A DNA stretch of 64,000 nt, from the NCBI RefSeq assembly GCF_000021565.1, contig NC_012440.1:1628210-1692209 (forward strand). The letters are read 5' to 3'. This DNA is from Persephonella marina EX-H1. GTDB lineage: Bacteria > Aquificota > Aquificia > Aquificales > Hydrogenothermaceae. The position numbers were made by a program, and so were the translations under genes. Below, one piece after another: positions 1-64,000 of this stretch (position 1 is the first letter of the stretch; each line of letters opens with the position of its first letter). The notes beneath the pieces were generated by a model. It saw nothing but the letters and a program-made list of their open reading frames with translations, had not been told where the DNA came from and did no database searches.

Positions 1-25
1 AGAAAAAAGGAGGTTCTGACGTTAG

Positions 26-1966
26 ATGGTAAAGCTTAATATAAAAAGGTTTGGTGAGTATGAGTTTGAAGACGGTGTTACCCTGAAAGATATCATCTCA
101 GCCCTTGAAGGTGAGGGGAAGAAGATAAAAAATGTTGTTGGTGGAAAGCTTAACGATCAGATAATAGATCTCCACACACCTATTAGAACAGGAGGGGATC
201 TCACATTTCTCACAAAAAAAGATCCTGAAAGCCTTGAGATTTTAAGACACTCATTTGCACATATAATGGCACAGGCTTTAAAGGAGCTTTACGGTGATAA
301 AAATGTTCATCTCGGTATAGGTCCAACAACTGAGAACGGCTTTTACTACGATGTTGAGATAGAGGGAAAAAGACTTACAGAAGAGGATCTTCCAGTTATT
401 GAAGAGAAGATGAGGGAGATAATAGAGAGAAACTGTGAGATAGAGAGAAAAGAACTTCCAAGGGATGAGGCGTTAAAGCTTTTTGAGGAAAAAAGGGAGA
501 TATACAAGATAGATATAATAAAACACCAGATACCTGAAGGGGAGCCTATATCCGTTTATCAGCAGTGTGATTTTATAGATCTGTGTAGAGGTCCACACCT
601 TCTTTCAACAGGAGAAGCGGGCGTTTTTAAACTTGTTTCACTTGCAGGAGCATACTGGAGGGGAAAAGAAGGAAATCCTATGCTCCAGAGAATTTACGGT
701 GTTGCCTTCTGGAATGAGAAGGATCTGAAAAAGTATATGAATATGCTTGAGGAGGCTAAGAAGAGGGATCACAGAAAGCTCGGCAGGGAGCTTGAGCTTT
801 TTATAATAGATGAGGATGTTGGTGGTGGTCTTGCACTGTGGCTTCCAAAGGGAGCTGTTATAAGAAATGAGATAGAGACAGCATGGAAGGAGGAGCATAT
901 AAAGAGAGGTTACCAGCTTGTTTACACACCTCATGTAGGAAAGGAACAGCTCTGGCAGACAAGCGGACATGTTGATTTTTACAGGGAGAATATGTTTCCA
1001 GAGATGATGATAGAGGAGGAGGGATACTTTGTTAAACCTATGAACTGCCCTTTCCATGTTGAGATATACAAATCAAGACAGAGAAGTTATAAGGAACTTC
1101 CTATAAAACTTGCAGAGCTTGGAACGGTTTACAGGTATGAGAGAAGCGGAGTTTTACACGGTCTTATGAGGGTTAGGGGATTTACACAGGATGATGCACA
1201 TATAATATGCAGGGAGGATCAGGTTGAGAAGGAGATACAGGATGTTCTCCATCTTGTACTTGATACTTTAAGAACATACGGTTTTAATGAGTTTCAGATA
1301 TTCCTCTCAACAAGACCTGAAAAGTCTGTAGGTGATGACAGGATGTGGGAGGTGGCAACAGAGTCCCTCAGGAAGGCTATAGAAAGTGTTGGTCTTGATT
1401 ACCAGATTGATGAAGGGGGTGGGGCATTTTACGGACCTAAAATAGACGTCAAGATAAAAGATGCTATAGGCAGAATGTGGCAGTGTTCCACAATCCAGTT
1501 TGATTTTAATCTTCCAGAGAGATTTGATATGTACTACATAGGGGAAGACAATAAGAGACACAGACCTTATATGATACACAGGGCTATATTCGGTTCAATA
1601 GAGAGATTTATAGGTGTTCTTATTGAGCATTACGCAGGTCTTCTACCTCTCTGGCTTTCTCCTGTTCAGGCAAAGATAATTCCTGTTGCAGACACACATA
1701 TACCGTATGCAAAGGAGGTTGAAAAGAAGCTTAAAGAGGCAGGATTGAGGGTTGAGGTTGATGAGAGATCAGAGAGGATGAATAGAAAGATAAGGGATGC
1801 GGAACTACAGAAGATACCTTATATGCTGATTGTTGGGGATAAAGAACAGCAGACAGGAAGTGTATCTGTAAGAACCAAGAAAAAGGGAAATGTAGGTCTT
1901 TTCACTGTGGATCAGTTTATCCAGAATGCTAAAAAACTGATAGAGGAGAGATCAACAGAGCTGTGA
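26..1966 (+). CDS. thrS: Threonyl-tRNA synthetase
   Basis: Charges tRNA-Thr with threonine in the cytosol. The 646-residue length is normal for full-length bacterial ThrRS: an N-terminal TGS domain (about 1-62), the second additional/editing domain (HSFAHIMAQAL, later CDFIDLCRGPH), the class II catalytic core and a C-terminal anticodon-binding domain (from about 540). The zinc-binding core motifs are visible: MNCPFH, DDAHI and the late YMIHRAIFGSIERF motif with the class II motif 3 arginine. An AAGGAGG ribosome site at 7-13 precedes the ATG. Only 25 bases of leader are in the window, so a T-box or autoregulatory operator cannot be judged. The gene ends in a convergent hairpin shared with the next gene. 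Confidence 0.97.
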   Translation: MVKLNIKRFGEYEFEDGVTLKDIISALEGEGKKIKNVVGGKLNDQIIDLHTPIRTGGDLTFLTKKDPESLEILRHSFAHIMAQALKELYGDKNVHLGIGPTTENGFYYDVEIEGKRLTEEDLPVIEEKMREIIERNCEIERKELPRDEALKLFEEKREIYKIDIIKHQIPEGEPISVYQQCDFIDLCRGPHLLSTGEAGVFKLVSLAGAYWRGKEGNPMLQRIYGVAFWNEKDLKKYMNMLEEAKKRDHRKLGRELELFIIDEDVGGGLALWLPKGAVIRNEIETAWKEEHIKRGYQLVYTPHVGKEQLWQTSGHVDFYRENMFPEMMIEEEGYFVKPMNCPFHVEIYKSRQRSYKELPIKLAELGTVYRYERSGVLHGLMRVRGFTQDDAHIICREDQVEKEIQDVLHLVLDTLRTYGFNEFQIFLSTRPEKSVGDDRMWEVATESLRKAIESVGLDYQIDEGGGAFYGPKIDVKIKDAIGRMWQCSTIQFDFNLPERFDMYYIGEDNKRHRPYMIHRAIFGSIERFIGVLIEHYAGLLPLWLSPVQAKIIPVADTHIPYAKEVEKKLKEAGLRVEVDERSERMNRKIRDAELQKIPYMLIVGDKEQQTGSVSVRTKKKGNVGLFTVDQFIQNAKKLIEERSTEL

Positions 1967-1985
1967 AGGGTTTAGTCCCCTTCAC
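1963..1985. terminator. Convergent hairpin between thrS and the response regulator
   Basis: GTGAAGGG (1963-1970) and CCCTTCAC (1978-1985) form a perfect 8-bp stem with a 7-base loop, overlapping both stop codons. There is no U-tract on either side, so it is at best a weak bidirectional terminator or a 3'-end stabiliser. Confidence 0.35.
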
Positions 1986-2658
1986 ACTCCCATTTATAGC
2001 CTGCACCTCTGACTGTCTTTATACATCTTCCATAGATTCCTAACTTGTCCCTGAGCTTTTTTATATGAACATCAATCGTTCTGTCAAAAACATCAAGATC
2101 ATTTTCCCAGACAGATGAAAGTATCTGATCCCTTGTAAGAACCTTTCCTTCTGCATTTATAAGTAAAAGTAGAAGCTTAAACTCTTTTGCTGTTAGATCT
2201 ATATTTTTTCCGTCTATCCTTACCTCAATTTTCAGAGGGTCTATCTCAAGATCTTTTATCCTTATGATCTTGTCTTTTTTAAATGATCTTTTTGATCTTT
2301 TCAGGACAGCTTTTATCCTTGCTATAAGCTCCCTTATTGAGAAAGGTTTTGTAACATAATCATCAGCTCCAAGCTCAAGTCCAACTATCTTATCAATCTC
2401 TGTACTTTTTGCTGTTAACATTATTATAGGGATCTCTTCTGTATCTTTATCCGATTTAAGGAGTTTGCAGAACTCAAGACCATCCATATCAGGAAGCATA
2501 ATATCAAGGACTATAAGATCTGGGTAGTCTGATTTTATATTTCTGTATGCCTCTTTACTGTTCAGAAATGATCTTACACTGAAACCTTCCTTTTTCAGAT
2601 TGTAAACGAGAAGTTCGTTGATATCCTCGTCATCTTCAACAACATAAATAAGACTCAT
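1972..2658 (-). CDS. OmpR/PhoB-family response regulator (orphan)
   Basis: Two-component response regulator. The receiver domain (about 1-118) has the acidic pair ED at 8-9, the phospho-acceptor Asp52 in VLDIMLPD, the conserved Thr/Ser region (LTAKS) and Lys104 in VTKPFS. The C-terminal winged helix (about 130-226) ends in the typical RTIDVHIKKLRDK recognition region and VRGAGYKW. A GGGAG ribosome site precedes the ATG. No histidine kinase is adjacent: thrS lies downstream and the 4.5S RNA upstream, so its partner is elsewhere. The overall pattern is closest to PhoB-type regulators, but the signal is not identifiable from this window. Confidence 0.93.
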   Translation of the reverse strand: MSLIYVVEDDEDINELLVYNLKKEGFSVRSFLNSKEAYRNIKSDYPDLIVLDIMLPDMDGLEFCKLLKSDKDTEEIPIIMLTAKSTEIDKIVGLELGADDYVTKPFSIRELIARIKAVLKRSKRSFKKDKIIRIKDLEIDPLKIEVRIDGKNIDLTAKEFKLLLLLINAEGKVLTRDQILSSVWENDLDVFDRTIDVHIKKLRDKLGIYGRCIKTVRGAGYKWECEGD

Positions 2659-2738
2659 AACTGTCTCCCGATCTGCTTATGATATTCAATTATAAACGGA
2701 AGAGGGGAGGAGATTGTTAAGAAATCTCAATATATAAA

Positions 2739-2833
2739 GCCGGGCGCCCCCTATCGGCGTAGGGATTCTGGCTTACCGTTGCTCCCTTCCGGGCCTGGCG
2801 GGGTTCACCAGTCCCTACCCGAAGGGACCCGGC
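2739..2833 (-). ncRNA. ffs: Signal recognition particle RNA (small bacterial 4.5S type)
   Basis: About 95 nt on the minus strand. The ends GCCGGG and CCCGGC pair, and a long imperfect hairpin is capped by the SRP core with CCCGGAAGGGAGCAACGG, that is a GGAA tetraloop followed by the asymmetric-loop AGCA. This is the Ffh-binding domain of 4.5S RNA, and the length matches the Alu-less Gram-negative form. It lies about 20 nt downstream of the tRNA-Ser gene on the same strand, so the two are probably made from one transcript. Confidence 0.93.
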
Positions 2834-2853
2834 AATTTTATTCTTTTTAACAC

Positions 2854-2946
2854 TGGCGGATGGGGAGGGATTCGAACCCTCGGTACCGCAAAGCGGTACA
2901 CAGCATTTCCAGTGCTGCCCCTTCGGCCAGGCTCGGGCACCCATCC
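2854..2946 (-). tRNA. tRNA-Ser (GGA anticodon)
   Basis: A 93-nt class II tRNA. The acceptor strand GGATGGG pairs with CCCATCC, followed by discriminator G and an encoded CCA. The anticodon loop contains CTGGAAA (anticodon GGA, reading UCC/UCU). The long variable arm TACCGCTTTGCGGTA is typical of serine tRNA, and the T-loop GGTTCGAATCC is canonical. Confidence 0.95.
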
Positions 2947-2960
2947 GTTGAGGCTTTATT

Positions 2961-2988
2961 ATTATATGATAATCAAATAAAATTGCAA
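2961..2988 (-). promoter_or_regulatory. Candidate promoter for tRNA-Ser/4.5S RNA
   Basis: Read on the minus strand, TTGCAA (2983-2988), a 16-base spacer and a perfect TATAAT (2961-2966) lie about 15 bases before the tRNA 5' end. Position and -10 match are good; the -35 is weaker. Confidence 0.45.
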
Positions 2989-3049
2989 ACTGAACTGGTA
3001 AATAGGCTTATAATATTTCTAAGCAATACTCAGAACCGGAGGTGTATTT

Positions 3050-4387
3050 ATGGATATAAAGTTCTATACAGAAAAGCTTGCAAGGGAAGCCAGGGAGTCA
3101 CAGAAGTTTTTAAGAAGGGTTACAACAGATATTAAAAATAGAGTACTTCTCAGGACAGCAGAGCTTTTGATTGAGAAAAAAGAGATAATAAAGGAGGCGA
3201 ATGATAAAGATCTTGAGTTTGCACAGAAGAAAGGTTACTCAAAAGCTCTACTTGACAGATTAACACTTAATGAAAAAAGGATAAACGGTATGGTTCAGGT
3301 TTTAAAGGATGTTGCATCCCTACCTGATCCTGTAGGTGAGATCATATCAATGTGGACAAGACCTAACGGTCTCAGGGTGGGTCAGATGAGGGTTCCACTT
3401 GGGACGGTTATGATTATCTATGAGGCAAGACCTAACGTAACTGTTGAGGCTGCCTCTTTATGTATAAAATCCTCAAATGCTGTAATACTTAAAGGTGGAA
3501 GTGAGACCATAAACTCAAACAGGGTACTTGTTGAGATACTGAGACAGGCGGCAAGGGAGTCAGGATTTCCAGAGAGAGCTATACAGTTTGTTGATACTAC
3601 AGATAGGGAGGCTGTGAACCATCTTTTAACACTTGATCAGTATATAGATGTTGTTATTCCAAGGGGTGGAGAAGGACTTATAAGAGCTGTTGCAGAAAAG
3701 GCAACAATGCCTGTTATAAAACATTATAAAGGTGTTTGTAACCTTTATATTGATGATGAGGCTGATATGGAAAAGGCTTTAAATATAGCCTACAATGCAA
3801 AGGTTGAGAGACCTTCTGTATGTAATGCTATAGAGAATCTTATCGTCCATAAAGATATAGCTGAAAAGTTCTTACCTGAGATAGCCTATTACTACGGTAA
3901 AGCAGGTGTTGAGATGAGATGTGATGAGAGAGCTCTTGAAATACTGAGGGATCATCCGAAGGCTAACGATACAGAGATAGTTCCAGCTAAGGAAGATGAT
4001 TACTACGAGGAGTTCCTTGATCTGATTATTGCCGTTAAAGTTGTTGACAGTATAGATCAGGCTATAGATTTTATTCATAAATACGGCTCTAACCATTCGG
4101 AATCTATCGTTACTGAGAACTACACTAAAGGTATGAGATTTATTAATGAGGTTGACAGCTCTGCAGTTTATATTAATGCTTCAACAAGATTTACAGATGG
4201 AAATGAGTTTGGGCTTGGGGCTGAGATGGGAATATCAACGGATAAGATCCATGTTAGAGGACCTATGGGGTTAAAGGAGCTTACAATACCTAAGTTTATA
4301 ATATTTGGAGATGGACAGATAAGGAACAATGTTGGTATTCCTGAAGATGAGGAGATAAAGATAGATACAGAAAAATGTGAGATGTAG
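3050..4387 (+). CDS. proA: Glutamate-5-semialdehyde dehydrogenase (gamma-glutamyl phosphate reductase)
   Basis: Second step of proline synthesis: NADPH-dependent reduction of gamma-glutamyl phosphate to glutamate semialdehyde. At 445 residues it is slightly longer than the usual 415-420, with an acidic C-terminal tail. Aldehyde-dehydrogenase-fold motifs are clear: YEARPNVTVEAASLCIKSSN, LKGGSE, VIPRGGEGLI, and the catalytic cysteine in the ERPSVCNAIE region. ProA signatures YGSNHSESIVTEN and ASTRFTDGNEFGLGAEMGIS follow. GGAGG precedes the ATG. A TATAAT at 3009-3014 could be its -10 box. The CRP-family gene follows after 9 bases. No proB is nearby. Confidence 0.96.
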   Translation: MDIKFYTEKLAREARESQKFLRRVTTDIKNRVLLRTAELLIEKKEIIKEANDKDLEFAQKKGYSKALLDRLTLNEKRINGMVQVLKDVASLPDPVGEIISMWTRPNGLRVGQMRVPLGTVMIIYEARPNVTVEAASLCIKSSNAVILKGGSETINSNRVLVEILRQAARESGFPERAIQFVDTTDREAVNHLLTLDQYIDVVIPRGGEGLIRAVAEKATMPVIKHYKGVCNLYIDDEADMEKALNIAYNAKVERPSVCNAIENLIVHKDIAEKFLPEIAYYYGKAGVEMRCDERALEILRDHPKANDTEIVPAKEDDYYEEFLDLIIAVKVVDSIDQAIDFIHKYGSNHSESIVTENYTKGMRFINEVDSSAVYINASTRFTDGNEFGLGAEMGISTDKIHVRGPMGLKELTIPKFIIFGDGQIRNNVGIPEDEEIKIDTEKCEM

Positions 4388-4396
4388 GTAAGGGCT

Positions 4397-5068
4397 ATGG
4401 AAGGAAGACTTGAAAGGGCTCTTAGAAGCTCATCACTTTTTAAAGGATTTGGAGGGGATTTTTTCAGACATATTATCCCTTATATGAAGATCTACCAGTA
4501 CCAGAAGGGTAAAGAGATAGTCTATCAGGGGGAGGAAAGCTCAGACCTTTTTATTATCCTTGAAGGGAGAATAAAGGCCTCAATATTTGACGATGAGGGA
4601 AATGAGCTTGTTATAGATATATTCGGCGAAGGAGATTTTGTTGGAGAACTGAGTCTTATAGATGGAAAGCCGAGAAGTGCATCACTGATAGCAGAAACGG
4701 ATGTTGTTGTTGCTGTTCTTGAGAGGAAGTATTTTATAGAGATACTTAAAAAGTATCCTGAACTCTGTCTAAAACTTGCGGAAAATCTCGTTTACAGACT
4801 TAGAAAGGCTGACAAGTTCTTAGAGAGTCTCGCATTTTTAGATGTTAAGGAGAGGATAATTAATCTTTTTATAGAAAGTGCTGTTGAAAATGATGAGAGA
4901 GTTTATAAAGTACCAAAAATGTCCCACAGGGAGATAGCAAAAAGGATAGGTGCTTCAAGGGAGTCTGTAACGAAAGCATTAAAGAGGTTTTCAGAGCTTG
5001 GGATACTTTCTGAAGACAACAATATGTATATATTAAATTTAGAAGAGAAAAACTGGAGAATTTTATAA
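4397..5068 (+). CDS. CRP/FNR-family transcriptional regulator
   Basis: A 223-residue cyclic-nucleotide-binding-fold regulator. The beta-roll (about 20-115) includes GEESSDLFIILEGRIK and GDFVGELSLIDGKPRSA, which resembles a cAMP-type phosphate-binding cassette (GELSL...RSA). A dimerisation helix follows, then a winged HTH (about 165-200, SHREIAKRIGASRESVTKALK). It has a single cysteine, so it is not an FNR-type iron-sulfur oxygen sensor. Start ATG 4397; the stop shares one base with the panB start (TAATG), implying translational coupling. Ligand and targets are unknown. Confidence 0.9.
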   Translation: MEGRLERALRSSSLFKGFGGDFFRHIIPYMKIYQYQKGKEIVYQGEESSDLFIILEGRIKASIFDDEGNELVIDIFGEGDFVGELSLIDGKPRSASLIAETDVVVAVLERKYFIEILKKYPELCLKLAENLVYRLRKADKFLESLAFLDVKERIINLFIESAVENDERVYKVPKMSHREIAKRIGASRESVTKALKRFSELGILSEDNNMYILNLEEKNWRIL

Positions 5069-5859
5069 TGAAAACGATTCATGATTTTTTAAGGGCTAAA
5101 GAAGAGGGAAAGAAGATAACGATGATCTCAACCTATGACTACTGGTCTGCAAGGCTCTGTGAGAAGGCTGAGATAGACTGTATACTTGTTGGTGATTCCG
5201 TAGGAATGGTTGTAAACGGTCTTGATACGACACTTCCTGTCACCGTTGATGAGATGATATACCATGCTAAAGCTGTAAGAAGAGGGGCACCTGACACATT
5301 TATAGTTGTTGATATGCCATTTTTGAGCTATCAGGTGAAAAAGGAGGATGCTGTTTACAACGCAGGAAGGATAATGAAGGAGACAGGATGTAACGCTGTT
5401 AAGATAGAAGGTGGTGAAGAGGTTGCTGAGGTTATACAGAAACTTGTTTCTGTTGGTATTCCTGTGATGGGTCATCTTGGACTTACACCACAGTCTGTTC
5501 ATGCACTTGGAGGTTATAAAGTTCAGGGGAAGACTGAGGAGGAGCAGAAAAGAATTTTGAGGGATGCGAAGATACTTGAACAGGCAGGTGTTTTTGCCGT
5601 CGTTCTTGAGGCTGTTCCATCAAAGCTTGCGAAGGAGATAACAGAGTTTTTAGAGGTTCCAACAATAGGGATAGGTGCAGGGAAAGAAACTGACGGTCAG
5701 GTTCTTGTTTTCCACGATATGCTCGGATTTTTTGATAGATCTCCAAAGTTTGTTAAAAGGTATATGGAAGGTGGAAGGCTTATTAAGGAAGCTCTGAAAA
5801 ACTTTAAAAAAGAGGTTCAGGAGGGTATATTCCCTGGAAAAGAACACACCTATGACTGA
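5068..5859 (+). CDS. panB: 3-methyl-2-oxobutanoate hydroxymethyltransferase
   Basis: First committed step of pantothenate/CoA synthesis: transfer of hydroxymethyl from methylene-tetrahydrofolate to alpha-ketoisovalerate. The 263-residue TIM barrel is of normal length. Visible motifs are ISTYDYWSARL, LVGDSVGMV (metal-binding Asp), VVDMPFLSYQ, VKIEGGEEV, MGHLGLTPQSVHALGGYKVQG, VLEAVP and PTIGIGAG. It is translationally coupled to the upstream CRP-like gene (TAATG) and overlaps the next gene by 8 bases. CoA supply is relevant to the citryl-CoA chemistry encoded at 31-34 kb, but that link is only thematic. Confidence 0.96.
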   Translation: MKTIHDFLRAKEEGKKITMISTYDYWSARLCEKAEIDCILVGDSVGMVVNGLDTTLPVTVDEMIYHAKAVRRGAPDTFIVVDMPFLSYQVKKEDAVYNAGRIMKETGCNAVKIEGGEEVAEVIQKLVSVGIPVMGHLGLTPQSVHALGGYKVQGKTEEEQKRILRDAKILEQAGVFAVVLEAVPSKLAKEITEFLEVPTIGIGAGKETDGQVLVFHDMLGFFDRSPKFVKRYMEGGRLIKEALKNFKKEVQEGIFPGKEHTYD

Positions 5860-6463
5860 TATAAAAGTATCTAAAAATATAGAAGAAGCTGCTGAATATC
5901 TGAAAAAAGGGAGGATCGTAATAGCTCCCACAGACACACTTTACGGTATACTTGCAGATGCACTGAATAAAGATGCTGTTGAAAAGGTTTACAGACTTAA
6001 GGGGAGAACTCCCACAAAGCCTGTTATCGTTCTGATACCCCAGCTTGAGTTTCTTGATCTTTTCTGTGTAAAGCCTTCAGAGAGAGAAAAAAAACTGCTC
6101 ATTCACAGAGGTATAACCGTTGTTATAGATCTTCAAGATGATTGTAAAGAAAGGTTCTTCTATCTTCACAGAGGTAAAGGATCGTTAGGTTTCAGGATTC
6201 CTGATAGTGATCAGCTTATAAAAGTTATGGAGAGGATAGAAAGACCTCTGATAGCTCCTTCAGCTAACCCGGAAGGTAAGAAACCAGCTGAGGATATAGA
6301 TCAGGCTGTCTCGTATTTTGGAAGTAAGGTTGATCTTTATATTGATGGTGGGACTGTTAAGGGAAAAGAGCCTTCAACAGTTGTGAAGATTGATAATGGT
6401 ATCACTGTGATCAGAGAAGGAAGTATAAAGAAAGATGAGATAAAAAGATTACTTGAAGGATGA
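5852..6463 (+). CDS. Threonylcarbamoyl-AMP synthase family protein (Sua5/YciO/TsaC)
   Basis: YrdC-domain protein of 203 residues, expected to make threonylcarbamoyl-AMP for the t6A37 modification of ANN-decoding tRNAs. Motifs are GRIVIAPTDTLYGILADA near the N-terminus, KVYRLKGRTPTKPVIVLI, LGFRIPDSD, APSANPEGKKPA and PSTVVKID. It lacks the C-terminal Sua5 domain, so it is TsaC- or YciO-like. It overlaps panB by 8 bases and its 3' end overlaps the convergent malic enzyme gene by 15 bases. Confidence 0.88.
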   Translation: MTDIKVSKNIEEAAEYLKKGRIVIAPTDTLYGILADALNKDAVEKVYRLKGRTPTKPVIVLIPQLEFLDLFCVKPSEREKKLLIHRGITVVIDLQDDCKERFFYLHRGKGSLGFRIPDSDQLIKVMERIERPLIAPSANPEGKKPAEDIDQAVSYFGSKVDLYIDGGTVKGKEPSTVVKIDNGITVIREGSIKKDEIKRLLEG

Positions 6464-7729
6464 TAAAAGCTCATAGGAAAGCTTTTTTAGATCCTCTCTG
6501 TATCTTTCAAGGTCAAAATCTTTTACTCTTGCGACACCTAATTTTAATGAAGCTTCAGCCACTTTTACCGGTACCTCAATAAGAAGTCTGTGGTCAAAAG
6601 GCTTTGGTATTATATAATCCCTTCCAAATCTAAGATCGGATTCGTATATCTCTTTTATCTCTTCAGGTACTTCCTTTTTAGCAAGTTCTGCTATTCCTCT
6701 TATCGCTGAAAGTATCATCTGATCGTTTATACTTTCCGCTCTTGTGTCAAGGGCACCTCTGAATATAAACGGAAAGGCTATAACATTGTTTATCTGGTTT
6801 GGGTAATCACTTCTCCCTGTGGCAACAATCGCATCATCCCTTACAGAGTAAACATCTTCAGGGAATATCTCAGGTGTCGGGTTTGCAAGGGCGAATATTA
6901 TAGGCTCTTCATTCATAGACAGAACCATATTTTTTGATAGTATATTCCCCTTTGACAGTCCTATAAAAACGTCAGCTCCGTACATAGCTTCCTTTAAAGA
7001 TCTTATATTCTCATCTGTTGCAAACTCTTTTTTATGCTCTGGAAGATCATCCCTTTTCTTTGAGATAACACCTTTACTGTCAAGCATTATGATATTCTTA
7101 ACGCCTAACTTTCTGTAAAGTCTTCCACATGCTATCGCTGCAGCTCCAGCACCGTTTATAACAAGTCTTATCTGGGATATATCCTTTCCTGTTATCTCTA
7201 TAGCGTTAAGTAACGCTGCTGCAGAAACTATTGCAGTTCCATGCTGGTCATCATGCATAACAGGTATATCTAGCTCTTCCTTAAGCTTTTTCTCAATATA
7301 AAAACATTCAGGAGCTTTTATATCCTCAAGATTTATAGCTCCAAAAGTTGGGGATATCTTTTTTACCACCTCACAGAACTTATCAGGATCTTTCTCGTCT
7401 ATCTCTATATCAAAAACATCAATACCTGCAAACCTTTTGAATAATAAAGCCTTTCCTTCCATAACAGGTTTACTTGCCAGGCTTCCTATATCACCAAGAC
7501 CCAGGACAGCTGTCCCATTTGTTACAACACCAACAAGGTTTGATCTTATTGTGTAGTCGTACGATCTGATAGGATCTTCCTTTATCTCAAGACATGGAAA
7601 GGCAACGCCTGGTGTGTATGCGAGGGAAAGATCTCTCTGTGTTTTGAAAGGTTTTTTTGGTTTTATCTCCAGTTTTCCAGGAGAGTCACCGTTGTGATAA
7701 AAAAGTGCTTCTTCTTTCTTTATTTTCAT
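6449..7729 (-). CDS. Malate dehydrogenase (oxaloacetate-decarboxylating), short malic enzyme
   Basis: Interconverts malate and pyruvate plus CO2 using NAD(P). The 426-residue length fits the short prokaryotic malic enzymes without the C-terminal phosphotransacetylase domain of MaeB. Motifs: SLAYTPGVAFPC, LVGVVTNGTAVLGLGDIG, the metal/malate site HDDQHGTAIVSAAALLNA, the Rossmann signature VINGAGAAAIAC, and ALANPTPEIFP. A run of alternating minus-strand genes (speD next upstream) suggests independent transcription. In an autotroph it probably links C4 cycle intermediates to pyruvate. The cofactor preference is not visible. Confidence 0.94.
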   Translation of the reverse strand: MKIKKEEALFYHNGDSPGKLEIKPKKPFKTQRDLSLAYTPGVAFPCLEIKEDPIRSYDYTIRSNLVGVVTNGTAVLGLGDIGSLASKPVMEGKALLFKRFAGIDVFDIEIDEKDPDKFCEVVKKISPTFGAINLEDIKAPECFYIEKKLKEELDIPVMHDDQHGTAIVSAAALLNAIEITGKDISQIRLVINGAGAAAIACGRLYRKLGVKNIIMLDSKGVISKKRDDLPEHKKEFATDENIRSLKEAMYGADVFIGLSKGNILSKNMVLSMNEEPIIFALANPTPEIFPEDVYSVRDDAIVATGRSDYPNQINNVIAFPFIFRGALDTRAESINDQMILSAIRGIAELAKKEVPEEIKEIYESDLRFGRDYIIPKPFDHRLLIEVPVKVAEASLKLGVARVKDFDLERYREDLKKLSYELLSSFK

Positions 7730-7755
7730 AATCTAAAAAGGGGAAAGGTATCCCC

Positions 7756-8181
7756 CTATATAAGTCTGTTTCTCTGAGCGTTTGTTATAGATGTTGCTAT
7801 TCTTATATCCCTTGGAAATTCTGAACCTCTTTCAGTCTGTTTTATCTCAAGTCTTTCCGTTCCGAAGTACTCTTTTATAATCTCTATAGCTCTATCAACA
7901 TCAAAATCTTTACATGAGAATATATCTATTGAAAAGTATCCTTTTTCTGGGAATGTGTGAACACTTATATGACTTTCAGCGATTATAACAAATCCTGATA
8001 CGCCCCAGTCCTCAGGCTTGTCTCCGCCGTCATACTTAAAAACGTAAGGAGGCATTATCTTTGTCATTCCTATCTCTTTAGGAAGTTCATCAAGGAAGTT
8101 TGTTACTGCCTCAACACTTGCAAGAACTTCATAATTTGCATCGTAACCGTCAACCATGAGGTGAGGTCCAAATCCTATCAA
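7756..8181 (-). CDS. speD: S-adenosylmethionine decarboxylase proenzyme (bacterial class Ib-like)
   Basis: Makes decarboxylated AdoMet for spermidine synthesis. The 141-residue chain contains the self-cleavage site in AESHISVHTFPEKGYFSID: cleavage between Glu and Ser would give the pyruvoyl group, with the following His and the later Cys (FSCKDF) as catalytic residues. The N-terminus carries GPHLMVDGY as in the family. The start is a TTG nine bases after AGGAGG; no in-frame ATG is available. Upstream (8182-8417) is an AT-rich divergent region shared with the zinc-ribbon gene. Long and branched polyamines are typical of thermophiles. Confidence 0.93.
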   Translation of the reverse strand: MIGFGPHLMVDGYDANYEVLASVEAVTNFLDELPKEIGMTKIMPPYVFKYDGGDKPEDWGVSGFVIIAESHISVHTFPEKGYFSIDIFSCKDFDVDRAIEIIKEYFGTERLEIKQTERGSEFPRDIRIATSITNAQRNRLI

Positions 8182-8417
8182 TCCATCAATCCTCCTGATT
8201 TTATTATCTATAAATAACTTAAAATATACTAATTTTTTTTATTTGTAAATACTGAAATTATCCAGAATTCTAATAATAGAATTTATGAGAAAAATCATTA
8301 ACCTTCAACTTACATGGAATACCTTATGTTAACAAATATTAACCAGAAGTTAATAATCCCTTAATCTAACTTTCCTATCTTATAGTTAGAAAAAATCTTA
8401 AAGGAGGTGAAAAAGTA

Positions 8418-8609
8418 ATGGTAAGAGCAGGTAAAAGAATTGAGGAGATGGATGTCCGTTTTGAAGAGGTATCCTACAGATGCAGATGTGGTTTTGAAGG
8501 AAAAGAGGTTATAGTGGTTGCAAACAACGTTGGAATCCTTGACACAAGATGTGAGAAGTGCAACAGAAGAATCATCCAGTTCAAAGTCATTGAAAGGTCT
8601 GAAGGTTAA
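8418..8609 (+). CDS. Small zinc-ribbon-like protein of unknown function
   Basis: A 63-residue protein with two knuckles, CRCGF (CxC) near residue 22 and CEKC (CxxC) near residue 45, consistent with one structural zinc site. It has a strong ribosome site (AAAGGAGGTGAAAAAG before ATG) and ends in an 11-bp stem hairpin, so it is a self-contained single-gene transcript. The 236-base upstream region contains several TTAAC/TTAAT repeats, including the inverted pair GTTAAC/TTAACC around 8338-8344, which may be regulatory. I do not recognise the family. The strong SD and isolation suggest high expression. Confidence 0.72.
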   Translation: MVRAGKRIEEMDVRFEEVSYRCRCGFEGKEVIVVANNVGILDTRCEKCNRRIIQFKVIERSEG

Positions 8610-8643
8610 TCCCTTCCCCCTTCAGAACCTCAGGGAAGGGATT
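8608..8643. terminator. Bidirectional terminator, zinc-ribbon gene / metE
   Basis: AATCCCTTCCC (8608-8618) pairs perfectly with GGGAAGGGATT (8633-8643) around a 14-base loop. On the plus strand it is followed by TTATG, and with the stem's own TT gives a short U-run. It starts at the stop codon of the small gene and lies 10 bases past the metE stop. Confidence 0.7.
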
Positions 8644-8652
8644 TTATGATCC

Positions 8653-10959
8653 TCACAACTCAAGCTCCTTTCCGTATTTATCCCTCAGGATCTGTGCAAC
8701 CTTAACCATATTCTTTAACGCAGGAATGGTCTCCTTCCAGTCTCTCGTTTTTAGACCACAGTCAGGGTTTATCCATATGAGATTTTTGTCTGTAACCTTT
8801 ACAGTTCTCTCAGCTATCTCAAGCATCTCCTCAACTGAAGGTATCCTTGGAGAGTGTATATCGTAAAGTCCTATACCAATTCCGTGGTCGTAATTAAAAT
8901 CCTCAAAAGCCTGAATTATCTCACCTTTTGATCTTGAAGCCTCTATTGATATAACATCAGCATCCATCTGGTATATCCATTCTATTATCTCATTAAACTC
9001 TGAGTAGCACATATGTGTATGTATCTGTGTTGTTTTCTTAACTGTGTGATTTGTCAGTCTGAAAGCCTTTACAGCCCATCTCAGATAGTCTTCCTGTTTT
9101 CTCTTCTTTAAAGGCAGTCCTTCTCTAAATGCCGGTTCATCAATCTGTATAATCTTTATACCAGCCTTTTCAAGATCAAGAACCTCCTCTTTTAGTGCGA
9201 GGGCTATCTGGAATGCTATCTCCTTTTTAGGTATGTCCTTTCTATAAAATGACCAGTTAAGAATAGTTACAGGACCAGTTAACATTCCTTTTACGGGCTT
9301 GTTTGTGAGACTTTGAGCGTATACTATCTCCTTAACTGTCATGGATTCAGGTCTTGATACATCACCGTATATTATAGGTGGTCTCACACATCTTGTTCCG
9401 TAAGACTGAACCCAGCCGTTTTTCGTGAACGCAAAACCTTCCATCTTTTCACCAAAGAACTCAACCATATCAGTTCTCTCAAACTCACCATGAACAAAAA
9501 CATCAAGACCTATCTCTTCCTGTATCTCAACAGCCTTTTTTATCTGATCTTTTATGAATGATTCATACTCAGCCTCTGTTATCTCTCCTCTTCTGAACTT
9601 TGCCCTTACCTGTCTGACCTCCTTTGTCTGAGGAAAACTTCCTATCGTTGTTGTAGGAAACTTGGGCAGTCCTAAAAGCTCCATCTGTGATCTGTATCTC
9701 TCTCTGAAATCATCCTTTCTTCTGATCTCAATACTTTCAATCTCCTTAACAGATCTTTTCACATCCTCATTTATGAATATACTTCTTATCTCTTCTATAT
9801 TCTGATCTGGAACTTCCTTACCTTCATTTATTATCTCTTTCAGTATCCTGAGCTCATCTATCCTTTCTGATGCAAATGAGAGCATCTTTAACAGATTCTC
9901 ATCAAGGAATCCTTTTTCTGACTCTATTGTAACAGGAAGATGGAATAGAGGTGATCCGTTTGATATTATGAGCCTGTCTTCAGAAACGTGTCTTCCTATT
10001 GTTTCCAGCTGATCCAAAACCTTCCTGTAGTCCGTTTTCCACGGATCTCTTCCTGATATAACCCCAGCTATAAGTTTTTTATCGTCAGGAAATCCGTATC
10101 TTTTCAGATTCTCAAGATTTTCATCATTAACAACAAAGTCAAGACCTATTCCTGTTACAGGAAGTGAGAAAACGATCTTTTCAAAGTTATCTAAACTCTC
10201 GTAGTATGTGTGAAGATGTATCTCCGTTTTATCTATCCCATCTGTAAGTATCCTGTACGCCTCTAAAAGTGTATCTACATCCTGATCAGTTATATCAAGA
10301 ACAAGGGCAGGCTCATCTAACTGGACAGCTTTAACGCCTTCAGACTGGAGTTCTTTAAGTATCTCATTGTAAACTTTTGCCAGTGAGAGAACCATAGGTC
10401 TGAACTTCTCAGAATCGTATGATCTGATCATATTCATTAAAAGTGATCCTTCCTGTCTCTCATAGACCTTTCCAAGGTATACATACGTGAAAGGTCCAAC
10501 AATAACCGGTTTTGTCTCAATGCCTCTCTCTTTTGCCCATCTGTAAGAGTCTAAAGGTCTGTTTTTTATAAGTCTGAAATTACCTGTCAGTTCTGGAACT
10601 ATGTAATGGTAGTTTGTATCAAACCATTTTGTCATCTCACAGGCGATCGCACTCTCAGAGCCTCTTGCCATTGCAAAGTACCTGTCTGTATCATCCTGTA
10701 TATTCCTGAATCTATCCGGGATAATATCAATCATTGTTGATATATCAAGTATAAAATCATAAACAGAGAAATCATTTGAAGGTACAAGATCAAGATCACC
10801 TTTTTTCAGAAACTCAAACCTTTCCTCATTAACCTTTTCAAGACCTCTGTACATCTCATCCTTATTTATCTCCCCTTTCCAGTATCCTTCAACATACTTT
10901 TTCAGCTCCCTGTTTTTTCCTATCTTCGGGAATCCAAAAGCTGTAGTTTTTATACCCAT
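8653..10959 (-). CDS. metE: Cobalamin-independent methionine synthase
   Basis: Transfers methyl from 5-methyl-tetrahydropteroyl-triglutamate to homocysteine. 768 residues, two-barrel enzyme of normal length. The N-terminus is GIKTTAFGFPKIGKNRELK. The catalytic C-terminal half has TTIGSFPQT, GMLTGPVTILNWS, the zinc ligands in HTHMCYSEF and NPDCGLKTRDW, and QIDEPAFREGLP. The start is the ATG at 10959, preceded by AGGAGG; a longer frame reaching 11025 would run through the promoter and operators and is rejected. A 17-bp-spaced promoter and two perfect operators lie just upstream (separate entry), so it is predicted to be repressed by the adjacent divergent Fur-family protein. Confidence 0.97.
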   Translation of the reverse strand: MGIKTTAFGFPKIGKNRELKKYVEGYWKGEINKDEMYRGLEKVNEERFEFLKKGDLDLVPSNDFSVYDFILDISTMIDIIPDRFRNIQDDTDRYFAMARGSESAIACEMTKWFDTNYHYIVPELTGNFRLIKNRPLDSYRWAKERGIETKPVIVGPFTYVYLGKVYERQEGSLLMNMIRSYDSEKFRPMVLSLAKVYNEILKELQSEGVKAVQLDEPALVLDITDQDVDTLLEAYRILTDGIDKTEIHLHTYYESLDNFEKIVFSLPVTGIGLDFVVNDENLENLKRYGFPDDKKLIAGVISGRDPWKTDYRKVLDQLETIGRHVSEDRLIISNGSPLFHLPVTIESEKGFLDENLLKMLSFASERIDELRILKEIINEGKEVPDQNIEEIRSIFINEDVKRSVKEIESIEIRRKDDFRERYRSQMELLGLPKFPTTTIGSFPQTKEVRQVRAKFRRGEITEAEYESFIKDQIKKAVEIQEEIGLDVFVHGEFERTDMVEFFGEKMEGFAFTKNGWVQSYGTRCVRPPIIYGDVSRPESMTVKEIVYAQSLTNKPVKGMLTGPVTILNWSFYRKDIPKKEIAFQIALALKEEVLDLEKAGIKIIQIDEPAFREGLPLKKRKQEDYLRWAVKAFRLTNHTVKKTTQIHTHMCYSEFNEIIEWIYQMDADVISIEASRSKGEIIQAFEDFNYDHGIGIGLYDIHSPRIPSVEEMLEIAERTVKVTDKNLIWINPDCGLKTRDWKETIPALKNMVKVAQILRDKYGKELEL

Positions 10960-10978
10960 GCTAACCTCCTTTTGCAAA

Positions 10979-11035
10979 TGCAAATAATTTGCAATTATTA
11001 TCACACAGTTTATTTTCAAATGCAAATCATTTGCA
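10979..11035. promoter_or_regulatory. metE promoter with two Fur-type operators
   Basis: Two perfect 7-1-7 inverted repeats of TGCAAAT-N-ATTTGCA lie at 10979-10993 and 11021-11035. On the minus strand a promoter TTGCAT (11020-11025), 17-base spacer, GATAAT (10997-11002) fits between them. One operator covers the -35 and the other covers the start-site region, an arrangement suited to repression. The second site is also upstream of the divergent Fur-family gene, suggesting autoregulation. A third, slightly degenerate copy precedes the TonB receptor. Confidence 0.7.
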
Positions 11036-11108
11036 AAAAATATACAGATCTATATTTTTATACTTAAGATGTTAAAATATTTAATCTAATTTTTAACGGA
11101 AGGTGCTG

Positions 11109-11522
11109 ATGGGAGAGAAACTTTCAATTCCAAAAGGATACAGACAGACAAAACAGAGAAAAGCTATCCTTGATATTCTTGAAAAGGCTGAGTTTCCAAT
11201 ACATGCTGAGGATATATTCTTAAGGCTTAAAGAAGGTGGGATTGATATAAGCCTGTCAACTATATACAGAAATCTTGAGATGCTCACAAAGGAAGGTCTT
11301 GTTGTTAAGTCCTATATGATGAATGAGGATAAGGCTAGGTTCGCCCTTCCTGACAAGAAAAACTACCTCGTTTGTGAGAAATGTGGAAAGATAGTGATAA
11401 TTGACAACTGTCCATTTGATAAGTTTAAAGAGGAGCTTATTGAGGTTCACGGATTTGATATTACAGGACACAGTATAGAGGTTTACGGTATATGCCCTGA
11501 GTGTCAGAAAAAATCAGAATGA
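11109..11522 (+). CDS. Fur-family metal-responsive repressor
   Basis: 137 residues from ATG 11109 (GGAAGG six bases upstream; a GTG two codons earlier is less likely). N-terminal winged helix with the Fur recognition segment ISLSTIYRNLEMLTKEGLV, then a dimerisation/metal domain with two CxxC knuckles (CEKC, CPEC) forming the structural zinc site. The usual His-rich sensor stretch before the first CxxC (HHDHL or similar) is replaced by KKNYLV, so the sensory site is not standard Fur, Zur or PerR. It sits between metE and a BtuB-like receptor, both preceded by the same operator, so it is the likely regulator of both. Which metal it senses cannot be told; zinc, cobalt and iron are all possible. 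Confidence 0.88.
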   Translation: MGEKLSIPKGYRQTKQRKAILDILEKAEFPIHAEDIFLRLKEGGIDISLSTIYRNLEMLTKEGLVVKSYMMNEDKARFALPDKKNYLVCEKCGKIVIIDNCPFDKFKEELIEVHGFDITGHSIEVYGICPECQKKSE

Positions 11523-12089
11523 TTTTTTAAAGGATCTTATTAAAACTGTGATGATAACAGCCTCAACAATTATAAGGAGAAAATGAAGGTAGTAAACCTT
11601 ATCCTGGTTTGATGTGATCCCGATCTGGTATTCAAGCATTTTATAAAACAGAAAGGATCCAGCCATACCTGAAAGATAACCTGCCTGTCTGTAAATATCT
11701 ATTATTGATAGAAGGTTCTTCTTCCTGACTATCAGTGTCTCAGCCCTCACAAGGTAGGCTCCAAATACAAAAGTCAGCTGGTAGCCTGCATAAACCAATA
11801 GAGCTGTCATATACGTGTACGGGTTTATCAGAAAGTATATAACAAGTAAAAATATTACAGCCTCAACAAATAGAGATATAAAAAAGAATTTCTGTATATT
11901 CATAAGTTTTTCATAAAACTTTGCGACAATAAGCATACCAACAGCTAAAAGTATTCCGCCTACAGAGTATATAGATGGTTTTAATGGTGCATAGATAGTG
12001 AATATTGATCCTATTGAAAGCCCCGTAAAGAAAGAGTTGAAAAATTTATACCAGATATAAGTACGGGGCTTTAGTGAGATTACCTTCAT
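11514..12089 (-). CDS. Small polytopic membrane protein, MFS-like
   Basis: 191 residues with about five to six predicted membrane helices (near 15-33, 40-56, 68-88, 92-112, 135-152 and 165-183) and basic loops, resembling half of a major-facilitator-type carrier but with no diagnostic signature that I can name. It lies 3 bases downstream of the TonB receptor stop on the same strand, so it is co-transcribed with it, and its 3' end overlaps the convergent Fur-family gene by 9 bases. Context suggests an inner-membrane step for the same ligand as the receptor (inference). Unknown otherwise. Confidence 0.7.
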   Translation of the reverse strand: MKVISLKPRTYIWYKFFNSFFTGLSIGSIFTIYAPLKPSIYSVGGILLAVGMLIVAKFYEKLMNIQKFFFISLFVEAVIFLLVIYFLINPYTYMTALLVYAGYQLTFVFGAYLVRAETLIVRKKNLLSIIDIYRQAGYLSGMAGSFLFYKMLEYQIGITSNQDKVYYLHFLLIIVEAVIITVLIRSFKKSF

Positions 12090-12092
12090 CTA

Positions 12093-13931
12093 TCACCATC
12101 TCAGTTCAATTCCTGCGTATAAACTCCTTTCGGCTGTGGCGTACCCATCAACAGTCTGGTAGTATTTATCCGTTAGATTTACAACCTTTCCGTAAACTGT
12201 GATATTTCTGTTTATTCTGTAGTTTAAAAAGCAGTCTACCACAGTGTAGTAACCTGTGTTCACACCTCCTGTATCTTTTCTTTTTCCTACATACTCTCCG
12301 TAAAAGCCTATATCTAAATTTCTTGATGGATAGAATGAAAGCTCAAAACCTACCCTGTTCTGAGGTCTTCTTAAAAGCCTGTTCCCGTCTGGATCTTTTG
12401 GATCAAGGTATGTGTAGTTAACAGATATGAATGTTTTGAATCTTTTTATAAACCTGCTGTATTTTGCCTCAAAGCCTTTTATCTTTGATCTTCCTTTTAT
12501 GTTTTTGTATTTATATGTGGTGAAATCGTAATCTATAAGATCTTTTATACTGTACCTGAAGTAAGTGAGAGTTATATGTTTGCTTCCAAATGATATATCA
12601 TACTGTTTTGTGTTCTCAGGATTAAGGTCTGGATTTCCTGCGAAGCCATAAAGCTGAAAGATCGTAGGAACTTTGTAAGCTGTCCCGTAATTTCCTGAGA
12701 TAAAATATCTTTTTGATAATCTGTGTTTAAAGCCTATCTTGTAAGTTCCTTTATCCTTGAATGCAGAGTAGCTGTCGTATCTAAAAGATCCTGTGTAGGT
12801 TGTGTTTCCAGATCTGTAAACGGATGTGATAAAGTAGCCGTAGCTGTGGTATCTTTTATTAAGATCAAAACCTGCACTTTTACTGTTTATAAAATCCTGC
12901 CTTGTTATCCCGTAGATGATAAACCCTTTTCTGAAAGAGTATCTGTCCTTAAATGTGTAATCCCTGTACTCACCTTCATACCCGCCGTACTGGGTTCTTT
13001 TAAACTCAGATTTTGCCGCTGATACCTCAATGCTGTGTTTTTTTAGATCTTTTCTGTACGAAATCCTGTGGAAACGCTGTGAGATATGGTTGAAATACTC
13101 GGATATACCGAATCCAAAAGGATCATCGTAATCCTTTGCATCAATACCTGAGGCTGCATCGTAATGAACAACAGCATCAATATTCTTAAATACAAACTCA
13201 AATCTATCTTTATCAGTTATATAAAATGAAGTTTTAAGATTCAGTGTGTCATTTCTGAAAGGATCCCTCTCCCAGCCCAGCTCGTCCCATCTTTTGCCGT
13301 AGTCCGGGCTTTTCTTTGATGGTTCAGCAGCTGAAAATCCTGATGTTCTGAGGTGGTGAATACCAAGTAAAAGATCAATCCTGTCAGACCCGTAAGAGAT
13401 CGTTGTTCCATACTTTCTCGTTATATAACTTCCGTAAAGACCGTAAGTTTTTATATGGAAACCTTTCTCAGGTTTTTTACTCACTATATTTATCACACCA
13501 CCGACAGCATCGGCACCCCAGACACCTGACTGGACACCTTTTACGATCTCTATCTGCTGGATATCATCCATTAGAAAAAGCTCGTAAAAAGGGTTTCCTC
13601 CTATAGTTGTAGGATCATTTATCCTTATACCATCTATCATGAAGACTGTGTTTTCCGTTTTATTTCCCCACAGATAGATTGAGGTAGTCTGACCGAATCC
13701 ACCGTTTGAACTGAAACTTATCCCCGATCTGTTCTTTATAAGCTCTTTAAGATCAAAAGGCTTTTTCTCCTCTATCTCCTTTCCTGTTATTATCTCTGAA
13801 GGGGAGGTGATCTGCTTTATATCTGTGTAAGATCCATAAGCTGAGTAGATGGAGATATTTTCCAGTTCATATCCTTCTGATAAACTGATTATCCCTGCTG
13901 TCATAACTGCTGCAGATAATAGCTTCCTCAT
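12093..13931 (-). CDS. TonB-dependent outer-membrane receptor, BtuB-like
   Basis: 612 residues. Signal peptide (MRKLLSAAVMTAGIISLSEG), a plug domain (about 45-150; IDGIRINDPT, IVKGVQSGVWGADAVGGVIN), then a beta-barrel ending in an aromatic residue (ELRW) with the late motif VNLTDKYYQTVDGY. Plug and C-terminus most resemble vitamin B12/BtuB and related receptors. The start at 13931 is chosen because GGAGG precedes it; an earlier in-frame ATG at 13949 lies inside the operator. Two overlapping TATAAT boxes lie about 10-20 bases upstream of the operator. The ligand is unproven: cobalamin, heme, siderophore or a metal chelate are possible. Likely repressed by the nearby Fur-family protein. Confidence 0.9.
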   Translation of the reverse strand: MRKLLSAAVMTAGIISLSEGYELENISIYSAYGSYTDIKQITSPSEIITGKEIEEKKPFDLKELIKNRSGISFSSNGGFGQTTSIYLWGNKTENTVFMIDGIRINDPTTIGGNPFYELFLMDDIQQIEIVKGVQSGVWGADAVGGVINIVSKKPEKGFHIKTYGLYGSYITRKYGTTISYGSDRIDLLLGIHHLRTSGFSAAEPSKKSPDYGKRWDELGWERDPFRNDTLNLKTSFYITDKDRFEFVFKNIDAVVHYDAASGIDAKDYDDPFGFGISEYFNHISQRFHRISYRKDLKKHSIEVSAAKSEFKRTQYGGYEGEYRDYTFKDRYSFRKGFIIYGITRQDFINSKSAGFDLNKRYHSYGYFITSVYRSGNTTYTGSFRYDSYSAFKDKGTYKIGFKHRLSKRYFISGNYGTAYKVPTIFQLYGFAGNPDLNPENTKQYDISFGSKHITLTYFRYSIKDLIDYDFTTYKYKNIKGRSKIKGFEAKYSRFIKRFKTFISVNYTYLDPKDPDGNRLLRRPQNRVGFELSFYPSRNLDIGFYGEYVGKRKDTGGVNTGYYTVVDCFLNYRINRNITVYGKVVNLTDKYYQTVDGYATAERSLYAGIELRW

Positions 13932-13944
13932 CCTGCCTCCTTTA

Positions 13945-13959
13945 TGCAAATGATTTGTA
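13945..13959. promoter_or_regulatory. Fur-type operator of the TonB receptor
   Basis: TGCAAATGATTTGTA, a 7-1-7 inverted repeat differing at one position from the two perfect copies upstream of metE. It lies between the receptor's TATAAT boxes and its ribosome site, where binding would block transcription. Confidence 0.65.
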
Positions 13960-14041
13960 TTTGCAAGTTATTATATTATAGATTTTTCTCACTGTCCTGT
14001 AATATAATCAATCTTCCTTTGAGATTATAAGGAGGTAGGAG

Positions 14042-14758
14042 TTGTTTCGGTATATCTATCTTATACTGCTTGTTCTGACATTTACTGTTTTTTCTGAAGA
14101 GAAAAAGTGGGAGGTTCATATAGAGTTTGCCTATGTTAAAACATCAGGAAATACACAGACGGATACTATGGCGTCAAAGTTCAACGCTGATTATGAGCTT
14201 GATAAAAACAGATTTTATCTGAAAGGTGAGACTTTATACAAAAAGGACGATGGAAAGGAAAGTGCGAACAAGGTTATAACAGATGGAAGATGGGAAAGGG
14301 TTATACATGATGATCTTTTTGGTTTTTTAAATATAAGGTATGAGATGGACAAGTTCTCAGGTTATGAGTACAGAATATCAGGTGGTCCAGGTGTAGGTTA
14401 CGATATCATTGAGAGGGATGATATGAACCTTAAGTCCCTGATATCTGTGATTAACTATTACGACAGATTTGTTGATGGGGAGAGGAAAAGCGACAGCTAC
14501 TCCTCATCAAAGGTTGAGCTTTATTTTGACTGGGATATAAGGGAGGATCTTAAATATAGATTTGATATAAACTACATAGTATCACTGAGGGACAACCAGA
14601 ACTACTTTTTAAATGGTGAGACAGGCTTTGAGATAAAGCTTAACTCGGTTCTCTCTATGGGTGTATCCTACAAGGTTAACTACCAGAACAAACCACCTGA
14701 CCCTGATATAAAAAGAACGGATACAACATTACTAACATCTGTTATATTTGATTTTTGA
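14042..14758 (+). CDS. DUF481-type outer-membrane beta-barrel protein
   Basis: 238 residues with an N-terminal signal peptide (FRYIYLILLVLTFTVFSEE) followed by amphipathic strands ending in phenylalanine (VIFDF), as in outer-membrane barrels. Pattern matches the salt-induced outer membrane protein (YdiY/DUF481) family: GNTQTDTMASKFNADYEL, GRWERVIHDDLFGFLNIRYEMDKF, GPGVGYDIIERDDM. The start is a TTG placed after AAGGAGGTAGGAG. A TATAAT at 14003-14008 is a possible -10. It is divergent from the TonB receptor, separated by about 110 bases, and converges on the ATPase operon with one base between stops. Function unknown. Confidence 0.82.
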   Translation: MFRYIYLILLVLTFTVFSEEKKWEVHIEFAYVKTSGNTQTDTMASKFNADYELDKNRFYLKGETLYKKDDGKESANKVITDGRWERVIHDDLFGFLNIRYEMDKFSGYEYRISGGPGVGYDIIERDDMNLKSLISVINYYDRFVDGERKSDSYSSSKVELYFDWDIREDLKYRFDINYIVSLRDNQNYFLNGETGFEIKLNSVLSMGVSYKVNYQNKPPDPDIKRTDTTLLTSVIFDF

Positions 14759-14759
14759 T

Positions 14760-15035
14760 CTACCTGAAATCCTTTATATTTCTTTTGTAGAAAACCTGGT
14801 AAACATTGTATATTCCTATAAAAATTCCTACAAGAATGCCTGTTATCGTCCATGAGATCTTACCAACCCTGTATCTTCCATCAAGCCACCATCCTATATA
14901 CGCTCCTGCTATAACAGGGAGGAGAAATATAACACTTATACTTCCAATGTAAGACAGGGCGTACCATATATTTTTCTCCTTCTTCTTCTCAAGCCTCTCA
15001 ATTCTCTCTTTTATCTCTTTAAAGAAATCTCCCAT
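14760..15035 (-). CDS. atpQ: AtpQ/AtpZ-like small ATP synthase accessory protein
   Basis: 91 residues. A charged N-terminal helix (KEIKERIERLEKKKEK) precedes two membrane segments (about 28-48 and 60-82) with the ATPase_gene1 pattern GAYIGWWLDGRYRVGK. It is the last gene of the ATPase operon, where N-type ATPases carry atpQ next to atpC. The start ATG 15035 follows AAGGGGA and the atpC stop; a longer frame starting at 15056 inside atpC lacks a good ribosome site. Family members are thought to help assemble the membrane ring or import Mg2+/Ca2+; the role here is inferred. Confidence 0.8.
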   Translation of the reverse strand: MGDFFKEIKERIERLEKKKEKNIWYALSYIGSISVIFLLPVIAGAYIGWWLDGRYRVGKISWTITGILVGIFIGIYNVYQVFYKRNIKDFR

Positions 15036-15036
15036 A

Positions 15037-17606
<2,570 letters not shown>

Positions 17607-17610
<4 letters not shown>

Positions 17611-19094
17611 ATCTCTTCAGCCAGCTTTTTAAGTTTTTCCTTTATCTGTGAGGTTAACACTTTTGAGATCTTAATATCTTTCAGTATCTCAGGATGTTCA
17701 GTTTTTATCCTTTTAAGTATAAAATCAGCTCTGTCATTAACCTGATCCTCAGGTATGTTATCAAAGTATCCCTCATTTAACAGGAAGAATATCACAACCT
17801 GTTCTTCAACCTGATAAGACTTGAGTTTAGGCTGTTTTAAAAGCTCCCTCAATCTCTTCCCCCTTCTTATGATCTCAGCTGTCTCACCAAAAACCTTAAC
17901 ACCTAACTTTGTGAATATCTCAACCTCAAGAAACTGTGCGTAGTAAAGTCTGAGGAACTCAGCAACCTCCTTTAATGCCGGTATCTGGGTCTTCCCTCCA
18001 ATTCTTGAGACAGACCTTCCGACATCAACAGCAGGTCTCTGGTTTATATTGAAAAGGTTTGAATCGAGGTATATCTGTCCATCCGTTATTGAGATAACAT
18101 TTGTAGGGATGTAAGATGATATTCTCCCTGCCTGTGTCTCAACTACTGGTAGGGCTGTAATAGATCCACCATCCTTTATCTTACACGCTCTCTCAAGAAG
18201 TCTTGAGTGTATATAAAATATGTCTCCCGGGAAAGCCTCCCTTCCCGGTGGTCTTTTCAGAAGGAGTGATAATGACTGGTATGCAAAAGCATGTTTTGTA
18301 AGATCATCATAAACTATTAGAACATCCTTATTTTTATCAAGGAAGTACTCTGCTATAGCTGTTCCGGAGTAAGGTGATAAAAACTGGAGACCTGGATATG
18401 AGTCTGATGTTGCAGAGACGATAACTGTGTAATCCATAGCACCGTATTTTTTCAATGTTGTGTAAACATCAAGAACTGACTGTTTTCTCTGACCTATTGA
18501 TACATATATACAGATAACATCCTTATCTTTCTGATTTATTATAGTATCAACAGCTATTGATGTTTTCCCTGTTGAAGGATCACCAAGTATAAGCTCCCTC
18601 TGCCCTTTTCCTATTGGAAACATACAGTCAATAACCTTTATACCTGTGTAAAGCTGATCTTTCACAAAATCCCTGTCAAATAATGCCGGAGCTTCCCTCT
18701 CAACAGGATAGTAAACTGTTGTTTTTACAGGAGGCTTTCCATCAAGGGGTTTTCCAAGAGGATCAATTATTCTTCCTAAAAGCTGGTCTGAAACCGGCAC
18801 AGAAACTATATATCCTGTTCTGTAAACAGGTGTGTTTATCTCAACATTCTCCTCCTTTTCAAGTATTACAGCTGTTACCTTATCTTCCTGTATGTCTATA
18901 ACGATCCCTTTTAGGTTGTTGCTGAACCTTACAACCTCATAGAACATGGCATTTGGAAGACCTGATATTACAGCAATACCTTCCTCAACAGACTCAACCA
19001 CTCCCTGTTCCTTTATTACAGGCTTAAGACTGTATTCATCAACAGCTCTTTTTAAAGCCTCCCTGAACCTGTCTACACTATCATGAAGTCTCAA
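17607..19094 (-). CDS. atpA: F-type ATPase alpha subunit (N-type)
   Basis: 495 residues. Non-catalytic nucleotide-binding subunit with P-loop GDPSTGKTS (ordinary F1 alpha has GDRQTGKT), VSIGQRKQSVLDV, VLIVYDDLTKHAFAYQSLSLLLKRPPGREAFPGD and VVETQAGRISSYIPTNVISITDGQIYL. The start is TTG 19094 after GAGGGA, overlapping the atpF stop by 14 bases; no in-frame ATG fits. The N-terminal helix that would bind delta is present although no separate delta gene exists. Confidence 0.95.
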
Positions 19095-19836
19095 TTTTAT
19101 CCCTCAGCAGTGTTTCAAATACAGATATCTGACCTTCAAGTGATGCATCTATCATCTTTGATGCTATATGTATCTTAACACCTGCGATAAGATCCTTCCT
19201 TTCCTCAGTTTTTATTGTTACATCAATACCAAACATATCCTTTATACTCTTTTTGATACTCTCAATCTCTTCCTCTGATAGAGGGTAAGCTGTTTCTACA
19301 GTTACCGTATTTCTCTCTTTTAGCTCAGCTGCTATATCATCAATCTCTTCCCTGTTTACACTTTTTATCCCTTCAATAGCTATACTCAGTAGTTTTTTGT
19401 GTAGATTTCTGTCTGATATACCGGAGAGAAGTTTTGATACAAACTTTAATGCGTATCTTACAGTTTCTTCTTTAAGCTCGTTTATAGCCTCTTTCTTCTC
19501 TATCTCAAGTGATTCTAGGAATTTCTGTCTCTGGGCATCAAGCTCCTTTTTCATCTCACTGTAAAGTCTCTCCTTCTCCTGCTGAACCTCCTTTGCTATC
19601 TGTGCTATCTTTGTTTTCTTTAGCTCTTCCATCTCCTTCACAACCTGATTGTACTCATCCTTTATCTTTTTAAGCTTTGATTCAGCCTCTTCAGCTTCCC
19701 TTATCTTCTGGTCTATATAGCTTTTCCTTTTCTTTAAAACAGAGATAACAGGGTTGTAAAGGAGTTTTTTTAGTATCCATAAAAGAACAAAGAAGTTAAT
19801 AATCTCAAAAAGATATGTTAGTAGATCAAGCTTCAT
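19081..19836 (-). CDS. atpF: F-type ATPase b subunit with delta-like C-terminus
   Basis: 251 residues, far longer than the usual 155-170 for subunit b. N-terminal membrane helix (about 5-25), a long charged coiled coil (about 30-135), then a C-terminal region (about 140-251) that looks like the OSCP/delta C-terminal domain: NRNEL-like TVTVETAYPLSEEEI, DLIAGVKIHIASKMIDASLEGQI. The last segment matches the conserved delta ending (IGGxxIxxxxxxxDxSxxxxL). This would supply the stator tip, explaining the absence of a separate atpH. Confidence 0.85.
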   Translation of the reverse strand: MKLDLLTYLFEIINFFVLLWILKKLLYNPVISVLKKRKSYIDQKIREAEEAESKLKKIKDEYNQVVKEMEELKKTKIAQIAKEVQQEKERLYSEMKKELDAQRQKFLESLEIEKKEAINELKEETVRYALKFVSKLLSGISDRNLHKKLLSIAIEGIKSVNREEIDDIAAELKERNTVTVETAYPLSEEEIESIKKSIKDMFGIDVTIKTEERKDLIAGVKIHIASKMIDASLEGQISVFETLLRDKIETS

Positions 19837-19845
19837 CTTTTATTC

Positions 19846-20112
19846 CTATTTTGTAAAAAGATGTATAAATGGGTTTGCAAACAGTATTATCAGTGCTATA
19901 ACAAGAGAGTATATAGCAACAGACTCAACAACAGCAGCACCAATGAAGAAAAGTCTTATTATGTTGTTTGCCTGTTCAGGCTGTCTTGCCACAGACTCTA
20001 TGGCCTTTGTTAAAGCCTCTCCTTCACCTCTTGATGGCATCATTCCACCTATGGCTATTGTTAGACCTGCTGTGAAGATTGAGACTGCGGCAATAATTGT
20101 TAATGAATCCAA
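19846..20112 (-). CDS. atpE: F-type ATPase c subunit with two carboxylates
   Basis: 88-residue two-helix hairpin that forms the rotor ring. The polar loop ESVARQPE is intact. Helix 2 carries Glu63-Ser64 in VVESVAIYS, the essential ion-binding carboxylate. By alignment to the Ilyobacter Na+ c subunit, helix 1 carries Glu30 where that protein has Gln32, so each subunit has two carboxylates, a trait reported for N-ATPases. Val61, Ser64 and Tyr68 match Na+-site positions; the Thr67 equivalent is Val. TTG start after GGAGGGAG. Confidence 0.93.
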   Translation of the reverse strand: MDSLTIIAAVSIFTAGLTIAIGGMMPSRGEGEALTKAIESVARQPEQANNIIRLFFIGAAVVESVAIYSLVIALIILFANPFIHLFTK

Positions 20113-20127
20113 TTTAACTCCCTCCTT

Positions 20128-20865
20128 TTAAATTTCATACCAGTCTTCTTTTATACCTGATAATTTTCTGTCTATCTCTTCAACTTTAAGTCCCGCAACT
20201 ATATATGCAAGTGTTAAAACACCAAAAAGATAAGCCTGGATAATATCGCCAACTATATTAAAAAGCATCATAGGGACAGGTATCAGAACACCTGTAAGAA
20301 GTACAAGTATCGCTATGATAAGATCCCATCCAAGCATATTTCCAAAAAGCCTGAAGGTGAGAGAGAGAATCCTTCCAAACTCACCTATAACATTTAGTGG
20401 AAAGAGTATAAAAACGGGCTCAAAGAACTTTTTGAAGTAACCTATACCGTGGAATTTTACACCGTAATAGTATATAGAGAAGAATGTTATTGTTGAAAGT
20501 CCTGCAACAGCGGAAAGGTTACCTGTTGGTGTGTGAAAAGGGGGAACCATACCTATAAGGTTTGAAAATGCAACAAATATCCACATTGTTGCTATCAGAC
20601 TGAAAAATGGGAATACAGGTGTCTGTGAAAAATCCTTTATCTGTTTTGCCATTGCTATAATAACAGTTTCTATAAGAACCTGTTTTGTTGATGGATGCTT
20701 TACCTTAAGATCCCTCGTCAGTATAAATGATAGAACTACAACAACAGCCATAGCAACCCATGTTGTAATAACAACATCTGTTATAACAAGATGTATCTTT
20801 ATGTTACCTATGCTGATATATCCAAGATCAAGAAGTTCTTTTGTGAATACTTTTTCTACTCCCAT
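20128..20865 (-). CDS. atpB: F-type ATPase a subunit
   Basis: 245 residues with five to six membrane helices. The stator arginine is in LSLTFRLFGNM, and the final helix has IIQAYLFGVLTLAYI. SNLIGMVPPFHTPTGNLS is the family loop. It forms the ion half-channels against the c ring. It is one base downstream of the atpR frame and 15 bases upstream of atpE. Confidence 0.95.
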   Translation of the reverse strand: MGVEKVFTKELLDLGYISIGNIKIHLVITDVVITTWVAMAVVVVLSFILTRDLKVKHPSTKQVLIETVIIAMAKQIKDFSQTPVFPFFSLIATMWIFVAFSNLIGMVPPFHTPTGNLSAVAGLSTITFFSIYYYGVKFHGIGYFKKFFEPVFILFPLNVIGEFGRILSLTFRLFGNMLGWDLIIAILVLLTGVLIPVPMMLFNIVGDIIQAYLFGVLTLAYIVAGLKVEEIDRKLSGIKEDWYEI

Positions 20866-20866
20866 A

Positions 20867-21124
20867 TCATTTAAGATCAGTTAAAAGCCTTGTGAATGTC
20901 AACCTTGAAAGATAAAAACCTAGAAGGAAAAAAAGTATCCCTATCTTGAAAAAGTAAGCAACAGCAACCGCCACAACAGAAAAGGGTATAAATCTTCTGA
21001 AAAAACCTGTTGATCTTTTTTTCTTGAGGATAGCCTCCTTACTGCTTTTAAAGAGATGATTAAAGAAAAGTATCCCGCAGAGATAACCTAAGAAGAAAAG
21101 CAGAGCGTAAACTATAATTTTCAT
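20867..21124 (-). CDS. atpR: AtpR-like small membrane protein of N-ATPase
   Basis: 85 residues with about three membrane segments (near 2-22, 42-58 and 60-78). It directly precedes atpB, the position occupied by atpR in N-ATPase operons, and its start overlaps the antiporter stop (ATGA). AtpR is thought to aid ring assembly through a conserved membrane arginine; arginines are present here at helix boundaries (RRFIPF, LSRLTFTRL). Identified mainly by size, topology and place. Confidence 0.68.
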   Translation of the reverse strand: MKIIVYALLFFLGYLCGILFFNHLFKSSKEAILKKKRSTGFFRRFIPFSVVAVAVAYFFKIGILFFLLGFYLSRLTFTRLLTDLK

Positions 21125-22347
21125 CCCTTTTTCTCTATCTCACCTGCTTTTTTTAATGCTATCTCAGAGAAAACAGGCCCTAAAAACTCATGTATCGCTG
21201 TTGCTCCTATAACAATATTTACGAGAATAAGACCAACATCTCTGAACTCAGGGTTCTGGTATGCCAGGAGAGAAAGACCTATAACAATTCCACCCTGTGG
21301 AAACAGTGAAAATGCGAGATACTTTTTAACCTTGTCTGGGGCATTAGATATATGCCCACCTATATAAACACCAGTGTACTTTCCCGCAAATCTTGTTAAA
21401 ACATAAACAATAACTATAGGAAGGTACTGCAGAAGTATTTTAAGGTTTAAAAATGCAGAACCTACAACAAAAAAGGCGGTAAATATAACATCCTCTATAT
21501 AGTTCTCCAGTGGAGATCTGAACTTTTCATTTTCAGTATCAACATTTACAAGGGTTATTCCTGTAGTCATCGTAGCTAAAAGCTCATCAACACCTAAACC
21601 ATGTGCAAGTGAGAATGTTATAAAGAGTATCCCGACTGTTACAGTAACTACCTCCTTCCTCTCCTCAGCAAACTGACCTAAGAAGTGCATAAGGTAACCC
21701 ATAATAATACCGAGTATAACAGCACCTGCGACCTGATAGACAATCTCATAGACGATGTGGGGAATACTTATCCCCTGACCTGCCACAAGCGATGTTGCAA
21801 TAGCATATCCTAAAACGAAGTTCATAATACCTGTTGCATCATCTAATGCGGCGACACCTAATACTGTTGTGGTCAGAACACCTTTAGCCCTGTACTCATG
21901 TATCACTGCAAGTGTTGCTGTTGGATCGGTAGGTGATGCAAGGGCACCAAAAAGGAGTGATAAAGCTATAAGCATTTTTATATCTATACTCTGGGTGAGA
22001 AAAAAGTAAAGGAACATAGCTAATGTAACAAATAGAAATGCAAGTTCAGCCTCACCTAAGGTTATAAATGCTATGCTCTTTCCAAGAGATCTCACCTTAT
22101 CCCAGGAAAGTGAGGATCCGATAAGAAAAGTTATTATAGATAGTGATGCATGGGTGATTATATTTGATTTATTGAGAAATTCCTGATCTATAATATTCAG
22201 AAGGGAAGGACTCATAATTATACCGGCTAAGATATAGCCACTTACCCTTGGAAGATTAAAAAAGTTTGCTAAATTCCCAAAAAGGTAACCTACAATAAGT
22301 ATCAGACCGATCTCAAGAAGCACGCCACCATGATGTATAAAGTCCAT
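21121..22347 (-). CDS. Cation/proton antiporter (CPA family)
   Basis: 408 residues, about 12-13 membrane helices. Motifs: LAGIIMSPSLLN in helix 2, the unwound-helix motif ALASPTDPTATLAV and the two-aspartate motif VAALDDATGI, which indicates electrogenic Na+/H+ (or K+/H+) exchange as in NhaA/NapA-like proteins. No cytosolic regulatory domain. It overlaps atpR by 4 bases and follows tkt by 16 bases, so it appears to be the first membrane gene of the ATPase transcription unit. Pairing with an N-type ATPase suggests a joint role in Na+/H+ homeostasis (inference). Confidence 0.9.
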   Translation of the reverse strand: MDFIHHGGVLLEIGLILIVGYLFGNLANFFNLPRVSGYILAGIIMSPSLLNIIDQEFLNKSNIITHASLSIITFLIGSSLSWDKVRSLGKSIAFITLGEAELAFLFVTLAMFLYFFLTQSIDIKMLIALSLLFGALASPTDPTATLAVIHEYRAKGVLTTTVLGVAALDDATGIMNFVLGYAIATSLVAGQGISIPHIVYEIVYQVAGAVILGIIMGYLMHFLGQFAEERKEVVTVTVGILFITFSLAHGLGVDELLATMTTGITLVNVDTENEKFRSPLENYIEDVIFTAFFVVGSAFLNLKILLQYLPIVIVYVLTRFAGKYTGVYIGGHISNAPDKVKKYLAFSLFPQGGIVIGLSLLAYQNPEFRDVGLILVNIVIGATAIHEFLGPVFSEIALKKAGEIEKKG

Positions 22348-22363
22348 CCCCCTCCCGGATTTT

Positions 22364-24358
22364 TCAAGCTATTTTCTGTAGAACTGACAGTGCCTTTTCT
22401 GCCACATTTTCAGGTGTGAAACCGAACTCTTTCATAAGAACATCTCCTGGGGCAGACTCGCCAAATCTATCAAGACCTATGATAATACTGTTATCCCCGA
22501 CTATATCCTTCCATCCAAGTGCAACACCTGCTTCAACAACAACCTTAGGTATGTTTTCAGGTATCACCTCTTTTCTGTAGCTCTCATCCTGTTCAAGGAA
22601 GAGCTCCCATGACGGCATTGATACAACCCTTGATTTTACACCTTTCTGATCAAGTATCTTTTTTGCATCCAGTACAACATGAACCTCAGATCCTGTTCCT
22701 ACAAGTATAAGATCTGGATTTTCACAGTCTTCAAGTATGTAAGCACCTTTTTTTACGCCTTCTTTTATCGGATATCTACTTGGATCAAGAACAGGAACGT
22801 TCTGTCTTGTTAGAACAAGCATAACAGGTTTTTTCCTCTCTAAAGCTATCTTCCACGCCTCAACGGTCTCATTTGCATCTGCAGGCCTTATAACGGTCAT
22901 ATTTGGCATAATTCTGAATGACATAAGGTGTTCAACTGGCTGGTGTGTAGGGCCATCCTCACCGACCCCTATACTGTCATGTGTGAATATGAATATGGAA
23001 TGTATATCCATCAGTGCAGCCATTCTTATAGATGCTCTCATATAGTTTGTGAAAACAAAGAAAGTGGCGCCAAACGGTATAATACCACCGTGGAGAGCCA
23101 TACCGTTAACAGCTGTTCCCATTGCATGTTCTCTTATACCAAAATGTATATTCCTTCCAGTTGGTGTCTCACAGTAAAAATCACCCTTTCCTTTCATAAC
23201 AACCTTGTTTGATGGTGCGAGATCTGCAGATCCACCTATAAGATTTGGGAGCCTGTCTGCAAGAACATTTAATGTCTCTCCTGAAGCTGATCTTGTTGCT
23301 ATCTTCTTTGATGTGTCTTTAAATTCCGGGAGATTCCTGTCCCACCCTTCAGGAAGCTCTCCTGATATAAATCTTTTAAACTCCTCTGCAAGATCAGGGT
23401 ATGCTTTTTCATACTCCTTGAACATCTCAGACCATTCTCTTTCCCACTTCTCACCTCTCTCAATCGCCTTTCTGAAATGTTCTAAAGCCTCCTGAGGAAT
23501 ATAGAACTCCTTATCATCAGGAAAACCAAAGAACCTCTTTGTCTCTCTTGCTTCCTCATCTGAAAGAGGTGCTCCGTGAACCTCAGGATCGTCCTGTTTT
23601 GGAGATCCATAACCTATATGTGTTCTTATCTTTATAAGTGAAGGTCTCTCCTTCTCATCCTGCGCAGCCTTTATAGCCCCGTATATCGCATCAAGATCAT
23701 TTCCATCTGATACAGTTATAACATGCCATCCGTGGGCTTTGAATCTAAGTTCTATATCCTCATTCCATGCAAGATTCGTATCTCCCTCTATTGTTATATG
23801 GTTATCGTCGTAAAGGTATATCAGTTTCCCAAGTTTCAGCCTTCCTGCAAGAGCTGCAGCCTCAGAGGATATACCTTCCATAAGATCTCCATCTGAGACA
23901 ATGGCGTATGTGTAATGATCAACTATATTGAAGCCATCCCTGTTGAAATAGTTTGAAAGGTAACACTCTGCTATAGCCATACCTACACCCATACCAAATC
24001 CCTGTCCGAGAGGACCTGTTGTTGCCTCTACGCCAGGTGTAAGTCCGTATTCAGGATGTCCAGGTGTTTTACTCCCAAGCTGTCTGAACCTTTTCAGCTC
24101 ATCAAGAGGAAGATCGTAACCGTAAAGGTGAAGCAGTGAGTAAAGCATTGCAGAACCGTGCCCTGCAGAAAGTATAAATCTGTCCCTGTTAAACCAGTTT
24201 GGATTTTTCGGGTTGTGTTTTAAAACCCTGTCCCACAGAACGTAAGCCATAGGAGCGGCACCGAGTGGCATTCCAGGATGTCCTGATTTCGCTTTCTGGA
24301 TCTGGTCCAGCGAGAGTATTCTTATAGTGTTTACACACAGCTGGTCAATATTCTCCAT
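22364..24358 (-). CDS. tkt: Transketolase
   Basis: 664 residues, full length. Thiamine-diphosphate enzyme of the non-oxidative pentose phosphate pathway. Motifs: [37 protein letters not shown], the ThDP-binding [14 protein letters not shown]-type motif (here [14 protein letters not shown]), GIREHAMG, the catalytic Glu region, and [19 protein letters not shown]. In this autotroph it supplies pentoses and erythrose-4-phosphate from gluconeogenic sugars. It probably leads the tkt-antiporter-atp transcription unit. Confidence 0.97.
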
Positions 24359-24439
24359 CTAACCTTTCACCTCTCCACAAAAAATTTTTTGTCATACAAT
24401 ATTTTAAACGTTATTGTCATTTAAAAAAAATTAATTTGG

Positions 24440-25123
24440 TCATACAATCTCTGACCAGTTCCCACGTTTTGTTTCCTTCTTTAAAGACAGTCTGAGTATA
24501 TCAAGGAACTGTTTACGGCTTATATCCTCAGCCCCAAATCTTCTAAGATGTTCTGTTGACTGCTGACAGTCTATCATATCAAAATCCCATTCTTTTAATT
24601 TCTGTACAAGATGAACGAAGGCCACCTTTGATGCGTCTGAAACCTCATGGAACATTGACTCTCCAAAGAAAACACCACCAAGAGAAACACCGTAAAGACC
24701 GCCAACAAGTCTGTTACCAAGGTATACCTCAACAGAATGGGCGTAACCAAGAGAGTGAAGTCTTATATATGCATCTATCATCTCAGGAACAAGCCATGTT
24801 CCAGTCTGGTCTTTTCTCTCAACGGTGGCGCATCTGTTTATAACCTCCTCAAATGCTGTATCAAACCTGACAGTAAAGATATTTTTCTTAAGAGTCTTTT
24901 TAAGACTTCTTGATATTCTAAGCTTTTCAGGAAATAGAACCATACGGGGATCAGGGCACCACCACAAGATAGGCTCATCCTCAGAATACCATGGGAATAT
25001 ACCTAAGGAGTAAGCAAACAAAAGTCTTTCAGGTGAGAGATCTCCACCAATAGCAACAGGATAATTTTTAGGGGCGTTGTATGGATCAGGAAACCATATA
25101 TCCTTATCTAATCTGAAAATCAT
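24440..25123 (-). CDS. aat: Leucyl/phenylalanyl-tRNA-protein transferase
   Basis: 227 residues, normal length. Adds Leu or Phe to N-terminal Arg/Lys of proteins, making N-degrons. Signatures: FPDPYNAPKNYPVAIGGDLSPERLL, AYSLGIFPWYSEDEPILWWCPDPRMVL, SLGYAHSVEVY, GGLYGVSLGGVFFGESMFH and DCQQSTEHLRRFGAEDISR. It lies 23 bases after truD on the same strand. ClpS/ClpA, the usual partners, are not in the window, although a ClpC is at 54.6 kb. Confidence 0.96.
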   Translation of the reverse strand: MIFRLDKDIWFPDPYNAPKNYPVAIGGDLSPERLLFAYSLGIFPWYSEDEPILWWCPDPRMVLFPEKLRISRSLKKTLKKNIFTVRFDTAFEEVINRCATVERKDQTGTWLVPEMIDAYIRLHSLGYAHSVEVYLGNRLVGGLYGVSLGGVFFGESMFHEVSDASKVAFVHLVQKLKEWDFDMIDCQQSTEHLRRFGAEDISRKQFLDILRLSLKKETKRGNWSEIV

Positions 25124-25146
25124 TATAAAATCTCCAAAAATCCCTT

Positions 25147-26040
25147 TTATTTAAAGATATGCTTTAAAAACATAGTTGCATAAGCACCTTTTGGGAGGAA
25201 AAACTGAATTCTATCACCTTTTATCTCAAGATCCTCAGCTCTTAAAAAAGTCTTCCTGTAATCCCCCTTTATTCTGAGGTCTTTAAGTATTCTCAGTATC
25301 TCCTTCAGGTCTATACCTTCCTCTTTCAGAATATCTGAGTATACTTTTATCTCATAATCTTTCATCTTTACCTTGTAACCTAATATAGGCCAGAATTTTG
25401 GTATATTTTCCATTAGATATCTGTAGTCTGTAAAAGGTATAAAAAATCCGAATGTTTTTTCGTATATCCTGTATCCTTCAAAGTTTTCAGAGAGAAATCT
25501 CATCAACGTTTTATTCCAGAGATAACTCAGATATGCATCTATATAGAAGTTCTCAAACCAGCTTAGCTTTTTCCAGCTTGTTTCAGGGGGAATACTCATT
25601 AAAACCTTCCTACCTTTTTCAAAGTTCCTCTCAAGCCTCTGTATATCAAAGTAGTTTATAAACCAGTCCTGATCTTTTATATCTCTATGTTTAAGCTTTA
25701 TAGAGAACCTGTTTCCCTTAAGCTGTCCAATTTTTATCCTTTTAGTTATCTTCCCCAAAAGGTAAAGTATGAAGAATGTTTCACTGTCTTTTTTCTCTCT
25801 GAGGATATCTCCTAAAAATCTTTCAGATGATACATACTGAAAGGTCAGAGCATTTTTATCCTTAAGACCTGCATAACCCAGTCTGTATCTCCCTGCTATC
25901 TCCTTTGTGTTCATATTTCTTTTTATGAGCATATAAAGGTAGAAATTTCCAGTTTCATTTACAGGAAGTTCTGCCACCTCACTCACTATAAAATCTTCAG
26001 GTTTTTCCTTTAAATTCCAGTTAAAAACGGTTTTTTCCAT
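25147..26040 (-). CDS. truD: tRNA pseudouridine(13) synthase
   Basis: 297 residues, shorter than the about 350 of E. coli TruD. Motifs: KPEDFIVSEV near the N-terminus, and the catalytic-Asp motif YAGLKDKNALTFQYVS. It makes pseudouridine 13 in tRNA-Glu and others. The C-terminal region (GDYRKTFLRAEDLEI, FFLPKGAYATMFL) matches the family end with PxGSYAT. The insertion domain is reduced. Divergent from the DUF507 gene over 73 bases. Confidence 0.92.
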   Translation of the reverse strand: MEKTVFNWNLKEKPEDFIVSEVAELPVNETGNFYLYMLIKRNMNTKEIAGRYRLGYAGLKDKNALTFQYVSSERFLGDILREKKDSETFFILYLLGKITKRIKIGQLKGNRFSIKLKHRDIKDQDWFINYFDIQRLERNFEKGRKVLMSIPPETSWKKLSWFENFYIDAYLSYLWNKTLMRFLSENFEGYRIYEKTFGFFIPFTDYRYLMENIPKFWPILGYKVKMKDYEIKVYSDILKEEGIDLKEILRILKDLRIKGDYRKTFLRAEDLEIKGDRIQFFLPKGAYATMFLKHIFK

Positions 26041-26053
26041 AATCCTGCCAGTT

Positions 26054-26081
26054 TTGAAAAATATATAAAATGTAATATAAT
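26054..26081 (+). promoter_or_regulatory. Candidate promoter for the DUF507-galT-dUTPase unit
   Basis: TTGAAA (26054-26059), a 16-base spacer and TATAAT (26076-26081), about 32 bases before the DUF507 start, which has GCAGGAGG. Confidence 0.5.
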
Positions 26082-26113
26082 AACAAAACTGAAAAAGGTG
26101 CAGGAGGAATTTA

Positions 26114-26662
26114 ATGAAAATACCAGCGAGGCTGGTTGAGAGAATAGTTGAGAATATAATAAAAGAACTTTCAGATAAACATTATGTAGAAGCTGAAGAT
26201 AACGAAAAATTTAAAAAAGATCTTCTTGAGATAATAAATAAGGCTATAGCAGAGGAAAAAGAGATAGAGGAACAGGCGGAAAAGCTTGTTGAACAGCATA
26301 TGCATCTTATAGAGTCTGAGGATATAAGATACAGAACTGCCGTTTTAAAAGTGAAGGAAAAACTTGCTGAGGAGAGAAATATACATCTTGATCCTGAAGA
26401 GAGAATGAATCAGGTTGCACACCAGATAAGAAAGTATATAGAGACAGACCCTACAATCGAGATATTTGAACATCCAAACAAGATAAGAAGAAAGGTTTTT
26501 GAGATTCTAAAACAGCTTGTTAAAGAGGAGAAGGAGATAGACAGGGAGGTCAGACAGAGAATAAAGTCCTACTCTAAAAAGATCCTTGAGGGAACACCTG
26601 AGTGGAGGATACTTTACAACAGGATATATGAGGACGCACTGAAGAGAAGGGGATTACTATAG
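26114..26662 (+). CDS. DUF507 family protein
   Basis: 182 residues, helical and highly charged, with two similar halves: MKIPARLVERIVENIIKELSDK (1-22), and a second helical set with DPEERMNQVAHQIRKYIETD and EWRILYNRIYEDALKRRGLL at the end. This is the DUF507 pattern of Aquificota and some Deltaproteobacteria. No membrane helices, cysteines or catalytic motif are seen. It begins a plus-strand run with the GalT-like gene 28 bases later. Function unknown. Confidence 0.85.
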   Translation: MKIPARLVERIVENIIKELSDKHYVEAEDNEKFKKDLLEIINKAIAEEKEIEEQAEKLVEQHMHLIESEDIRYRTAVLKVKEKLAEERNIHLDPEERMNQVAHQIRKYIETDPTIEIFEHPNKIRRKVFEILKQLVKEEKEIDREVRQRIKSYSKKILEGTPEWRILYNRIYEDALKRRGLL

Positions 26663-26690
26663 TTTTTCTCTCAATATCTGGAGATCTTAA

Positions 26691-27731
26691 ATGCCTGAAC
26701 TAAGGTACAACAGACTGAATGATACATGGGTAATAATATCAAAAGAAAGGGCAAAAAGACCACATGATTACCCTTTAATCTGGGAAGATAAAAAAAAAGT
26801 AGATAAAAAGAGCTGTCCATTTGAACCTGGACATGAGCATCTCACACCTCCAGAGGTATTTGCGATAAGAGATCCGGGAACAAAACCAGATCAGCCTGGA
26901 TGGAAGGTCAGGATAATCCCAAACAAATTTCCAGCATTAAAACCCTCTGAGCCTTTTTTCAGAACATCTGAGGCTATCCATGATCTTATGGGTGGTTACG
27001 GATTTCATGAGGTTATTATTGACACACCTGACCACGAAAAGCATATAAACGATTTTTCCGTTGAGGATCTTGTTCTGATGTTCACAGCATACAGGGAAAG
27101 GATGAGGCAGATATACAGTGAGAGGAATATATATTATGTACAGATATTTAAGAATCACGGTAAGGAGGCCGGCAAAAGTCTCTACCACTCACACTCCCAG
27201 CTTATAGCACTTCCAAGAATACCAAAAAGGGTTGAGACACAGATAAAACAGTGCAGACATTACTACAGGGAGAAGGAGAGATGTCTCCTGTGTGATGAGG
27301 TAAGCTTTGAACTTAGAGAGGGTGTTAGGGTTGTTCATGATAATGATCATTTTATTGTATACACACCTTTTGCATCTGCATTTCCCTTTGAGCTGAAGAT
27401 AGTTCCAAAGATACATTCTGATGATTTTCCATCAATTGATGATGATATGATATTCTCACTTTCTGAGGCTGTAAGAGTGGCTGTAAGGAAGCTTGACAGA
27501 CTTTTAAAAAACCCACCTTTCAATATGATGCTTCATACATCACCTCCGAGAAGAGATCTTCCCTACGATCCTGACTACTTTTACCAGATGGACAGACTTT
27601 TTCACTGGTATGTTGAGATATTTCCAAGAATGGCCATACATGCAGGTTTTGAACTTGGGACGGAGTTTTTTATAAACCCAACACCACCTGAGGATGCAGC
27701 GAAGTATTTAAGGGAGATAAATATAGATTAA
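26691..27731 (+). CDS. GalT-like nucleotidyltransferase
   Basis: 346 residues, histidine-triad superfamily. The active-site motif is LYHSHSQLIALPRIP. N-terminal RYNRLNDTWVIISKERAKRPHDYP and the C-terminal NMMLHTSPP and HWYVEIFPRMAIHAGFE are GalT-like. The usual N-terminal zinc pair CPFC is CPFEPGHE here, with a second cluster CLLC at about 200. The protein could be galactose-1-phosphate uridylyltransferase or an ADP-sugar phosphorylase of the GalT-like group; the altered zinc site and lack of Leloir neighbours favour caution. Confidence 0.82.
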   Translation: MPELRYNRLNDTWVIISKERAKRPHDYPLIWEDKKKVDKKSCPFEPGHEHLTPPEVFAIRDPGTKPDQPGWKVRIIPNKFPALKPSEPFFRTSEAIHDLMGGYGFHEVIIDTPDHEKHINDFSVEDLVLMFTAYRERMRQIYSERNIYYVQIFKNHGKEAGKSLYHSHSQLIALPRIPKRVETQIKQCRHYYREKERCLLCDEVSFELREGVRVVHDNDHFIVYTPFASAFPFELKIVPKIHSDDFPSIDDDMIFSLSEAVRVAVRKLDRLLKNPPFNMMLHTSPPRRDLPYDPDYFYQMDRLFHWYVEIFPRMAIHAGFELGTEFFINPTPPEDAAKYLREINID

Positions 27732-27741
27732 AGGAGAGGTT

Positions 27742-28422
27742 ATGAGAGAGAAGATACTTGATATGCTTGAGCTTCAGGACAGACTTAACAGGAAGATAAA
27801 TGAGAACTGGAGAGATATTAGATCAAAGGAGGATTTTGCGAGGGCTACATGGATAGAGTGTGCGGAGCTTGTCGACAGTCTCCCATGGAAATGGTGGAAA
27901 AAACAGGAAGCTGATATGGATAATGTTAAGATTGAGGTTGTTGATATATGGCATTTTATAATGTCTTATATACTTATGGATTATGAAAAGCCTGAGGAGG
28001 CTGTAAAAAGTTTTCCTGTGGATATGTTCATAAAAGGGGTAAAAGAGGACTTCCACAATATAGATATACCTGGAGAGTATATAAACCATTATCTTGGGGA
28101 AACAGATACTTACAGAAAGATAATCTTTCTCGCCGAAAGGGTTGCTGAAGGATTTTTGAAGGAGAATCTGAATGAAGGTGTGTTTTTCTTTGGTCTCCTT
28201 GTGAAAAACACTATCTCATTTGATGAGCTCTACCTTCTTTACACAGGTAAAAACATTCTGAATCATATAAGGCAGGAGAAAGGGTACAACAAAGGAGAGT
28301 ACAGAAAGCTTATTAACGGTCTTGAGGATAACCAGTATCTGTTTAAAATAGTAAAAGAGGTAAATGATAAGGACCAGCTTGAAGAGAGGATAAGAGAAGC
28401 TTTTGAACATTTACACAGATAA
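27742..28422 (+). CDS. Dimeric dUTPase (all-alpha NTP pyrophosphatase superfamily)
   Basis: 226 residues. The metal-binding motif of dimeric dUTPases is present: ARATWIECAELVDSLPWKWWKK (ExxE with following W-K-W-W) and later VEVVDIWHFIMS-type IEVVDIWHF (ExxD). It hydrolyses dUTP to dUMP, keeping uracil out of DNA and feeding dTMP synthesis. It lies 10 bases after the GalT-like gene, in the same unit. Unrelated in fold to trimeric Dut. Confidence 0.88.
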   Translation: MREKILDMLELQDRLNRKINENWRDIRSKEDFARATWIECAELVDSLPWKWWKKQEADMDNVKIEVVDIWHFIMSYILMDYEKPEEAVKSFPVDMFIKGVKEDFHNIDIPGEYINHYLGETDTYRKIIFLAERVAEGFLKENLNEGVFFFGLLVKNTISFDELYLLYTGKNILNHIRQEKGYNKGEYRKLINGLEDNQYLFKIVKEVNDKDQLEERIREAFEHLHR

Positions 28423-28438
28423 TTAATGGAGGGAAAAG

Positions 28439-29305
28439 ATGGATCCTACAGGTGGACTAATTATAAGTCAGATATTCTGGCTTATATTTATATTTTTGCT
28501 GATACTCCCCATGATAAAGGCCCAGACATTAGAGTGGAGCAGGGAAAGGCTTATAAAGGCTATAGAAACAAGAAGGAAATCAAGAGTTATCACTATGATA
28601 CACAGACAGGAGACAAGATCTCTCCTCGGCTTTTTTATGATGAGATTTATAACTATAGAGGACTCTGAGCAGGTTTTAAGGGCTATAAGAATGACACCTA
28701 ACAATATGCCTATTGATTTTATAATACATACTCCCGGTGGTCTTGCACTTGCCGCAACACAGATAGCACAGGCTCTTGTTGATCATAAAGCACCTGTAAG
28801 GGTTATAATACCCCATTATGCAATGTCTGGAGGAACACTTATAGCTCTTGCTGCTGATGAGATAATAATGGACGAACATGCTGTTTTAGGTCCTGTAGAT
28901 CCTCAGCTCGGTCAGGAGCCTGCCGCATCAATAGTAAATATTGAAAAACTTAAAGAACCGAAGGATATAGATGATGAAACTCTGATAAAGATAGATATAA
29001 GTAAGAAAGCCTTAAAACAGATGTATGAGAATGTTAAAGGTATTCTTTTGAAGAAAGGGTATGATGAGGAAACAGCCTCAAAGATAGCTGAAGAGCTGTC
29101 ACAGGGAAGATGGACACATGATTACCCGCTAACTGTTGAGTATCTAAAGAATTTAGGTCTCAAGATATCAACTGATGTTCCAGAAGAGGTTTATGCACTT
29201 ATGGATCTGTATCCACAGCCTGCCGGAACACCTGCGGTTCAGTATATACCGGTTCCCTATCAGAGACCGGGAAACAGTCAGCCTACAGGGAGTGGTAGAA
29301 GTTAA
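28439..29305 (+). CDS. Membrane-anchored ClpP/crotonase-fold serine protease (SDH_sah family)
   Basis: 288 residues. An N-terminal membrane helix (about 5-25, IISQIFWLIFIFLLILP), then a ClpP/SppA-like core: DFIIHTPGGLALAATQIAQAL and the nucleophile motif AMSGGTLIALAADEIIMDEHAVLGPVDPQLG. This is the serine-dehydrogenase-proteinase/SDH_sah family. The proline-rich tail (about 262-288) is low complexity. It overlaps DUF502 by one base (TAATG), a recurrent pairing suggesting a joint membrane job. Substrate unknown. A shorter overlapping frame at 28426-28668 is a shadow. Confidence 0.85.
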   Translation: MDPTGGLIISQIFWLIFIFLLILPMIKAQTLEWSRERLIKAIETRRKSRVITMIHRQETRSLLGFFMMRFITIEDSEQVLRAIRMTPNNMPIDFIIHTPGGLALAATQIAQALVDHKAPVRVIIPHYAMSGGTLIALAADEIIMDEHAVLGPVDPQLGQEPAASIVNIEKLKEPKDIDDETLIKIDISKKALKQMYENVKGILLKKGYDEETASKIAEELSQGRWTHDYPLTVEYLKNLGLKISTDVPEEVYALMDLYPQPAGTPAVQYIPVPYQRPGNSQPTGSGRS

Positions 29306-29952
29306 TGGGAAGGTGGAAAAGACAGTGGACTGTCTTAAAGATAAGGGATATATTCATAACAGGACTTTTTGTATTCATACCTATAGCGATAACAGTATGG
29401 CTTGTAATATGGCTTTTAACATTTGTTAACAGTCTTATCCTCCCATATATAAGATATATCATACCTATACCGAATATCCCGGGTGTTGGGATACTTCTTA
29501 CGCTTATTCTTATATTTGTGACAGGTCTTATAGCTCAGAACTATTTTGGTAAGAAAGTTATAGATTACTGGGATCGTATCATAAACCGTATTCCACTTGT
29601 GAGATCCGTTTATTACTCTATAAAACAGATGATGGAAAACCTTTTTAACAGTAAAGGAAAGTTCTCAAAAACCGTTCTTGTTGATTTTCCAAGGAAAGGT
29701 ATGCTCTCAATAGGCTTTGTTGCAAATGAGGTTGAACTGAATGGTGAGGAGTACTATCTCGTTTATGTTCCAACAGCACCAAACCCAACTTCAGGTTACA
29801 CACTATTTGTTAAAAAAAGTGAGACGATCCATACAGACCTGTCTGTTGAGGAAGCTACAAGGATAATTCTGTCAGGAGGTCTTGTTACGAAGGACAGCGT
29901 CAGATTTCTGTTAAAGGATGGGGAGAAAAACCGTGCTTCTTCCGATATATAG
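29305..29952 (+). CDS. DUF502 membrane protein
   Basis: 215 residues. Two membrane helices (about 13-37 and 55-75) with the family motif [18 protein letters not shown] and [24 protein letters not shown], then a soluble domain with [33 protein letters not shown] and [19 protein letters not shown]502 proteins are widespread and of unknown role. Its 3' end overlaps folD by 53 bases in convergent orientation. Confidence 0.9.
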
Positions 29953-30784
29953 ACAGTGTGTTAATAAGAAGTGATACAACAGTCATAGGTCCAACACCAC
30001 CAGGAACAGGGGTTATAGCAGATACCTTATCCTTCACATTATCAAAATCAACATCTCCCACTATCTTTCCATCTTCAAGTCTGTTTATCCCAACATCAAT
30101 AACAACTGAGTTTTCCTTTACCATATCATCTGTTATCAGCTTAGGTTTTCCGACAGCAACAACAAGAATATCAGCTTTCTGTGTATGATCTTTAAGATTT
30201 TTTGTATTTTTGTGGCATACTGTAACTGTTGCTTCTTCATTTTTAAGAAATAGAAGTGACATAGGCTTTCCAACAATGTTACTTGCACCTACAACAACAA
30301 CATCTTTTTTGAATGTTTCTATCCTGTAATGTTTAAGCATTATCCATATCCCAAGAGGAGTACATGGGATTATACCGTCATCTTTACCTGTGGCAAGTTT
30401 TCCCATATTGAGTGGGTGAAAACCATCAACATCTTTTTCAGGGTTTATGGCCTCTATAACCCTCTGCGTGTTTATATGTGATGGTAAAGGAAGCTGAACA
30501 AGTATCCCATCAACATCATCATCACCATTTAACTTCCCTATAAGTTCTAAAAGCTCAACCTCTGTTGTACTTTCAGGGAGGTTAAATGAGAGAGAGCTTA
30601 TACCTACATACTCACAGGATTCCTTCTTTCTTCTTACATACACCTTACTTGCAGGGTCTGAACCTACAAGTATTACAGCAAGTGCAGGCTTTCTAAGACC
30701 TTTAGAGATGTAACTCTCAACCTCAAGTTTTAGCTCTTTTTTTATCGTTTCGGATAGTTCTTTTCCATTCAGTATTAACGGCAT
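29900..30784 (-). CDS. folD: Methylenetetrahydrofolate dehydrogenase / methenyl-THF cyclohydrolase
   Basis: 294 residues, bifunctional one-carbon enzyme. Motifs: the catalytic-Lys region [51 protein letters not shown], the nucleotide site [18 protein letters not shown] and [16 protein letters not shown]. Supplies methylene- and formyl-THF for panB, metE and purine synthesis. It follows the 79-residue gene by 9 bases and overlaps the convergent DUF502 gene by 53 bases. Confidence 0.97.
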
Positions 30785-30793
30785 TCTATACCT

Positions 30794-31033
30794 CTATATA
30801 AAGAATTTTTCTTTCAGTTTTTCCGATTCGTTCTCTGTAAGTATCTTTGTTATCTGGGCAATAAACATACCATCTTCTGATTTCAGTTTGAATTTGTAGA
30901 CAGGGGTTCTGTTAAGACTTCCTATAAACTGGCTGTTTTTAAGATCAAACTGATCTTTCTCCTTTAAACTTTCTGTTGTTATCTTCTTTTCCAGTACAAA
31001 AAGTTCCAGATTAACTGTGAGATTTTTTTTCAA
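30794..31033 (-). CDS. Small hypothetical protein upstream of folD
   Basis: 79 residues, TTG start with GAGG upstream, lysine-rich and mixed alpha/beta, no signal peptide or cysteines. I do not recognise the family. It sits 9 bases before folD and about 40 bases after the aclA terminator, so it is likely the first gene of a folD transcript. Codon use is like its neighbours. Confidence 0.55.
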   Translation of the reverse strand: MKKNLTVNLELFVLEKKITTESLKEKDQFDLKNSQFIGSLNRTPVYKFKLKSEDGMFIAQITKILTENESEKLKEKFFI

Positions 31034-31073
31034 TACTGCCTCTAAAACTGTCTTTAGGTATATATATTATAAA

Positions 31074-31100
31074 TGAAAAAAGGGGGCTTTAAAGCCCCCT
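31074..31100 (-). terminator. Rho-independent terminator after aclA
   Basis: AGGGGGCTTT/AAAGCCCCCT (31081-31100) is a perfect 20-base palindrome, followed on the minus strand by a run of Ts (31075-31081). It is 5 bases past the aclA stop. Confidence 0.88.
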
Positions 31101-31105
31101 CTGAT

Positions 31106-32956
31106 TTATGCCCCTTCAGGCCTTTTAACATCGTACAGAATATCATCTGTTGGGTGTCTGTATAGAGGCATATCAAGTCTTTTCTCATCAAGGTAGTGGC
31201 CGATAAACCCTATAGTTCTACCTAAAACGAAGAAAGCGTTAAACGCTCCAGCATTTATGAGCTCATCTATCTGTTCATCAGAGTAACCTAAAGCTCTAAA
31301 CATATCAACAAGGAGAACACCTATCGTTCCGTCAACGTTAAGTATCAGGTTTTCTTTCTTTGATGTTGTAACCTTCTCAACCTCAAGTGCGTAATCTAAA
31401 AGCTCAGTGCTTGGGAAGTTCTCTTTTGCAAAGTTCTTTAAAAGCTCAACCCTTTTATCTGGGTTTTTAGTTGATTTAATTCTGTGTCCGATACCCGGTA
31501 TAGGTATCTTCTCAACCTTTTTCATATAATCAACAAAATCAACAGGATCCATTCCCTTCTCTTTAGCCATTTTGAAGTATTTTGCTGCTCCGTCAATAGC
31601 CCCACCAAATCTTGGACCTATTGTTAGTATACCTGTAACTATTGATGACATAAGATCCTTTCCGGCTCTCGCTGTCACCTTTGTATTGTGAGCACCTGAA
31701 ACTGCAGGTCCGTGATCTGCAACAACCTTTATTACCATATCAAGGAATTTAGAAGCCCAGTCAGGGAACTTCTGTTTGAACCAGAGGAGACCTATAACAT
31801 CGGCTATAGAGTAATTCTTCTCAACAACCTCTGATATAGGAACACCGCAGTATGTAGCCTCTTCACCTCTATCATCTGAGATTGTACATATGAAGTTAGT
31901 AGGTCTTCTTACCTTTCCAGCTTTTACAGCTTTAGCATAATCTTCTGGAACTGGAGGAACTTCTGGCTCAGGTATATCTGCTATCTCACCTTTTGAGTGT
32001 AACTCTTCATAAACGCCGTTTATAAGCTCAGGGAGATCGTTAAAAGATTTTGGAACATAGGCTCCAGCCTCTCTTAAAGCTTCATTTTTAGCATCAGCTG
32101 TTTCTCTTTCAGCACCGGCTTTTGCACCTGCGTGTCCGAACTGAACCTCACCACCAAAGTATTTAGATATTGTTCCGATACACCACGCTATAACTGGTTT
32201 TGTTATCCTTCCATCTTTTATAGCCTCAGCAACTCTGTACTCAAGCTCTCCACCAACCTCACCGAGAAGAACCATCATCTTAACCTGAGGGTTTTTCTCA
32301 AATCTGAGCATATGGTCAAGGAAGTCCGTTCCCGGATATCTGTCACCACCTATAGCTATACCTTCAGCTATACCGTTAGCATTTCTTGCTATAACATTTG
32401 AAAGCTCGTTGAAAAGACCACCTGATCTTGTTACGAGACCAACTGAGCCCGGTCTGTGGAGCTTTGAGTTTACTATATTTTCAATTGTTCCACCTGTGTT
32501 TGCTATTCTGAAAGCACCTGGAGCTATACCACCAACAGTAGCCGGACCTATTATCCATTTCCCAAGCTCCTTAGCCTTAATTCTCATAATTCTTGCAAAT
32601 CTCTCAGGTATACCTTCAGCTGTTATAGCTATTGTTCTTATTGTAGGTATGTCTAAAGCTTCCATTGTTACATCATATGCTGTTCTGAAAGAGGCAAAAT
32701 TAAGGAGAACGTCAGCCTCAGGGAAATCTTCAGCAGCCTCAGGAGTTGATTTATAGATAGGGATCATTATCTCCTGTGTTCCGTAGAAGAATTTATCAAA
32801 TTTTCTTGATTGTGTTGGTGCAACAATAGCTACTATAGATGGATCTCTTCCGACTACATAATCGTAGTCAAGCATTCTCTGGATAGCATTTCTGTTCAAG
32901 TTCCAGAATATAGCTTTTGTGTTTCTGTCAAAAAGTAAGTAGTCAGGCTTGCTCAT
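31106..32956 (-). CDS. aclA: ATP-citrate lyase alpha subunit (AclA)
   Basis: 616 residues. Key enzyme of the reductive TCA cycle, cleaving citrate to acetyl-CoA and oxaloacetate. N-terminal CoA-binding/ligase half like succinyl-CoA synthetase alpha, with GPATVGGIAPG, SGGLFNELSNVIA and the phospho-histidine motif QFGHAGAKAGAERETADAKN. The C-terminal half (about 350-616) is citrate-synthase-like: DHGPAVSGAHNTKVTARAGKD, PIPGIGHRIKS, LNVDGTIGVLLVD. Both halves in one chain distinguish it from the two-enzyme citryl-CoA synthetase/lyase of Hydrogenobacter. Start after AGGAGG. It is 29 bases after aclB. Confidence 0.95.
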   Translation of the reverse strand: MSKPDYLLFDRNTKAIFWNLNRNAIQRMLDYDYVVGRDPSIVAIVAPTQSRKFDKFFYGTQEIMIPIYKSTPEAAEDFPEADVLLNFASFRTAYDVTMEALDIPTIRTIAITAEGIPERFARIMRIKAKELGKWIIGPATVGGIAPGAFRIANTGGTIENIVNSKLHRPGSVGLVTRSGGLFNELSNVIARNANGIAEGIAIGGDRYPGTDFLDHMLRFEKNPQVKMMVLLGEVGGELEYRVAEAIKDGRITKPVIAWCIGTISKYFGGEVQFGHAGAKAGAERETADAKNEALREAGAYVPKSFNDLPELINGVYEELHSKGEIADIPEPEVPPVPEDYAKAVKAGKVRRPTNFICTISDDRGEEATYCGVPISEVVEKNYSIADVIGLLWFKQKFPDWASKFLDMVIKVVADHGPAVSGAHNTKVTARAGKDLMSSIVTGILTIGPRFGGAIDGAAKYFKMAKEKGMDPVDFVDYMKKVEKIPIPGIGHRIKSTKNPDKRVELLKNFAKENFPSTELLDYALEVEKVTTSKKENLILNVDGTIGVLLVDMFRALGYSDEQIDELINAGAFNAFFVLGRTIGFIGHYLDEKRLDMPLYRHPTDDILYDVKRPEGA

Positions 32957-32985
32957 TTATTAAACCTCCTTATTGTGTTTTAAAT

Positions 32986-34296
32986 TTATGCAGCTATCTC
33001 TTCTGCTTCTTTTATTGCTTTTCTAACAATCTCAGTCATATGAGTTTCAGGTCCGTAAACCTCAATAGGAAGACCTAACTCTTCTGCAGCTTCTTTTATT
33101 CTCTTAAGACCTACCTCGTAGTTTGGACCACCTCTTCTAACGTATATTCTCACTCCTATCTCTCTCAGTTTGTCCGCGTACTCTTTCATAGCATCTATAA
33201 TTCCGTCAAATGTTTTAGCTACGTCTGTGAAGTTAGCTATAGCACCACCGATTATGAGAATCTTGTGTCCTTTTGGGTGTTTTGATCTTGTCATAAGATC
33301 AAATACTGTTTTAACATACTCCCTTGTCTCAGCCCTTGATGGGTTACCTGAGTACTCACCGTAGTTTGCAAGTTCCTTAACATATCCAAGATCAGCAACT
33401 GTGTCAGCATAAACAACAGATGCACCACCACCTGCAACAAGTGTCCAGATTCTACCTTCTGGATTCAGAATTGTGAGTTTTAAAGATGCACCAGATTTCT
33501 CGTCCATCTCTTTGATATACTTCTCTTCAGGTGTAAGATCCCTTCCAAATCCTGCGGGAAACTCAAGATCTCCCCATTTTCTTCCTGCAACAAACTGTGC
33601 GGTATCATCAACCCTTCCAACAAAGTCAAGGGGGTATATTTTGCTGTCAACCATCACAAGCGGGTTGATCTCAAGGTATGTGAAGTGTAGATCTCTGAAA
33701 AGCTTGTAAAGTCTGAAAACGAAATCTGCATACTTCTCTCTATCTTTTATATCTGCTGGAACATTCTCTTCAATAAGTTTTTTTATTTCCTCATCAGATG
33801 CTGTAACAGGTATCTTAACCTCAACAACCTTGTCCCAGTTTTCTTCTACTTCTATTCCACCGAATGCTGACATATAGATAATATCTTCATCCTCACCTGT
33901 TGTTATAGCAACGTAGTACTCTTCCTCAGGTTTGTGTGGAACGAAAGGTTCTACAAGGAAGTGTGTTAGATGTCCTTTTACTCCATTTATCTCGATCTCT
34001 TCAGACATCTTCTGTTTTATCCACTCTTTAACATCCTCCCATGTAACATCGCCTGGTTTTTCCTTTTTGAAAAATATAAGACCTAACTTACCCCTTTTAC
34101 CAAAAAGCATATCAGGTTTTGCTACGAGGGGCATTTCTTTAACCCATGGATGTTCTTCAGGAACTTTATCCAGATCTGTATCCGGTGTTATAAGGACGGA
34201 TTTAAAATCGTACTGGAATGCACCGTCAAAATACTCATCCCAGTTCTGGGCTAAGATCCTTTTTCCATCGTACTCCCTAATACCTCGTTGAGCCAT
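32986..34296 (-). CDS. aclB: ATP-citrate lyase beta subunit (AclB)
   Basis: 436 residues. ATP-grasp/succinyl-CoA synthetase beta-like subunit that binds ATP and Mg and pairs with AclA. Motifs: KRILAQNWDEYF, LFGKRGKLGLI (ATP-grasp lysine region), YLEINPLVMVDSKIYPLDFVGRVDD (metal site) and VAGGGASVVYADTVADLG, GEYSGNPSRAETREYVKTV, RRGGPNYEVGLKRI. It lies between idh and aclA on the same strand. AGGAG precedes the ATG. Confidence 0.95.
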   Translation of the reverse strand: MAQRGIREYDGKRILAQNWDEYFDGAFQYDFKSVLITPDTDLDKVPEEHPWVKEMPLVAKPDMLFGKRGKLGLIFFKKEKPGDVTWEDVKEWIKQKMSEEIEINGVKGHLTHFLVEPFVPHKPEEEYYVAITTGEDEDIIYMSAFGGIEVEENWDKVVEVKIPVTASDEEIKKLIEENVPADIKDREKYADFVFRLYKLFRDLHFTYLEINPLVMVDSKIYPLDFVGRVDDTAQFVAGRKWGDLEFPAGFGRDLTPEEKYIKEMDEKSGASLKLTILNPEGRIWTLVAGGGASVVYADTVADLGYVKELANYGEYSGNPSRAETREYVKTVFDLMTRSKHPKGHKILIIGGAIANFTDVAKTFDGIIDAMKEYADKLREIGVRIYVRRGGPNYEVGLKRIKEAAEELGLPIEVYGPETHMTEIVRKAIKEAEEIAA

Positions 34297-34342
34297 TTAT
34301 ATCCTCCTTTTACTGAGATTTAAATTGTAGTAACAACGTAAT

Positions 34343-34376
34343 AGGGGCGTCCCCCCACAGAGAGAGAAACGCCCCT
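34343..34376. repeat. Inverted repeat between idh and aclB
   Basis: AGGGGCGT (34343-34350) and ACGCCCCT (34369-34376) form an 8-bp GC-rich stem with an 18-base loop. On the minus strand it is followed by ATTACG, not a U-run, so it may be an RNA-processing or partial attenuation element rather than a terminator. Confidence 0.5.
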
Positions 34377-34410
34377 TTTGTAAAGTAAACTTATCTGTAT
34401 GTTTTCTTTA

Positions 34411-36654
34411 TTACTGTAGCAGAGCATCTATTATCCTGTTGAATGTTTCACTAGGTCTCATAGCTTTTTCAGCCTTTTCATCATCTGGATGGTACCATCC
34501 GCCTATATCTGTTGGTTTTCCTTCAGAAGCAGCGATCTCGGAGAGTATCTTCTCTTCATTTTCCTTGAGATCTGCGTACACCTTGCTGAACTTCTCGGCA
34601 AGCTCCTTATCCTCATTCTGAGTAGCAAGAGCCTCAGCCCAGTAAAGTGCAAGGTAGAAGTGGGAACCTCTTGTGTCAAGCTGACCAACCTTTCTCTTTG
34701 GAGTTTTATCGTTATCAAGGTATTTTGCTATAGCTTTTGAAAGTGCATCAGCTATCACCAGTATTCTTGGGTTGTCCTTCTCATGGAGTGTTTTCAGCTG
34801 TTTGTAAGCAAGTCTTAAAGATTCATCAAAGGCTAAGAACTCACCTAATGAATCCCATCTGAGATGACCTTCTTTTATGAACTGCTCAACATGTTTTGGA
34901 GCAGATCCACCAGCACCTGTCTCAAAAACACCACCACCTGCTATAAGTGGAACTATAGAGAGTGATCTTGCAGATGTTCCAACCTCTATGATTGGGAAGA
35001 GGTCTGTAAGATAGTCCCTTAAAACGTTTCCTGTAACAGCGATTGTGTTCTCACCATTTCTGAATCTTGCAAGTGTAAACTTCATAGCATCAGCTGGAGC
35101 TTTTATGTACCAGTCAACATCAGAAAGATCGTATTTTGGAAGCTCCTCTTTAACTTTCTCTATAAGATTTCTGTCGTGTGCTCTGTACTCATCAAGCCAG
35201 AAAACGATTGGATATCCGCTTTCCTTAGCCCTGTTTACAGCTAGCTTTATCCAGTCTCTTATAGCTATATCTTTTGTTATACAAGATCTGTAAATATCTC
35301 CTTCATTTACACAGTGTTCCATAAGAACATTTCCATCTTCATCAACAACTTTCATCTTACCATCAGCTGGTGGGAAGAATGTTTTGTCGTGAGAGCCGTA
35401 CTCCTCAGCCTTCATTGCCATAAGACCAACGTTCTGAACGGTTCCTATTTTAGTCGGGTCAAACTGGCCTCTGGCTTTTATATCTTCAATGATCTCCTTA
35501 TACATTGTTGCGTATGATCTGTCTGGGATACAGAGAACTGTGTCATCTGTTTCTCCGTCAGGGCCCCATCCCTGAAGGCCGTTTTTAATAACTGCAGGAA
35601 CTGAAGCATCAATGATTACATCGTTTGGCATATGGAGGTTTGTGATTCCTTTGTCAGAATCAACCATGTACATTCTTGGTCTTTCTTTGTAGATCTCTTC
35701 TATAGTTTTCTTTATTGCGTTTTTCTCTTCCTCTGGTAAAGACTCAATTCTGTTTTCAAGCTCCTGCATTCCAAACTCTGGTTTCCATCCTAACTTTTCT
35801 ATAGCATCAGCATGTCTTTCAAAAAGTTTTGAGTAGTAAACTCTTATAGCGTCACCAAATATTACTGGGTCAGAAACCCTCATCATAGTAGCCTTAACGT
35901 GGAGAGAGAAGAGGATATCATCTTCTTTAGCTCTATCTATAACCTCAGCAAAGTACTCTCTGAGTTTCTTTCTGTTCATGTATGTTGCATCAACAACATC
36001 ACCTTTTCCTACCTCAACCTCTTTAAGAACTGTCTGGTTTCCATTTTTGTCTTCAAACACATACTTTATCTTTGTATCCTTCTCTATGATCACAGACTTT
36101 TCATGCTGGTAGAAGTCACCTTCTTTCATGTGTGCAACGTGAGACTTAGAGTGAGGTGATACCTCCTTGAGTCTGTGAGGATGCTTCTTAGCGTACTCTT
36201 TAACAACGGCAGCAAGTCTTCTGTCTGAGTTACCCTGTCTTAAAACTGGGTTAACAACAGATCCTACACATCTATCGTATCTCTCCTTTATCTTTTTCTC
36301 TTCCTCAGTCTGTGGGTTTTCAGGGTAATCTGGAAGAGGGTATCCCTGCTCCTGAAGCTCTTTTATAGCTTCCTTAAGCTGTGGAACTGAAGCTGAGATG
36401 TTCGGGAGTTTCATTATGTTTGCTTCTGGTTTCCACACAAGCTCTCCCATGTAGGCAAGCTCATCAGGAATTCTTTTGTCTTCTGGAAGAATATCAGGAA
36501 ACTGGGCGATTATTCTTCCTGCGAGGGAGATATCTCTTAACTCAATATTGATGTCTGCATCTTTTGTGAAGGCCCTCATAATTGGAAGAAGTGAGTATGT
36601 AGCAAGGGCTGGAGCCTCATCAATTTTCGTCCATACGATAGTAGCTTTTGCCAT
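34411..36654 (-). CDS. idh: Isocitrate dehydrogenase, NADP-dependent, monomeric type
   Basis: 747 residues, the monomeric IDH family (typically about 740). Motifs: IVWTKIDEAPALATYSLLPI, SDRRLAAVVKEYAKKHPHRL, SPHSKSHVAHM, HVKATMMRVSDPVIFGD, MVDSDKGITNLHMPNDVIIDASVPA, SYATMYKEIIED, LMAMKAEEYGSHDKTF, and GNVLRDYLTDLFPIIEVGTSARSLSIVPL. In this setting it would run in the carboxylating direction, 2-oxoglutarate to isocitrate, in the reductive TCA cycle. It leads the idh-aclB-aclA cluster, with a TATAAT-type -10 on the minus strand at 36693-36698. Confidence 0.96.
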   Translation of the reverse strand: MAKATIVWTKIDEAPALATYSLLPIMRAFTKDADINIELRDISLAGRIIAQFPDILPEDKRIPDELAYMGELVWKPEANIMKLPNISASVPQLKEAIKELQEQGYPLPDYPENPQTEEEKKIKERYDRCVGSVVNPVLRQGNSDRRLAAVVKEYAKKHPHRLKEVSPHSKSHVAHMKEGDFYQHEKSVIIEKDTKIKYVFEDKNGNQTVLKEVEVGKGDVVDATYMNRKKLREYFAEVIDRAKEDDILFSLHVKATMMRVSDPVIFGDAIRVYYSKLFERHADAIEKLGWKPEFGMQELENRIESLPEEEKNAIKKTIEEIYKERPRMYMVDSDKGITNLHMPNDVIIDASVPAVIKNGLQGWGPDGETDDTVLCIPDRSYATMYKEIIEDIKARGQFDPTKIGTVQNVGLMAMKAEEYGSHDKTFFPPADGKMKVVDEDGNVLMEHCVNEGDIYRSCITKDIAIRDWIKLAVNRAKESGYPIVFWLDEYRAHDRNLIEKVKEELPKYDLSDVDWYIKAPADAMKFTLARFRNGENTIAVTGNVLRDYLTDLFPIIEVGTSARSLSIVPLIAGGGVFETGAGGSAPKHVEQFIKEGHLRWDSLGEFLAFDESLRLAYKQLKTLHEKDNPRILVIADALSKAIAKYLDNDKTPKRKVGQLDTRGSHFYLALYWAEALATQNEDKELAEKFSKVYADLKENEEKILSEIAASEGKPTDIGGWYHPDDEKAEKAMRPSETFNRIIDALLQ

Positions 36655-36730
36655 ACTTTTAATCCTCCTTGGTTTATTTGGTTTTTTTTAATATTATACA
36701 CAAAAAAATATAACACTGTTTGATTTTTTT

Positions 36731-36840
36731 GTTCAAGTTGAACATTAATATCATACTATTAATTTTTGCGTTGTAAAAATATAACCTCTGTTTGATAGAT
36801 AAATTTTATCTTTGATATACCTGAGGATTAACCATATAAT
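36731..36840. promoter_or_regulatory. Divergent idh/leuC control region with palindromes
   Basis: The 228-base idh-leuC spacer holds GTTCAAGTTGAAC (36731-36743, perfect 6-1-6) and AGATAAATTTTATCT (36797-36811, perfect 7-1-7). The second abuts a strong plus-strand promoter, TTGATA (36812-36817), 17 bases, TATAAT (36835-36840), serving leuC. A direct repeat of TTTGATA flanks it. The first palindrome is about 35 bases upstream of the idh -10. Both are good candidate operators; the binding proteins are unknown. Confidence 0.6.
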
Positions 36841-36882
36841 ATATACTTAACTTTTTAAACAAAGATACAGGAGGATACGTTT

Positions 36883-38169
36883 ATGGGTATGACTTTAACA
36901 GAAAAAATACTGGCAGAGCATGCTGGAAGAGACTTTGTAGAACCAGGTGAACTTGTAACTGTGAAGGTTGATCTTGCAATCGCAAATGATATAACAGCTC
37001 CCCTTGCAATAAAACAGCTTGAAAAATACGGGATAGACAGAGTTCACGATCCTGAAAAGATAGCACTTGTTATGGATCATTTCTTCCCACCTAAGGATAT
37101 ACTCTCTGCACAGCAGATAAAGATATCAAGGGATTTTGCAAAAAAGATGGGAATAAAAAACTATTTTGAAGGCCAGGACAGCGGTGTTATGCATACGATA
37201 TTACCTGAAAAAGGATTCATCGTTCCCGGTGATCTTGTGATGGGTGCAGACTCACACACATGTACCTACGGAGCTTTGGGAGCTTTCTCAACAGGTGTTG
37301 GATCTACAGATATAGCATACATATTTGCTACAGGGGAGACATGGCTGAAGGTTCCTGAGACAATGAAGTTCACATTTTATGGAAAACCTCAAAGATGGGT
37401 TGGTGGAAAGGATTTTGTTCTTACAGTTATAGGTGAGATAGGTGTTGATGGTGCTTTATACAGAGCTATGGAGTACCACGGAGAGGCTATTCAGGCACTT
37501 GATGTGGAAAACAGACTTACGATAGCTAATATGGCTATTGAGGCTGGTGGTAAGAATGCTATTATGGAGGCTGATGAGAAGGTTTTAGAATGGCTTAAAG
37601 ACAAAACAGACAGACCTTTAAGAATGCTGAAGGCTGATCCTGATGCAAAATACTGCTGTGAGTATGAGTTTGATGCATCAAAGATTGAGCCTGTTGTTGC
37701 AGCTCCAAACCTTCCATCAAATGTCAAACCTGTAACTGAGGTTGCTGGAAAGCCTATAAATCAGGTATTTATAGGATCGTGTACAAATGGAAGGATGTCA
37801 GATCTCAGAATTGCGGCTCACATACTGAAAGGAAGAAAGGTTCATCCCGATGTAAGATGTATCGTTATACCTGCCTCAGACAGAATATACAAACAGGCTT
37901 TACATGAGGGCATACTTGAGATACTTGCAGATGCAGGCTGTCTCATTAGCACATCAACATGTGGTCCATGTTTAGGCGGACATATGGGAATACTCGCAGA
38001 AGGTGAGGTATGCGTATCAACATCCAACAGAAACTTTACAGGAAGAATGGGCCATCCAAACAGTGAGGTATACCTTGCAGGTCCAGCAGTGGCTGCAGCT
38101 TCAGCTGTACTTGGAAGAATAGCACATCCTGATGAGGTTGTCGGGACAAAGGCTGAAGCTGTAGTTTAA
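36883..38169 (+). CDS. leuC: 3-isopropylmalate dehydratase large subunit (LeuC-type)
   Basis: 428 residues, aconitase superfamily with [4Fe-4S] ligands in FIGSCTNGRMSDLR and STCGPCLGGHMG. DHFFPPKDILSA, MGADSHTCTYGALGAFSTGVGSTDIAY and GRMGHPNSEVYLAGP complete the pattern. The 420-residue class pairs with a separate small subunit (LeuD), which is not adjacent. It could be isopropylmalate isomerase or homoaconitase; substrate choice lies in the small subunit. Its position opposite idh is suggestive but not proof of an aconitase role. Strong promoter and AGGAGG upstream. Confidence 0.9.
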   Translation: MGMTLTEKILAEHAGRDFVEPGELVTVKVDLAIANDITAPLAIKQLEKYGIDRVHDPEKIALVMDHFFPPKDILSAQQIKISRDFAKKMGIKNYFEGQDSGVMHTILPEKGFIVPGDLVMGADSHTCTYGALGAFSTGVGSTDIAYIFATGETWLKVPETMKFTFYGKPQRWVGGKDFVLTVIGEIGVDGALYRAMEYHGEAIQALDVENRLTIANMAIEAGGKNAIMEADEKVLEWLKDKTDRPLRMLKADPDAKYCCEYEFDASKIEPVVAAPNLPSNVKPVTEVAGKPINQVFIGSCTNGRMSDLRIAAHILKGRKVHPDVRCIVIPASDRIYKQALHEGILEILADAGCLISTSTCGPCLGGHMGILAEGEVCVSTSNRNFTGRMGHPNSEVYLAGPAVAAASAVLGRIAHPDEVVGTKAEAVV

Positions 38170-38190
38170 AAATAAAGGAGGTAGTTTGAT

Positions 38191-38385
38191 ATGGCTTTTT
38201 GGGATGCTGTTGTCAGGGTTTTAATTGGGATAATTCTTATCTTCCTCGGTATTGAGAAAGGTGGTGCATGGGTGATAGGTGAGGTTGTTGGTTTTGTTCT
38301 TATACTCACAGCTATCACAACATTCTGCCCACTTTACACACTTGCAGGTGTGAGTTCTAAAGGAGAAGACCTGAAAGAAGCTTGA
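38191..38385 (+). CDS. DUF2892 small inner-membrane protein
   Basis: 64 residues with two membrane helices (about 8-22 and 27-46) and the motif TTFCPLYTLAG typical of DUF2892/YgaP-like domains (CPLY). It follows leuC by 21 bases with AAGGAGG, and its TGA overlaps the TTG start of ruvX. Function unknown. Confidence 0.85.
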   Translation: MAFWDAVVRVLIGIILIFLGIEKGGAWVIGEVVGFVLILTAITTFCPLYTLAGVSSKGEDLKEA

Positions 38386-38810
38386 AGGGAAAAAGAACAC
38401 TCGCTTTAGATGTTGGAACTAAAAGAATAGGGGTCGCTTACAGCGATCCCCTTGGTATATCAACAAATCCACTTCCATATATAGATAATGATGAGCATGC
38501 CTTTGAGAAGATAAGGGATGTTGTGAGAGAGTACGATATAGGAACTGTTGTTATAGGGCTACCTTTAACACTTAAAGGTAAAGAGGGAACACAGGCTAAG
38601 CTGACCAAAGAGTTTGCACAGAAGCTGAAAGGCTATCTACCTGAGGATGTTGAGATAGAGTTTGTTGATGAGAGGTTCACAACATCGCTTGCTGAGAAAC
38701 AGCTTAAAGAGACAGGTAAAAGATCAAAAAAGAGGGAAAAGATAGACAGTCTCTCTGCTGTTTATATACTTAAAACATACCTTGAAAAGAAGCAGTACAT
38801 GAATGGTTAG
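38382..38810 (+). CDS. ruvX: Putative pre-16S rRNA nuclease / Holliday junction resolvase-like (YqgF)
   Basis: 142 residues, RNase H fold. Motifs: LALDVGTKRIGVAYSDPLG (catalytic Asp), VVIGLPLTLKGKEGTQA, EFVDERFTTSLAEKQL and DSLSAVYILKTYLE (second acidic site). In E. coli YqgF matures the 16S 5' end. TTG start overlapping the previous TGA (TTGA); its 3' end overlaps mltG by 8 bases. Confidence 0.93.
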   Translation: MKGKRTLALDVGTKRIGVAYSDPLGISTNPLPYIDNDEHAFEKIRDVVREYDIGTVVIGLPLTLKGKEGTQAKLTKEFAQKLKGYLPEDVEIEFVDERFTTSLAEKQLKETGKRSKKREKIDSLSAVYILKTYLEKKQYMNG

Positions 38811-39783
38811 GTTACTGAAGTATACCTTTTTCTTCATATCCACAGCTCTCTTTTTAGCTTTATTAATGTATATCTACATAATCATTCCACATCCTGTTGG
38901 GAAGGAAAAAACGGTCTTCATACAGAAGGGAAAGTCATTAAAGGAGATATCTTCCATACTTGAGAAAGAAGGGATTATTAAGGACGGAAATATTTTTTTA
39001 ATATACAGCCTTTTAAGGAATAAGCCTTTAAAGGCCGGTTACTACAGGTTTAAAGGAGCTTACTCAGTTAAAGATGTGTGGGATATACTCTATGAGGGAA
39101 GGGAGCAGATATACCCATTTACTATAATCCCTGGAGAAGATCTTTTTGATATAGCTGAAAAACTTGAGAGTGAAGGTTTTGTGAAAAAAAGGGAATTTCT
39201 GGATTATGTCTTAAATAGAAAGAATGTGGAAAAGTCTGGTCTTAAAGGCATATCATTTGAGGGTTACTTCCCACCGGAAACCTATTTTCTCAGTAAAAAC
39301 TCTGATGTAGAGTATATCGTTAAAGCATTCTTGAAGGAGTTTAAGAAAAAATATCTTCCTTTTAAGGAACAGTTTGAGAAAAAGGGGATAGCATTTTACA
39401 AAGGTATGATAATAGCTTCTATGGTTGAGAAGGAAAGCCCTGTTGATGAAGAAAAGCCTGTTATTGCCGGAATAATAATAAAAAGGCTTAAGAAAAATAT
39501 GCCCCTACAGATAGACCCTACCGTTATATACAGTCTAAAACTTGAAGGGAGATGGGATGGAAAGCTCGGTGGTGATATTATGAGATTTGATTCGCCTTAT
39601 AACACTTACATAAATAAGGGACTTCCACCAACTCCTATATCATCTTTCAGTCTTGAGAGTCTGAAAGCTGTTTTAAACTACAGAGAGACAGATTACCTTT
39701 ACTACTTCTCACCTGACGGAAAGAGACACATTTTTTCTAAAACGTACAGAGAACACCTTAGAAAGCTGAAAAAATACAGATGA
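38803..39783 (+). CDS. mltG: Endolytic murein transglycosylase
   Basis: 326 residues. One N-terminal membrane helix (about 6-28), a LysM-like subdomain (FIQKGKSLKEISSILEKEGII), then the YceG catalytic domain with the Glu in IIASMVEKESPVDEEKPVIAG, LQIDPTVIYSL, DSPYNTYINKGLPPTPISSFSLES and LYYFSPDGKRHIFSKTYREH. It cuts nascent peptidoglycan strands at the outer face of the inner membrane. It is translationally coupled to ruvX, a common gene pair. Confidence 0.95.
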   Translation: MVRLLKYTFFFISTALFLALLMYIYIIIPHPVGKEKTVFIQKGKSLKEISSILEKEGIIKDGNIFLIYSLLRNKPLKAGYYRFKGAYSVKDVWDILYEGREQIYPFTIIPGEDLFDIAEKLESEGFVKKREFLDYVLNRKNVEKSGLKGISFEGYFPPETYFLSKNSDVEYIVKAFLKEFKKKYLPFKEQFEKKGIAFYKGMIIASMVEKESPVDEEKPVIAGIIIKRLKKNMPLQIDPTVIYSLKLEGRWDGKLGGDIMRFDSPYNTYINKGLPPTPISSFSLESLKAVLNYRETDYLYYFSPDGKRHIFSKTYREHLRKLKKYR

Positions 39784-39805
39784 TTTATGATAGAATGATC
39801 AGGAA

Positions 39806-40819
39806 ATGAAGATACTCTACAGATACATAACTAAAAATATACTAAAGAACTTTCTGGTGCTTATAGCTGTATTTTCCATAGTTATTGTGTCCTCACAGCT
39901 TCTTCATCTTCCTTCAGTTATGTACCATGCCGATATAACAAACTTCTTCAAACTTCTCTTTCTTATGAACCTGTCTTTTTTAAAGTTTCAGCTTTTATTT
40001 GCCTTCTTCCTTTCAACAGCTCTCCTTGGTTTCAATATGAGGGAAAACAGGGAGATATATGCGGTTTACTCAGCAGGTATAACTAAAGGTCAGCTGATAA
40101 AACCTCTAGTTGTTATCTCACTGATCATCTTTACAGTATCTCTGATTGTAAGTATGTTTGTGGTACCTTATGCAAACAGGGAAAGGGCAAAATTTATAAC
40201 ACTGAATATAAAAAGATACTTCCTTGATGCTGTTCAGGAAAAGAACTTCTTTCAGCTTTCAGACAATGTTACGATTTATACAGAGAAGAAGGAAGGGAAC
40301 AGATTTGAGAACGTTTTTATATATAACAGGGAAAGGGGACAGACAATATCTGCAAAGGAAGCCTTTTTTGATACAACAACATTCTTTCTGAAGAAGGGCT
40401 ATATACAGATACCTGATGAAAAGGGTTTTAATATTTTAAGATTTGAAAGTTACAGATTTAATATAGATGTTGAGTACCTAAAAAAGTACTCTATAGAGGA
40501 TTACAGAAATAAAGATCTTCTGATGATAATTAAGAAAAGTAAAAAGGATAAGAATAGAGCCCTTTCTGTCTTAACTGACAGGATTCTTTTCCCTTTTCCA
40601 TTTCTTTTTATTGGTGTTTTAGGTTTTATGGTAGGAATAAAAACCCAGAAAGGTAAGGACAGCGTTATAGCAACAACAGTTCTTATATCTATAGTTTATC
40701 TTGTTTTGAACTTCTACTTTATAAAGCTTATAGGGAAAGGTAAGATTGATCCGTCTGTTTACGCTTTTGTCCTTTTAGCCTATTTCTCATCAATCACTTA
40801 CTATTTCTACAGAAAGTGA
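39806..40819 (+). CDS. LptF/LptG family LPS-export permease
   Basis: 337 residues, YjgP/YjgQ family. Six membrane helices: N-terminal YRYITKNILKNFLVLIAVF, NLSFLKFQLLFAFFLSTALL, ... VPYANRERAKFI, then a periplasmic beta-jellyroll (about 130-235), then LTDRILFPFPFLFIGVLGFMVGIK and two more helices. It is the inner-membrane part of the LPS export machine with LptB; with LptA and LptC encoded just 2-4 kb away on the other strand. The single copy here means its LptF or LptG identity is unclear. Convergent with aroA, stops adjacent. Confidence 0.88.
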   Translation: MKILYRYITKNILKNFLVLIAVFSIVIVSSQLLHLPSVMYHADITNFFKLLFLMNLSFLKFQLLFAFFLSTALLGFNMRENREIYAVYSAGITKGQLIKPLVVISLIIFTVSLIVSMFVVPYANRERAKFITLNIKRYFLDAVQEKNFFQLSDNVTIYTEKKEGNRFENVFIYNRERGQTISAKEAFFDTTTFFLKKGYIQIPDEKGFNILRFESYRFNIDVEYLKKYSIEDYRNKDLLMIIKKSKKDKNRALSVLTDRILFPFPFLFIGVLGFMVGIKTQKGKDSVIATTVLISIVYLVLNFYFIKLIGKGKIDPSVYAFVLLAYFSSITYYFYRK

Positions 40820-42118
40820 TCAGTTTGATATTATCCTTTCAAGATGTTCGTAAAACTCTGGATAGGATATAAATACAGAGTCGGCATCTTTTATCTTTAT
40901 CCCTTCCTCAGATATAAGACCTAATATTGAAAATCCCATAGCTATTCTGTGGTCTTTATAGCTGTCAACAACGCCGCCTTTTACCTTCTGCTTTCCTTTT
41001 ATCACCATTCCGTCAGGTAGCTCCTCAACATCTATACCTAAATTTTTAAGGTTTTCAACAACAGCCTTTATTCTGTCGCTCTCTTTTACCCTCAGCTCTT
41101 CAGCACCTGTTATTATCGTCTCTCCTTCAGCCTGTGTTGCTACTATACTCAGGAGAGGTATCTCATCAACCATTGATGGAACATCTTCCTTTTTTATCCT
41201 TATTCCTTTAAGGTCGGGTGAGTATCTTACATAGATATCCGCAACAGGCTCCTTTGCCTTCTCCCTTATATTTGTGTACCGGATATCTCCTCCCATCTCT
41301 TTAAGCTTTCTGAAAAATCCATCCCTTGTTGGATTTATGAGAACATCCTTAAGTAAAAGCTCAGAGTCAGGTATTAGAACAGCAGCAGCTGCAAAAAATG
41401 CTGCAGAAGATGGATCAGCTGGAACATCAATCTCTATACCTTCAAGTTTTTTTGATCCTGAGATAGTCACTGAGTACTCATCGTCCCTTTCTATATGTAT
41501 ATCAGCCCCCATAGCATCAAGCATCTTTTCAGTGTGATCCCTTGATATGTATGGCTCTGTAACTTTTGTTTTCCCTTCTGCTAAAAGTCCTGCAATAAGA
41601 AGTGCAGATTTTACCTGTGCACTTGATCTTTTGTTGTAAAACTGTATCCCTTTAAGTGATGATCCTCTAACAGATAGAGGTAGAAGTTTTCCGTCCTGTC
41701 TCCCATCTATCTTTGCACCCATACTTCTTAAAGGATCTGCCACCCTTCCCATAGGTCTCTGTCTAAGACTGTCATCACCTGTTAGAGCGGAGAAGAACTC
41801 CTGACCTGATAGAAGTCCAAGTGTCAGCCTTGTTGTTGTCCCTGAGTTTCCCATATCCAGTATGTCCTCAGGCTCTTTAAAGCCTTTAAGATTAACACCT
41901 TTTATCTTGAGAACGCCTTTTTCCTCAATAATAGAAACTCCCAACTTCCTGTAGACATTTAATGTTGTTAATGTATCTCCTGCTTTAAGAAAGTTCTTCA
42001 CAACTGAGACACCATCTGCAAGAGATGTAAGTATTATTGATCTGTGGGATATTGATTTATCTGAAGGAACTCTAAGTTCCCCTTTTATTCTACTTACCTT
42101 AGATATCTCCTTCTCCAT
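40820..42118 (-). CDS. aroA: 3-phosphoshikimate 1-carboxyvinyltransferase (EPSP synthase)
   Basis: 432 residues. Sixth step of the shikimate pathway. Motifs: GELRVPSDKSISHRSIILTSLADG, the LDMGNSGTTTRLTLGLLSG PEP-binding loop, the Lys-Arg region LRQRPMGRVADPL, SAQVKSALLIAGLLAEG, DPSSAAFFAAAA and DEIPLLSIVATQAEGETII. It is the last gene of the hemA-lptC-lptA-ExeA-like unit, 7 bases after the ATPase gene. Confidence 0.96.
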   Translation of the reverse strand: MEKEISKVSRIKGELRVPSDKSISHRSIILTSLADGVSVVKNFLKAGDTLTTLNVYRKLGVSIIEEKGVLKIKGVNLKGFKEPEDILDMGNSGTTTRLTLGLLSGQEFFSALTGDDSLRQRPMGRVADPLRSMGAKIDGRQDGKLLPLSVRGSSLKGIQFYNKRSSAQVKSALLIAGLLAEGKTKVTEPYISRDHTEKMLDAMGADIHIERDDEYSVTISGSKKLEGIEIDVPADPSSAAFFAAAAVLIPDSELLLKDVLINPTRDGFFRKLKEMGGDIRYTNIREKAKEPVADIYVRYSPDLKGIRIKKEDVPSMVDEIPLLSIVATQAEGETIITGAEELRVKESDRIKAVVENLKNLGIDVEELPDGMVIKGKQKVKGGVVDSYKDHRIAMGFSILGLISEEGIKIKDADSVFISYPEFYEHLERIISN

Positions 42119-42125
42119 TCAAACC

Positions 42126-43046
42126 TCACTGAAAGAATATTCTGTATATTATGTATGCAATACCTGTCAGGTTCAGTAAAACAAGTAAAGATATTATAAT
42201 CTTTTCCTTTGATAAAAATCCAAATCTGTCCTCTATCAAAAAGTCCGGATTTAGTGTCTCCTTCGCAGCCTCAACATTCTCAGGTTTTATTAAGAATGAT
42301 CCTGTCATGAATGCAGACATTAATGATCTTGAAGCCAGTATATTTACTATCCTTGGTATTCCTTTTGAGTATTTATGTATCTTTGTTACAGCGTTTTCTG
42401 TAAATCTTACATTCCCACCACCTGCTATCATAAGCCTGTGTTTTATATACTTCTCCGTCTCATCCAGTGTTAGATGTCTGAGATATACCTTGTTTGTTAT
42501 TCTCTGGTTCAACTGTCTGAGCTGTGGAAGTTTAAGTTTTTTATCAAGCTCAGGCTGACCGAGAAGGATTATCTGGACGAGTTTTTCATTCTCCGTCTCA
42601 AGGTTTGAAAGGAGTCTCAGCTCCTCAAGTGTCTCAACAGGTAAGTTCTGTGCCTCATCAACTATTATTAGAACTTTTTTCCCTTCAGACACCTTCTTCT
42701 CAAGGAAATCTCTGAACTTTTTTATAAGCTCATTCTTTGATGTTGTGTTTATCTCAAGTCCTAGATCATCAAGGACAACATTTAAAAACTCCTCAGGTGA
42801 AAGATTCGGTGTAAGAACAAATGCGTATATAATGTTGTCTGAAAGGGACGCTATAAACTTTCTTATTACAGTTGTCTTCCCTGTTCCAGGTTCACCTATT
42901 ATTACGCAGAAACCTTCACCATGCTTTATAACGTAGTTCAGAAGTTCATCTGCAAGTCTGTGTGAGTGGGATGGATAAAAATACTTATAATCAGGTGTTA
43001 TCTTAAAAGGATCTTCCCTAAGCCCATAAAACTCAAGGTATGTCAT
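42126..43046 (-). CDS. ExeA/GspA-like AAA ATPase with C-terminal membrane anchor
   Basis: 306 residues. N-terminal YLEFYGLREDPFKITPD and PSHSHRLADELLNYVI are typical of ExeA/MshM-type ATPases; Walker A GEPGTGKTTVI; Walker B VLIIVDEAQNLP; sensor region ILLGQPELDKKL; arginine finger area NQRITNKVYLRHLT. A single membrane helix at the C-terminus (about 282-303) replaces the peptidoglycan-binding domain of full-length ExeA. Its stop-start arrangement with lptA (one-base overlap) ties it to an LPS operon, not a secretion cluster. Role unknown. Confidence 0.88.
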   Translation of the reverse strand: MTYLEFYGLREDPFKITPDYKYFYPSHSHRLADELLNYVIKHGEGFCVIIGEPGTGKTTVIRKFIASLSDNIIYAFVLTPNLSPEEFLNVVLDDLGLEINTTSKNELIKKFRDFLEKKVSEGKKVLIIVDEAQNLPVETLEELRLLSNLETENEKLVQIILLGQPELDKKLKLPQLRQLNQRITNKVYLRHLTLDETEKYIKHRLMIAGGGNVRFTENAVTKIHKYSKGIPRIVNILASRSLMSAFMTGSFLIKPENVEAAKETLNPDFLIEDRFGFLSKEKIIISLLVLLNLTGIAYIIYRIFFQ

Positions 43047-43516
43047 TATTTTTCCTTTTCTTTTATCTTGTCTGGAAATATAACAGTTCTTACCTTGTTG
43101 TCCTTTCCTTTAACTTCTGCAACTTCAGTATCTAAATGGTATATGATCTCGTCCCCTTCAATTATATTCTTTTCCTGGATCAGTTTTGCTTTGTCAATCA
43201 GAACTATAATATCTTTATCTTTAATATACTCAGCCTTTTTACTGCTTCCTGATCTGTTCCCCTTTTTGAATCTAACATCACCCTCTGCATATATCCTTGA
43301 TATATCACCTTCTTCACTTAAATAGATTATCATCTTTTCGGCATTTATTGTAAGGTTTCCCTTTTTTACAGTTACATTTCCCTTATAAACAGCTGTATTT
43401 TCATTTTTATTATATACAAGCTCATCTGCTTCTATAAGTATCGGTTCTTCCTTTTTCTCTTCCTGTGGATAAGCGAAGCTGAATAACATAAAAAATATAA
43501 GGATTAGTCTCACCAT
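43046..43516 (-). CDS. lptA: LptA/OstA-family LPS transport protein
   Basis: 156 residues. Signal peptide (VRLILIFFMLFSFAYPQ), then OstA domain strands IEADELVYNKNENTAVYKGNVTVKKG, INAEKMIIY and AEGDVRFKKG, the periplasmic bridge that passes LPS from LptC to LptD. Directly abuts lptC (no gap) and overlaps the ATPase gene by one base. Slightly acidic/lysine-rich C-tail. Confidence 0.9.
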   Translation of the reverse strand: MVRLILIFFMLFSFAYPQEEKKEEPILIEADELVYNKNENTAVYKGNVTVKKGNLTINAEKMIIYLSEEGDISRIYAEGDVRFKKGNRSGSSKKAEYIKDKDIIVLIDKAKLIQEKNIIEGDEIIYHLDTEVAEVKGKDNKVRTVIFPDKIKEKEK

Positions 43517-44029
43517 CTATATACCTCTGAACACCGTTCTTGCATTTTTTATTATCATTCTCTCATTTTTCAGATCAATAAAAACCCCTTTTCCTGTTGT
43601 TACCATCCTATCGGAGTAAAGGTGAACATCACTGTTGTTTTTTGCCACCCTCTCCTTTGTGAATATATAAAGCTGTGGTGTTTTCATTACAAACCTGTCT
43701 GTCTGGATATTAACATTCTTTATAAGTTTTAGAACATTTTTATTCTTAAAGTATATCCCTTTTTCAGCCTTTATCTTGAACTTTTCTTTCTCCTTTATAT
43801 AATCCAGATCAAATATGTCTATAAGTATTCTGTCCCTTTTTTCTGTCAGCCTTTCCCCTCTCAGTAAAAAGCTGTCTCCATTTTTACCTATTAGCAGAAA
43901 ATCGTTTATCTGTGCATCTGAGTATTTTATATTTGACAGCTTCTCCTCAAGTATGTATCTGTTTATCTCGTTAAGGATGAAAACAGCTGTAAGAAATATG
44001 ATGGAGAGTGATATTATATGCCTTTTCAC
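43517..44029 (-). CDS. lptC: LptC-family LPS transport protein
   Basis: 170 residues. One N-terminal membrane helix (about 4-22) and a periplasmic beta-jellyroll with FKIKAEKGIYFKNKNVLKLIKNVNIQT and VTTGKGVFIDLKNERMIIKNARTVFRG. It joins the LptB/F/G extractor to LptA. Two bases after hemA; no gap to lptA. The neighbouring lptA supports the call. Confidence 0.85.
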   Translation of the reverse strand: MKRHIISLSIIFLTAVFILNEINRYILEEKLSNIKYSDAQINDFLLIGKNGDSFLLRGERLTEKRDRILIDIFDLDYIKEKEKFKIKAEKGIYFKNKNVLKLIKNVNIQTDRFVMKTPQLYIFTKERVAKNNSDVHLYSDRMVTTGKGVFIDLKNERMIIKNARTVFRGI

Positions 44030-44031
44030 TC

Positions 44032-45348
44032 TCAGTCCTTCTTAACATTTTTTTTCTTCTCTTTTTCCTTAAGCTTTCTCAGATCCCATTTTGAGCTGAA
44101 CATCTCATCAAGGATATCAACATAAAAATCTTTGTTCTCCTTGGATGCTTTATCCTTGATGTACATTGTAGGTCTGTGGAGAAGCTTGTTTATTATAGCT
44201 CTGACAGCAAGATCTATATTCTCCCTCTCCTTCTCATTCAGGTAAGGCATCTGGTTGAAAAGCTTTTCAAGCTGGTACTCTCTTATCTCGTCTGCGTAGT
44301 TTCTTATTTTTGTTATTAAAGGTGCGACCTTTAACTGGTTTAACCAGTGCTCAAACTTGTGAACCTCCTCATCAAGCATCATCTCGGCAGAAAGGGCTGC
44401 AAGTTTTCTTTCCTCAAGGTTTTTATCAACTACAACCTTGAGATCATCAATGTTGTAAAGGTATACATTATCAACATCATTAACATCTTCAGCAACATTT
44501 CTCGGGACAGATATATCAATTATAAATACAGGATCACCTTTCCTTATCCTGTTTATCTCCTCAAAATGCTCCTTTCTCAGTATAGGCTCTTTAGCCCCTG
44601 TTGATACGATAACTATGTCTGACTCAGGTAAAAACTCAAAAAGCTTATCAAACCTTATAGCACTTCCACCAAACTCCTCAGCAAGCTGGACAGCCTTCTC
44701 AAATGTTCTGTTTGATACAAAAATATGTTTAACTCCTGATGATGAGAGATGCCTCGCTGCAAGCTCGGCCATCTCACCTGCACCTAAAAGGAGAACATTT
44801 TTGTCTGATAGGTCTCCGAATATCTTTTTTGCAAGCTCTACAGCAGCATAACTTATTGATACGGCTCTTTTGCTTATCCCTGTTGATGTTCTTATCTTTT
44901 TGGAAACATTCAGAGCCTTATCAAAAAGTCTTGTGAGAATATGTCTTACAGTTTTCTCTTCCCTTGCTTTTGTGAAAGCATCTTTAAACTGGCATACTAT
45001 CTGTGGTTCTCCTATTACCATTGAGTCCAGGCTTGCTGAAACCTTGAATATATGTTTTATAGCCTCTCTACCTGTGAGTTTGAAAAGATACTTCTCAAGC
45101 TCATTTTTCTGAAGTCCTGAGTATGATGACAGTATCTGAACAATCCTGTTAAAGGCATCATCCGGATCATCTGTTACACCGTATATCTCAACCCTGTTAC
45201 ATGTTGATAGAATTGAGACCTCGTATATGGAGTTAATCTCTGATATTTTCTTTAAAAGACCTGATAGCTGATCTTCAGATATAGCGAGCTTTTCCCTTAC
45301 ATCTACTGGAGCCGTCTTGTAGTTCAGTCCTACAGCAAAAATTTCCAT
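44032..45348 (-). CDS. hemA: Glutamyl-tRNA reductase
   Basis: 438 residues. First enzyme of tetrapyrrole synthesis (C5 route), reducing glutamyl-tRNA to glutamate-1-semialdehyde. Motifs: [17 protein letters not shown], the catalytic Cys in [44 protein letters not shown], the NADPH site [17 protein letters not shown] and [12 protein letters not shown], and the C-terminal dimerisation helix. The tail is Lys-rich. It starts a five-gene minus-strand operon with lptC, lptA, an ExeA-like ATPase and aroA. Confidence 0.97.
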
Positions 45349-45452
45349 CTCTCACCAGCTGTTTAATATATGTAAAACAATCCCTTAAAGTATTATAATA
45401 TGAAATAAAAATGTTATATGTCAAATCTTGGATATGAGGAGAAAGAAAATTA

Positions 45453-47069
45453 ATGGTTCATAAGAGAGAGCAGTGGGGAACAAGGATCGGACTTATACTT
45501 GCAGTGGCGGGAAATGCTATTGGACTTGGAAACTTTCTGAGATTCCCCGTTCAGGCTGCCGATAATGGTGGCGGAGCTTTTATGATCCCATACATGATAT
45601 CTTTTATCCTCCTTGGTATACCTTTAATCTGGGTTGAGTGGGCACTTGGAAGGTATGGTGGAGAGAGAGGACACGGAACAGCTGTCGCCGTTTTTGATCT
45701 TATATGGAGACATCCTTTGGCAAAATATATAGGGATATTTGGTGTTCTAATACCTCTCGTTGTTGTTGTTTATTACACTTATATAGAGTCCTGGACACTA
45801 ATATACTCATTTTTTCATCTTATAAATGAGGTTCCGAGCACACCTCTCACAGCTGATATTAAAGATTACCTTAAGCCTTTTAATGATTTTCTCGGTGGTA
45901 TTATAGGTGCATCTTCAGGGAGTGATATATTTTTCACTCCACCTTTAGAGACGTACCTTTTCTTTCTTGTAACACTTCTTTTGAATCTTTACATAATTTA
46001 CAGGGGAGTTTCTGCAGGTATTGAGAAGGTGGCGAAGTTTGCTATGCCCCTGATCTTCATAATGGCTATCATACTTGTTATAAGAGTTTTCACACTTACA
46101 TCTCCAGATGGAAGAAACTTCCTTGATGGACTTGGTTTCCTCTGGAATCCTGATTTCTCAGCATTAAAGGATCCTAAGGTATGGCTTGCGGCAGCTGGAC
46201 AGATATTTTTCACTCTAAGTATAGGTTTTGGGGCTATACTTACATACGCTTCATATCTTAAACCTAAAAGTGATGTTGCTTTAAACGGTCTTGCATCAGC
46301 ATCTGTTAATGAGTTTGCAGAGGTTATTCTTGGTGGTTCAATAGCTATAACAGCATCTGTTATATTTTTCGGGATTGCGGGAACACAGTATATAGCATCA
46401 GAGGGAGCGTTTAATCTTGGTTTTATGGCTCTACCTGCTATATTTGCAAACATACCTTACGGTGCATTCTTTGGCTTTCTATGGTTTTTACTTTTATTCT
46501 TTGCAGGTATAACATCTTCTATAGCGCTTATGCAGCCTGCCATGGCATTCCTTGAAGATGAGTTTGGTTTGTCAAGGGATAGAGCTGTTAAATATCTTGG
46601 AGCTTTTCTATTTGTTTCTTCACATATACCTATATTTTTAAAGGGAGCTTTAGATGAGCTTGATTTCTGGGTTGGAACCTTTGCCCTTGTGATATTTGCA
46701 CTTTTTGAGGTTATAACTTTTGTATGGATACTTGGTATCCCCCAGCTGAGTGAGAAATTGCAGGAAAAGTCTTTATTATCAAAAATCTTTATCGTTTTAA
46801 AACATTCACCTGAGTATGCCTGGAAAGAGCTTAACAGGTATGCTGATATAAAGATCCCAAGGATTTTTTATTACATCCTGTCCTATATAGCTCCATTATT
46901 TTTGATAGTTATACTTTTATGGTGGTTTGTTACGACGCTTCCAGCAAAGTTTATACCTGAACATATAAACGGCTGGATAGCAAGGCTGTTCATACTTTTC
47001 GTTTTCATTCTTGGTGTTGTTCTCGTTAAAAAATCATGGGAGAGAAAGTATGGAAGGACATCTTCTTAA
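45453..47069 (+). CDS. Sodium-dependent transporter, neurotransmitter:sodium symporter (NSS) family
   Basis: 538 residues, 12 predicted helices, LeuT-type fold. Helix 1 motif LAVAGNAIGLGNFLRFPVQAADNGGGAFMIPY, which carries Na+ and substrate backbone ligands, then IWVEWALGRYGG in helix 2. A GEN-like helix 6 region (AAAGQIFFTLSIGFGAILTYASY) is clear. It imports amino acids or related solutes with Na+. AGGAGAAAG precedes the ATG. A 40-residue membrane peptide overlaps its 3' end by 20 bases, as in MetP/MetS-type pairs. Substrate not determinable. Confidence 0.94.
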   Translation: MVHKREQWGTRIGLILAVAGNAIGLGNFLRFPVQAADNGGGAFMIPYMISFILLGIPLIWVEWALGRYGGERGHGTAVAVFDLIWRHPLAKYIGIFGVLIPLVVVVYYTYIESWTLIYSFFHLINEVPSTPLTADIKDYLKPFNDFLGGIIGASSGSDIFFTPPLETYLFFLVTLLLNLYIIYRGVSAGIEKVAKFAMPLIFIMAIILVIRVFTLTSPDGRNFLDGLGFLWNPDFSALKDPKVWLAAAGQIFFTLSIGFGAILTYASYLKPKSDVALNGLASASVNEFAEVILGGSIAITASVIFFGIAGTQYIASEGAFNLGFMALPAIFANIPYGAFFGFLWFLLLFFAGITSSIALMQPAMAFLEDEFGLSRDRAVKYLGAFLFVSSHIPIFLKGALDELDFWVGTFALVIFALFEVITFVWILGIPQLSEKLQEKSLLSKIFIVLKHSPEYAWKELNRYADIKIPRIFYYILSYIAPLFLIVILLWWFVTTLPAKFIPEHINGWIARLFILFVFILGVVLVKKSWERKYGRTSS

Positions 47070-47172
47070 CAGTTACGGGGCTCTATTTATGGCTGTTTCC
47101 TGGGGAATAGTTCTCACACTTAATATATATTCATTCTACAAGATACTGTATAATAATAAGAAAAACAAATGA
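47050..47172 (+). CDS. MetS-like small subunit of NSS transporter
   Basis: A 40-residue single-helix membrane protein (MEGHLLNSYGALFMAVSWGI at the start, then VLTLNIYSFYKILYNNKKNK), membrane segment about 10-31 with a lysine-rich cytoplasmic tail. It begins 20 bases before the NSS gene stop in another frame, with AGAGAAAG upstream. MetP transporters need a small subunit (MetS) of this kind and position; here the sequence match is by pattern (A-x-x-x-x-x-S/W-G aromatic helix), so the name is inferred. Too short to be found by ordinary length cut-offs. Confidence 0.78.
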   Translation: MEGHLLNSYGALFMAVSWGIVLTLNIYSFYKILYNNKKNK

Positions 47173-47185
47173 TCAGGAGGTTTTA

Positions 47186-47608
47186 ATGTCGGTGGAAAGG
47201 ACGCTTATGCTTGTCAAACCTGACGCAGTAAGAAGAAATCTTGAAGGAAAGATTATAGCTCATGTTCAGGAGAAAGGTTTTAAGCTTGTTGCACTGAAAA
47301 AGCTTAAGCTTACAAAAGAACAGGCTCAACAGTTCTATATCGTCCATAAGGACAGACCTTTTTATGATGAACTCTGTGAGTTTATGTCTTCAGGACCTAT
47401 TGTTGCTATGGTATGGGAAGGAGAGAATGCTATATCAAGAATAAGGGAGATAATGGGCGCAACAAATCCTGAGGAAGCTGAAGAGGGAACGTTAAGAAAG
47501 TTATATGGAACTAATGTAGGGGAAAATGCTGTTCATGGATCAGACTCACCGGAGTCTGCCAAAGTTGAGATACCATTCTTCTTCAGCAGGTTAGAGATTG
47601 TTGAGTAA
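47186..47608 (+). CDS. ndk: Nucleoside diphosphate kinase
   Basis: 140 residues, normal length. Motifs: ERTLMLVKPDAVRRNLEGKII, the active-site histidine in GENAVHGSDSPESAKVEI, and REIMGATNPEEAEEGTLRKLYG. Balances NTP and dNTP pools using ATP. The ATG is preceded by CAGGAGG. It overlaps the next gene by 11 bases. Confidence 0.98.
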   Translation: MSVERTLMLVKPDAVRRNLEGKIIAHVQEKGFKLVALKKLKLTKEQAQQFYIVHKDRPFYDELCEFMSSGPIVAMVWEGENAISRIREIMGATNPEEAEEGTLRKLYGTNVGENAVHGSDSPESAKVEIPFFFSRLEIVE

Positions 47609-48098
47609 GATCATTGATCTTCTGATCCTGTTTATTCTTGGAGTATTAGCAGGATTCAATATATTTTTAACATTTATAGTAGCACCTGTTCTTTTCTCAA
47701 ATTTAGATAACAGACATGCAGGGGAGATCATGAATCTGATCTTCCCCTATTATTTTTCATCAGGATGGATTTTAGGTATAGCTGTATACTCACTTTTTGC
47801 CCTTAAAACTGTTAAAAATAAAGAGATAATAAAGAAGTTTAAACTTTTTGTTGTAGCACTTGGACTTTTAATAATACTGAATATGGCATTACATAAAACG
47901 GTTCTTCCTATAGCCAGATCGTTAAATATCCAGTATTACACTCTCCTTAAGGAAGACAAAAAGGAAGAGGCTAAAATAGTAAAAGATAAGTTTAAAAAGG
48001 TTCATGCTGTCTCAAGTTCAATCAATCTGATAAATCTCATACTCGAGATCTATCTTTTTCAGCATTTCTTATTAAAGATAAGAAAAAAAGAGGATTAA
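47598..48098 (+). CDS. DUF4149-like membrane protein
   Basis: 166 residues with four membrane helices (about 6-28, 45-65, 75-95 and 135-158). The first contains GFNIFLTFIVAPVLFSNLD, the pattern of DUF4149/TMEM205-like proteins. TTG start (47598 or 47601), overlapping the end of ndk. C-terminus is basic (KIRKKED). Function unknown. Confidence 0.75.
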   Translation: MLSKIIDLLILFILGVLAGFNIFLTFIVAPVLFSNLDNRHAGEIMNLIFPYYFSSGWILGIAVYSLFALKTVKNKEIIKKFKLFVVALGLLIILNMALHKTVLPIARSLNIQYYTLLKEDKKEEAKIVKDKFKKVHAVSSSINLINLILEIYLFQHFLLKIRKKED

Positions 48099-48114
48099 TT
48101 TTAGTAACTTCCTT

Positions 48115-48149
48115 TCCGAAAAATTAGTACTGATACAATCTTTCGGAGG
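48115..48149 (+). promoter_or_regulatory. Hairpin over the ribosome site of the HAMP gene
   Basis: TCCGAAA (48115-48121) is complementary to TTTCGGA (48141-48147), which runs into the Shine-Dalgarno GGAGG (48145-48149). If folded in mRNA it would hide part of the ribosome site of the first signalling gene, so translation could be structure-controlled. Confidence 0.4.
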
Positions 48150-48155
48150 TGAAAT

Positions 48156-48539
48156 ATGACTGAGAAGAGGTCTTCTGTTTTAAACCAGATATCTGTTATT
48201 ATCCTGCTTGGATCTTTTTTTGGAGCGTTTTTTGTAGGTTTTCTTGTCTATTTACTTATCTCAGAACACGATAAGGAGGGAGCTTTAAAAAAAGCATTTT
48301 TTTCTTATATTATTACCCAGGCTGTGTTTCTTGTTCTTGTTTACATTATAAGGTTAAGTATAGATAAAACTATAATCTCTAAAATAAAAAGTATAACCAG
48401 AGCTATGGATGAGGTAAGTCTCGGAAATCTTGATGTTGAAGTTAAAGCATCTGGAAATGATGAACTGACTGATCTTGCAGAATCTTTTGAGAGAATGAGA
48501 ATCAGTATGAAAACAATTATTGAAAAATTAGAAAGATAA
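48156..48539 (+). CDS. Two-helix membrane protein ending in a HAMP domain
   Basis: 127 residues. Two membrane helices (about 12-35 and 48-68) separated by a very short loop, followed by a HAMP domain (about 68-120; STIISKIKSITRAMDEVSLGN-type AS1, LDVEVKASGNDELTDLAESF) and no output domain. HAMP modules usually relay conformational change to kinases or MCP signalling. Here the chain ends at the HAMP AS2 helix, so it must act through another protein. First gene of the GTPase module; a small hairpin covers its ribosome site. Confidence 0.85.
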   Translation: MTEKRSSVLNQISVIILLGSFFGAFFVGFLVYLLISEHDKEGALKKAFFSYIITQAVFLVLVYIIRLSIDKTIISKIKSITRAMDEVSLGNLDVEVKASGNDELTDLAESFERMRISMKTIIEKLER

Positions 48540-48578
48540 AAGTTATAATCGGGTTGTAAATATGTATGGGGGACTGTA

Positions 48579-49547
48579 ATGAATATAGAACAGATTCTTA
48601 AGGATCATATTAATAGTCTTTACTCAAAACTTTCACCTTCTTTCATATCCATTTATTATCATGAAAAACCTCTCATTACTAAAACGGTACTATCTGATAA
48701 GAAAAAAAGGCTTGAAGAAACGCTTGGCCTTATAATATACAAAGGTCATCAGATAAATGAGATCATTCCTGAATTCGGTGAGGAATATATATACACAGAA
48801 GGAGAGGATGTCCAGATATACATACACTTTGTTACTCCAGATATATCAATAGTGACTCTCTCAGAAAACAAGATCAAGTTTTCCCTATTAAAACTGGAAC
48901 ATGAGATAGTAGCAAGGGATCTAAAACAGTACGTGGATCAGATAAAATCCATGGCAGAAGGCAAGGATGAAAAATCTGAAGGTGCTACGTCTGTACCTGT
49001 AGAAGAGGTAAAGGAAAAAGAAACAGAACAAAAAGTTATAAAAGAAGAAGAAAGTTCCGATAAGATAGAAGAGTATACGGAAGATATTGAGGAACTTGAA
49101 AAAGTTTTATCTGAAAGTACAGAGGAAAAATCTGAATATGAGAAGGAGATAGAGCAGTTAAAGGATCAGGAGGTTGTTGAGGAGGAGGCACCTTCCCTAG
49201 AGGAGTTACTGTTGGAGGAAAAAGCAGAAGAAGAGATTGAAGAGGTTGTAGAAGAAGAGTCTCCTCCATCCTTAGAAGAGATATTGATTGAGGACAAGGA
49301 AGAAGTTGTTCAGGAGAATATAAATTATTTAGATGCATCTATACTGGATAAAATTTACAAAAATCTGGCAAAGGAAATGGGACCTGTAGCAAGGATAATT
49401 TTCAATCAAAAGATGAAGGATCTTAATATAGATAAGGAGAAACTTTCAACCGATCAGGTAAGAAAACTGATTGATGAGTTGTCTCAAGAAATACTGGTTG
49501 AAAGTAGAAGGGAAAGGTTTATAAAGAACTGTAACAATCTGATATAA
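48579..49547 (+). CDS. Acidic adaptor with Roadblock-like N-terminus (unnamed family)
   Basis: 322 residues in three parts. Residues about 22-112 have the order of strands and helices of a Roadblock/LC7 domain: YIYTEGEDVQIYIHFVTPD and ISIVTLSENKIKFSLLKLEH line up with the canonical neighbour's LYVKGSKGYMIFTGIKDLAV and LGVLAPSNAKLGLLLMEIKR. Residues about 128-248 are a Glu-rich, low-complexity linker with two copies of PSLEE(L/I)L(L/I)E(E/D)K (205-215 and 230-240). Residues about 252-310 form a helical tail with KEMGPVARIIF, which resembles a motif seen at the ends of some bacterial kinases and adaptors. No enzymatic residues. I infer a scaffold for the GTPase module; family unnamed by me. Confidence 0.7.
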   Translation: MNIEQILKDHINSLYSKLSPSFISIYYHEKPLITKTVLSDKKKRLEETLGLIIYKGHQINEIIPEFGEEYIYTEGEDVQIYIHFVTPDISIVTLSENKIKFSLLKLEHEIVARDLKQYVDQIKSMAEGKDEKSEGATSVPVEEVKEKETEQKVIKEEESSDKIEEYTEDIEELEKVLSESTEEKSEYEKEIEQLKDQEVVEEEAPSLEELLLEEKAEEEIEEVVEEESPPSLEEILIEDKEEVVQENINYLDASILDKIYKNLAKEMGPVARIIFNQKMKDLNIDKEKLSTDQVRKLIDELSQEILVESRRERFIKNCNNLI

Positions 49548-49581
49548 TTGAGTTAGCTTTAACTAATAATTCAAGGGGGAT

Positions 49582-49944
49582 ATGATGGCTGATAAATTTA
49601 GCGATGTTCTTCAAACTGTAGTCAGAGATTCTGGTTCTGATGGGGCGATTCTTGTAAGTACTGACGGTCTGGCTATTGCATCTGTTTTACCTGAGGATGT
49701 TGATGAGGATAGGGTTGCGGCTATGGGGGCAGCTATACTCTCTCTTGGTGAAAGGGTTACAGCCGAACTGGAAAAGGGTGAACTTGAACAGCTTTATGTT
49801 AAAGGTTCAAAAGGTTATATGATATTTACAGGTATAAAGGACCTTGCAGTATTAGGGGTACTTGCACCATCAAATGCAAAATTAGGATTACTCCTTATGG
49901 AGATAAAAAGGGCGGCTAAAAAGATTGAAGAGCTATTAGGGTAA
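49582..49944 (+). CDS. Roadblock/LC7 domain protein (MglB-like)
   Basis: 120 residues, one canonical Roadblock/LC7 domain: FSDVLQTVVRDSGSDGAILVS, TDGLAIASVLPEDVDEDRVAA, AAILSLGERVTAEL, and GYMIFTGIKDLAVLGVLAPS. Such proteins dimerise and act as GTPase-activating or regulatory partners of Ras-like bacterial GTPases (MglB for MglA, CvnB in conservons). It lies between the acidic adaptor and a DUF4388 gene, 6 bases before the latter. ATG-ATG start at 49582/49585. Confidence 0.92.
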   Translation: MMADKFSDVLQTVVRDSGSDGAILVSTDGLAIASVLPEDVDEDRVAAMGAAILSLGERVTAELEKGELEQLYVKGSKGYMIFTGIKDLAVLGVLAPSNAKLGLLLMEIKRAAKKIEELLG

Positions 49945-49950
49945 AAAGTA

Positions 49951-50646
49951 ATGGCAATTACCGGAACGCTTGAAGTATTTAATTTTATTGACATTTTTCA
50001 GATTTTAAAAAAGGATAAAAAAAACGGTATCCTGGTAGTTGAGGACAATAAGAAAAATCTTGCCGTTTACTTCAAAGATGGGGATATAGTTTATATCAGG
50101 GATGTTCCTAAGGTCTTTTATATATACCTTGATGTTGATTTTTCTCAGGTAATGAAAAAGGAGAATATAAAAAAAGAAGATCTCTACAGGATGCTTGTCG
50201 CAAGACTTCCTATTCTACTTGCAATTAAAAAGGGAAAGTTCTCTTTCACATCAGGTTTTATAAAGTACTCAGACGATATAAAGCCTCTCGTTCCCGTTGA
50301 AAAGATAATAATGTATCTAAGCCGTCAGCTTACCGAAAATGAGGTTGAAAGAAAGATATCCGATATGAAGCTTGTCTTTGAAAAAACTGAAAACTGGGAG
50401 AGTATAGCAAAGAATGCACATCTAACAAATATAGAAAAGAAGATACTTGCTTTAATAGATGGGGAGAGATCTGTAGAAAAGATCATGGAAGAGGCAAAGG
50501 TAAATAAACTCACACTCCAGAGAGTTCTCTACGGTTTTCTGGCAGCAGGAATTATACAGAGGAAGAAAAAGGTAAAAAGAAAGATAGGGTTTGATCTAAC
50601 TAAAAATTTACTGAGTAAAATAATAGCAAGGATAAAAGGATTATAA
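49951..50646 (+). CDS. DUF4388 / winged-helix adaptor
   Basis: 231 residues. The N-terminal half (1-115) is DUF4388 (PatA-like): ITGTLEVFNFIDIFQILKKDKKNGILVVE, KNLAVYFKDGDIVYI. A C-terminal helical region (about 150-205; LTNIEKKILALIDGERSVEKIMEEA) resembles a winged helix with a following LQRVLYGFLAAGIIQ. DUF4388 proteins often accompany response regulators and MglA-type GTPases. No phosphorylation site is seen. The stop is one base from the GTPase start. Confidence 0.85.
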   Translation: MAITGTLEVFNFIDIFQILKKDKKNGILVVEDNKKNLAVYFKDGDIVYIRDVPKVFYIYLDVDFSQVMKKENIKKEDLYRMLVARLPILLAIKKGKFSFTSGFIKYSDDIKPLVPVEKIIMYLSRQLTENEVERKISDMKLVFEKTENWESIAKNAHLTNIEKKILALIDGERSVEKIMEEAKVNKLTLQRVLYGFLAAGIIQRKKKVKRKIGFDLTKNLLSKIIARIKGL

Positions 50647-50647
50647 G

Positions 50648-51190
50648 ATGGGAGAAAAAGGAAAAAACCAGATAAAAATCGTGGTGGCAGGTCCCTACGC
50701 TGCTGGAAAAACACAGTTCATAAACACCGTAAGTGAGATCCAGACAGTCCAGACAGAGGCAAAAACGACAAAGTCAGACGAAAAAACGGTTAAGAATCAC
50801 ACAACCGTTGCTATGGATTTTGGAAGGATAACTATTGATGACAATCATGTACTTTATCTTTTTGGTACACCTGGACAGGAAAGGTTTGATTTTATGTGGG
50901 ATATACTCGGAAAGGGTATGGTTGGTCTCGTTGTTCTTGTTGACAGTACTGACCCTTCAACATTCCACGAAGCTAGAAAGATCATAAACTACTTTGAAAG
51001 TAGATATCCTGCACCATTTGTTGTTGGATGTAATAAACAGGATCTTAAAGGTGCGTGGGATCCTCAGGATATAAGAATAGCCCTTGATCTTAATGATGAT
51101 GTAAAGGTTCTCCCCCTTGTTGCTCTAAGTAAGGAGAGTGTTAAAAATATACTTCTTGAGCTTTTAGAGGAGATAGCAAAACATATCTAG
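50648..51190 (+). CDS. Ras-like small GTPase (MglA/CvnD-like)
   Basis: 180 residues. G1 P-loop GPYAAGKT (15-22), a G2 Thr in the HTTVAMDFG segment (51-59), G3 FGTPGQERF (72-80) with a glutamine at the catalytic-like position, G4 NKQD (129-132) and G5 ALSKE (159-163). GTP-dependent switch, probably regulated by the Roadblock protein and possibly by the DUF4388 protein. HTTVAMDFG and LYLFGTPGQERFDFMW are closer to conservon-type (CvnD) and actinobacterial ATP/GTP-binding proteins than to Myxococcus MglA. Last gene of the module; overlaps the convergent amidohydrolase by 4 bases. Confidence 0.93.
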   Translation: MGEKGKNQIKIVVAGPYAAGKTQFINTVSEIQTVQTEAKTTKSDEKTVKNHTTVAMDFGRITIDDNHVLYLFGTPGQERFDFMWDILGKGMVGLVVLVDSTDPSTFHEARKIINYFESRYPAPFVVGCNKQDLKGAWDPQDIRIALDLNDDVKVLPLVALSKESVKNILLELLEEIAKHI

Positions 51191-52494
51191 CTTTCTGTTA
51201 TTCTTTTCTTCCATCTTTCCGCTATTTCCATTATCTCATCTCTGCATAAAGGCAGAACTTCCTTATTTAAAACCTTTATCTCACCACCTACTATAACAGT
51301 ATCAACATCCGATCCTCTCGATGAATGAACTATCTGTGTATAAGGATCAAATAACGGGTTTAGATGTGGCTGTGTAGCATCAATCAGGACTATATCAGCA
51401 AGTTTTCCTGTTTCTATGCTCCCTATCCTGTCTTCCATTCTTACAGCTTTTGCCCCTTCCCTTGTAGCCATTAAAAGAGCTTCTTTAGCGTTTAAAACAG
51501 TTGGGTCTTTTGATATCCCTTTATGCAGTTTAGCTGCTGTTGATATCTCCCCTATAATATCAAGATCGTCATTTGATGCTGTTCCATCTGTTCCTATAGA
51601 TACAGTAACACCTGCCTTTAACATCTCAGGAACAGGAGCGACACCTGAGGCGAGTTTAAGATTGCTCTCAGGACAGTGGGAAACCTTCACACCCCTTTTT
51701 GAGAGTATCTCTATCTCTATCTCTGTAGGATGAACCATATGTGCAGCAAGGACTCTATCATTTAAAACACCTATACTGTCAAGATGTTCAACAGGTGTTT
51801 TCCCGTATTTTTCCTTTACTGTTGCTACTTCAAACTCGGTTTCAGATATATGTATATGGAAAAGTATGTCGTATTTCTCCGCCACATCCATACATTTCTT
51901 AAGTGTTTCCGGCGAGCAAGTGTATGGAGCGTGTGGACCTATTGCAGGGTATACATACTCTCCTGAGTACTCTTTTATAAAAGATACAGTTTTCTCAATC
52001 CCTTCATCTGGAGTTTTTGCTCCAGGTGTGGGAAAGTCAAGAATCCCTGTTGATAAAACCCCTCTTATCCCAGCTTCATTTATAACATCAGCAACAGCGT
52101 TCTCATAGAAATACATATCAACAAATGTTGTTATCCCATTCCTCAGCATCTCGTAAACGGCTATCTTTGTCCCATCCTTCACAAAATCGTAACTTACAAA
52201 CTTACCTTCAACGGGCCATATATACTCCTCAAGCCATACCTTTAAAGGATTATCACTTCCGTACCCTCTGAGAAGTGTCATGGCTGCGTGTGTATGTGTA
52301 TTTATAAGACCTGGTATGGCTATCTTCCCTTTACATACAATCGTTTTACCGTAATACCTGTTTTTGATACCTTCACCTATTGCGATTATCTTTTTATCTT
52401 TTATAGCGATATCAGCATCTCTATACTCTGTAAGGTTCTCGTCCATTGTTAAGATATACGATATATCTGTAAGTATGAGATCAGCCCTTTCCAA
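51187..52494 (-). CDS. mtaD: Amidohydrolase, S-adenosylhomocysteine/methylthioadenosine deaminase type
   Basis: 435 residues, ATZ/TRZ-like amidohydrolase barrel. Metal-binding motifs: GLINTHTHAAMTLLRG (two His), the third His in LFHIHISETEFE, and Asp in VSIGTDGTASNDDLDI. HSPE-type NLKLASGVAPVPEML completes the MtaD/SahH-deaminase pattern. It would deaminate S-adenosylhomocysteine and/or 5'-methylthioadenosine, tying to speD and metE through AdoMet metabolism (inference). TTG start after GGAGG. Divergent from lolC. Confidence 0.87.
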   Translation of the reverse strand: MERADLILTDISYILTMDENLTEYRDADIAIKDKKIIAIGEGIKNRYYGKTIVCKGKIAIPGLINTHTHAAMTLLRGYGSDNPLKVWLEEYIWPVEGKFVSYDFVKDGTKIAVYEMLRNGITTFVDMYFYENAVADVINEAGIRGVLSTGILDFPTPGAKTPDEGIEKTVSFIKEYSGEYVYPAIGPHAPYTCSPETLKKCMDVAEKYDILFHIHISETEFEVATVKEKYGKTPVEHLDSIGVLNDRVLAAHMVHPTEIEIEILSKRGVKVSHCPESNLKLASGVAPVPEMLKAGVTVSIGTDGTASNDDLDIIGEISTAAKLHKGISKDPTVLNAKEALLMATREGAKAVRMEDRIGSIETGKLADIVLIDATQPHLNPLFDPYTQIVHSSRGSDVDTVIVGGEIKVLNKEVLPLCRDEIMEIAERWKKRITES

Positions 52495-52554
52495 CCTTTT
52501 CCTCCGAGCTTTTATTTTGAACTATTATACAACAGGTGTAACACTCAGGCTATC

Positions 52555-52580
52555 TAACAGTTAACTGTTACTGATATAAT
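52555..52580 (+). promoter_or_regulatory. Perfect palindrome at the lolC promoter
   Basis: TAACAGTTAACTGTTA (52555-52570) is a 16-base perfect palindrome ending 4 bases before a TATAAT (52575-52580), so it covers the -35 region of lolC. The gene's ribosome site GAGGTAA follows. A candidate operator for a dimeric regulator of lolC/D. Confidence 0.55.
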
Positions 52581-52616
52581 AAGGTATTATGGAACTGGAT
52601 GAGGTAAAGAATTTAT

Positions 52617-53831
52617 ATGCCGCTTTATATTAGGATAGCCATCAGATATCTTATGTCACTGAAAACCAAAGCCCTCTCATTTATGACTGTGATATCCCTT
52701 CTTGGTATTGTTGTTGGTGTTGCAGCGCTTCTTATAACACTTGCAGTTATGAGCGGTTTTCTCTGGGGAATAAAGAAAAAGATTCTTGAGACATCTCCCC
52801 ATATTGTTATCTTTAAGATATCAGGTAATTTTACAGAGTACAGGGAATTTCCAGAGAAGTATCTTAAAGGAATTTCTGAGATAGTGGATTACCAGCCTTT
52901 TGTATACTCCCAGGCTCTAGCATCTAAAGACTCAACGGTTATATCTGTGACTGTGAGAGGTGTTCCACCTGAAAAGGACAGAAGAATACTTGGGATTGAT
53001 AAAAAGATAATAGCTGGAAGCTATGACAGTATAAAAGATGATAGGAATGTTATCATAGGAAAGGATGTTGCCCTTGCACTAAATGTATGGATAGGTGACA
53101 GTATAACCCTCACATCTCCTTTTGGAAGGAAGACACCACTTGGTTATATACCTAAGGTAAAAAAGGTCTATGTAGGGGGGATAATCGATTTTGGTATGTA
53201 CGAGTATGACTCAACATATATAGGTATGAATCTTGAGTCAGCACAGAGATTCTTTGATATGAAAGATTCTGTAACGGGAATACAGCTTAAGATAGATGAT
53301 CCTTATAAAGCAGCTTTGGTGAAATCAAAGCTTGAGGAAAAAATACACTTCCCATATTTAGTCCGTTCGTGGATGGATCTGAACAAAAGTCTTTTTCAGG
53401 CTTTAGAGCTTGAGAAGCTTGCCATGTTTTTAGTCCTCGCACTTATAGTTCTTGTAGCATCCTTTAATATATCAAGCCTCCTTATAACGAAGGCGAGAGA
53501 GAAGAGAAAGGATATAGGAATTCTGAAAACGATAGGTGCAGACAGCAGATTTATAATGAAGATATTTCTATGGCAGGGTCTCATTATAGGGATAACAGGA
53601 ACAGCGATAGGTCTTGTAATAGGTCTTACAGTTATACATTTTGGAGACACCTACCATCTTATAAAGCTGAATCCTGAGGTTTATATGATGGAATACCTTC
53701 CGCTGAAGATAGGTTTTATAGATATCCTGGCAGTCTCTGTAGCATCAATGTTGATATGTTTTGTTTCCTCTGTGATACCTGCCTATATGGCATCAAAGGA
53801 AATACCCTCGGAAGTGCTGAGATATGAGTAG
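52617..53831 (+). CDS. lolC: Lipoprotein-releasing ABC transporter permease (LolC/LolE family)
   Basis: 404 residues. N-terminal IAIRYLMSLKTKALSFMTVISLLGIVVGVAALL with the first helix, a large periplasmic domain (about 50-260), and three C-terminal helices (starting near 270, 315 and 370) with ITKAREKRKDIGILKTIGA coupling region and [23 protein letters not shown] at the end. Extracts outer-membrane lipoproteins from the inner membrane. Only one permease gene is present, so it may act as a homodimer, as LolF-type systems do. Overlaps lolD by 8 bases. Confidence 0.93.
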   Translation: MPLYIRIAIRYLMSLKTKALSFMTVISLLGIVVGVAALLITLAVMSGFLWGIKKKILETSPHIVIFKISGNFTEYREFPEKYLKGISEIVDYQPFVYSQALASKDSTVISVTVRGVPPEKDRRILGIDKKIIAGSYDSIKDDRNVIIGKDVALALNVWIGDSITLTSPFGRKTPLGYIPKVKKVYVGGIIDFGMYEYDSTYIGMNLESAQRFFDMKDSVTGIQLKIDDPYKAALVKSKLEEKIHFPYLVRSWMDLNKSLFQALELEKLAMFLVLALIVLVASFNISSLLITKAREKRKDIGILKTIGADSRFIMKIFLWQGLIIGITGTAIGLVIGLTVIHFGDTYHLIKLNPEVYMMEYLPLKIGFIDILAVSVASMLICFVSSVIPAYMASKEIPSEVLRYE

Positions 53832-54498
53832 TATAGCTATAAAAACAGAGAATCTAAAAAAGATATACTTCCTTGAAGGTGCACAGATTGATGCCCTTAA
53901 AGGGATAGATCTTGAGATCTATGAAGGTGAGATGGTTGCACTTATGGGACCTTCAGGTTCAGGTAAATCAACACTTTTACATCTTATAGGTGGTATAGAT
54001 ATCCCTACTGAGGGAAAGGTCTTCATACACGGAACAGATATATTCTCTTTAAATGAGAAAAGACTCGCAAGGTTCAGAAATGAAAACATAGGCTTTGTTT
54101 TCCAGTTTCATTATCTTTTGCCTGAGTTTACTGCACTTGAAAATGTTATGTTTCCAGTTCAGATTTATAGTAAAGGGGATGCTGAGGAAAAGGCGAGGGA
54201 GATTTTAGAGAGGCTCGGTCTTTCACACAGGATCAACCATAAACCATCCCAGATGTCAGGTGGTGAACAGCAGAGGGTTGCTATAGCAAGGGCGATAGTA
54301 AACCGCCCCTCAATCATTATAGCTGATGAACCTACAGGTAATCTTGACAGCAGGAATACAGAAACAGTAATGAAAATTTTCAGGGAAATGAACGATAAAG
54401 ATAATGTGACCATAATCATTGCAACACACGATAAAGATGTAGCAAATTATTGTAAGAGAACTATATATCTGAGAGATGGGATTTTGGTCAATGAATAA
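53824..54498 (+). CDS. lolD: Lipoprotein-releasing ABC transporter ATPase
   Basis: 224 residues. Walker [20 protein letters not shown]-loop [19 protein letters not shown], signature [15 protein letters not shown], Walker [14 protein letters not shown]-loop ATHD. The [19 protein letters not shown] segment is LolD-like. Forms the motor of the Lol transporter with the upstream permease. No U-rich terminator is seen between it and clpC. Confidence 0.96.
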
Positions 54499-54570
54499 GA
54501 CTTGAAAATTTTAGACATTGGATATATTAATGGGCTAAACTAATAGATATACAAATAGAGGTGTTTTATC

Positions 54571-57021
54571 ATGTTTGAAAAATTTACGGAAAGAGCAAGA
54601 AAAGTAATACTGAATGCGAGAGAGAAGGCATTAGAATATAGAAGCAATTACCTGGGCAGTGAACATCTGCTCCTTTCTCTACTTGAGGAAGAGGACATTC
54701 CTGTTCTTGTTCTTTCAAGATTTGGTCTTACTGTTGACAAGGTAAAAAGAACCCTTACATCACAGATGGTTCACGGATCACACTCAGGTGAGGTTCTTTT
54801 TGCTCCTGATGCGAAGAGAGTTCTTGAGTTTGCCGTTGAAGAGGCCAGAATACTTCACCACCAGTTTGTAGGGCCTGAACATCTCCTTATCGGGATAGTC
54901 CGTGAGAAGACAGGTCTTGGCGGTAGAGTTTTAAGAGGTTTTGGTATAGATGAGTACTCAATAAGAAGGGAGATACTCCAGATACTTGGAGAGATACCAC
55001 CTCAGGAGCAGGTGAAACAGGTTCCTACACCTAATATAGACAGATTCAGCAGAGATCTTACAGCTCTTGCAAGGGAAGGAAAGCTTGATCCTGTTATAGG
55101 AAGGGATAAGGAGATAGACAGGGTTATACAGATACTCTCAAGAAGAAGAAAGAACAACCCTGTTCTTATAGGTGAGCCAGGTGTAGGTAAAACATCAATT
55201 GTTGAAGGTCTCGCCCAGAGAATAGCAAATAAGGAAGTACCTGAGACATTACAGTCTAAAAGAATTGTTGCTCTTGATCTTGCTGCCCTTGTTGCAGGAA
55301 CAAAGTACAGAGGACAGTTTGAAGAAAGGCTTAAGAATATACTTAAAGAGCTTGAAAAAGCACCTTACATAATACTTTTCATAGATGAGCTTCATACACT
55401 TGTAGGAGCAGGAGCAGCTGAAGGTTCAATAGATGCATCAAATATGTTAAAACCGGCTCTTGCAAGGGGAGAGATACAGGTTATAGGAGCAACAACAATA
55501 GATGAGTACAGAAAGTACATAGAGAAGGATGGAGCACTTGAGAGAAGATTCCAGCCAGTTCTTGTAGAGCCTCCTACACCTGAAGATACTGTAAAGATAC
55601 TTATGGGTCTGAAGAAGAAGTTTGAGGAGTTCCACGAGGTTGAGTACACAAAGGATGCTGTTGAAAAGGCTGTTGAGTACTCAGTTAAGTATATAACAGA
55701 AAGACAGCTGCCAGATAAGGCTATAGATCTGATAGATGAGGCTGGAGCATGGGTGAGAATAAGGGAGATGGAACTTCCTCCTAAGCTCAAAAAGATAGAG
55801 GACAAGATAAGAAAGATAGAGGAAGAAAAGGCTAAAGCTGCAAAAGAGCAGGATTATGAAAAAGCTGCAAAACTGAGAGATGAAGAGCTGAAACTGAGGG
55901 CTAAGTTTGAGACATTAAAGGCTGAATGGAAGGAGAAAAGGAAGGTTAAAAAACCTAAGGTTAAAGATCAGGATATAGCACTGGTTGTTGCAAAATGGAC
56001 TGGAATACCTGTTGCAAGACTAACAGAGACACAGGCAGAGAAACTGTTACATATAGAGGAAGAGCTACACAAAAGGGTTGTTGATCAGTCTGAGGCTATA
56101 GAAGCAATAGCAAAGGCTATAAGAAGAAACAGTGTTGGTCTGAAAGGAACACACAGACCTATAGGTGTGTTTATGTTCCTCGGTCCAACAGGTGTTGGTA
56201 AGACTGAAACAGCTAAGGCCCTTGCTGAGTATCTGTTTGGAACTGAAGAGGCACTTATAAGGTTTGATATGTCTGAGTATATGGAAAAACATACAGTATC
56301 AAGGCTTGTTGGAGCACCTCCAGGATATGTTGGGTATGAGGAAGGAGGTCAGCTTACAGAAGCTGTGAGAAGAAGACCTTACTCAGTGATACTTTTTGAT
56401 GAGATAGAGAAAGCACATCCCGATGTGTTTAACATATTCCTCCAGATATTTGATGATGGAAGACTTACAGACTCTTTTGGAAGGGTTGTTGATTTCAGCA
56501 ATACTATAATAATCATGACTTCTAACCTTGGAGCAAGACTTATACTTGAATCAAACAGACTTGGATTTGAAAGATCAACAGGAATGCTTGAATACAACGA
56601 GATGAAGAAGAATGTTCTCCAGCAGGTTAAGAAACATTTCAGCCCCGAGTTCCTTAACAGACTTGACGAGATAATAGTATTCAAGCCTCTGGACAAAGAA
56701 GTTATAAAAGGTATAATTGATATTCAGCTTAAGGAAATAAACAAAAGGTTAAAGGAATGGGGCATAACTGTAAAACTTACGAAGAAGTTCGTAGAGTATC
56801 TGATAGAGAAAGAGTTCAGACCGGAATTTGGAGCAAGAAGTATAAAGAGAGCCCTCCAGTCACTTGTAGAGGATCTTTTAGCGGAAGAGATACTGAAAGG
56901 GAAGATAACAGAAGGCTCTGTGGCAGAAGTTACTGTGAAGAAGGATGGTCAGGTTGGAATAAAGGTAAAAAGACCAAAAACACAGAAAAAAGCGAAGAAA
57001 AAAGAAGTAGCAGCAACATAA
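54571..57021 (+). CDS. clpC: ATP-dependent Clp protease ATP-binding subunit ClpC
   Basis: 816 residues. Two N-terminal Clp repeats (about 1-145), first AAA domain with Walker [18 protein letters not shown] and Walker [26 protein letters not shown], a middle region with a UVR-type coiled coil ([19 protein letters not shown]), and second AAA domain with [16 protein letters not shown] and [57 protein letters not shown]-terminal basic tail ([11 protein letters not shown]). Unfoldase for ClpP. The stop shares bases with the likely bamA start. No adaptor gene is adjacent. Confidence 0.97.
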
Positions 57022-59378
57022 ATCTCATAAAAGGAGGATTTTTCCTCCTTTTTTTTATTCTCCTCTTCATATCACCAGCAAAATCTGAAGAGTTACAGAG
57101 TATCAAACCGGGTTCAATCCAGGAAGAAGTCCTCAAGATATACAGAATCAGAAAGATAGAGATAAAAGGCCTCAAGTACATAAGTCCAGAAATAATAAAA
57201 CCCGTTATCCCATTTGGAAAAGGTGCTGTTGTAACAAGGGATACCATCGTAAACACACTGAGAGATCTTTATAAACTTGGTTACTTTAGAGAGGTTGAGA
57301 CATACACAAGATACACTGAGAACGGTATTGATCTTATATTTGTTTTTGAAGAACTTCCTGTTGTTCAGAAGATAGAGTTTGAGGGAAATGATGAGATAAC
57401 AACAGAAGATCTTATGCAGGTTCTAGGGATTCAGACCCAGGAAAGACAGGAGACGGGGACTGTTCTCCCTTTCACAACAGTAGGTCCTGAGCTTGCGGAA
57501 AAGCTTTCGTCTATTAAAAGAGGTCTTGGCAGGGTTTTCTCCATAGATGAGATAAACAGGATGATAAAAGCTATTGAGAAGAAGTATGAAAAGGAAGGGT
57601 TTTATAACGTAAAGGTTGATTACTACTTTAAGGGAAACATTCTTGTATTCAAGATTGATGAAGGTAAGAGAGCATATGTTAAAAAGATAATAATTGAGGG
57701 AAATAAGCAGATTGAAGAGGATGAGATCCTTGATGTTATGGAGACAAAGCAGAGGAATCCGTGGAAGCTCAGGTTCCATCCAAGGCTTCAAAAGGATGTT
57801 CTTTACGGGGATATAGAGAAAATAAGGGATCTTTATCTTAAAAAAGGTTTCTTTGATGTTGAGATATCACAGCCCCAGATAACCCTGAAGAAAGGTGAGG
57901 AGTATTACATAACAATAAATATAAAGGAAGGGGAAAGATACAGACTTGAGGGGATAGAGTTTAAAAACAACACGCTATACACTGAAGATGAGCTTTTGGA
58001 AAGGTTTAAAAAGGATCTTAAGATAGGTGATTACTACGACGGTGAGATTATAGAAAAGATAAGAGGTGAGATAACAGGTAAGTACTCAGATCTTGGTTTT
58101 ATATTTGCAAACACTTATGTAAAAAAGATAATAGACAGGGATAAAAAGGTAGTAAAGGTAGTTTACGATATAAACAAGGGAGAGATATTCTACGTTGATC
58201 TTATAGATATATCAGGAAATTACGAGTCAAGGGATTATGTCATAAGAAGAGAGCTGAGGTTTGCTCCAGGAGATCTCTTCCTTAAAAAGGATGTTATGAG
58301 ATCACAGTCAAGGCTTTACAGACTCGGATTTTACAATATGGTAGGTTTTGATCCGAAGGTGAAGGAAGAAGGTGTTATGGATGTTGATGTTAATGTATCA
58401 GAGAGATTTACAGGACAGATGTCTGTAGGTGCAGGTTACAGCCAGTTAACAGGATTCTCACTTTTTGCTTCCATAAAAAAGGGGAACTTCCTTGGAACAG
58501 GTGACACACTTGGTCTCTCATTATCTATAGGTAGTCAGTACAGAAATAATGAGCTTTCATACCTTCACAGATGGGCTTTTTATAAACCTCTTGATCTTGG
58601 TTTTTCTATATATGAAAGATATATAGACTACACAACATTCACATCCACAAAGGTCGGTTTTTCACCAACACTTTCCTACGAGATCTCTGAGTACTGGAGA
58701 ACGGGAATAGGTATAACAGCGGAAAAAGGAAAATACTCAAATATAGATGAGAACGCACCAACAAGGATAAAAGATCAGGCTGGAAGTTATGAGCTTTACT
58801 CCATATACAACTACTACAACAGAAATAGTGTTGATAACCCTCTTCTCCCAACAAGGGGATCTGACTTTAATGTGACATTCAAGGTAGGTTTTGGAACAAG
58901 GGGATTTTACAAGTTCAGCACAAGTTACGCATTCTTCCTCCCTGATAAACTTTTTTTCACAGACTGGGTTTTCTCATTTAAGGTGAGGTACGGTGCTGTT
59001 AAGGAGATGAATGATAAACTTCCACTTGATGAGCTTTTCTTTGTAGGTGGTGATTTTTCTGTGAGAGGTTTTGATTACGGTATGGCAGGACCTTACGATG
59101 ACAATCTTGATCCTTCAGGGGCTAAACAGCAGCTCGTTTTCAACTACCAGCTTTCACACCCGCTTGTTGAGAGATTTTTATGGGGTTACATATTCTTAGA
59201 TCAGGGTAAGGGTTTTAATGGTGGAAATCCTTTTAAGGATATGTACTACTCTGTAGGAGCAGGTTTAAAGATCGTGACGCCAGTTGCACCTATAGATATT
59301 TATTATGGTAAAGTATTAAATGCACCACCAGGTGTAAGTGATTCAAGACTTGGTTTTGTTCTGGGAACGTTCTTTTAA
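57018..59378 (+). CDS. bamA: Outer-membrane protein assembly factor BamA (start uncertain)
   Basis: About 786 residues if it starts at 57018. Five POTRA repeats (about 40-455; KIEIKGLKYISPEIIK, VQKIEFEGNDEITTEDLM, VKKIIIEGNKQIEEDEI, LEGIEFKNNTLYTEDELL, VDLIDISGNYESRDYVIRREL), then the Omp85 barrel with VRGFDYG and a C-terminal phenylalanine. Folds outer-membrane proteins. The start is a problem: the only ATG, GTG or TTG in frame is ATG 56757, deep inside clpC and giving an implausible extension, whereas a perfect signal peptide ([22 protein letters not shown]) begins at an ATA (57018) that overlaps the clpC stop. Ends coupled to skp (TAATG). Confidence 0.9.
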   Translation: MNLIKGGFFLLFFILLFISPAKSEELQSIKPGSIQEEVLKIYRIRKIEIKGLKYISPEIIKPVIPFGKGAVVTRDTIVNTLRDLYKLGYFREVETYTRYTENGIDLIFVFEELPVVQKIEFEGNDEITTEDLMQVLGIQTQERQETGTVLPFTTVGPELAEKLSSIKRGLGRVFSIDEINRMIKAIEKKYEKEGFYNVKVDYYFKGNILVFKIDEGKRAYVKKIIIEGNKQIEEDEILDVMETKQRNPWKLRFHPRLQKDVLYGDIEKIRDLYLKKGFFDVEISQPQITLKKGEEYYITINIKEGERYRLEGIEFKNNTLYTEDELLERFKKDLKIGDYYDGEIIEKIRGEITGKYSDLGFIFANTYVKKIIDRDKKVVKVVYDINKGEIFYVDLIDISGNYESRDYVIRRELRFAPGDLFLKKDVMRSQSRLYRLGFYNMVGFDPKVKEEGVMDVDVNVSERFTGQMSVGAGYSQLTGFSLFASIKKGNFLGTGDTLGLSLSIGSQYRNNELSYLHRWAFYKPLDLGFSIYERYIDYTTFTSTKVGFSPTLSYEISEYWRTGIGITAEKGKYSNIDENAPTRIKDQAGSYELYSIYNYYNRNSVDNPLLPTRGSDFNVTFKVGFGTRGFYKFSTSYAFFLPDKLFFTDWVFSFKVRYGAVKEMNDKLPLDELFFVGGDFSVRGFDYGMAGPYDDNLDPSGAKQQLVFNYQLSHPLVERFLWGYIFLDQGKGFNGGNPFKDMYYSVGAGLKIVTPVAPIDIYYGKVLNAPPGVSDSRLGFVLGTFF
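57029..57056 (+). terminator. Terminator-like hairpin inside the bamA signal-peptide region
   Basis: AAAAGGAGGA (57029-57038), loop TTTT, TCCTCCTTTT (57043-57052), then four more Ts: a textbook intrinsic terminator 7 bases past the clpC stop. The AAGGAGG arm also looks like a ribosome site. The same bases code for the hydrophobic segment of the BamA signal peptide if bamA starts upstream. Confidence 0.7.
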
Positions 59379-59389
59379 TGGAGGGAGTT

Positions 59390-59893
59390 ATGAGAAGACT
59401 GTTTTTTATGTTCACTTTTTTAATTATATTTACAGGAGTTTCGTACGGACAGAATGTTGCGTATCTTGATATCCAGAAAGTTATGAATATGTCCAAGGAA
59501 GGTCTGAAGTACAAAGAGGAGATAAAAGAGAAGATAAGGTACTACGAGGAGAAGGTAAAGGAGCTTGAGAATAAGATAGCTGAGATAGAGAAACAGCTTG
59601 AAAGTCCTGTCTTAAGTGAGGAAGGAAGGAAGAAAAAATCAGAAGAGAAAAGAAAGTTAGAAAGGGAGCTTAGCAGGATTGAACAGGAGGCTAATGAAGA
59701 GTTATCAAAGATGAAAGCTGAGGCTGAGCAGAAGCTTGTTAAAAAGATTATTGAGGTTGTGAAGGATTACTCAGAAAAGAACAATATAGATCTTGTGTTT
59801 ATCGGAGGGATGTACAGCGGTGTTCTTTATGCCTCACCTAAGATTGATATAACAGATGAGATAATAAAAAGAATGGGCGAAGGAGAAAAATGA
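59390..59893 (+). CDS. skp: Periplasmic chaperone Skp/OmpH
   Basis: 167 residues. Signal peptide (MRRLFFMFTFLIIFTGVSYG), then QNVAYLDIQKVMNMSKEGLKY and a long charged coiled coil (about 45-130), then DLVFIGGMYSGVLYASPKIDITDEII at the C-terminal core. Carries unfolded outer-membrane proteins to BamA. The ATG at 59390 follows GGAGG; an upstream ATG at 59378 shares the bamA stop but lacks a site. Same gene order as bamA-skp-lpxD in E. coli. Confidence 0.92.
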   Translation: MRRLFFMFTFLIIFTGVSYGQNVAYLDIQKVMNMSKEGLKYKEEIKEKIRYYEEKVKELENKIAEIEKQLESPVLSEEGRKKKSEEKRKLERELSRIEQEANEELSKMKAEAEQKLVKKIIEVVKDYSEKNNIDLVFIGGMYSGVLYASPKIDITDEIIKRMGEGEK

Positions 59894-60876
59894 GGCTGAC
59901 AAGGATAGCTGAGATCACAGGTGGGAAGCTTATTAATCTGAAGGATGATATAGATATAAGATCCCTTTCAAGCCTTGAAGGTGCAGAGGAGGGAGACCTT
60001 ACATTTGTTTCAGGTAAAAAATTTTTGAACCTTGTTTATAAAACGAAAGCATCAGCTATTATCACAGGTAAAGAGCTTGATATAGACAAGCCCCAGATTA
60101 TCGTTGATAAACCTGATCAGGTCTTTTATGAGCTTATAAAGGTTTTCTACCCCGATGAGGAGGTTAAGGGCCAGATATCGGAAACAGCTGTAATAGGAAA
60201 GGATGTCTCTATAGGTGAGGATGTTTATATCGGTGATTATGTTGTTATTCAGGATGGGGTTAAGATAGGAAGAGGAACAAAGATCTACCCCTTCAGCTTT
60301 ATAGGAAAAAACTGTGTTATAGGTGAAGATACAGTAATATATCCAAGGGTCACACTTTATCCTGACGTTGTTCTCGGTAAGAGGGTTATAATCCATTCAG
60401 GTGTTGTTATAGGATCAGACGGTTTTGGATACTACCAGAAGGATGGAAAGCATATAAAGATAAAACATGTTGGAAAGGTTATTATTGAGGATGATGTTGA
60501 GATAGGGGCAAATACAACTATAGACAGAGCCATGATAGATAAAACTGTTATAGGAAAGGGAACAAAGATAGACAATCTTGTTATGGTAGCCCATAACTGT
60601 CAGATCGGTGAGAACTGTATTATTCTTGCACAGGTTGGTATGGCCGGTAGCGGTAGAATAGGTAAAAATGTTATTCTCGCAGGTCAGGTAGGTGTGGCGG
60701 ATCATATCAATATAGGTGACAACGTTATAGTTATAGGCAAGTCTTCTGTTCCAAAGGATCTTCCATCTAACGGTGTTTACGGTTCAAGTATCCCAGCTAT
60801 GGAATGGAACAAATGGAAGAGAATCCTTGCTTATCTATCAAAGCTTCCTGATATACTTAAAAAGTTTAAGTCTTAA
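59890..60876 (+). CDS. lpxD: UDP-3-O-acylglucosamine N-acyltransferase
   Basis: 328 residues. N-terminal substrate domain and a left-handed beta-helix of hexapeptide repeats (about 105-265; IGEDVYIGDYVVIQDGVKIGRGTKI, HSGVVIGSDGFGYYQKDGKHIKIKHVGKVIIEDDVEIGANTTIDRAM) with the catalytic His region HNCQIG, then a C-terminal helix. Third step of lipid A synthesis. ATGA overlap with skp and a 4-base overlap with the convergent ccdA. Confidence 0.96.
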   Translation: MRLTRIAEITGGKLINLKDDIDIRSLSSLEGAEEGDLTFVSGKKFLNLVYKTKASAIITGKELDIDKPQIIVDKPDQVFYELIKVFYPDEEVKGQISETAVIGKDVSIGEDVYIGDYVVIQDGVKIGRGTKIYPFSFIGKNCVIGEDTVIYPRVTLYPDVVLGKRVIIHSGVVIGSDGFGYYQKDGKHIKIKHVGKVIIEDDVEIGANTTIDRAMIDKTVIGKGTKIDNLVMVAHNCQIGENCIILAQVGMAGSGRIGKNVILAGQVGVADHINIGDNVIVIGKSSVPKDLPSNGVYGSSIPAMEWNKWKRILAYLSKLPDILKKFKS

Positions 60877-61727
60877 AGGAAGAAGGCTGTTATCTTCTCA
60901 AGACTTCCGGTAAGTATAAGTATCCCAACCATTATCAGAAGTATTCCACCTAGTATCTCAATCCAGAGGAAGTACCTTCTCATAAAGTTAAAGAATCTGA
61001 AAAACTGGTTTATGGCAGCTGCTGTTATAATAAATGGTATTCCAAGTCCCATTGAGAAAGCGAATAAAAGCGTAACACCCTGCATTACAGTTTCCTGCTG
61101 TGATGCATAGAGGAGAATAGCACCAAGTATAGGACCTATACATGGTGTCCAGCCGAAAGCAAAGGCAACACCAACAATGAAAGCACCTATTATACCGGCA
61201 GGTTTTTTCTTGATCTCAGTTGTTTTCTGCTGGTAAAGTACTCTGTATGCCCCGGAGAAATAAAAGACAAGTAAAGAGATGGATATAACAACAAGGAATA
61301 AAAGATCATTTAATATATTACCTGTTGAGACCACACCGTAACCATATATCAGTAAAGAAATTCCAGTTATAACAAAGAGCCATTTTTTAACATTCTCAGA
61401 CTGGAAAACACCTGTAAAATGCACTCCCAGGAGTATAACTAAAACTGCTGCTATCTTTGATATTATCGTTTTATACTCCTGTAAAAGCTGTCCAACAAAT
61501 GTTGAGGCTGCACCTAGAGCTGTAAAAACAATGGAAAACCCAACAACAAATGCGATAGCTGCATAAACAACAGACCAGTCTATCCTGTTGTTATTCTGTG
61601 ATGCAGACTGTACAGATATTCCAGATATATAGGCTATATACCCGGGAATGATTGGGAGTACGCAAGGAGATAAAAAAGCTATTAATCCAGCGAAAAATGC
61701 AGCCCAGATAGAAACACTCTCCACCAT
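60873..61727 (-). CDS. ccdA: CcdA-type thiol-disulfide exchange membrane protein
   Basis: 284 residues, longer than the usual 220-240, with six core helices plus an extra helix. The two redox cysteines are in FLSPCVLPIIPGYIAYISG and FGWTPCIGPILGAILLYAS. It moves electrons across the membrane to periplasmic thioredoxin-like proteins for cytochrome c maturation or other uses. Three bases after tlpA; 4-base overlap with lpxD end. Insert between helices (about 110-165) contains YGYGVVSTGNILNDLLFLVVISIS-like membrane segments. Confidence 0.92.
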   Translation of the reverse strand: MVESVSIWAAFFAGLIAFLSPCVLPIIPGYIAYISGISVQSASQNNNRIDWSVVYAAIAFVVGFSIVFTALGAASTFVGQLLQEYKTIISKIAAVLVILLGVHFTGVFQSENVKKWLFVITGISLLIYGYGVVSTGNILNDLLFLVVISISLLVFYFSGAYRVLYQQKTTEIKKKPAGIIGAFIVGVAFAFGWTPCIGPILGAILLYASQQETVMQGVTLLFAFSMGLGIPFIITAAAINQFFRFFNFMRRYFLWIEILGGILLIMVGILILTGSLEKITAFFL

Positions 61728-61730
61728 CTA

Positions 61731-62210
61731 TCAGTTCTCCTTGAGAAGTTTGTTAATGATCTTTCTGTACTTCCTGACAGGATAATCACCATAAATTATC
61801 TTTCCTATAGTCAGGTCTTTTTTCAGTATATACGTTATCGGTGTTCCTATAATCCTGTATTTTGAGATCACAACACTGTCTCCAATCAGAACGGTTATAT
61901 CAAACTTCCATCTTTCCTTTATATCCTTTATATATGATATATCCTTTGTATCTATTACTATACCAAAAAATTTCACACTTTTTCCCTGATACTCTTTTGC
62001 AAGCTTGCTGAGTTTTGGAAGTTCTTCCCTGCAAGTATGGCATGTTGTTGACCAGAAAGTGAGTATAACTACATTTCCTTTAAGGTCTTCAAGTTTGACC
62101 GTCCTTCCATTCTCATCTTTCAGTATAAAGCTGTATGGCTTCAGACCTTTTCCTGAGGATATACCTGATATTATAAACAGAGCGATTATAACAGAAAGAA
62201 CTTTTTTCAT
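61731..62210 (-). CDS. TlpA/ResA-like periplasmic thioredoxin
   Basis: 159 residues. Signal peptide (KKVLSVIIALFIISGISSG), then thioredoxin fold with FILKDENGRTVKLEDLKGNVVILTFWSTTCHTCREELPKL, where CHTC is the redox motif, and IGTPITYIL with the cis-proline. Likely reduced by the downstream CcdA and used for apocytochrome or other periplasmic thiols. Divergent from the frdB-type gene over about 120 AT-rich bases with a TATAAT at 62280-62285. Confidence 0.92.
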   Translation of the reverse strand: MKKVLSVIIALFIISGISSGKGLKPYSFILKDENGRTVKLEDLKGNVVILTFWSTTCHTCREELPKLSKLAKEYQGKSVKFFGIVIDTKDISYIKDIKERWKFDITVLIGDSVVISKYRIIGTPITYILKKDLTIGKIIYGDYPVRKYRKIINKLLKEN

Positions 62211-62332
62211 GGTTACCCTCTCAGATGGATCTTTACTTTAATGTTAATAACAATCAATTTTTTACTGTATGAGATAGATTATAATATTTTTCTTCCAGAA
62301 ATATAGAATTAATCAGAAAAGATGGAGAGACT

Positions 62333-63064
62333 ATGAAAGTTAAGATAAAGATAAAGAGGTTTAACGGAAAGGATCATTACTTTGATCAGTTTGATGTACA
62401 GATTGAGGACAGAACAACTGTTCTTGAAGCATTGATGCATATAAAAGATTACATGGATAACTCATTATCATTCAGAGCCCAGTGCCGTTCAGCTATATGT
62501 GGAACATGCGCTGTTAAGATTGGTGAGAATCATGTTTTAGCCTGTAAAACAAAAGTAAAACAGTTTGTTCAGGATGGTGTTTTAACTGTTGAACCTGCAG
62601 GAAATCTGCCTGTTATAAAGGATCTTATTACCGATCAGGATATATTCCTTTTAAAACTGAAGGATGCAAAGGCATGGTTTGTTCCATCTGAAAAGTTTGA
62701 GCCTGTTTATCCTGATGATCTGAAACTTTATGAAAAGGAGACAGACTGTATACTGTGCGGTATATGTTACAGTGTCTGTCCTGTTTTCCAGACAGGTCAG
62801 GAGTTTGGAGGTCCTATAAATTTTGTAAAGATTTTCAGGTTCTGGAAAGACAAAAATGATGCCCTTAAAGATCAGAGGATAGTTATAGCTGATAAAAACA
62901 GGATAACAGCATGTGTTCACTGTAAGTACTGCACATTTTCCTGTCCTAAAGAGATACCTGTTGAGCAGGATATACTCCAGCTAAAATTTTTCGGAAAACA
63001 GAAAGGTATCATAAAGGAGGAACAGGAAGGTTCTGGTGGTTTCTCAACACCTTTCGGCTTTTAA
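62333..63064 (+). CDS. Succinate dehydrogenase/fumarate reductase iron-sulfur subunit, non-classical
   Basis: 243 residues. [2Fe-2S] ligands Cys51, 56, 59, 71 (CRSAICGTC...C); a first ferredoxin-type set Cys139, 142, 145, 149 (CILCGICYSVCP); a second set Cys194, 197, 200, 204 (CVHCKYCTFSCP). In ordinary SdhB/FrdB the second set lacks the second Cys and holds [3Fe-4S]; here Cys197 fills it, predicting two [4Fe-4S] clusters as in archaeal and Epsilonproteobacterial non-classical enzymes. Flavoprotein and anchor genes are not adjacent. In the reductive cycle it would serve as a fumarate reductase subunit. The tail (from 220) is Gly/Phe-rich. Confidence 0.92.
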   Translation: MKVKIKIKRFNGKDHYFDQFDVQIEDRTTVLEALMHIKDYMDNSLSFRAQCRSAICGTCAVKIGENHVLACKTKVKQFVQDGVLTVEPAGNLPVIKDLITDQDIFLLKLKDAKAWFVPSEKFEPVYPDDLKLYEKETDCILCGICYSVCPVFQTGQEFGGPINFVKIFRFWKDKNDALKDQRIVIADKNRITACVHCKYCTFSCPKEIPVEQDILQLKFFGKQKGIIKEEQEGSGGFSTPFGF

Positions 63065-64000
63065 TCCTGAGAGGAGAACCTTTCAGCGTAAAGATAAAGC
63101 ATATTGTCTATAAGAACTATCACTATAGGTGCAAGGAATATACCTATAAAACCAAAAAGATTAAGACCACCTAATATGGCGAAAAAGAGTATAACAGGAT
63201 GAATATTTGTTTTATCACCTATAACAACAGGTTTTATTATGTTATCAACAAGACTTATAACAAAAGTTCCCCAAAGAGCAAATAAAAATCCTGTAAGAAA
63301 TCCCTTAGAGATAAAAAGATAGATAGCTATAGGTATCCATACCAAGGATGCACCACCAATAGGTAAAAATGCTGCTATAAAGGTTATAAACGCCCAGAAA
63401 AGGCTGAACTCCAGACCTGCTGTGAAATAACCTATAAACGAGAGTATTCCCTGTGCTATAGCTGTTAAAACAGATCCGAGAACAACACCCTGTATGGCCG
63501 TGTATGTTTTTGATAAGAGGAAGTTCTTATCCTTCTCAGGTAGAGGTATAAGCTTTAAAACCCTGTCATACAGACTCTCTCCATCTTTAAAAAGGAAAAA
63601 TATCGTAACAAGCATTATACCTATACCGATTATCAGAAATGTTATATTTATAAAGAGACTTTTACCCTGTTCTATAAGAAAGTTCGCTATATTACTGAGA
63701 ATATTTCTAAGAACGGTATTAAGATCTATCTCTATATGAAGTGTCTGGAGGGACTGTAAGAATATCTTATGTATTGAGGAAAGTATCGGTATCTGGTTTA
63801 TGTAATACTCAATTGTATGTCCTTCCGATACAGCCTGTATGATAACCGGATAAAGTGATATAACCTGATTTGTGAAAAATGCTATCAGAACTATAGAGGG
63901 AACGATTATAAACATGAAAACAATGGCTGTTGAGATAAGGGATGAAAGAAGTGTACTTTTAAGCTTGTGGTCTAACTTTTTCTTTACTGGATAGAATATT
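63061..64000 (-). CDS. AI-2E family transporter / PerM-like permease, N-terminus beyond window
   Basis: Partial: 313 residues visible, the frame runs open to the window end (visible N-terminus FYPVKKKLDHKLKSTLLSSL), so the start is outside. About seven helices with LIPLPEKDKNFLLSKTYTAIQGVVLGS and FITFIAAFLPIGGASLVWIPIAIYLF and, near the C-terminus, NIHPVILFFAILGGLNLFGFIGIFLAPIVI: these are signatures of the AI-2E exporter/UPF0118 family. Overlaps the frdB-type gene end by 4 bases. Substrate unknown. ATG 63915 is an internal methionine. Confidence 0.9.
   Translation of the reverse strand, partial: IFYPVKKKLDHKLKSTLLSSLISTAIVFMFIIVPSIVLIAFFTNQVISLYPVIIQAVSEGHTIEYYINQIPILSSIHKIFLQSLQTLHIEIDLNTVLRNILSNIANFLIEQGKSLFINITFLIIGIGIMLVTIFFLFKDGESLYDRVLKLIPLPEKDKNFLLSKTYTAIQGVVLGSVLTAIAQGILSFIGYFTAGLEFSLFWAFITFIAAFLPIGGASLVWIPIAIYLFISKGFLTGFLFALWGTFVISLVDNIIKPVVIGDKTNIHPVILFFAILGGLNLFGFIGIFLAPIVIVLIDNMLYLYAERFSSQD

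Follow-up and report, generated by a model that had tools for sequence, protein, structure and literature searches.

Within the 64,000-nucleotide stretch of Persephonella marina EX-H1 DNA analysed here (the window), five open reading frames (ORFs) lie in a row on the + strand between positions 48156 and 51190, separated in gene order by 39, 34, 6 and 1 bases. This arrangement, first reported in the first-pass annotation, is borne out by the ORF coordinates. The features of the locus are:

47598-48098, + strand: DUF4149 membrane protein, syntenic upstream neighbour (Pfam 1.6e-17)
48156-48539, + strand: HAMP-ended membrane protein, 127 aa (Pfam HAMP 2.5e-11)
48520-48549, + strand: promoter-like site TTGAAA-N18-TATAAT just upstream of the adaptor gene (sigma-70-like, 11/12 consensus; weak evidence)
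48579-49547, + strand: adaptor, 322 aa, with predicted Roadblock domain, acidic linker and STAC domain (AlphaFold, Foldseek, profile matches)
48579-48971, + strand: predicted Roadblock/LC7-fold domain of the adaptor, residues 1-131 (AlphaFold topology, Foldseek)
49311-49544, + strand: STAC domain of the adaptor, residues 245-322, motif EMGPVA (profile match to Af1502)
49582-49944, + strand: stand-alone Roadblock/LC7 protein, 120 aa (Pfam Robl_LC7 1.2e-17)
49951-50646, + strand: PATAN (DUF4388) and winged-helix protein, 231 aa (Pfam DUF4388 1.6e-21)
50648-51190, + strand: Ras-like small GTPase, 180 aa (Pfam, NCBIfam small_GTP)

Since the sigma-70-like site at 48520-48549 precedes the adaptor gene, the HAMP gene and the other four may not always share a transcript; the site comes from a scan in which the overall number of sites was not above that of shuffled sequence. 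The window also has an SNF-family transporter ORF 1.1 kb upstream, which is syntenic in several genera and missing from the locus in others.

The first gene encodes a protein with two transmembrane helices predicted from hydropathy (residues about 13-35 and 47-68), which leaves only a short loop between them and no extracytoplasmic sensor domain. Its HAMP domain (residues 72-117) is the sole cytosolic part, as in an Af1503-type receptor; it is closed by the signature FERMRISMK and followed by a tail of just 10 residues. Consistently, the top PDB match of the family profile (A3) was Af1503 (4gn0, E 2.9e-7). Being nearly devoid of an extracytoplasmic part, the protein may respond to the membrane or to a partner, or serve as no more than an anchor. 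Sensor domains are carried by HAMP-ended proteins of relatives (Tll0287-like, dCache_3 and dCache_1, at loci L151, L156 and L250). Among the 27 HAMP proteins of four genomes, 11 end after HAMP, and 10 of these lie at STAC loci. The signature [FI][ED][RK][MI]Rx[SN][ILM]K was present in 11/11 HAMP-ended proteins vs 0/16 of the others (p about 8e-8), a pattern that was widened after reading the sequences, so that the p-value is after the fact and the narrower original pattern flags fewer proteins.

The second protein (net charge -40) gave no Pfam match. The first-pass annotation had described it as an acidic scaffold. Its middle is indeed a 117-residue acidic disordered linker, in which SLEELL/SLEEIL motifs occur at residues 206 and 231, but the predicted fold (AlphaFold, Foldseek) rules out a plain scaffold, since a second Roadblock appears to be fused to a STAC domain. 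The N-terminal domain is predicted to adopt a Roadblock fold, with topology H-E-E-H-E-E-E-H and block mean pLDDT mostly above 85, dipping to 70 near residues 61-70. Foldseek matched it to MglB (6hjm; E 7.4e-6, prob 1.00, TMt 0.83), with Ragulator subunits also among the matches, and its profile matches Roadblocks belonging to other modules. When aligned by hhalign with the operon's own Roadblock, the domain was collinear over 114 columns with a raw score of 23, vs 10-15 for three unrelated profiles; with a formal probability of only 10%, this is taken as support only. Pfam Robl_LC7 was matched by this domain in 0/14 orthologues.

The C-terminal domain was assigned to STAC by means of a profile (A6) of 20 C-termini, in which the window adaptor's family is pooled with Aquificaceae relatives. 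This profile matched Af1502 (5a1q) in the PDB with E 1.2e-5, the next match being at 0.17; the C-terminal profile of the window adaptor's own family reached Af1502 at E 0.007, and the assignment leans on this one solved relative and on the pooled profile. In the window the LGPx(x)A-type STAC motif takes the form EMGPVA, with M in place of L; its G and P are invariant in the 20 sequences. AlphaFold predicts helices at residues 254-281, 291-302 and 308-319, that is, a long helix across the GP and two more; known STAC domains are four-helix bundles of two hairpins. Pfam returned no informative family for this region.

The stand-alone Roadblock scored 63.9 bits against the Robl_LC7 cut-off of 23, and 13.3 bits against the cut-off of 200 of the NCBIfam MglB equivalog, a weak test as this model covers one lineage. 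The PATAN/winged-helix protein, kept in Aquificota, is modelled with pLDDT 88, has a C-terminal helix (213-230) and carries a net charge of +15. Its winged-helix region shows sub-threshold matches to transcription-factor HTH families, and no DNA-binding family reaches the Pfam cut-off. Its nearest folds are GATOR1/SEAC subunits, with an E of 4e-3 that is too weak for a GATOR1-like kinship to be relied on. The GTPase matches ATP_bind_1 (1.4e-19), Arf (1.2e-10) and Ras (1.9e-9) in Pfam and NCBIfam small_GTP (44.9 bits, cut-off 42.5). Its motifs G1 GPYAAGKT, G3 GTPGQ and G4 NKQD are conserved in 16 orthologues, and MglA is among its PDB matches (E 1.5e-4). Judging by the taxonomic range and the PATAN neighbours given in PMC4316618, it may belong to group 5 of the MglA family.

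All Hydrogenothermaceae loci examined show the five-gene order, within the limits of their contigs, with the exception of genus g3; there the other four genes are present, the locus lacks a HAMP gene and a close homologue was not found elsewhere either. The Roadblock-STAC fusion is present in all genera, including those without the transporter gene at the locus. Conversely, the GTPase, HAMP, adaptor and PATAN genes are missing together in four near-complete genomes (G001, G004, G012 and G019). Kept order and co-absence rule out a chance neighbourhood. It had been stated beforehand that the module would fall if its genes were not conserved together in relatives; they are. In Aquificaceae and in family f3 the PATAN-GTPase core occurs without an adjacent STAC-HAMP pair, and the core can therefore work without this pair. 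Upstream in Aquificaceae there is a 236-aa coiled-coil membrane protein that by eye looks like a divergent HAMP-type protein and has no Pfam HAMP match.

Association of STAC with HAMP-ended receptors extends beyond the family. For 47 of the 53 Aquificota STAC ORFs examined, the adjacent same-strand gene was HAMP-ended, meaning that 0-7 aa follow its HAMP profile match, against an expectation of about 1%; most of these neighbours overlap by 4-20 nt. In Aquificaceae, STAC is found beside a second GTPase (25-32% identical), a Roadblock and HAMP-ended receptors with Tll0287-like or dCache_3 sensors. Class-level relatives (f5) have a PATAN-STAC protein and a HAMP receptor, and neither GTPase nor Roadblock was found nearby. 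Variants of this wiring recur in a second phylum, Chloroflexota, where STAC is fused to PATAN-winged-helix or to Roadblock and adjoins HAMP-ended receptors; at two of these STAC loci, Roadblock and GTPase genes are also present.

Which known system does the locus resemble most? Conservons, which use a HAMP-bearing kinase-like CvnA (PMC4316618), also combine in one operon a HAMP membrane protein, a Roadblock (CvnB), a third adaptor and a small GTPase (CvnD). However, the window has neither a kinase-like CvnA nor DUF742 (CvnC), has an extra STAC-Roadblock protein and comes from another phylum. As judged by Pfam, none of the five proteins contains a kinase, HATPase, HisKA or DUF742 domain (the last at E up to 1), and membership of the conservons was rejected. 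The HAMP protein, which the first-pass annotation regarded as a conservon-style sensor reduced to a HAMP relay, appears instead to find its best precedent in archaeal Af1503, whose STAC partner Af1502 is encoded next to it in Archaeoglobus. According to PMC4834066, receptors like Af1503 lack an effector and frequently couple to STAC proteins. The A. fulgidus pair (4gn0, 5a1q) and the window share the adjacency of the two genes, a protein whose last domain is HAMP, a GPxxA-type STAC, predicted to be helical in the window, and, as seen in the PDB alignment with Af1503, an ERxRxSxK-type HAMP end. In contrast, Af1502 is a bare STAC, while that of the window shares its chain with a Roadblock and its neighbourhood with Roadblock, PATAN and GTPase genes, and the window has no MgtE-type transporter as operon partner. 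Because its STAC matches Af1502 and its HAMP matches Af1503, the locus looks like such a pair plugged into a Roadblock/PATAN/GTPase core.

The core itself recalls MglA/MglB of Myxococcus and Thermus, with a Ras-like GTPase, a Roadblock encoded two genes upstream of it and an adaptor whose first domain is MglB-like in predicted fold; the linked HAMP/STAC relay is found in the window and not in MglA/MglB. The replacement of DUF742 by DUF4388 that had been suggested is unsupported as a homologous one. MglA-family GTPases with PATAN (DUF4388) genes next to them had been described before, without HAMP/STAC (PMC4316618). For MglA groups 1 and 5, Wuichet and Sogaard-Andersen (2014) place the GTPase beside PATAN and list Aquificae and Chloroflexi, and the text available from that study makes no mention of STAC or HAMP-ended receptors. 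In the SLC5-STAC histidine kinases CbrA/CrbS, STAC likewise couples a membrane part to a signalling part, but the input there comes from a transporter and the output is a kinase, in place of HAMP and Roadblock/GTPase, respectively. The role of the STAC domain has been described as unclear (PMC13022988).

That the locus encodes a kinase-free membrane-to-GTPase module, as originally put forward, is supported by the kept order in the family, the co-absence and the HAMP-STAC/Roadblock/GTPase linkage in Aquificota and Chloroflexota. We consider it probable that this module works as a transmembrane switch in which HAMP moves STAC, STAC sets the Roadblock and the Roadblock sets the nucleotide state of the GTPase. 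The HAMP-ended protein would be a membrane dimer without an output domain of its own, its HAMP end docking onto the STAC of the adaptor encoded next door. The adaptor Roadblock would pair with itself or with the stand-alone Roadblock, and the Roadblocks together with the PATAN/winged-helix protein would bind the GTPase, the Roadblocks acting as GAP and/or exchanger. Changes in the HAMP bundle would thus pass through STAC to the Roadblock, shift the GTP/GDP state and with it alter where the GTPase sits at the membrane or how active it is there. Physical contact between the parts, the direction of signalling and the GAP or exchange roles are what we infer.

The HAMP protein and STAC might instead do no more than hold a Roadblock/GTPase polarity switch at the membrane or a pole, the GTPase cycle having other inputs, much as p18/LAMTOR1 tethers the Ragulator Roadblocks. 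The almost nil extracytoplasmic domain of the window's HAMP protein, the Ragulator subunits among the Roadblock fold matches and genus g3, which manages without a HAMP gene, would all suit an anchor. Nevertheless we hold this to be unlikely, since the HAMP-ended proteins of relatives bear true sensors, HAMP is a relay domain unnecessary for anchoring and the signature at the HAMP end is conserved. Control of a solute transporter by HAMP-STAC, along the lines suggested for Af1502/Af1503 and CbrA, with a GTPase core that is merely co-transcribed, seems improbable: the transporter is missing at the locus in other genera and the Roadblock-STAC fusion is present in all, and other lineages also have STAC fused to Roadblock or PATAN. 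This reading draws on the links of STAC to SLC5 transporters and of Af1503-like genes to transport genes (PMC4834066, PMC13022988) and on the SNF-family ORF upstream. Output could also be transcriptional, through a PATAN/winged-helix regulator freed by the GTPase or the Roadblocks to bind DNA. Its sub-threshold HTH matches and positive charge point that way, but with all DNA-binding families below cut-off, nearest folds that are weak GATOR1/SEAC matches and not regulators, and the same unit fused to STAC in Chloroflexota, we regard this as very improbable. Least credible is a degenerate conservon with a component phosphorylated by an unlinked histidine kinase, in spite of the similar parts (HAMP, in CvnA as well, Roadblock, GTPase; PMC4316618), since HisKA, HATPase and DUF742 are absent and the closest kin of the HAMP/STAC pair is the archaeal kinase-free pair.

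Returning to the receptor-to-GTPase switch, the Aquificota and Chloroflexota loci join HAMP-ended receptors and STAC to Roadblocks and small GTPases by adjacency and gene fusion, which gives a testable output path. No effector is known for HAMP-ended receptors, including Af1503, whose solved HAMP domain is a heavily used model. If the proposed path is correct, a partner of such receptors would be identified, and it would become clear how a membrane receptor can drive prokaryotic Ras-like GTPases with no phosphorylation step. Recurrence of the wiring variants in a second phylum suggests that the operon of this deep-branching, heat-loving bacterium points to a little-known route of transmembrane signalling in bacteria. 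More tentatively, HAMP-ended receptors acting through STAC-bearing Roadblock or PATAN adaptors on Ras-like GTPases, without a kinase or methyl-accepting domain, may constitute a distinct class of prokaryotic signalling. With its two Roadblocks and a membrane tether, the module may also be compared to Ragulator, which serves the eukaryotic Rag GTPases as a Roadblock scaffold.

The idea of a specific link with pili or motility, also raised in the first-pass annotation, gained no support: pilT is found in 59/61 relatives and in 46/46 high-quality relatives with or without the module, so that its co-occurrence is uninformative. An uncertain member of the module, the DUF4149 gene overlaps ndk and lies upstream of the HAMP gene in most Hydrogenothermaceae loci.

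Five ORFs occupy positions 48156-51190 of the window on the + strand, in a genome of 1.98 Mb in two contigs, and the intergenic gaps of 39, 34, 6 and 1 bases listed in the first-pass annotation were confirmed. Pfam placed HAMP in gene 1 (2.5e-11), Robl_LC7 in gene 3 (1.2e-17), DUF4388 in gene 4 (1.6e-21) and the small-GTPase families ATP_bind_1 (1.4e-19), Arf (1.2e-10) and Ras (1.9e-9) in gene 5, and had no match for gene 2, which encodes an acidic protein. As had been proposed, the module is devoid of a kinase, since Pfam kinase, HATPase and DUF742 models matched none of the five proteins. The gene order, which was to be checked in relatives, held as well: HAMP, acidic protein, Roadblock, DUF4388 and GTPase are kept where the contig permits in 13 loci from the Hydrogenothermaceae, usually downstream of ndk and DUF4149. 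The DUF4149 membrane protein (window 47598-48098), conserved 5' of the module, has a TTG start and overlaps ndk. An exception is genus g3, where the acidic-protein gene directly follows DUF4149 and a search of the genomes for the HAMP orthologue found none. Four genomes of the family (G001, G004, G012 and G019, at least 96% complete) jointly lack the four parts searched for, namely the GTPase, HAMP orthologue, acidic protein and DUF4388 protein. At phylum level the GTPase was detected in 90/136 genomes (E <= 1e-60). In draft genomes, here and below, ORFs were called mechanically. Most Aquificaceae loci keep Roadblock-DUF4388-GTPase without the HAMP and acidic-protein genes, and another family (f3) keeps the DUF4388-GTPase pair, the adjacent Roadblock missing.

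The acidic protein (48579-49547) had been taken for a plain scaffold. Its linker is acidic (D/E at 49 of 117 residues), and the scaffold gives way to a predicted adaptor with two heads, Roadblock and STAC. Profile A2, built from 14 orthologues, matched Af1502 of Archaeoglobus fulgidus with its C-terminal part (E 0.007) and MglB with its N-terminal part (E 0.6) among PDB sequences. AlphaFold, run on the window's protein with six relatives, gave a confident N-domain in the Roadblock order (helix-strand-strand-helix-three strands-helix) and helices in the C-terminal part, with disorder between the two at residues 131-247. The best Foldseek PDB matches of the N-domain were to Myxococcus MglB (E 7.4e-6, prob 1.00, TM 0.83 by target length), followed by other MglB, Asgard Roadblocks and Ragulator subunits, and its profile also matches Roadblock proteins from other modules. 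Within the linker (residues 131-247), repeats of a short SLEEIL-type motif could be partner-binding; 13/14 orthologues carry 1-4 copies there, and the single match in the remaining one (L038) falls outside.

The STAC domain was defined by Af1502, whose gene is translationally coupled to that of Af1503; archaeal Af1503-like receptors lack an effector, have no cytosolic part other than HAMP, and often show genomic coupling to STAC proteins (PMC4834066). Elsewhere, STAC connects SLC5 transporters with two-component domains (PMC4834066), and its role was still called unclear in a 2026 preprint (PMC13022988). Profile A6, pooling 20 C-termini from the window's adaptor family and Aquificaceae relatives, found Af1502 in the PDB at 1.2e-5 and its second match at 0.17, E-values that depend on the members chosen. 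In a separate search, the best PDB match of the window's HAMP-family profile was Af1503 (4gn0, 2.9e-7). Because HAMP is a broad family, this match alone has little meaning; what counts is that, by sequence, a neighbouring pair of genes here matches a neighbouring pair in Archaeoglobus.

STAC is present in 80/136 Aquificota genomes and 23/30 genera. To count linkage we used 50 loci mapped outside the Hydrogenothermaceae, picked by STAC matches and not by HAMP, which carry 53 STAC ORFs. For 47 of these, the adjacent same-strand gene encodes a HAMP-ended protein, terminating 0-7 residues behind the HAMP profile match; in most cases the two ORFs overlap by 4-20 nt. Chance adjacency would be ~1% (about nine of roughly 2000 genes encode HAMP proteins). 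The exceptions comprise a contig end (L232), a receptor-like ORF breaking off early (L235), a draft contig with no HAMP ORF called (L226) and three loci where no adjacent HAMP gene was seen beside the STAC ORF (L155, L203 and L206).

Among 27 HAMP proteins listed from four genomes, 11 end 7-14 residues behind the HAMP match, 10 of them at STAC loci; the other 16 continue for at least 216 residues, none at a STAC locus (Fisher p 1.3e-6). The pattern [FI][ED][RK][MI]Rx[SN][ILM]K, read by eye, ends 11/11 HAMP-ended proteins and 0/16 others. Its p of ~8e-8 is descriptive only, because this wider pattern was fixed after the data were seen; a narrower one scored by script, ER[MLI]Rx[SN][LMI]K, flags fewer HAMP-ended proteins. 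At the same position Af1503 reads SIERLRRSLK. The eleventh protein belongs to the window's own genome:

C2:467110-467520 (L161:5105-5542), minus strand: HAMP-ended protein of 145 aa with the signature

No STAC neighbour was found at this locus. In the vicinity of the gene, which is also syntenic in G030 (L162), are genes for a nitrite/sulfite reductase fused to TusA and for a sigma-54 activator. Since the genome has one STAC gene, this protein may share the module's adaptor.

Other lineages assemble these parts differently. The Aquificaceae STAC variant reads Roadblock, GTPase (about 25-32% identical to the window's), a protein of about 300 residues plus STAC, and a HAMP-ended receptor with a Tll0287-like domain (1.3e-29) or dCache_3 (1.4e-23) outside the membrane. 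A further arrangement, in genus g17, combines two HAMP-ended proteins with a STAC protein of 225-231 residues that has a Roadblock-like N-terminus by eye and no GTPase beside it. Class-level relatives (f5) have a PATAN-like plus STAC protein with a HAMP receptor; no GTPase or Roadblock was seen near these loci. In one class of Chloroflexota, STAC occurs in 8/298 genomes. There, a PATAN-winged-helix-STAC protein adjoins a HAMP-ended receptor in L244 (DUF4388 4.9e-23) and L246, both with Roadblock genes and L244 with a GTPase gene; L247 encodes a 208-residue Roadblock-like plus STAC protein, then HAMP-ended receptors, Roadblock and GTPase; and L248-L250 have STAC proteins next to HAMP-ended receptors, with a response-regulator/GTPase fusion nearby, in which a receiver-like N-terminus precedes a Ras-like GTPase. 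Thus, from the Aquificota and Chloroflexota fusions, the partner of STAC varies with lineage, being either Roadblock or PATAN, a swap of the kind expected if all belonged to one complex.

The sequences show the parts, how constantly they occur together and how they are fused; we infer the HAMP-STAC-Roadblock-GTPase contacts and the direction of the signal. The HAMP bundle would act on STAC, STAC on the Roadblock fused to it, and the Roadblocks together with PATAN on the GTPase; outside the membrane, the window's HAMP protein exposes no more than a short loop. Putative GAP and exchanger roles are borrowed from MglB (PMC6876712 and others) and from conservons, in which MfpD, homologous to CvnB, is a GAP and exchange is the probable role of the CvnC homologue (PMC13343842). 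The suggested link to pili is neither supported nor excluded, because pilT is found in 46/46 high-quality relatives, module present or absent. The model of the PATAN/winged-helix protein (49951-50646) weakly matched GATOR1/SEAC subunits in Foldseek (E 4e-3, one with prob 0.96 over 69 columns), and its sequence gave an HTH_NPRL3 match below the Pfam threshold; among eukaryotic complexes, GATOR1 acts as GAP on the Rag GTPases.

A 2014 study describes MglA-family GTPases of groups 1 and 5 that have PATAN genes in their neighbourhood, Aquificae and Chloroflexi among the taxa, and cites an earlier analysis for MglB homologues near PATAN proteins (PMC4316618); STAC and HAMP-ended receptors were reported in 2015. 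In the open-access papers searched, we found neither tied to Roadblocks or small GTPases, and such absence is no proof of novelty. Receptor-Roadblock-GTPase systems are a known kind, and the module has a fair chance of deserving its own class.

Some Aquificaceae have, 5' of Roadblock-PATAN-GTPase, a two-TM coiled-coil protein of 236-241 residues that resembles a divergent HAMP-type protein and has no HAMP by Pfam:

L048:5302-6027: two-TM coiled-coil protein
L079:1032-1742: two-TM coiled-coil protein
L084, L087, L088 and L092: the same protein

In L068-L070, another Roadblock-GTPase pair, with a PATAN-like/HEAT protein downstream, stands beside an EAL-GGDEF protein and not HAMP/STAC, which suggests a c-di-GMP link for this sister module. 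In L051, L053, L059 and L060, a GTPase paralogue (43-48% identical) lies together with a Roadblock and a protein of 76-77 residues, and in all of these but L059 it is 3' of ATP synthase genes; other paralogues (L052, L054-L056) stand alone next to an SMC-like gene.
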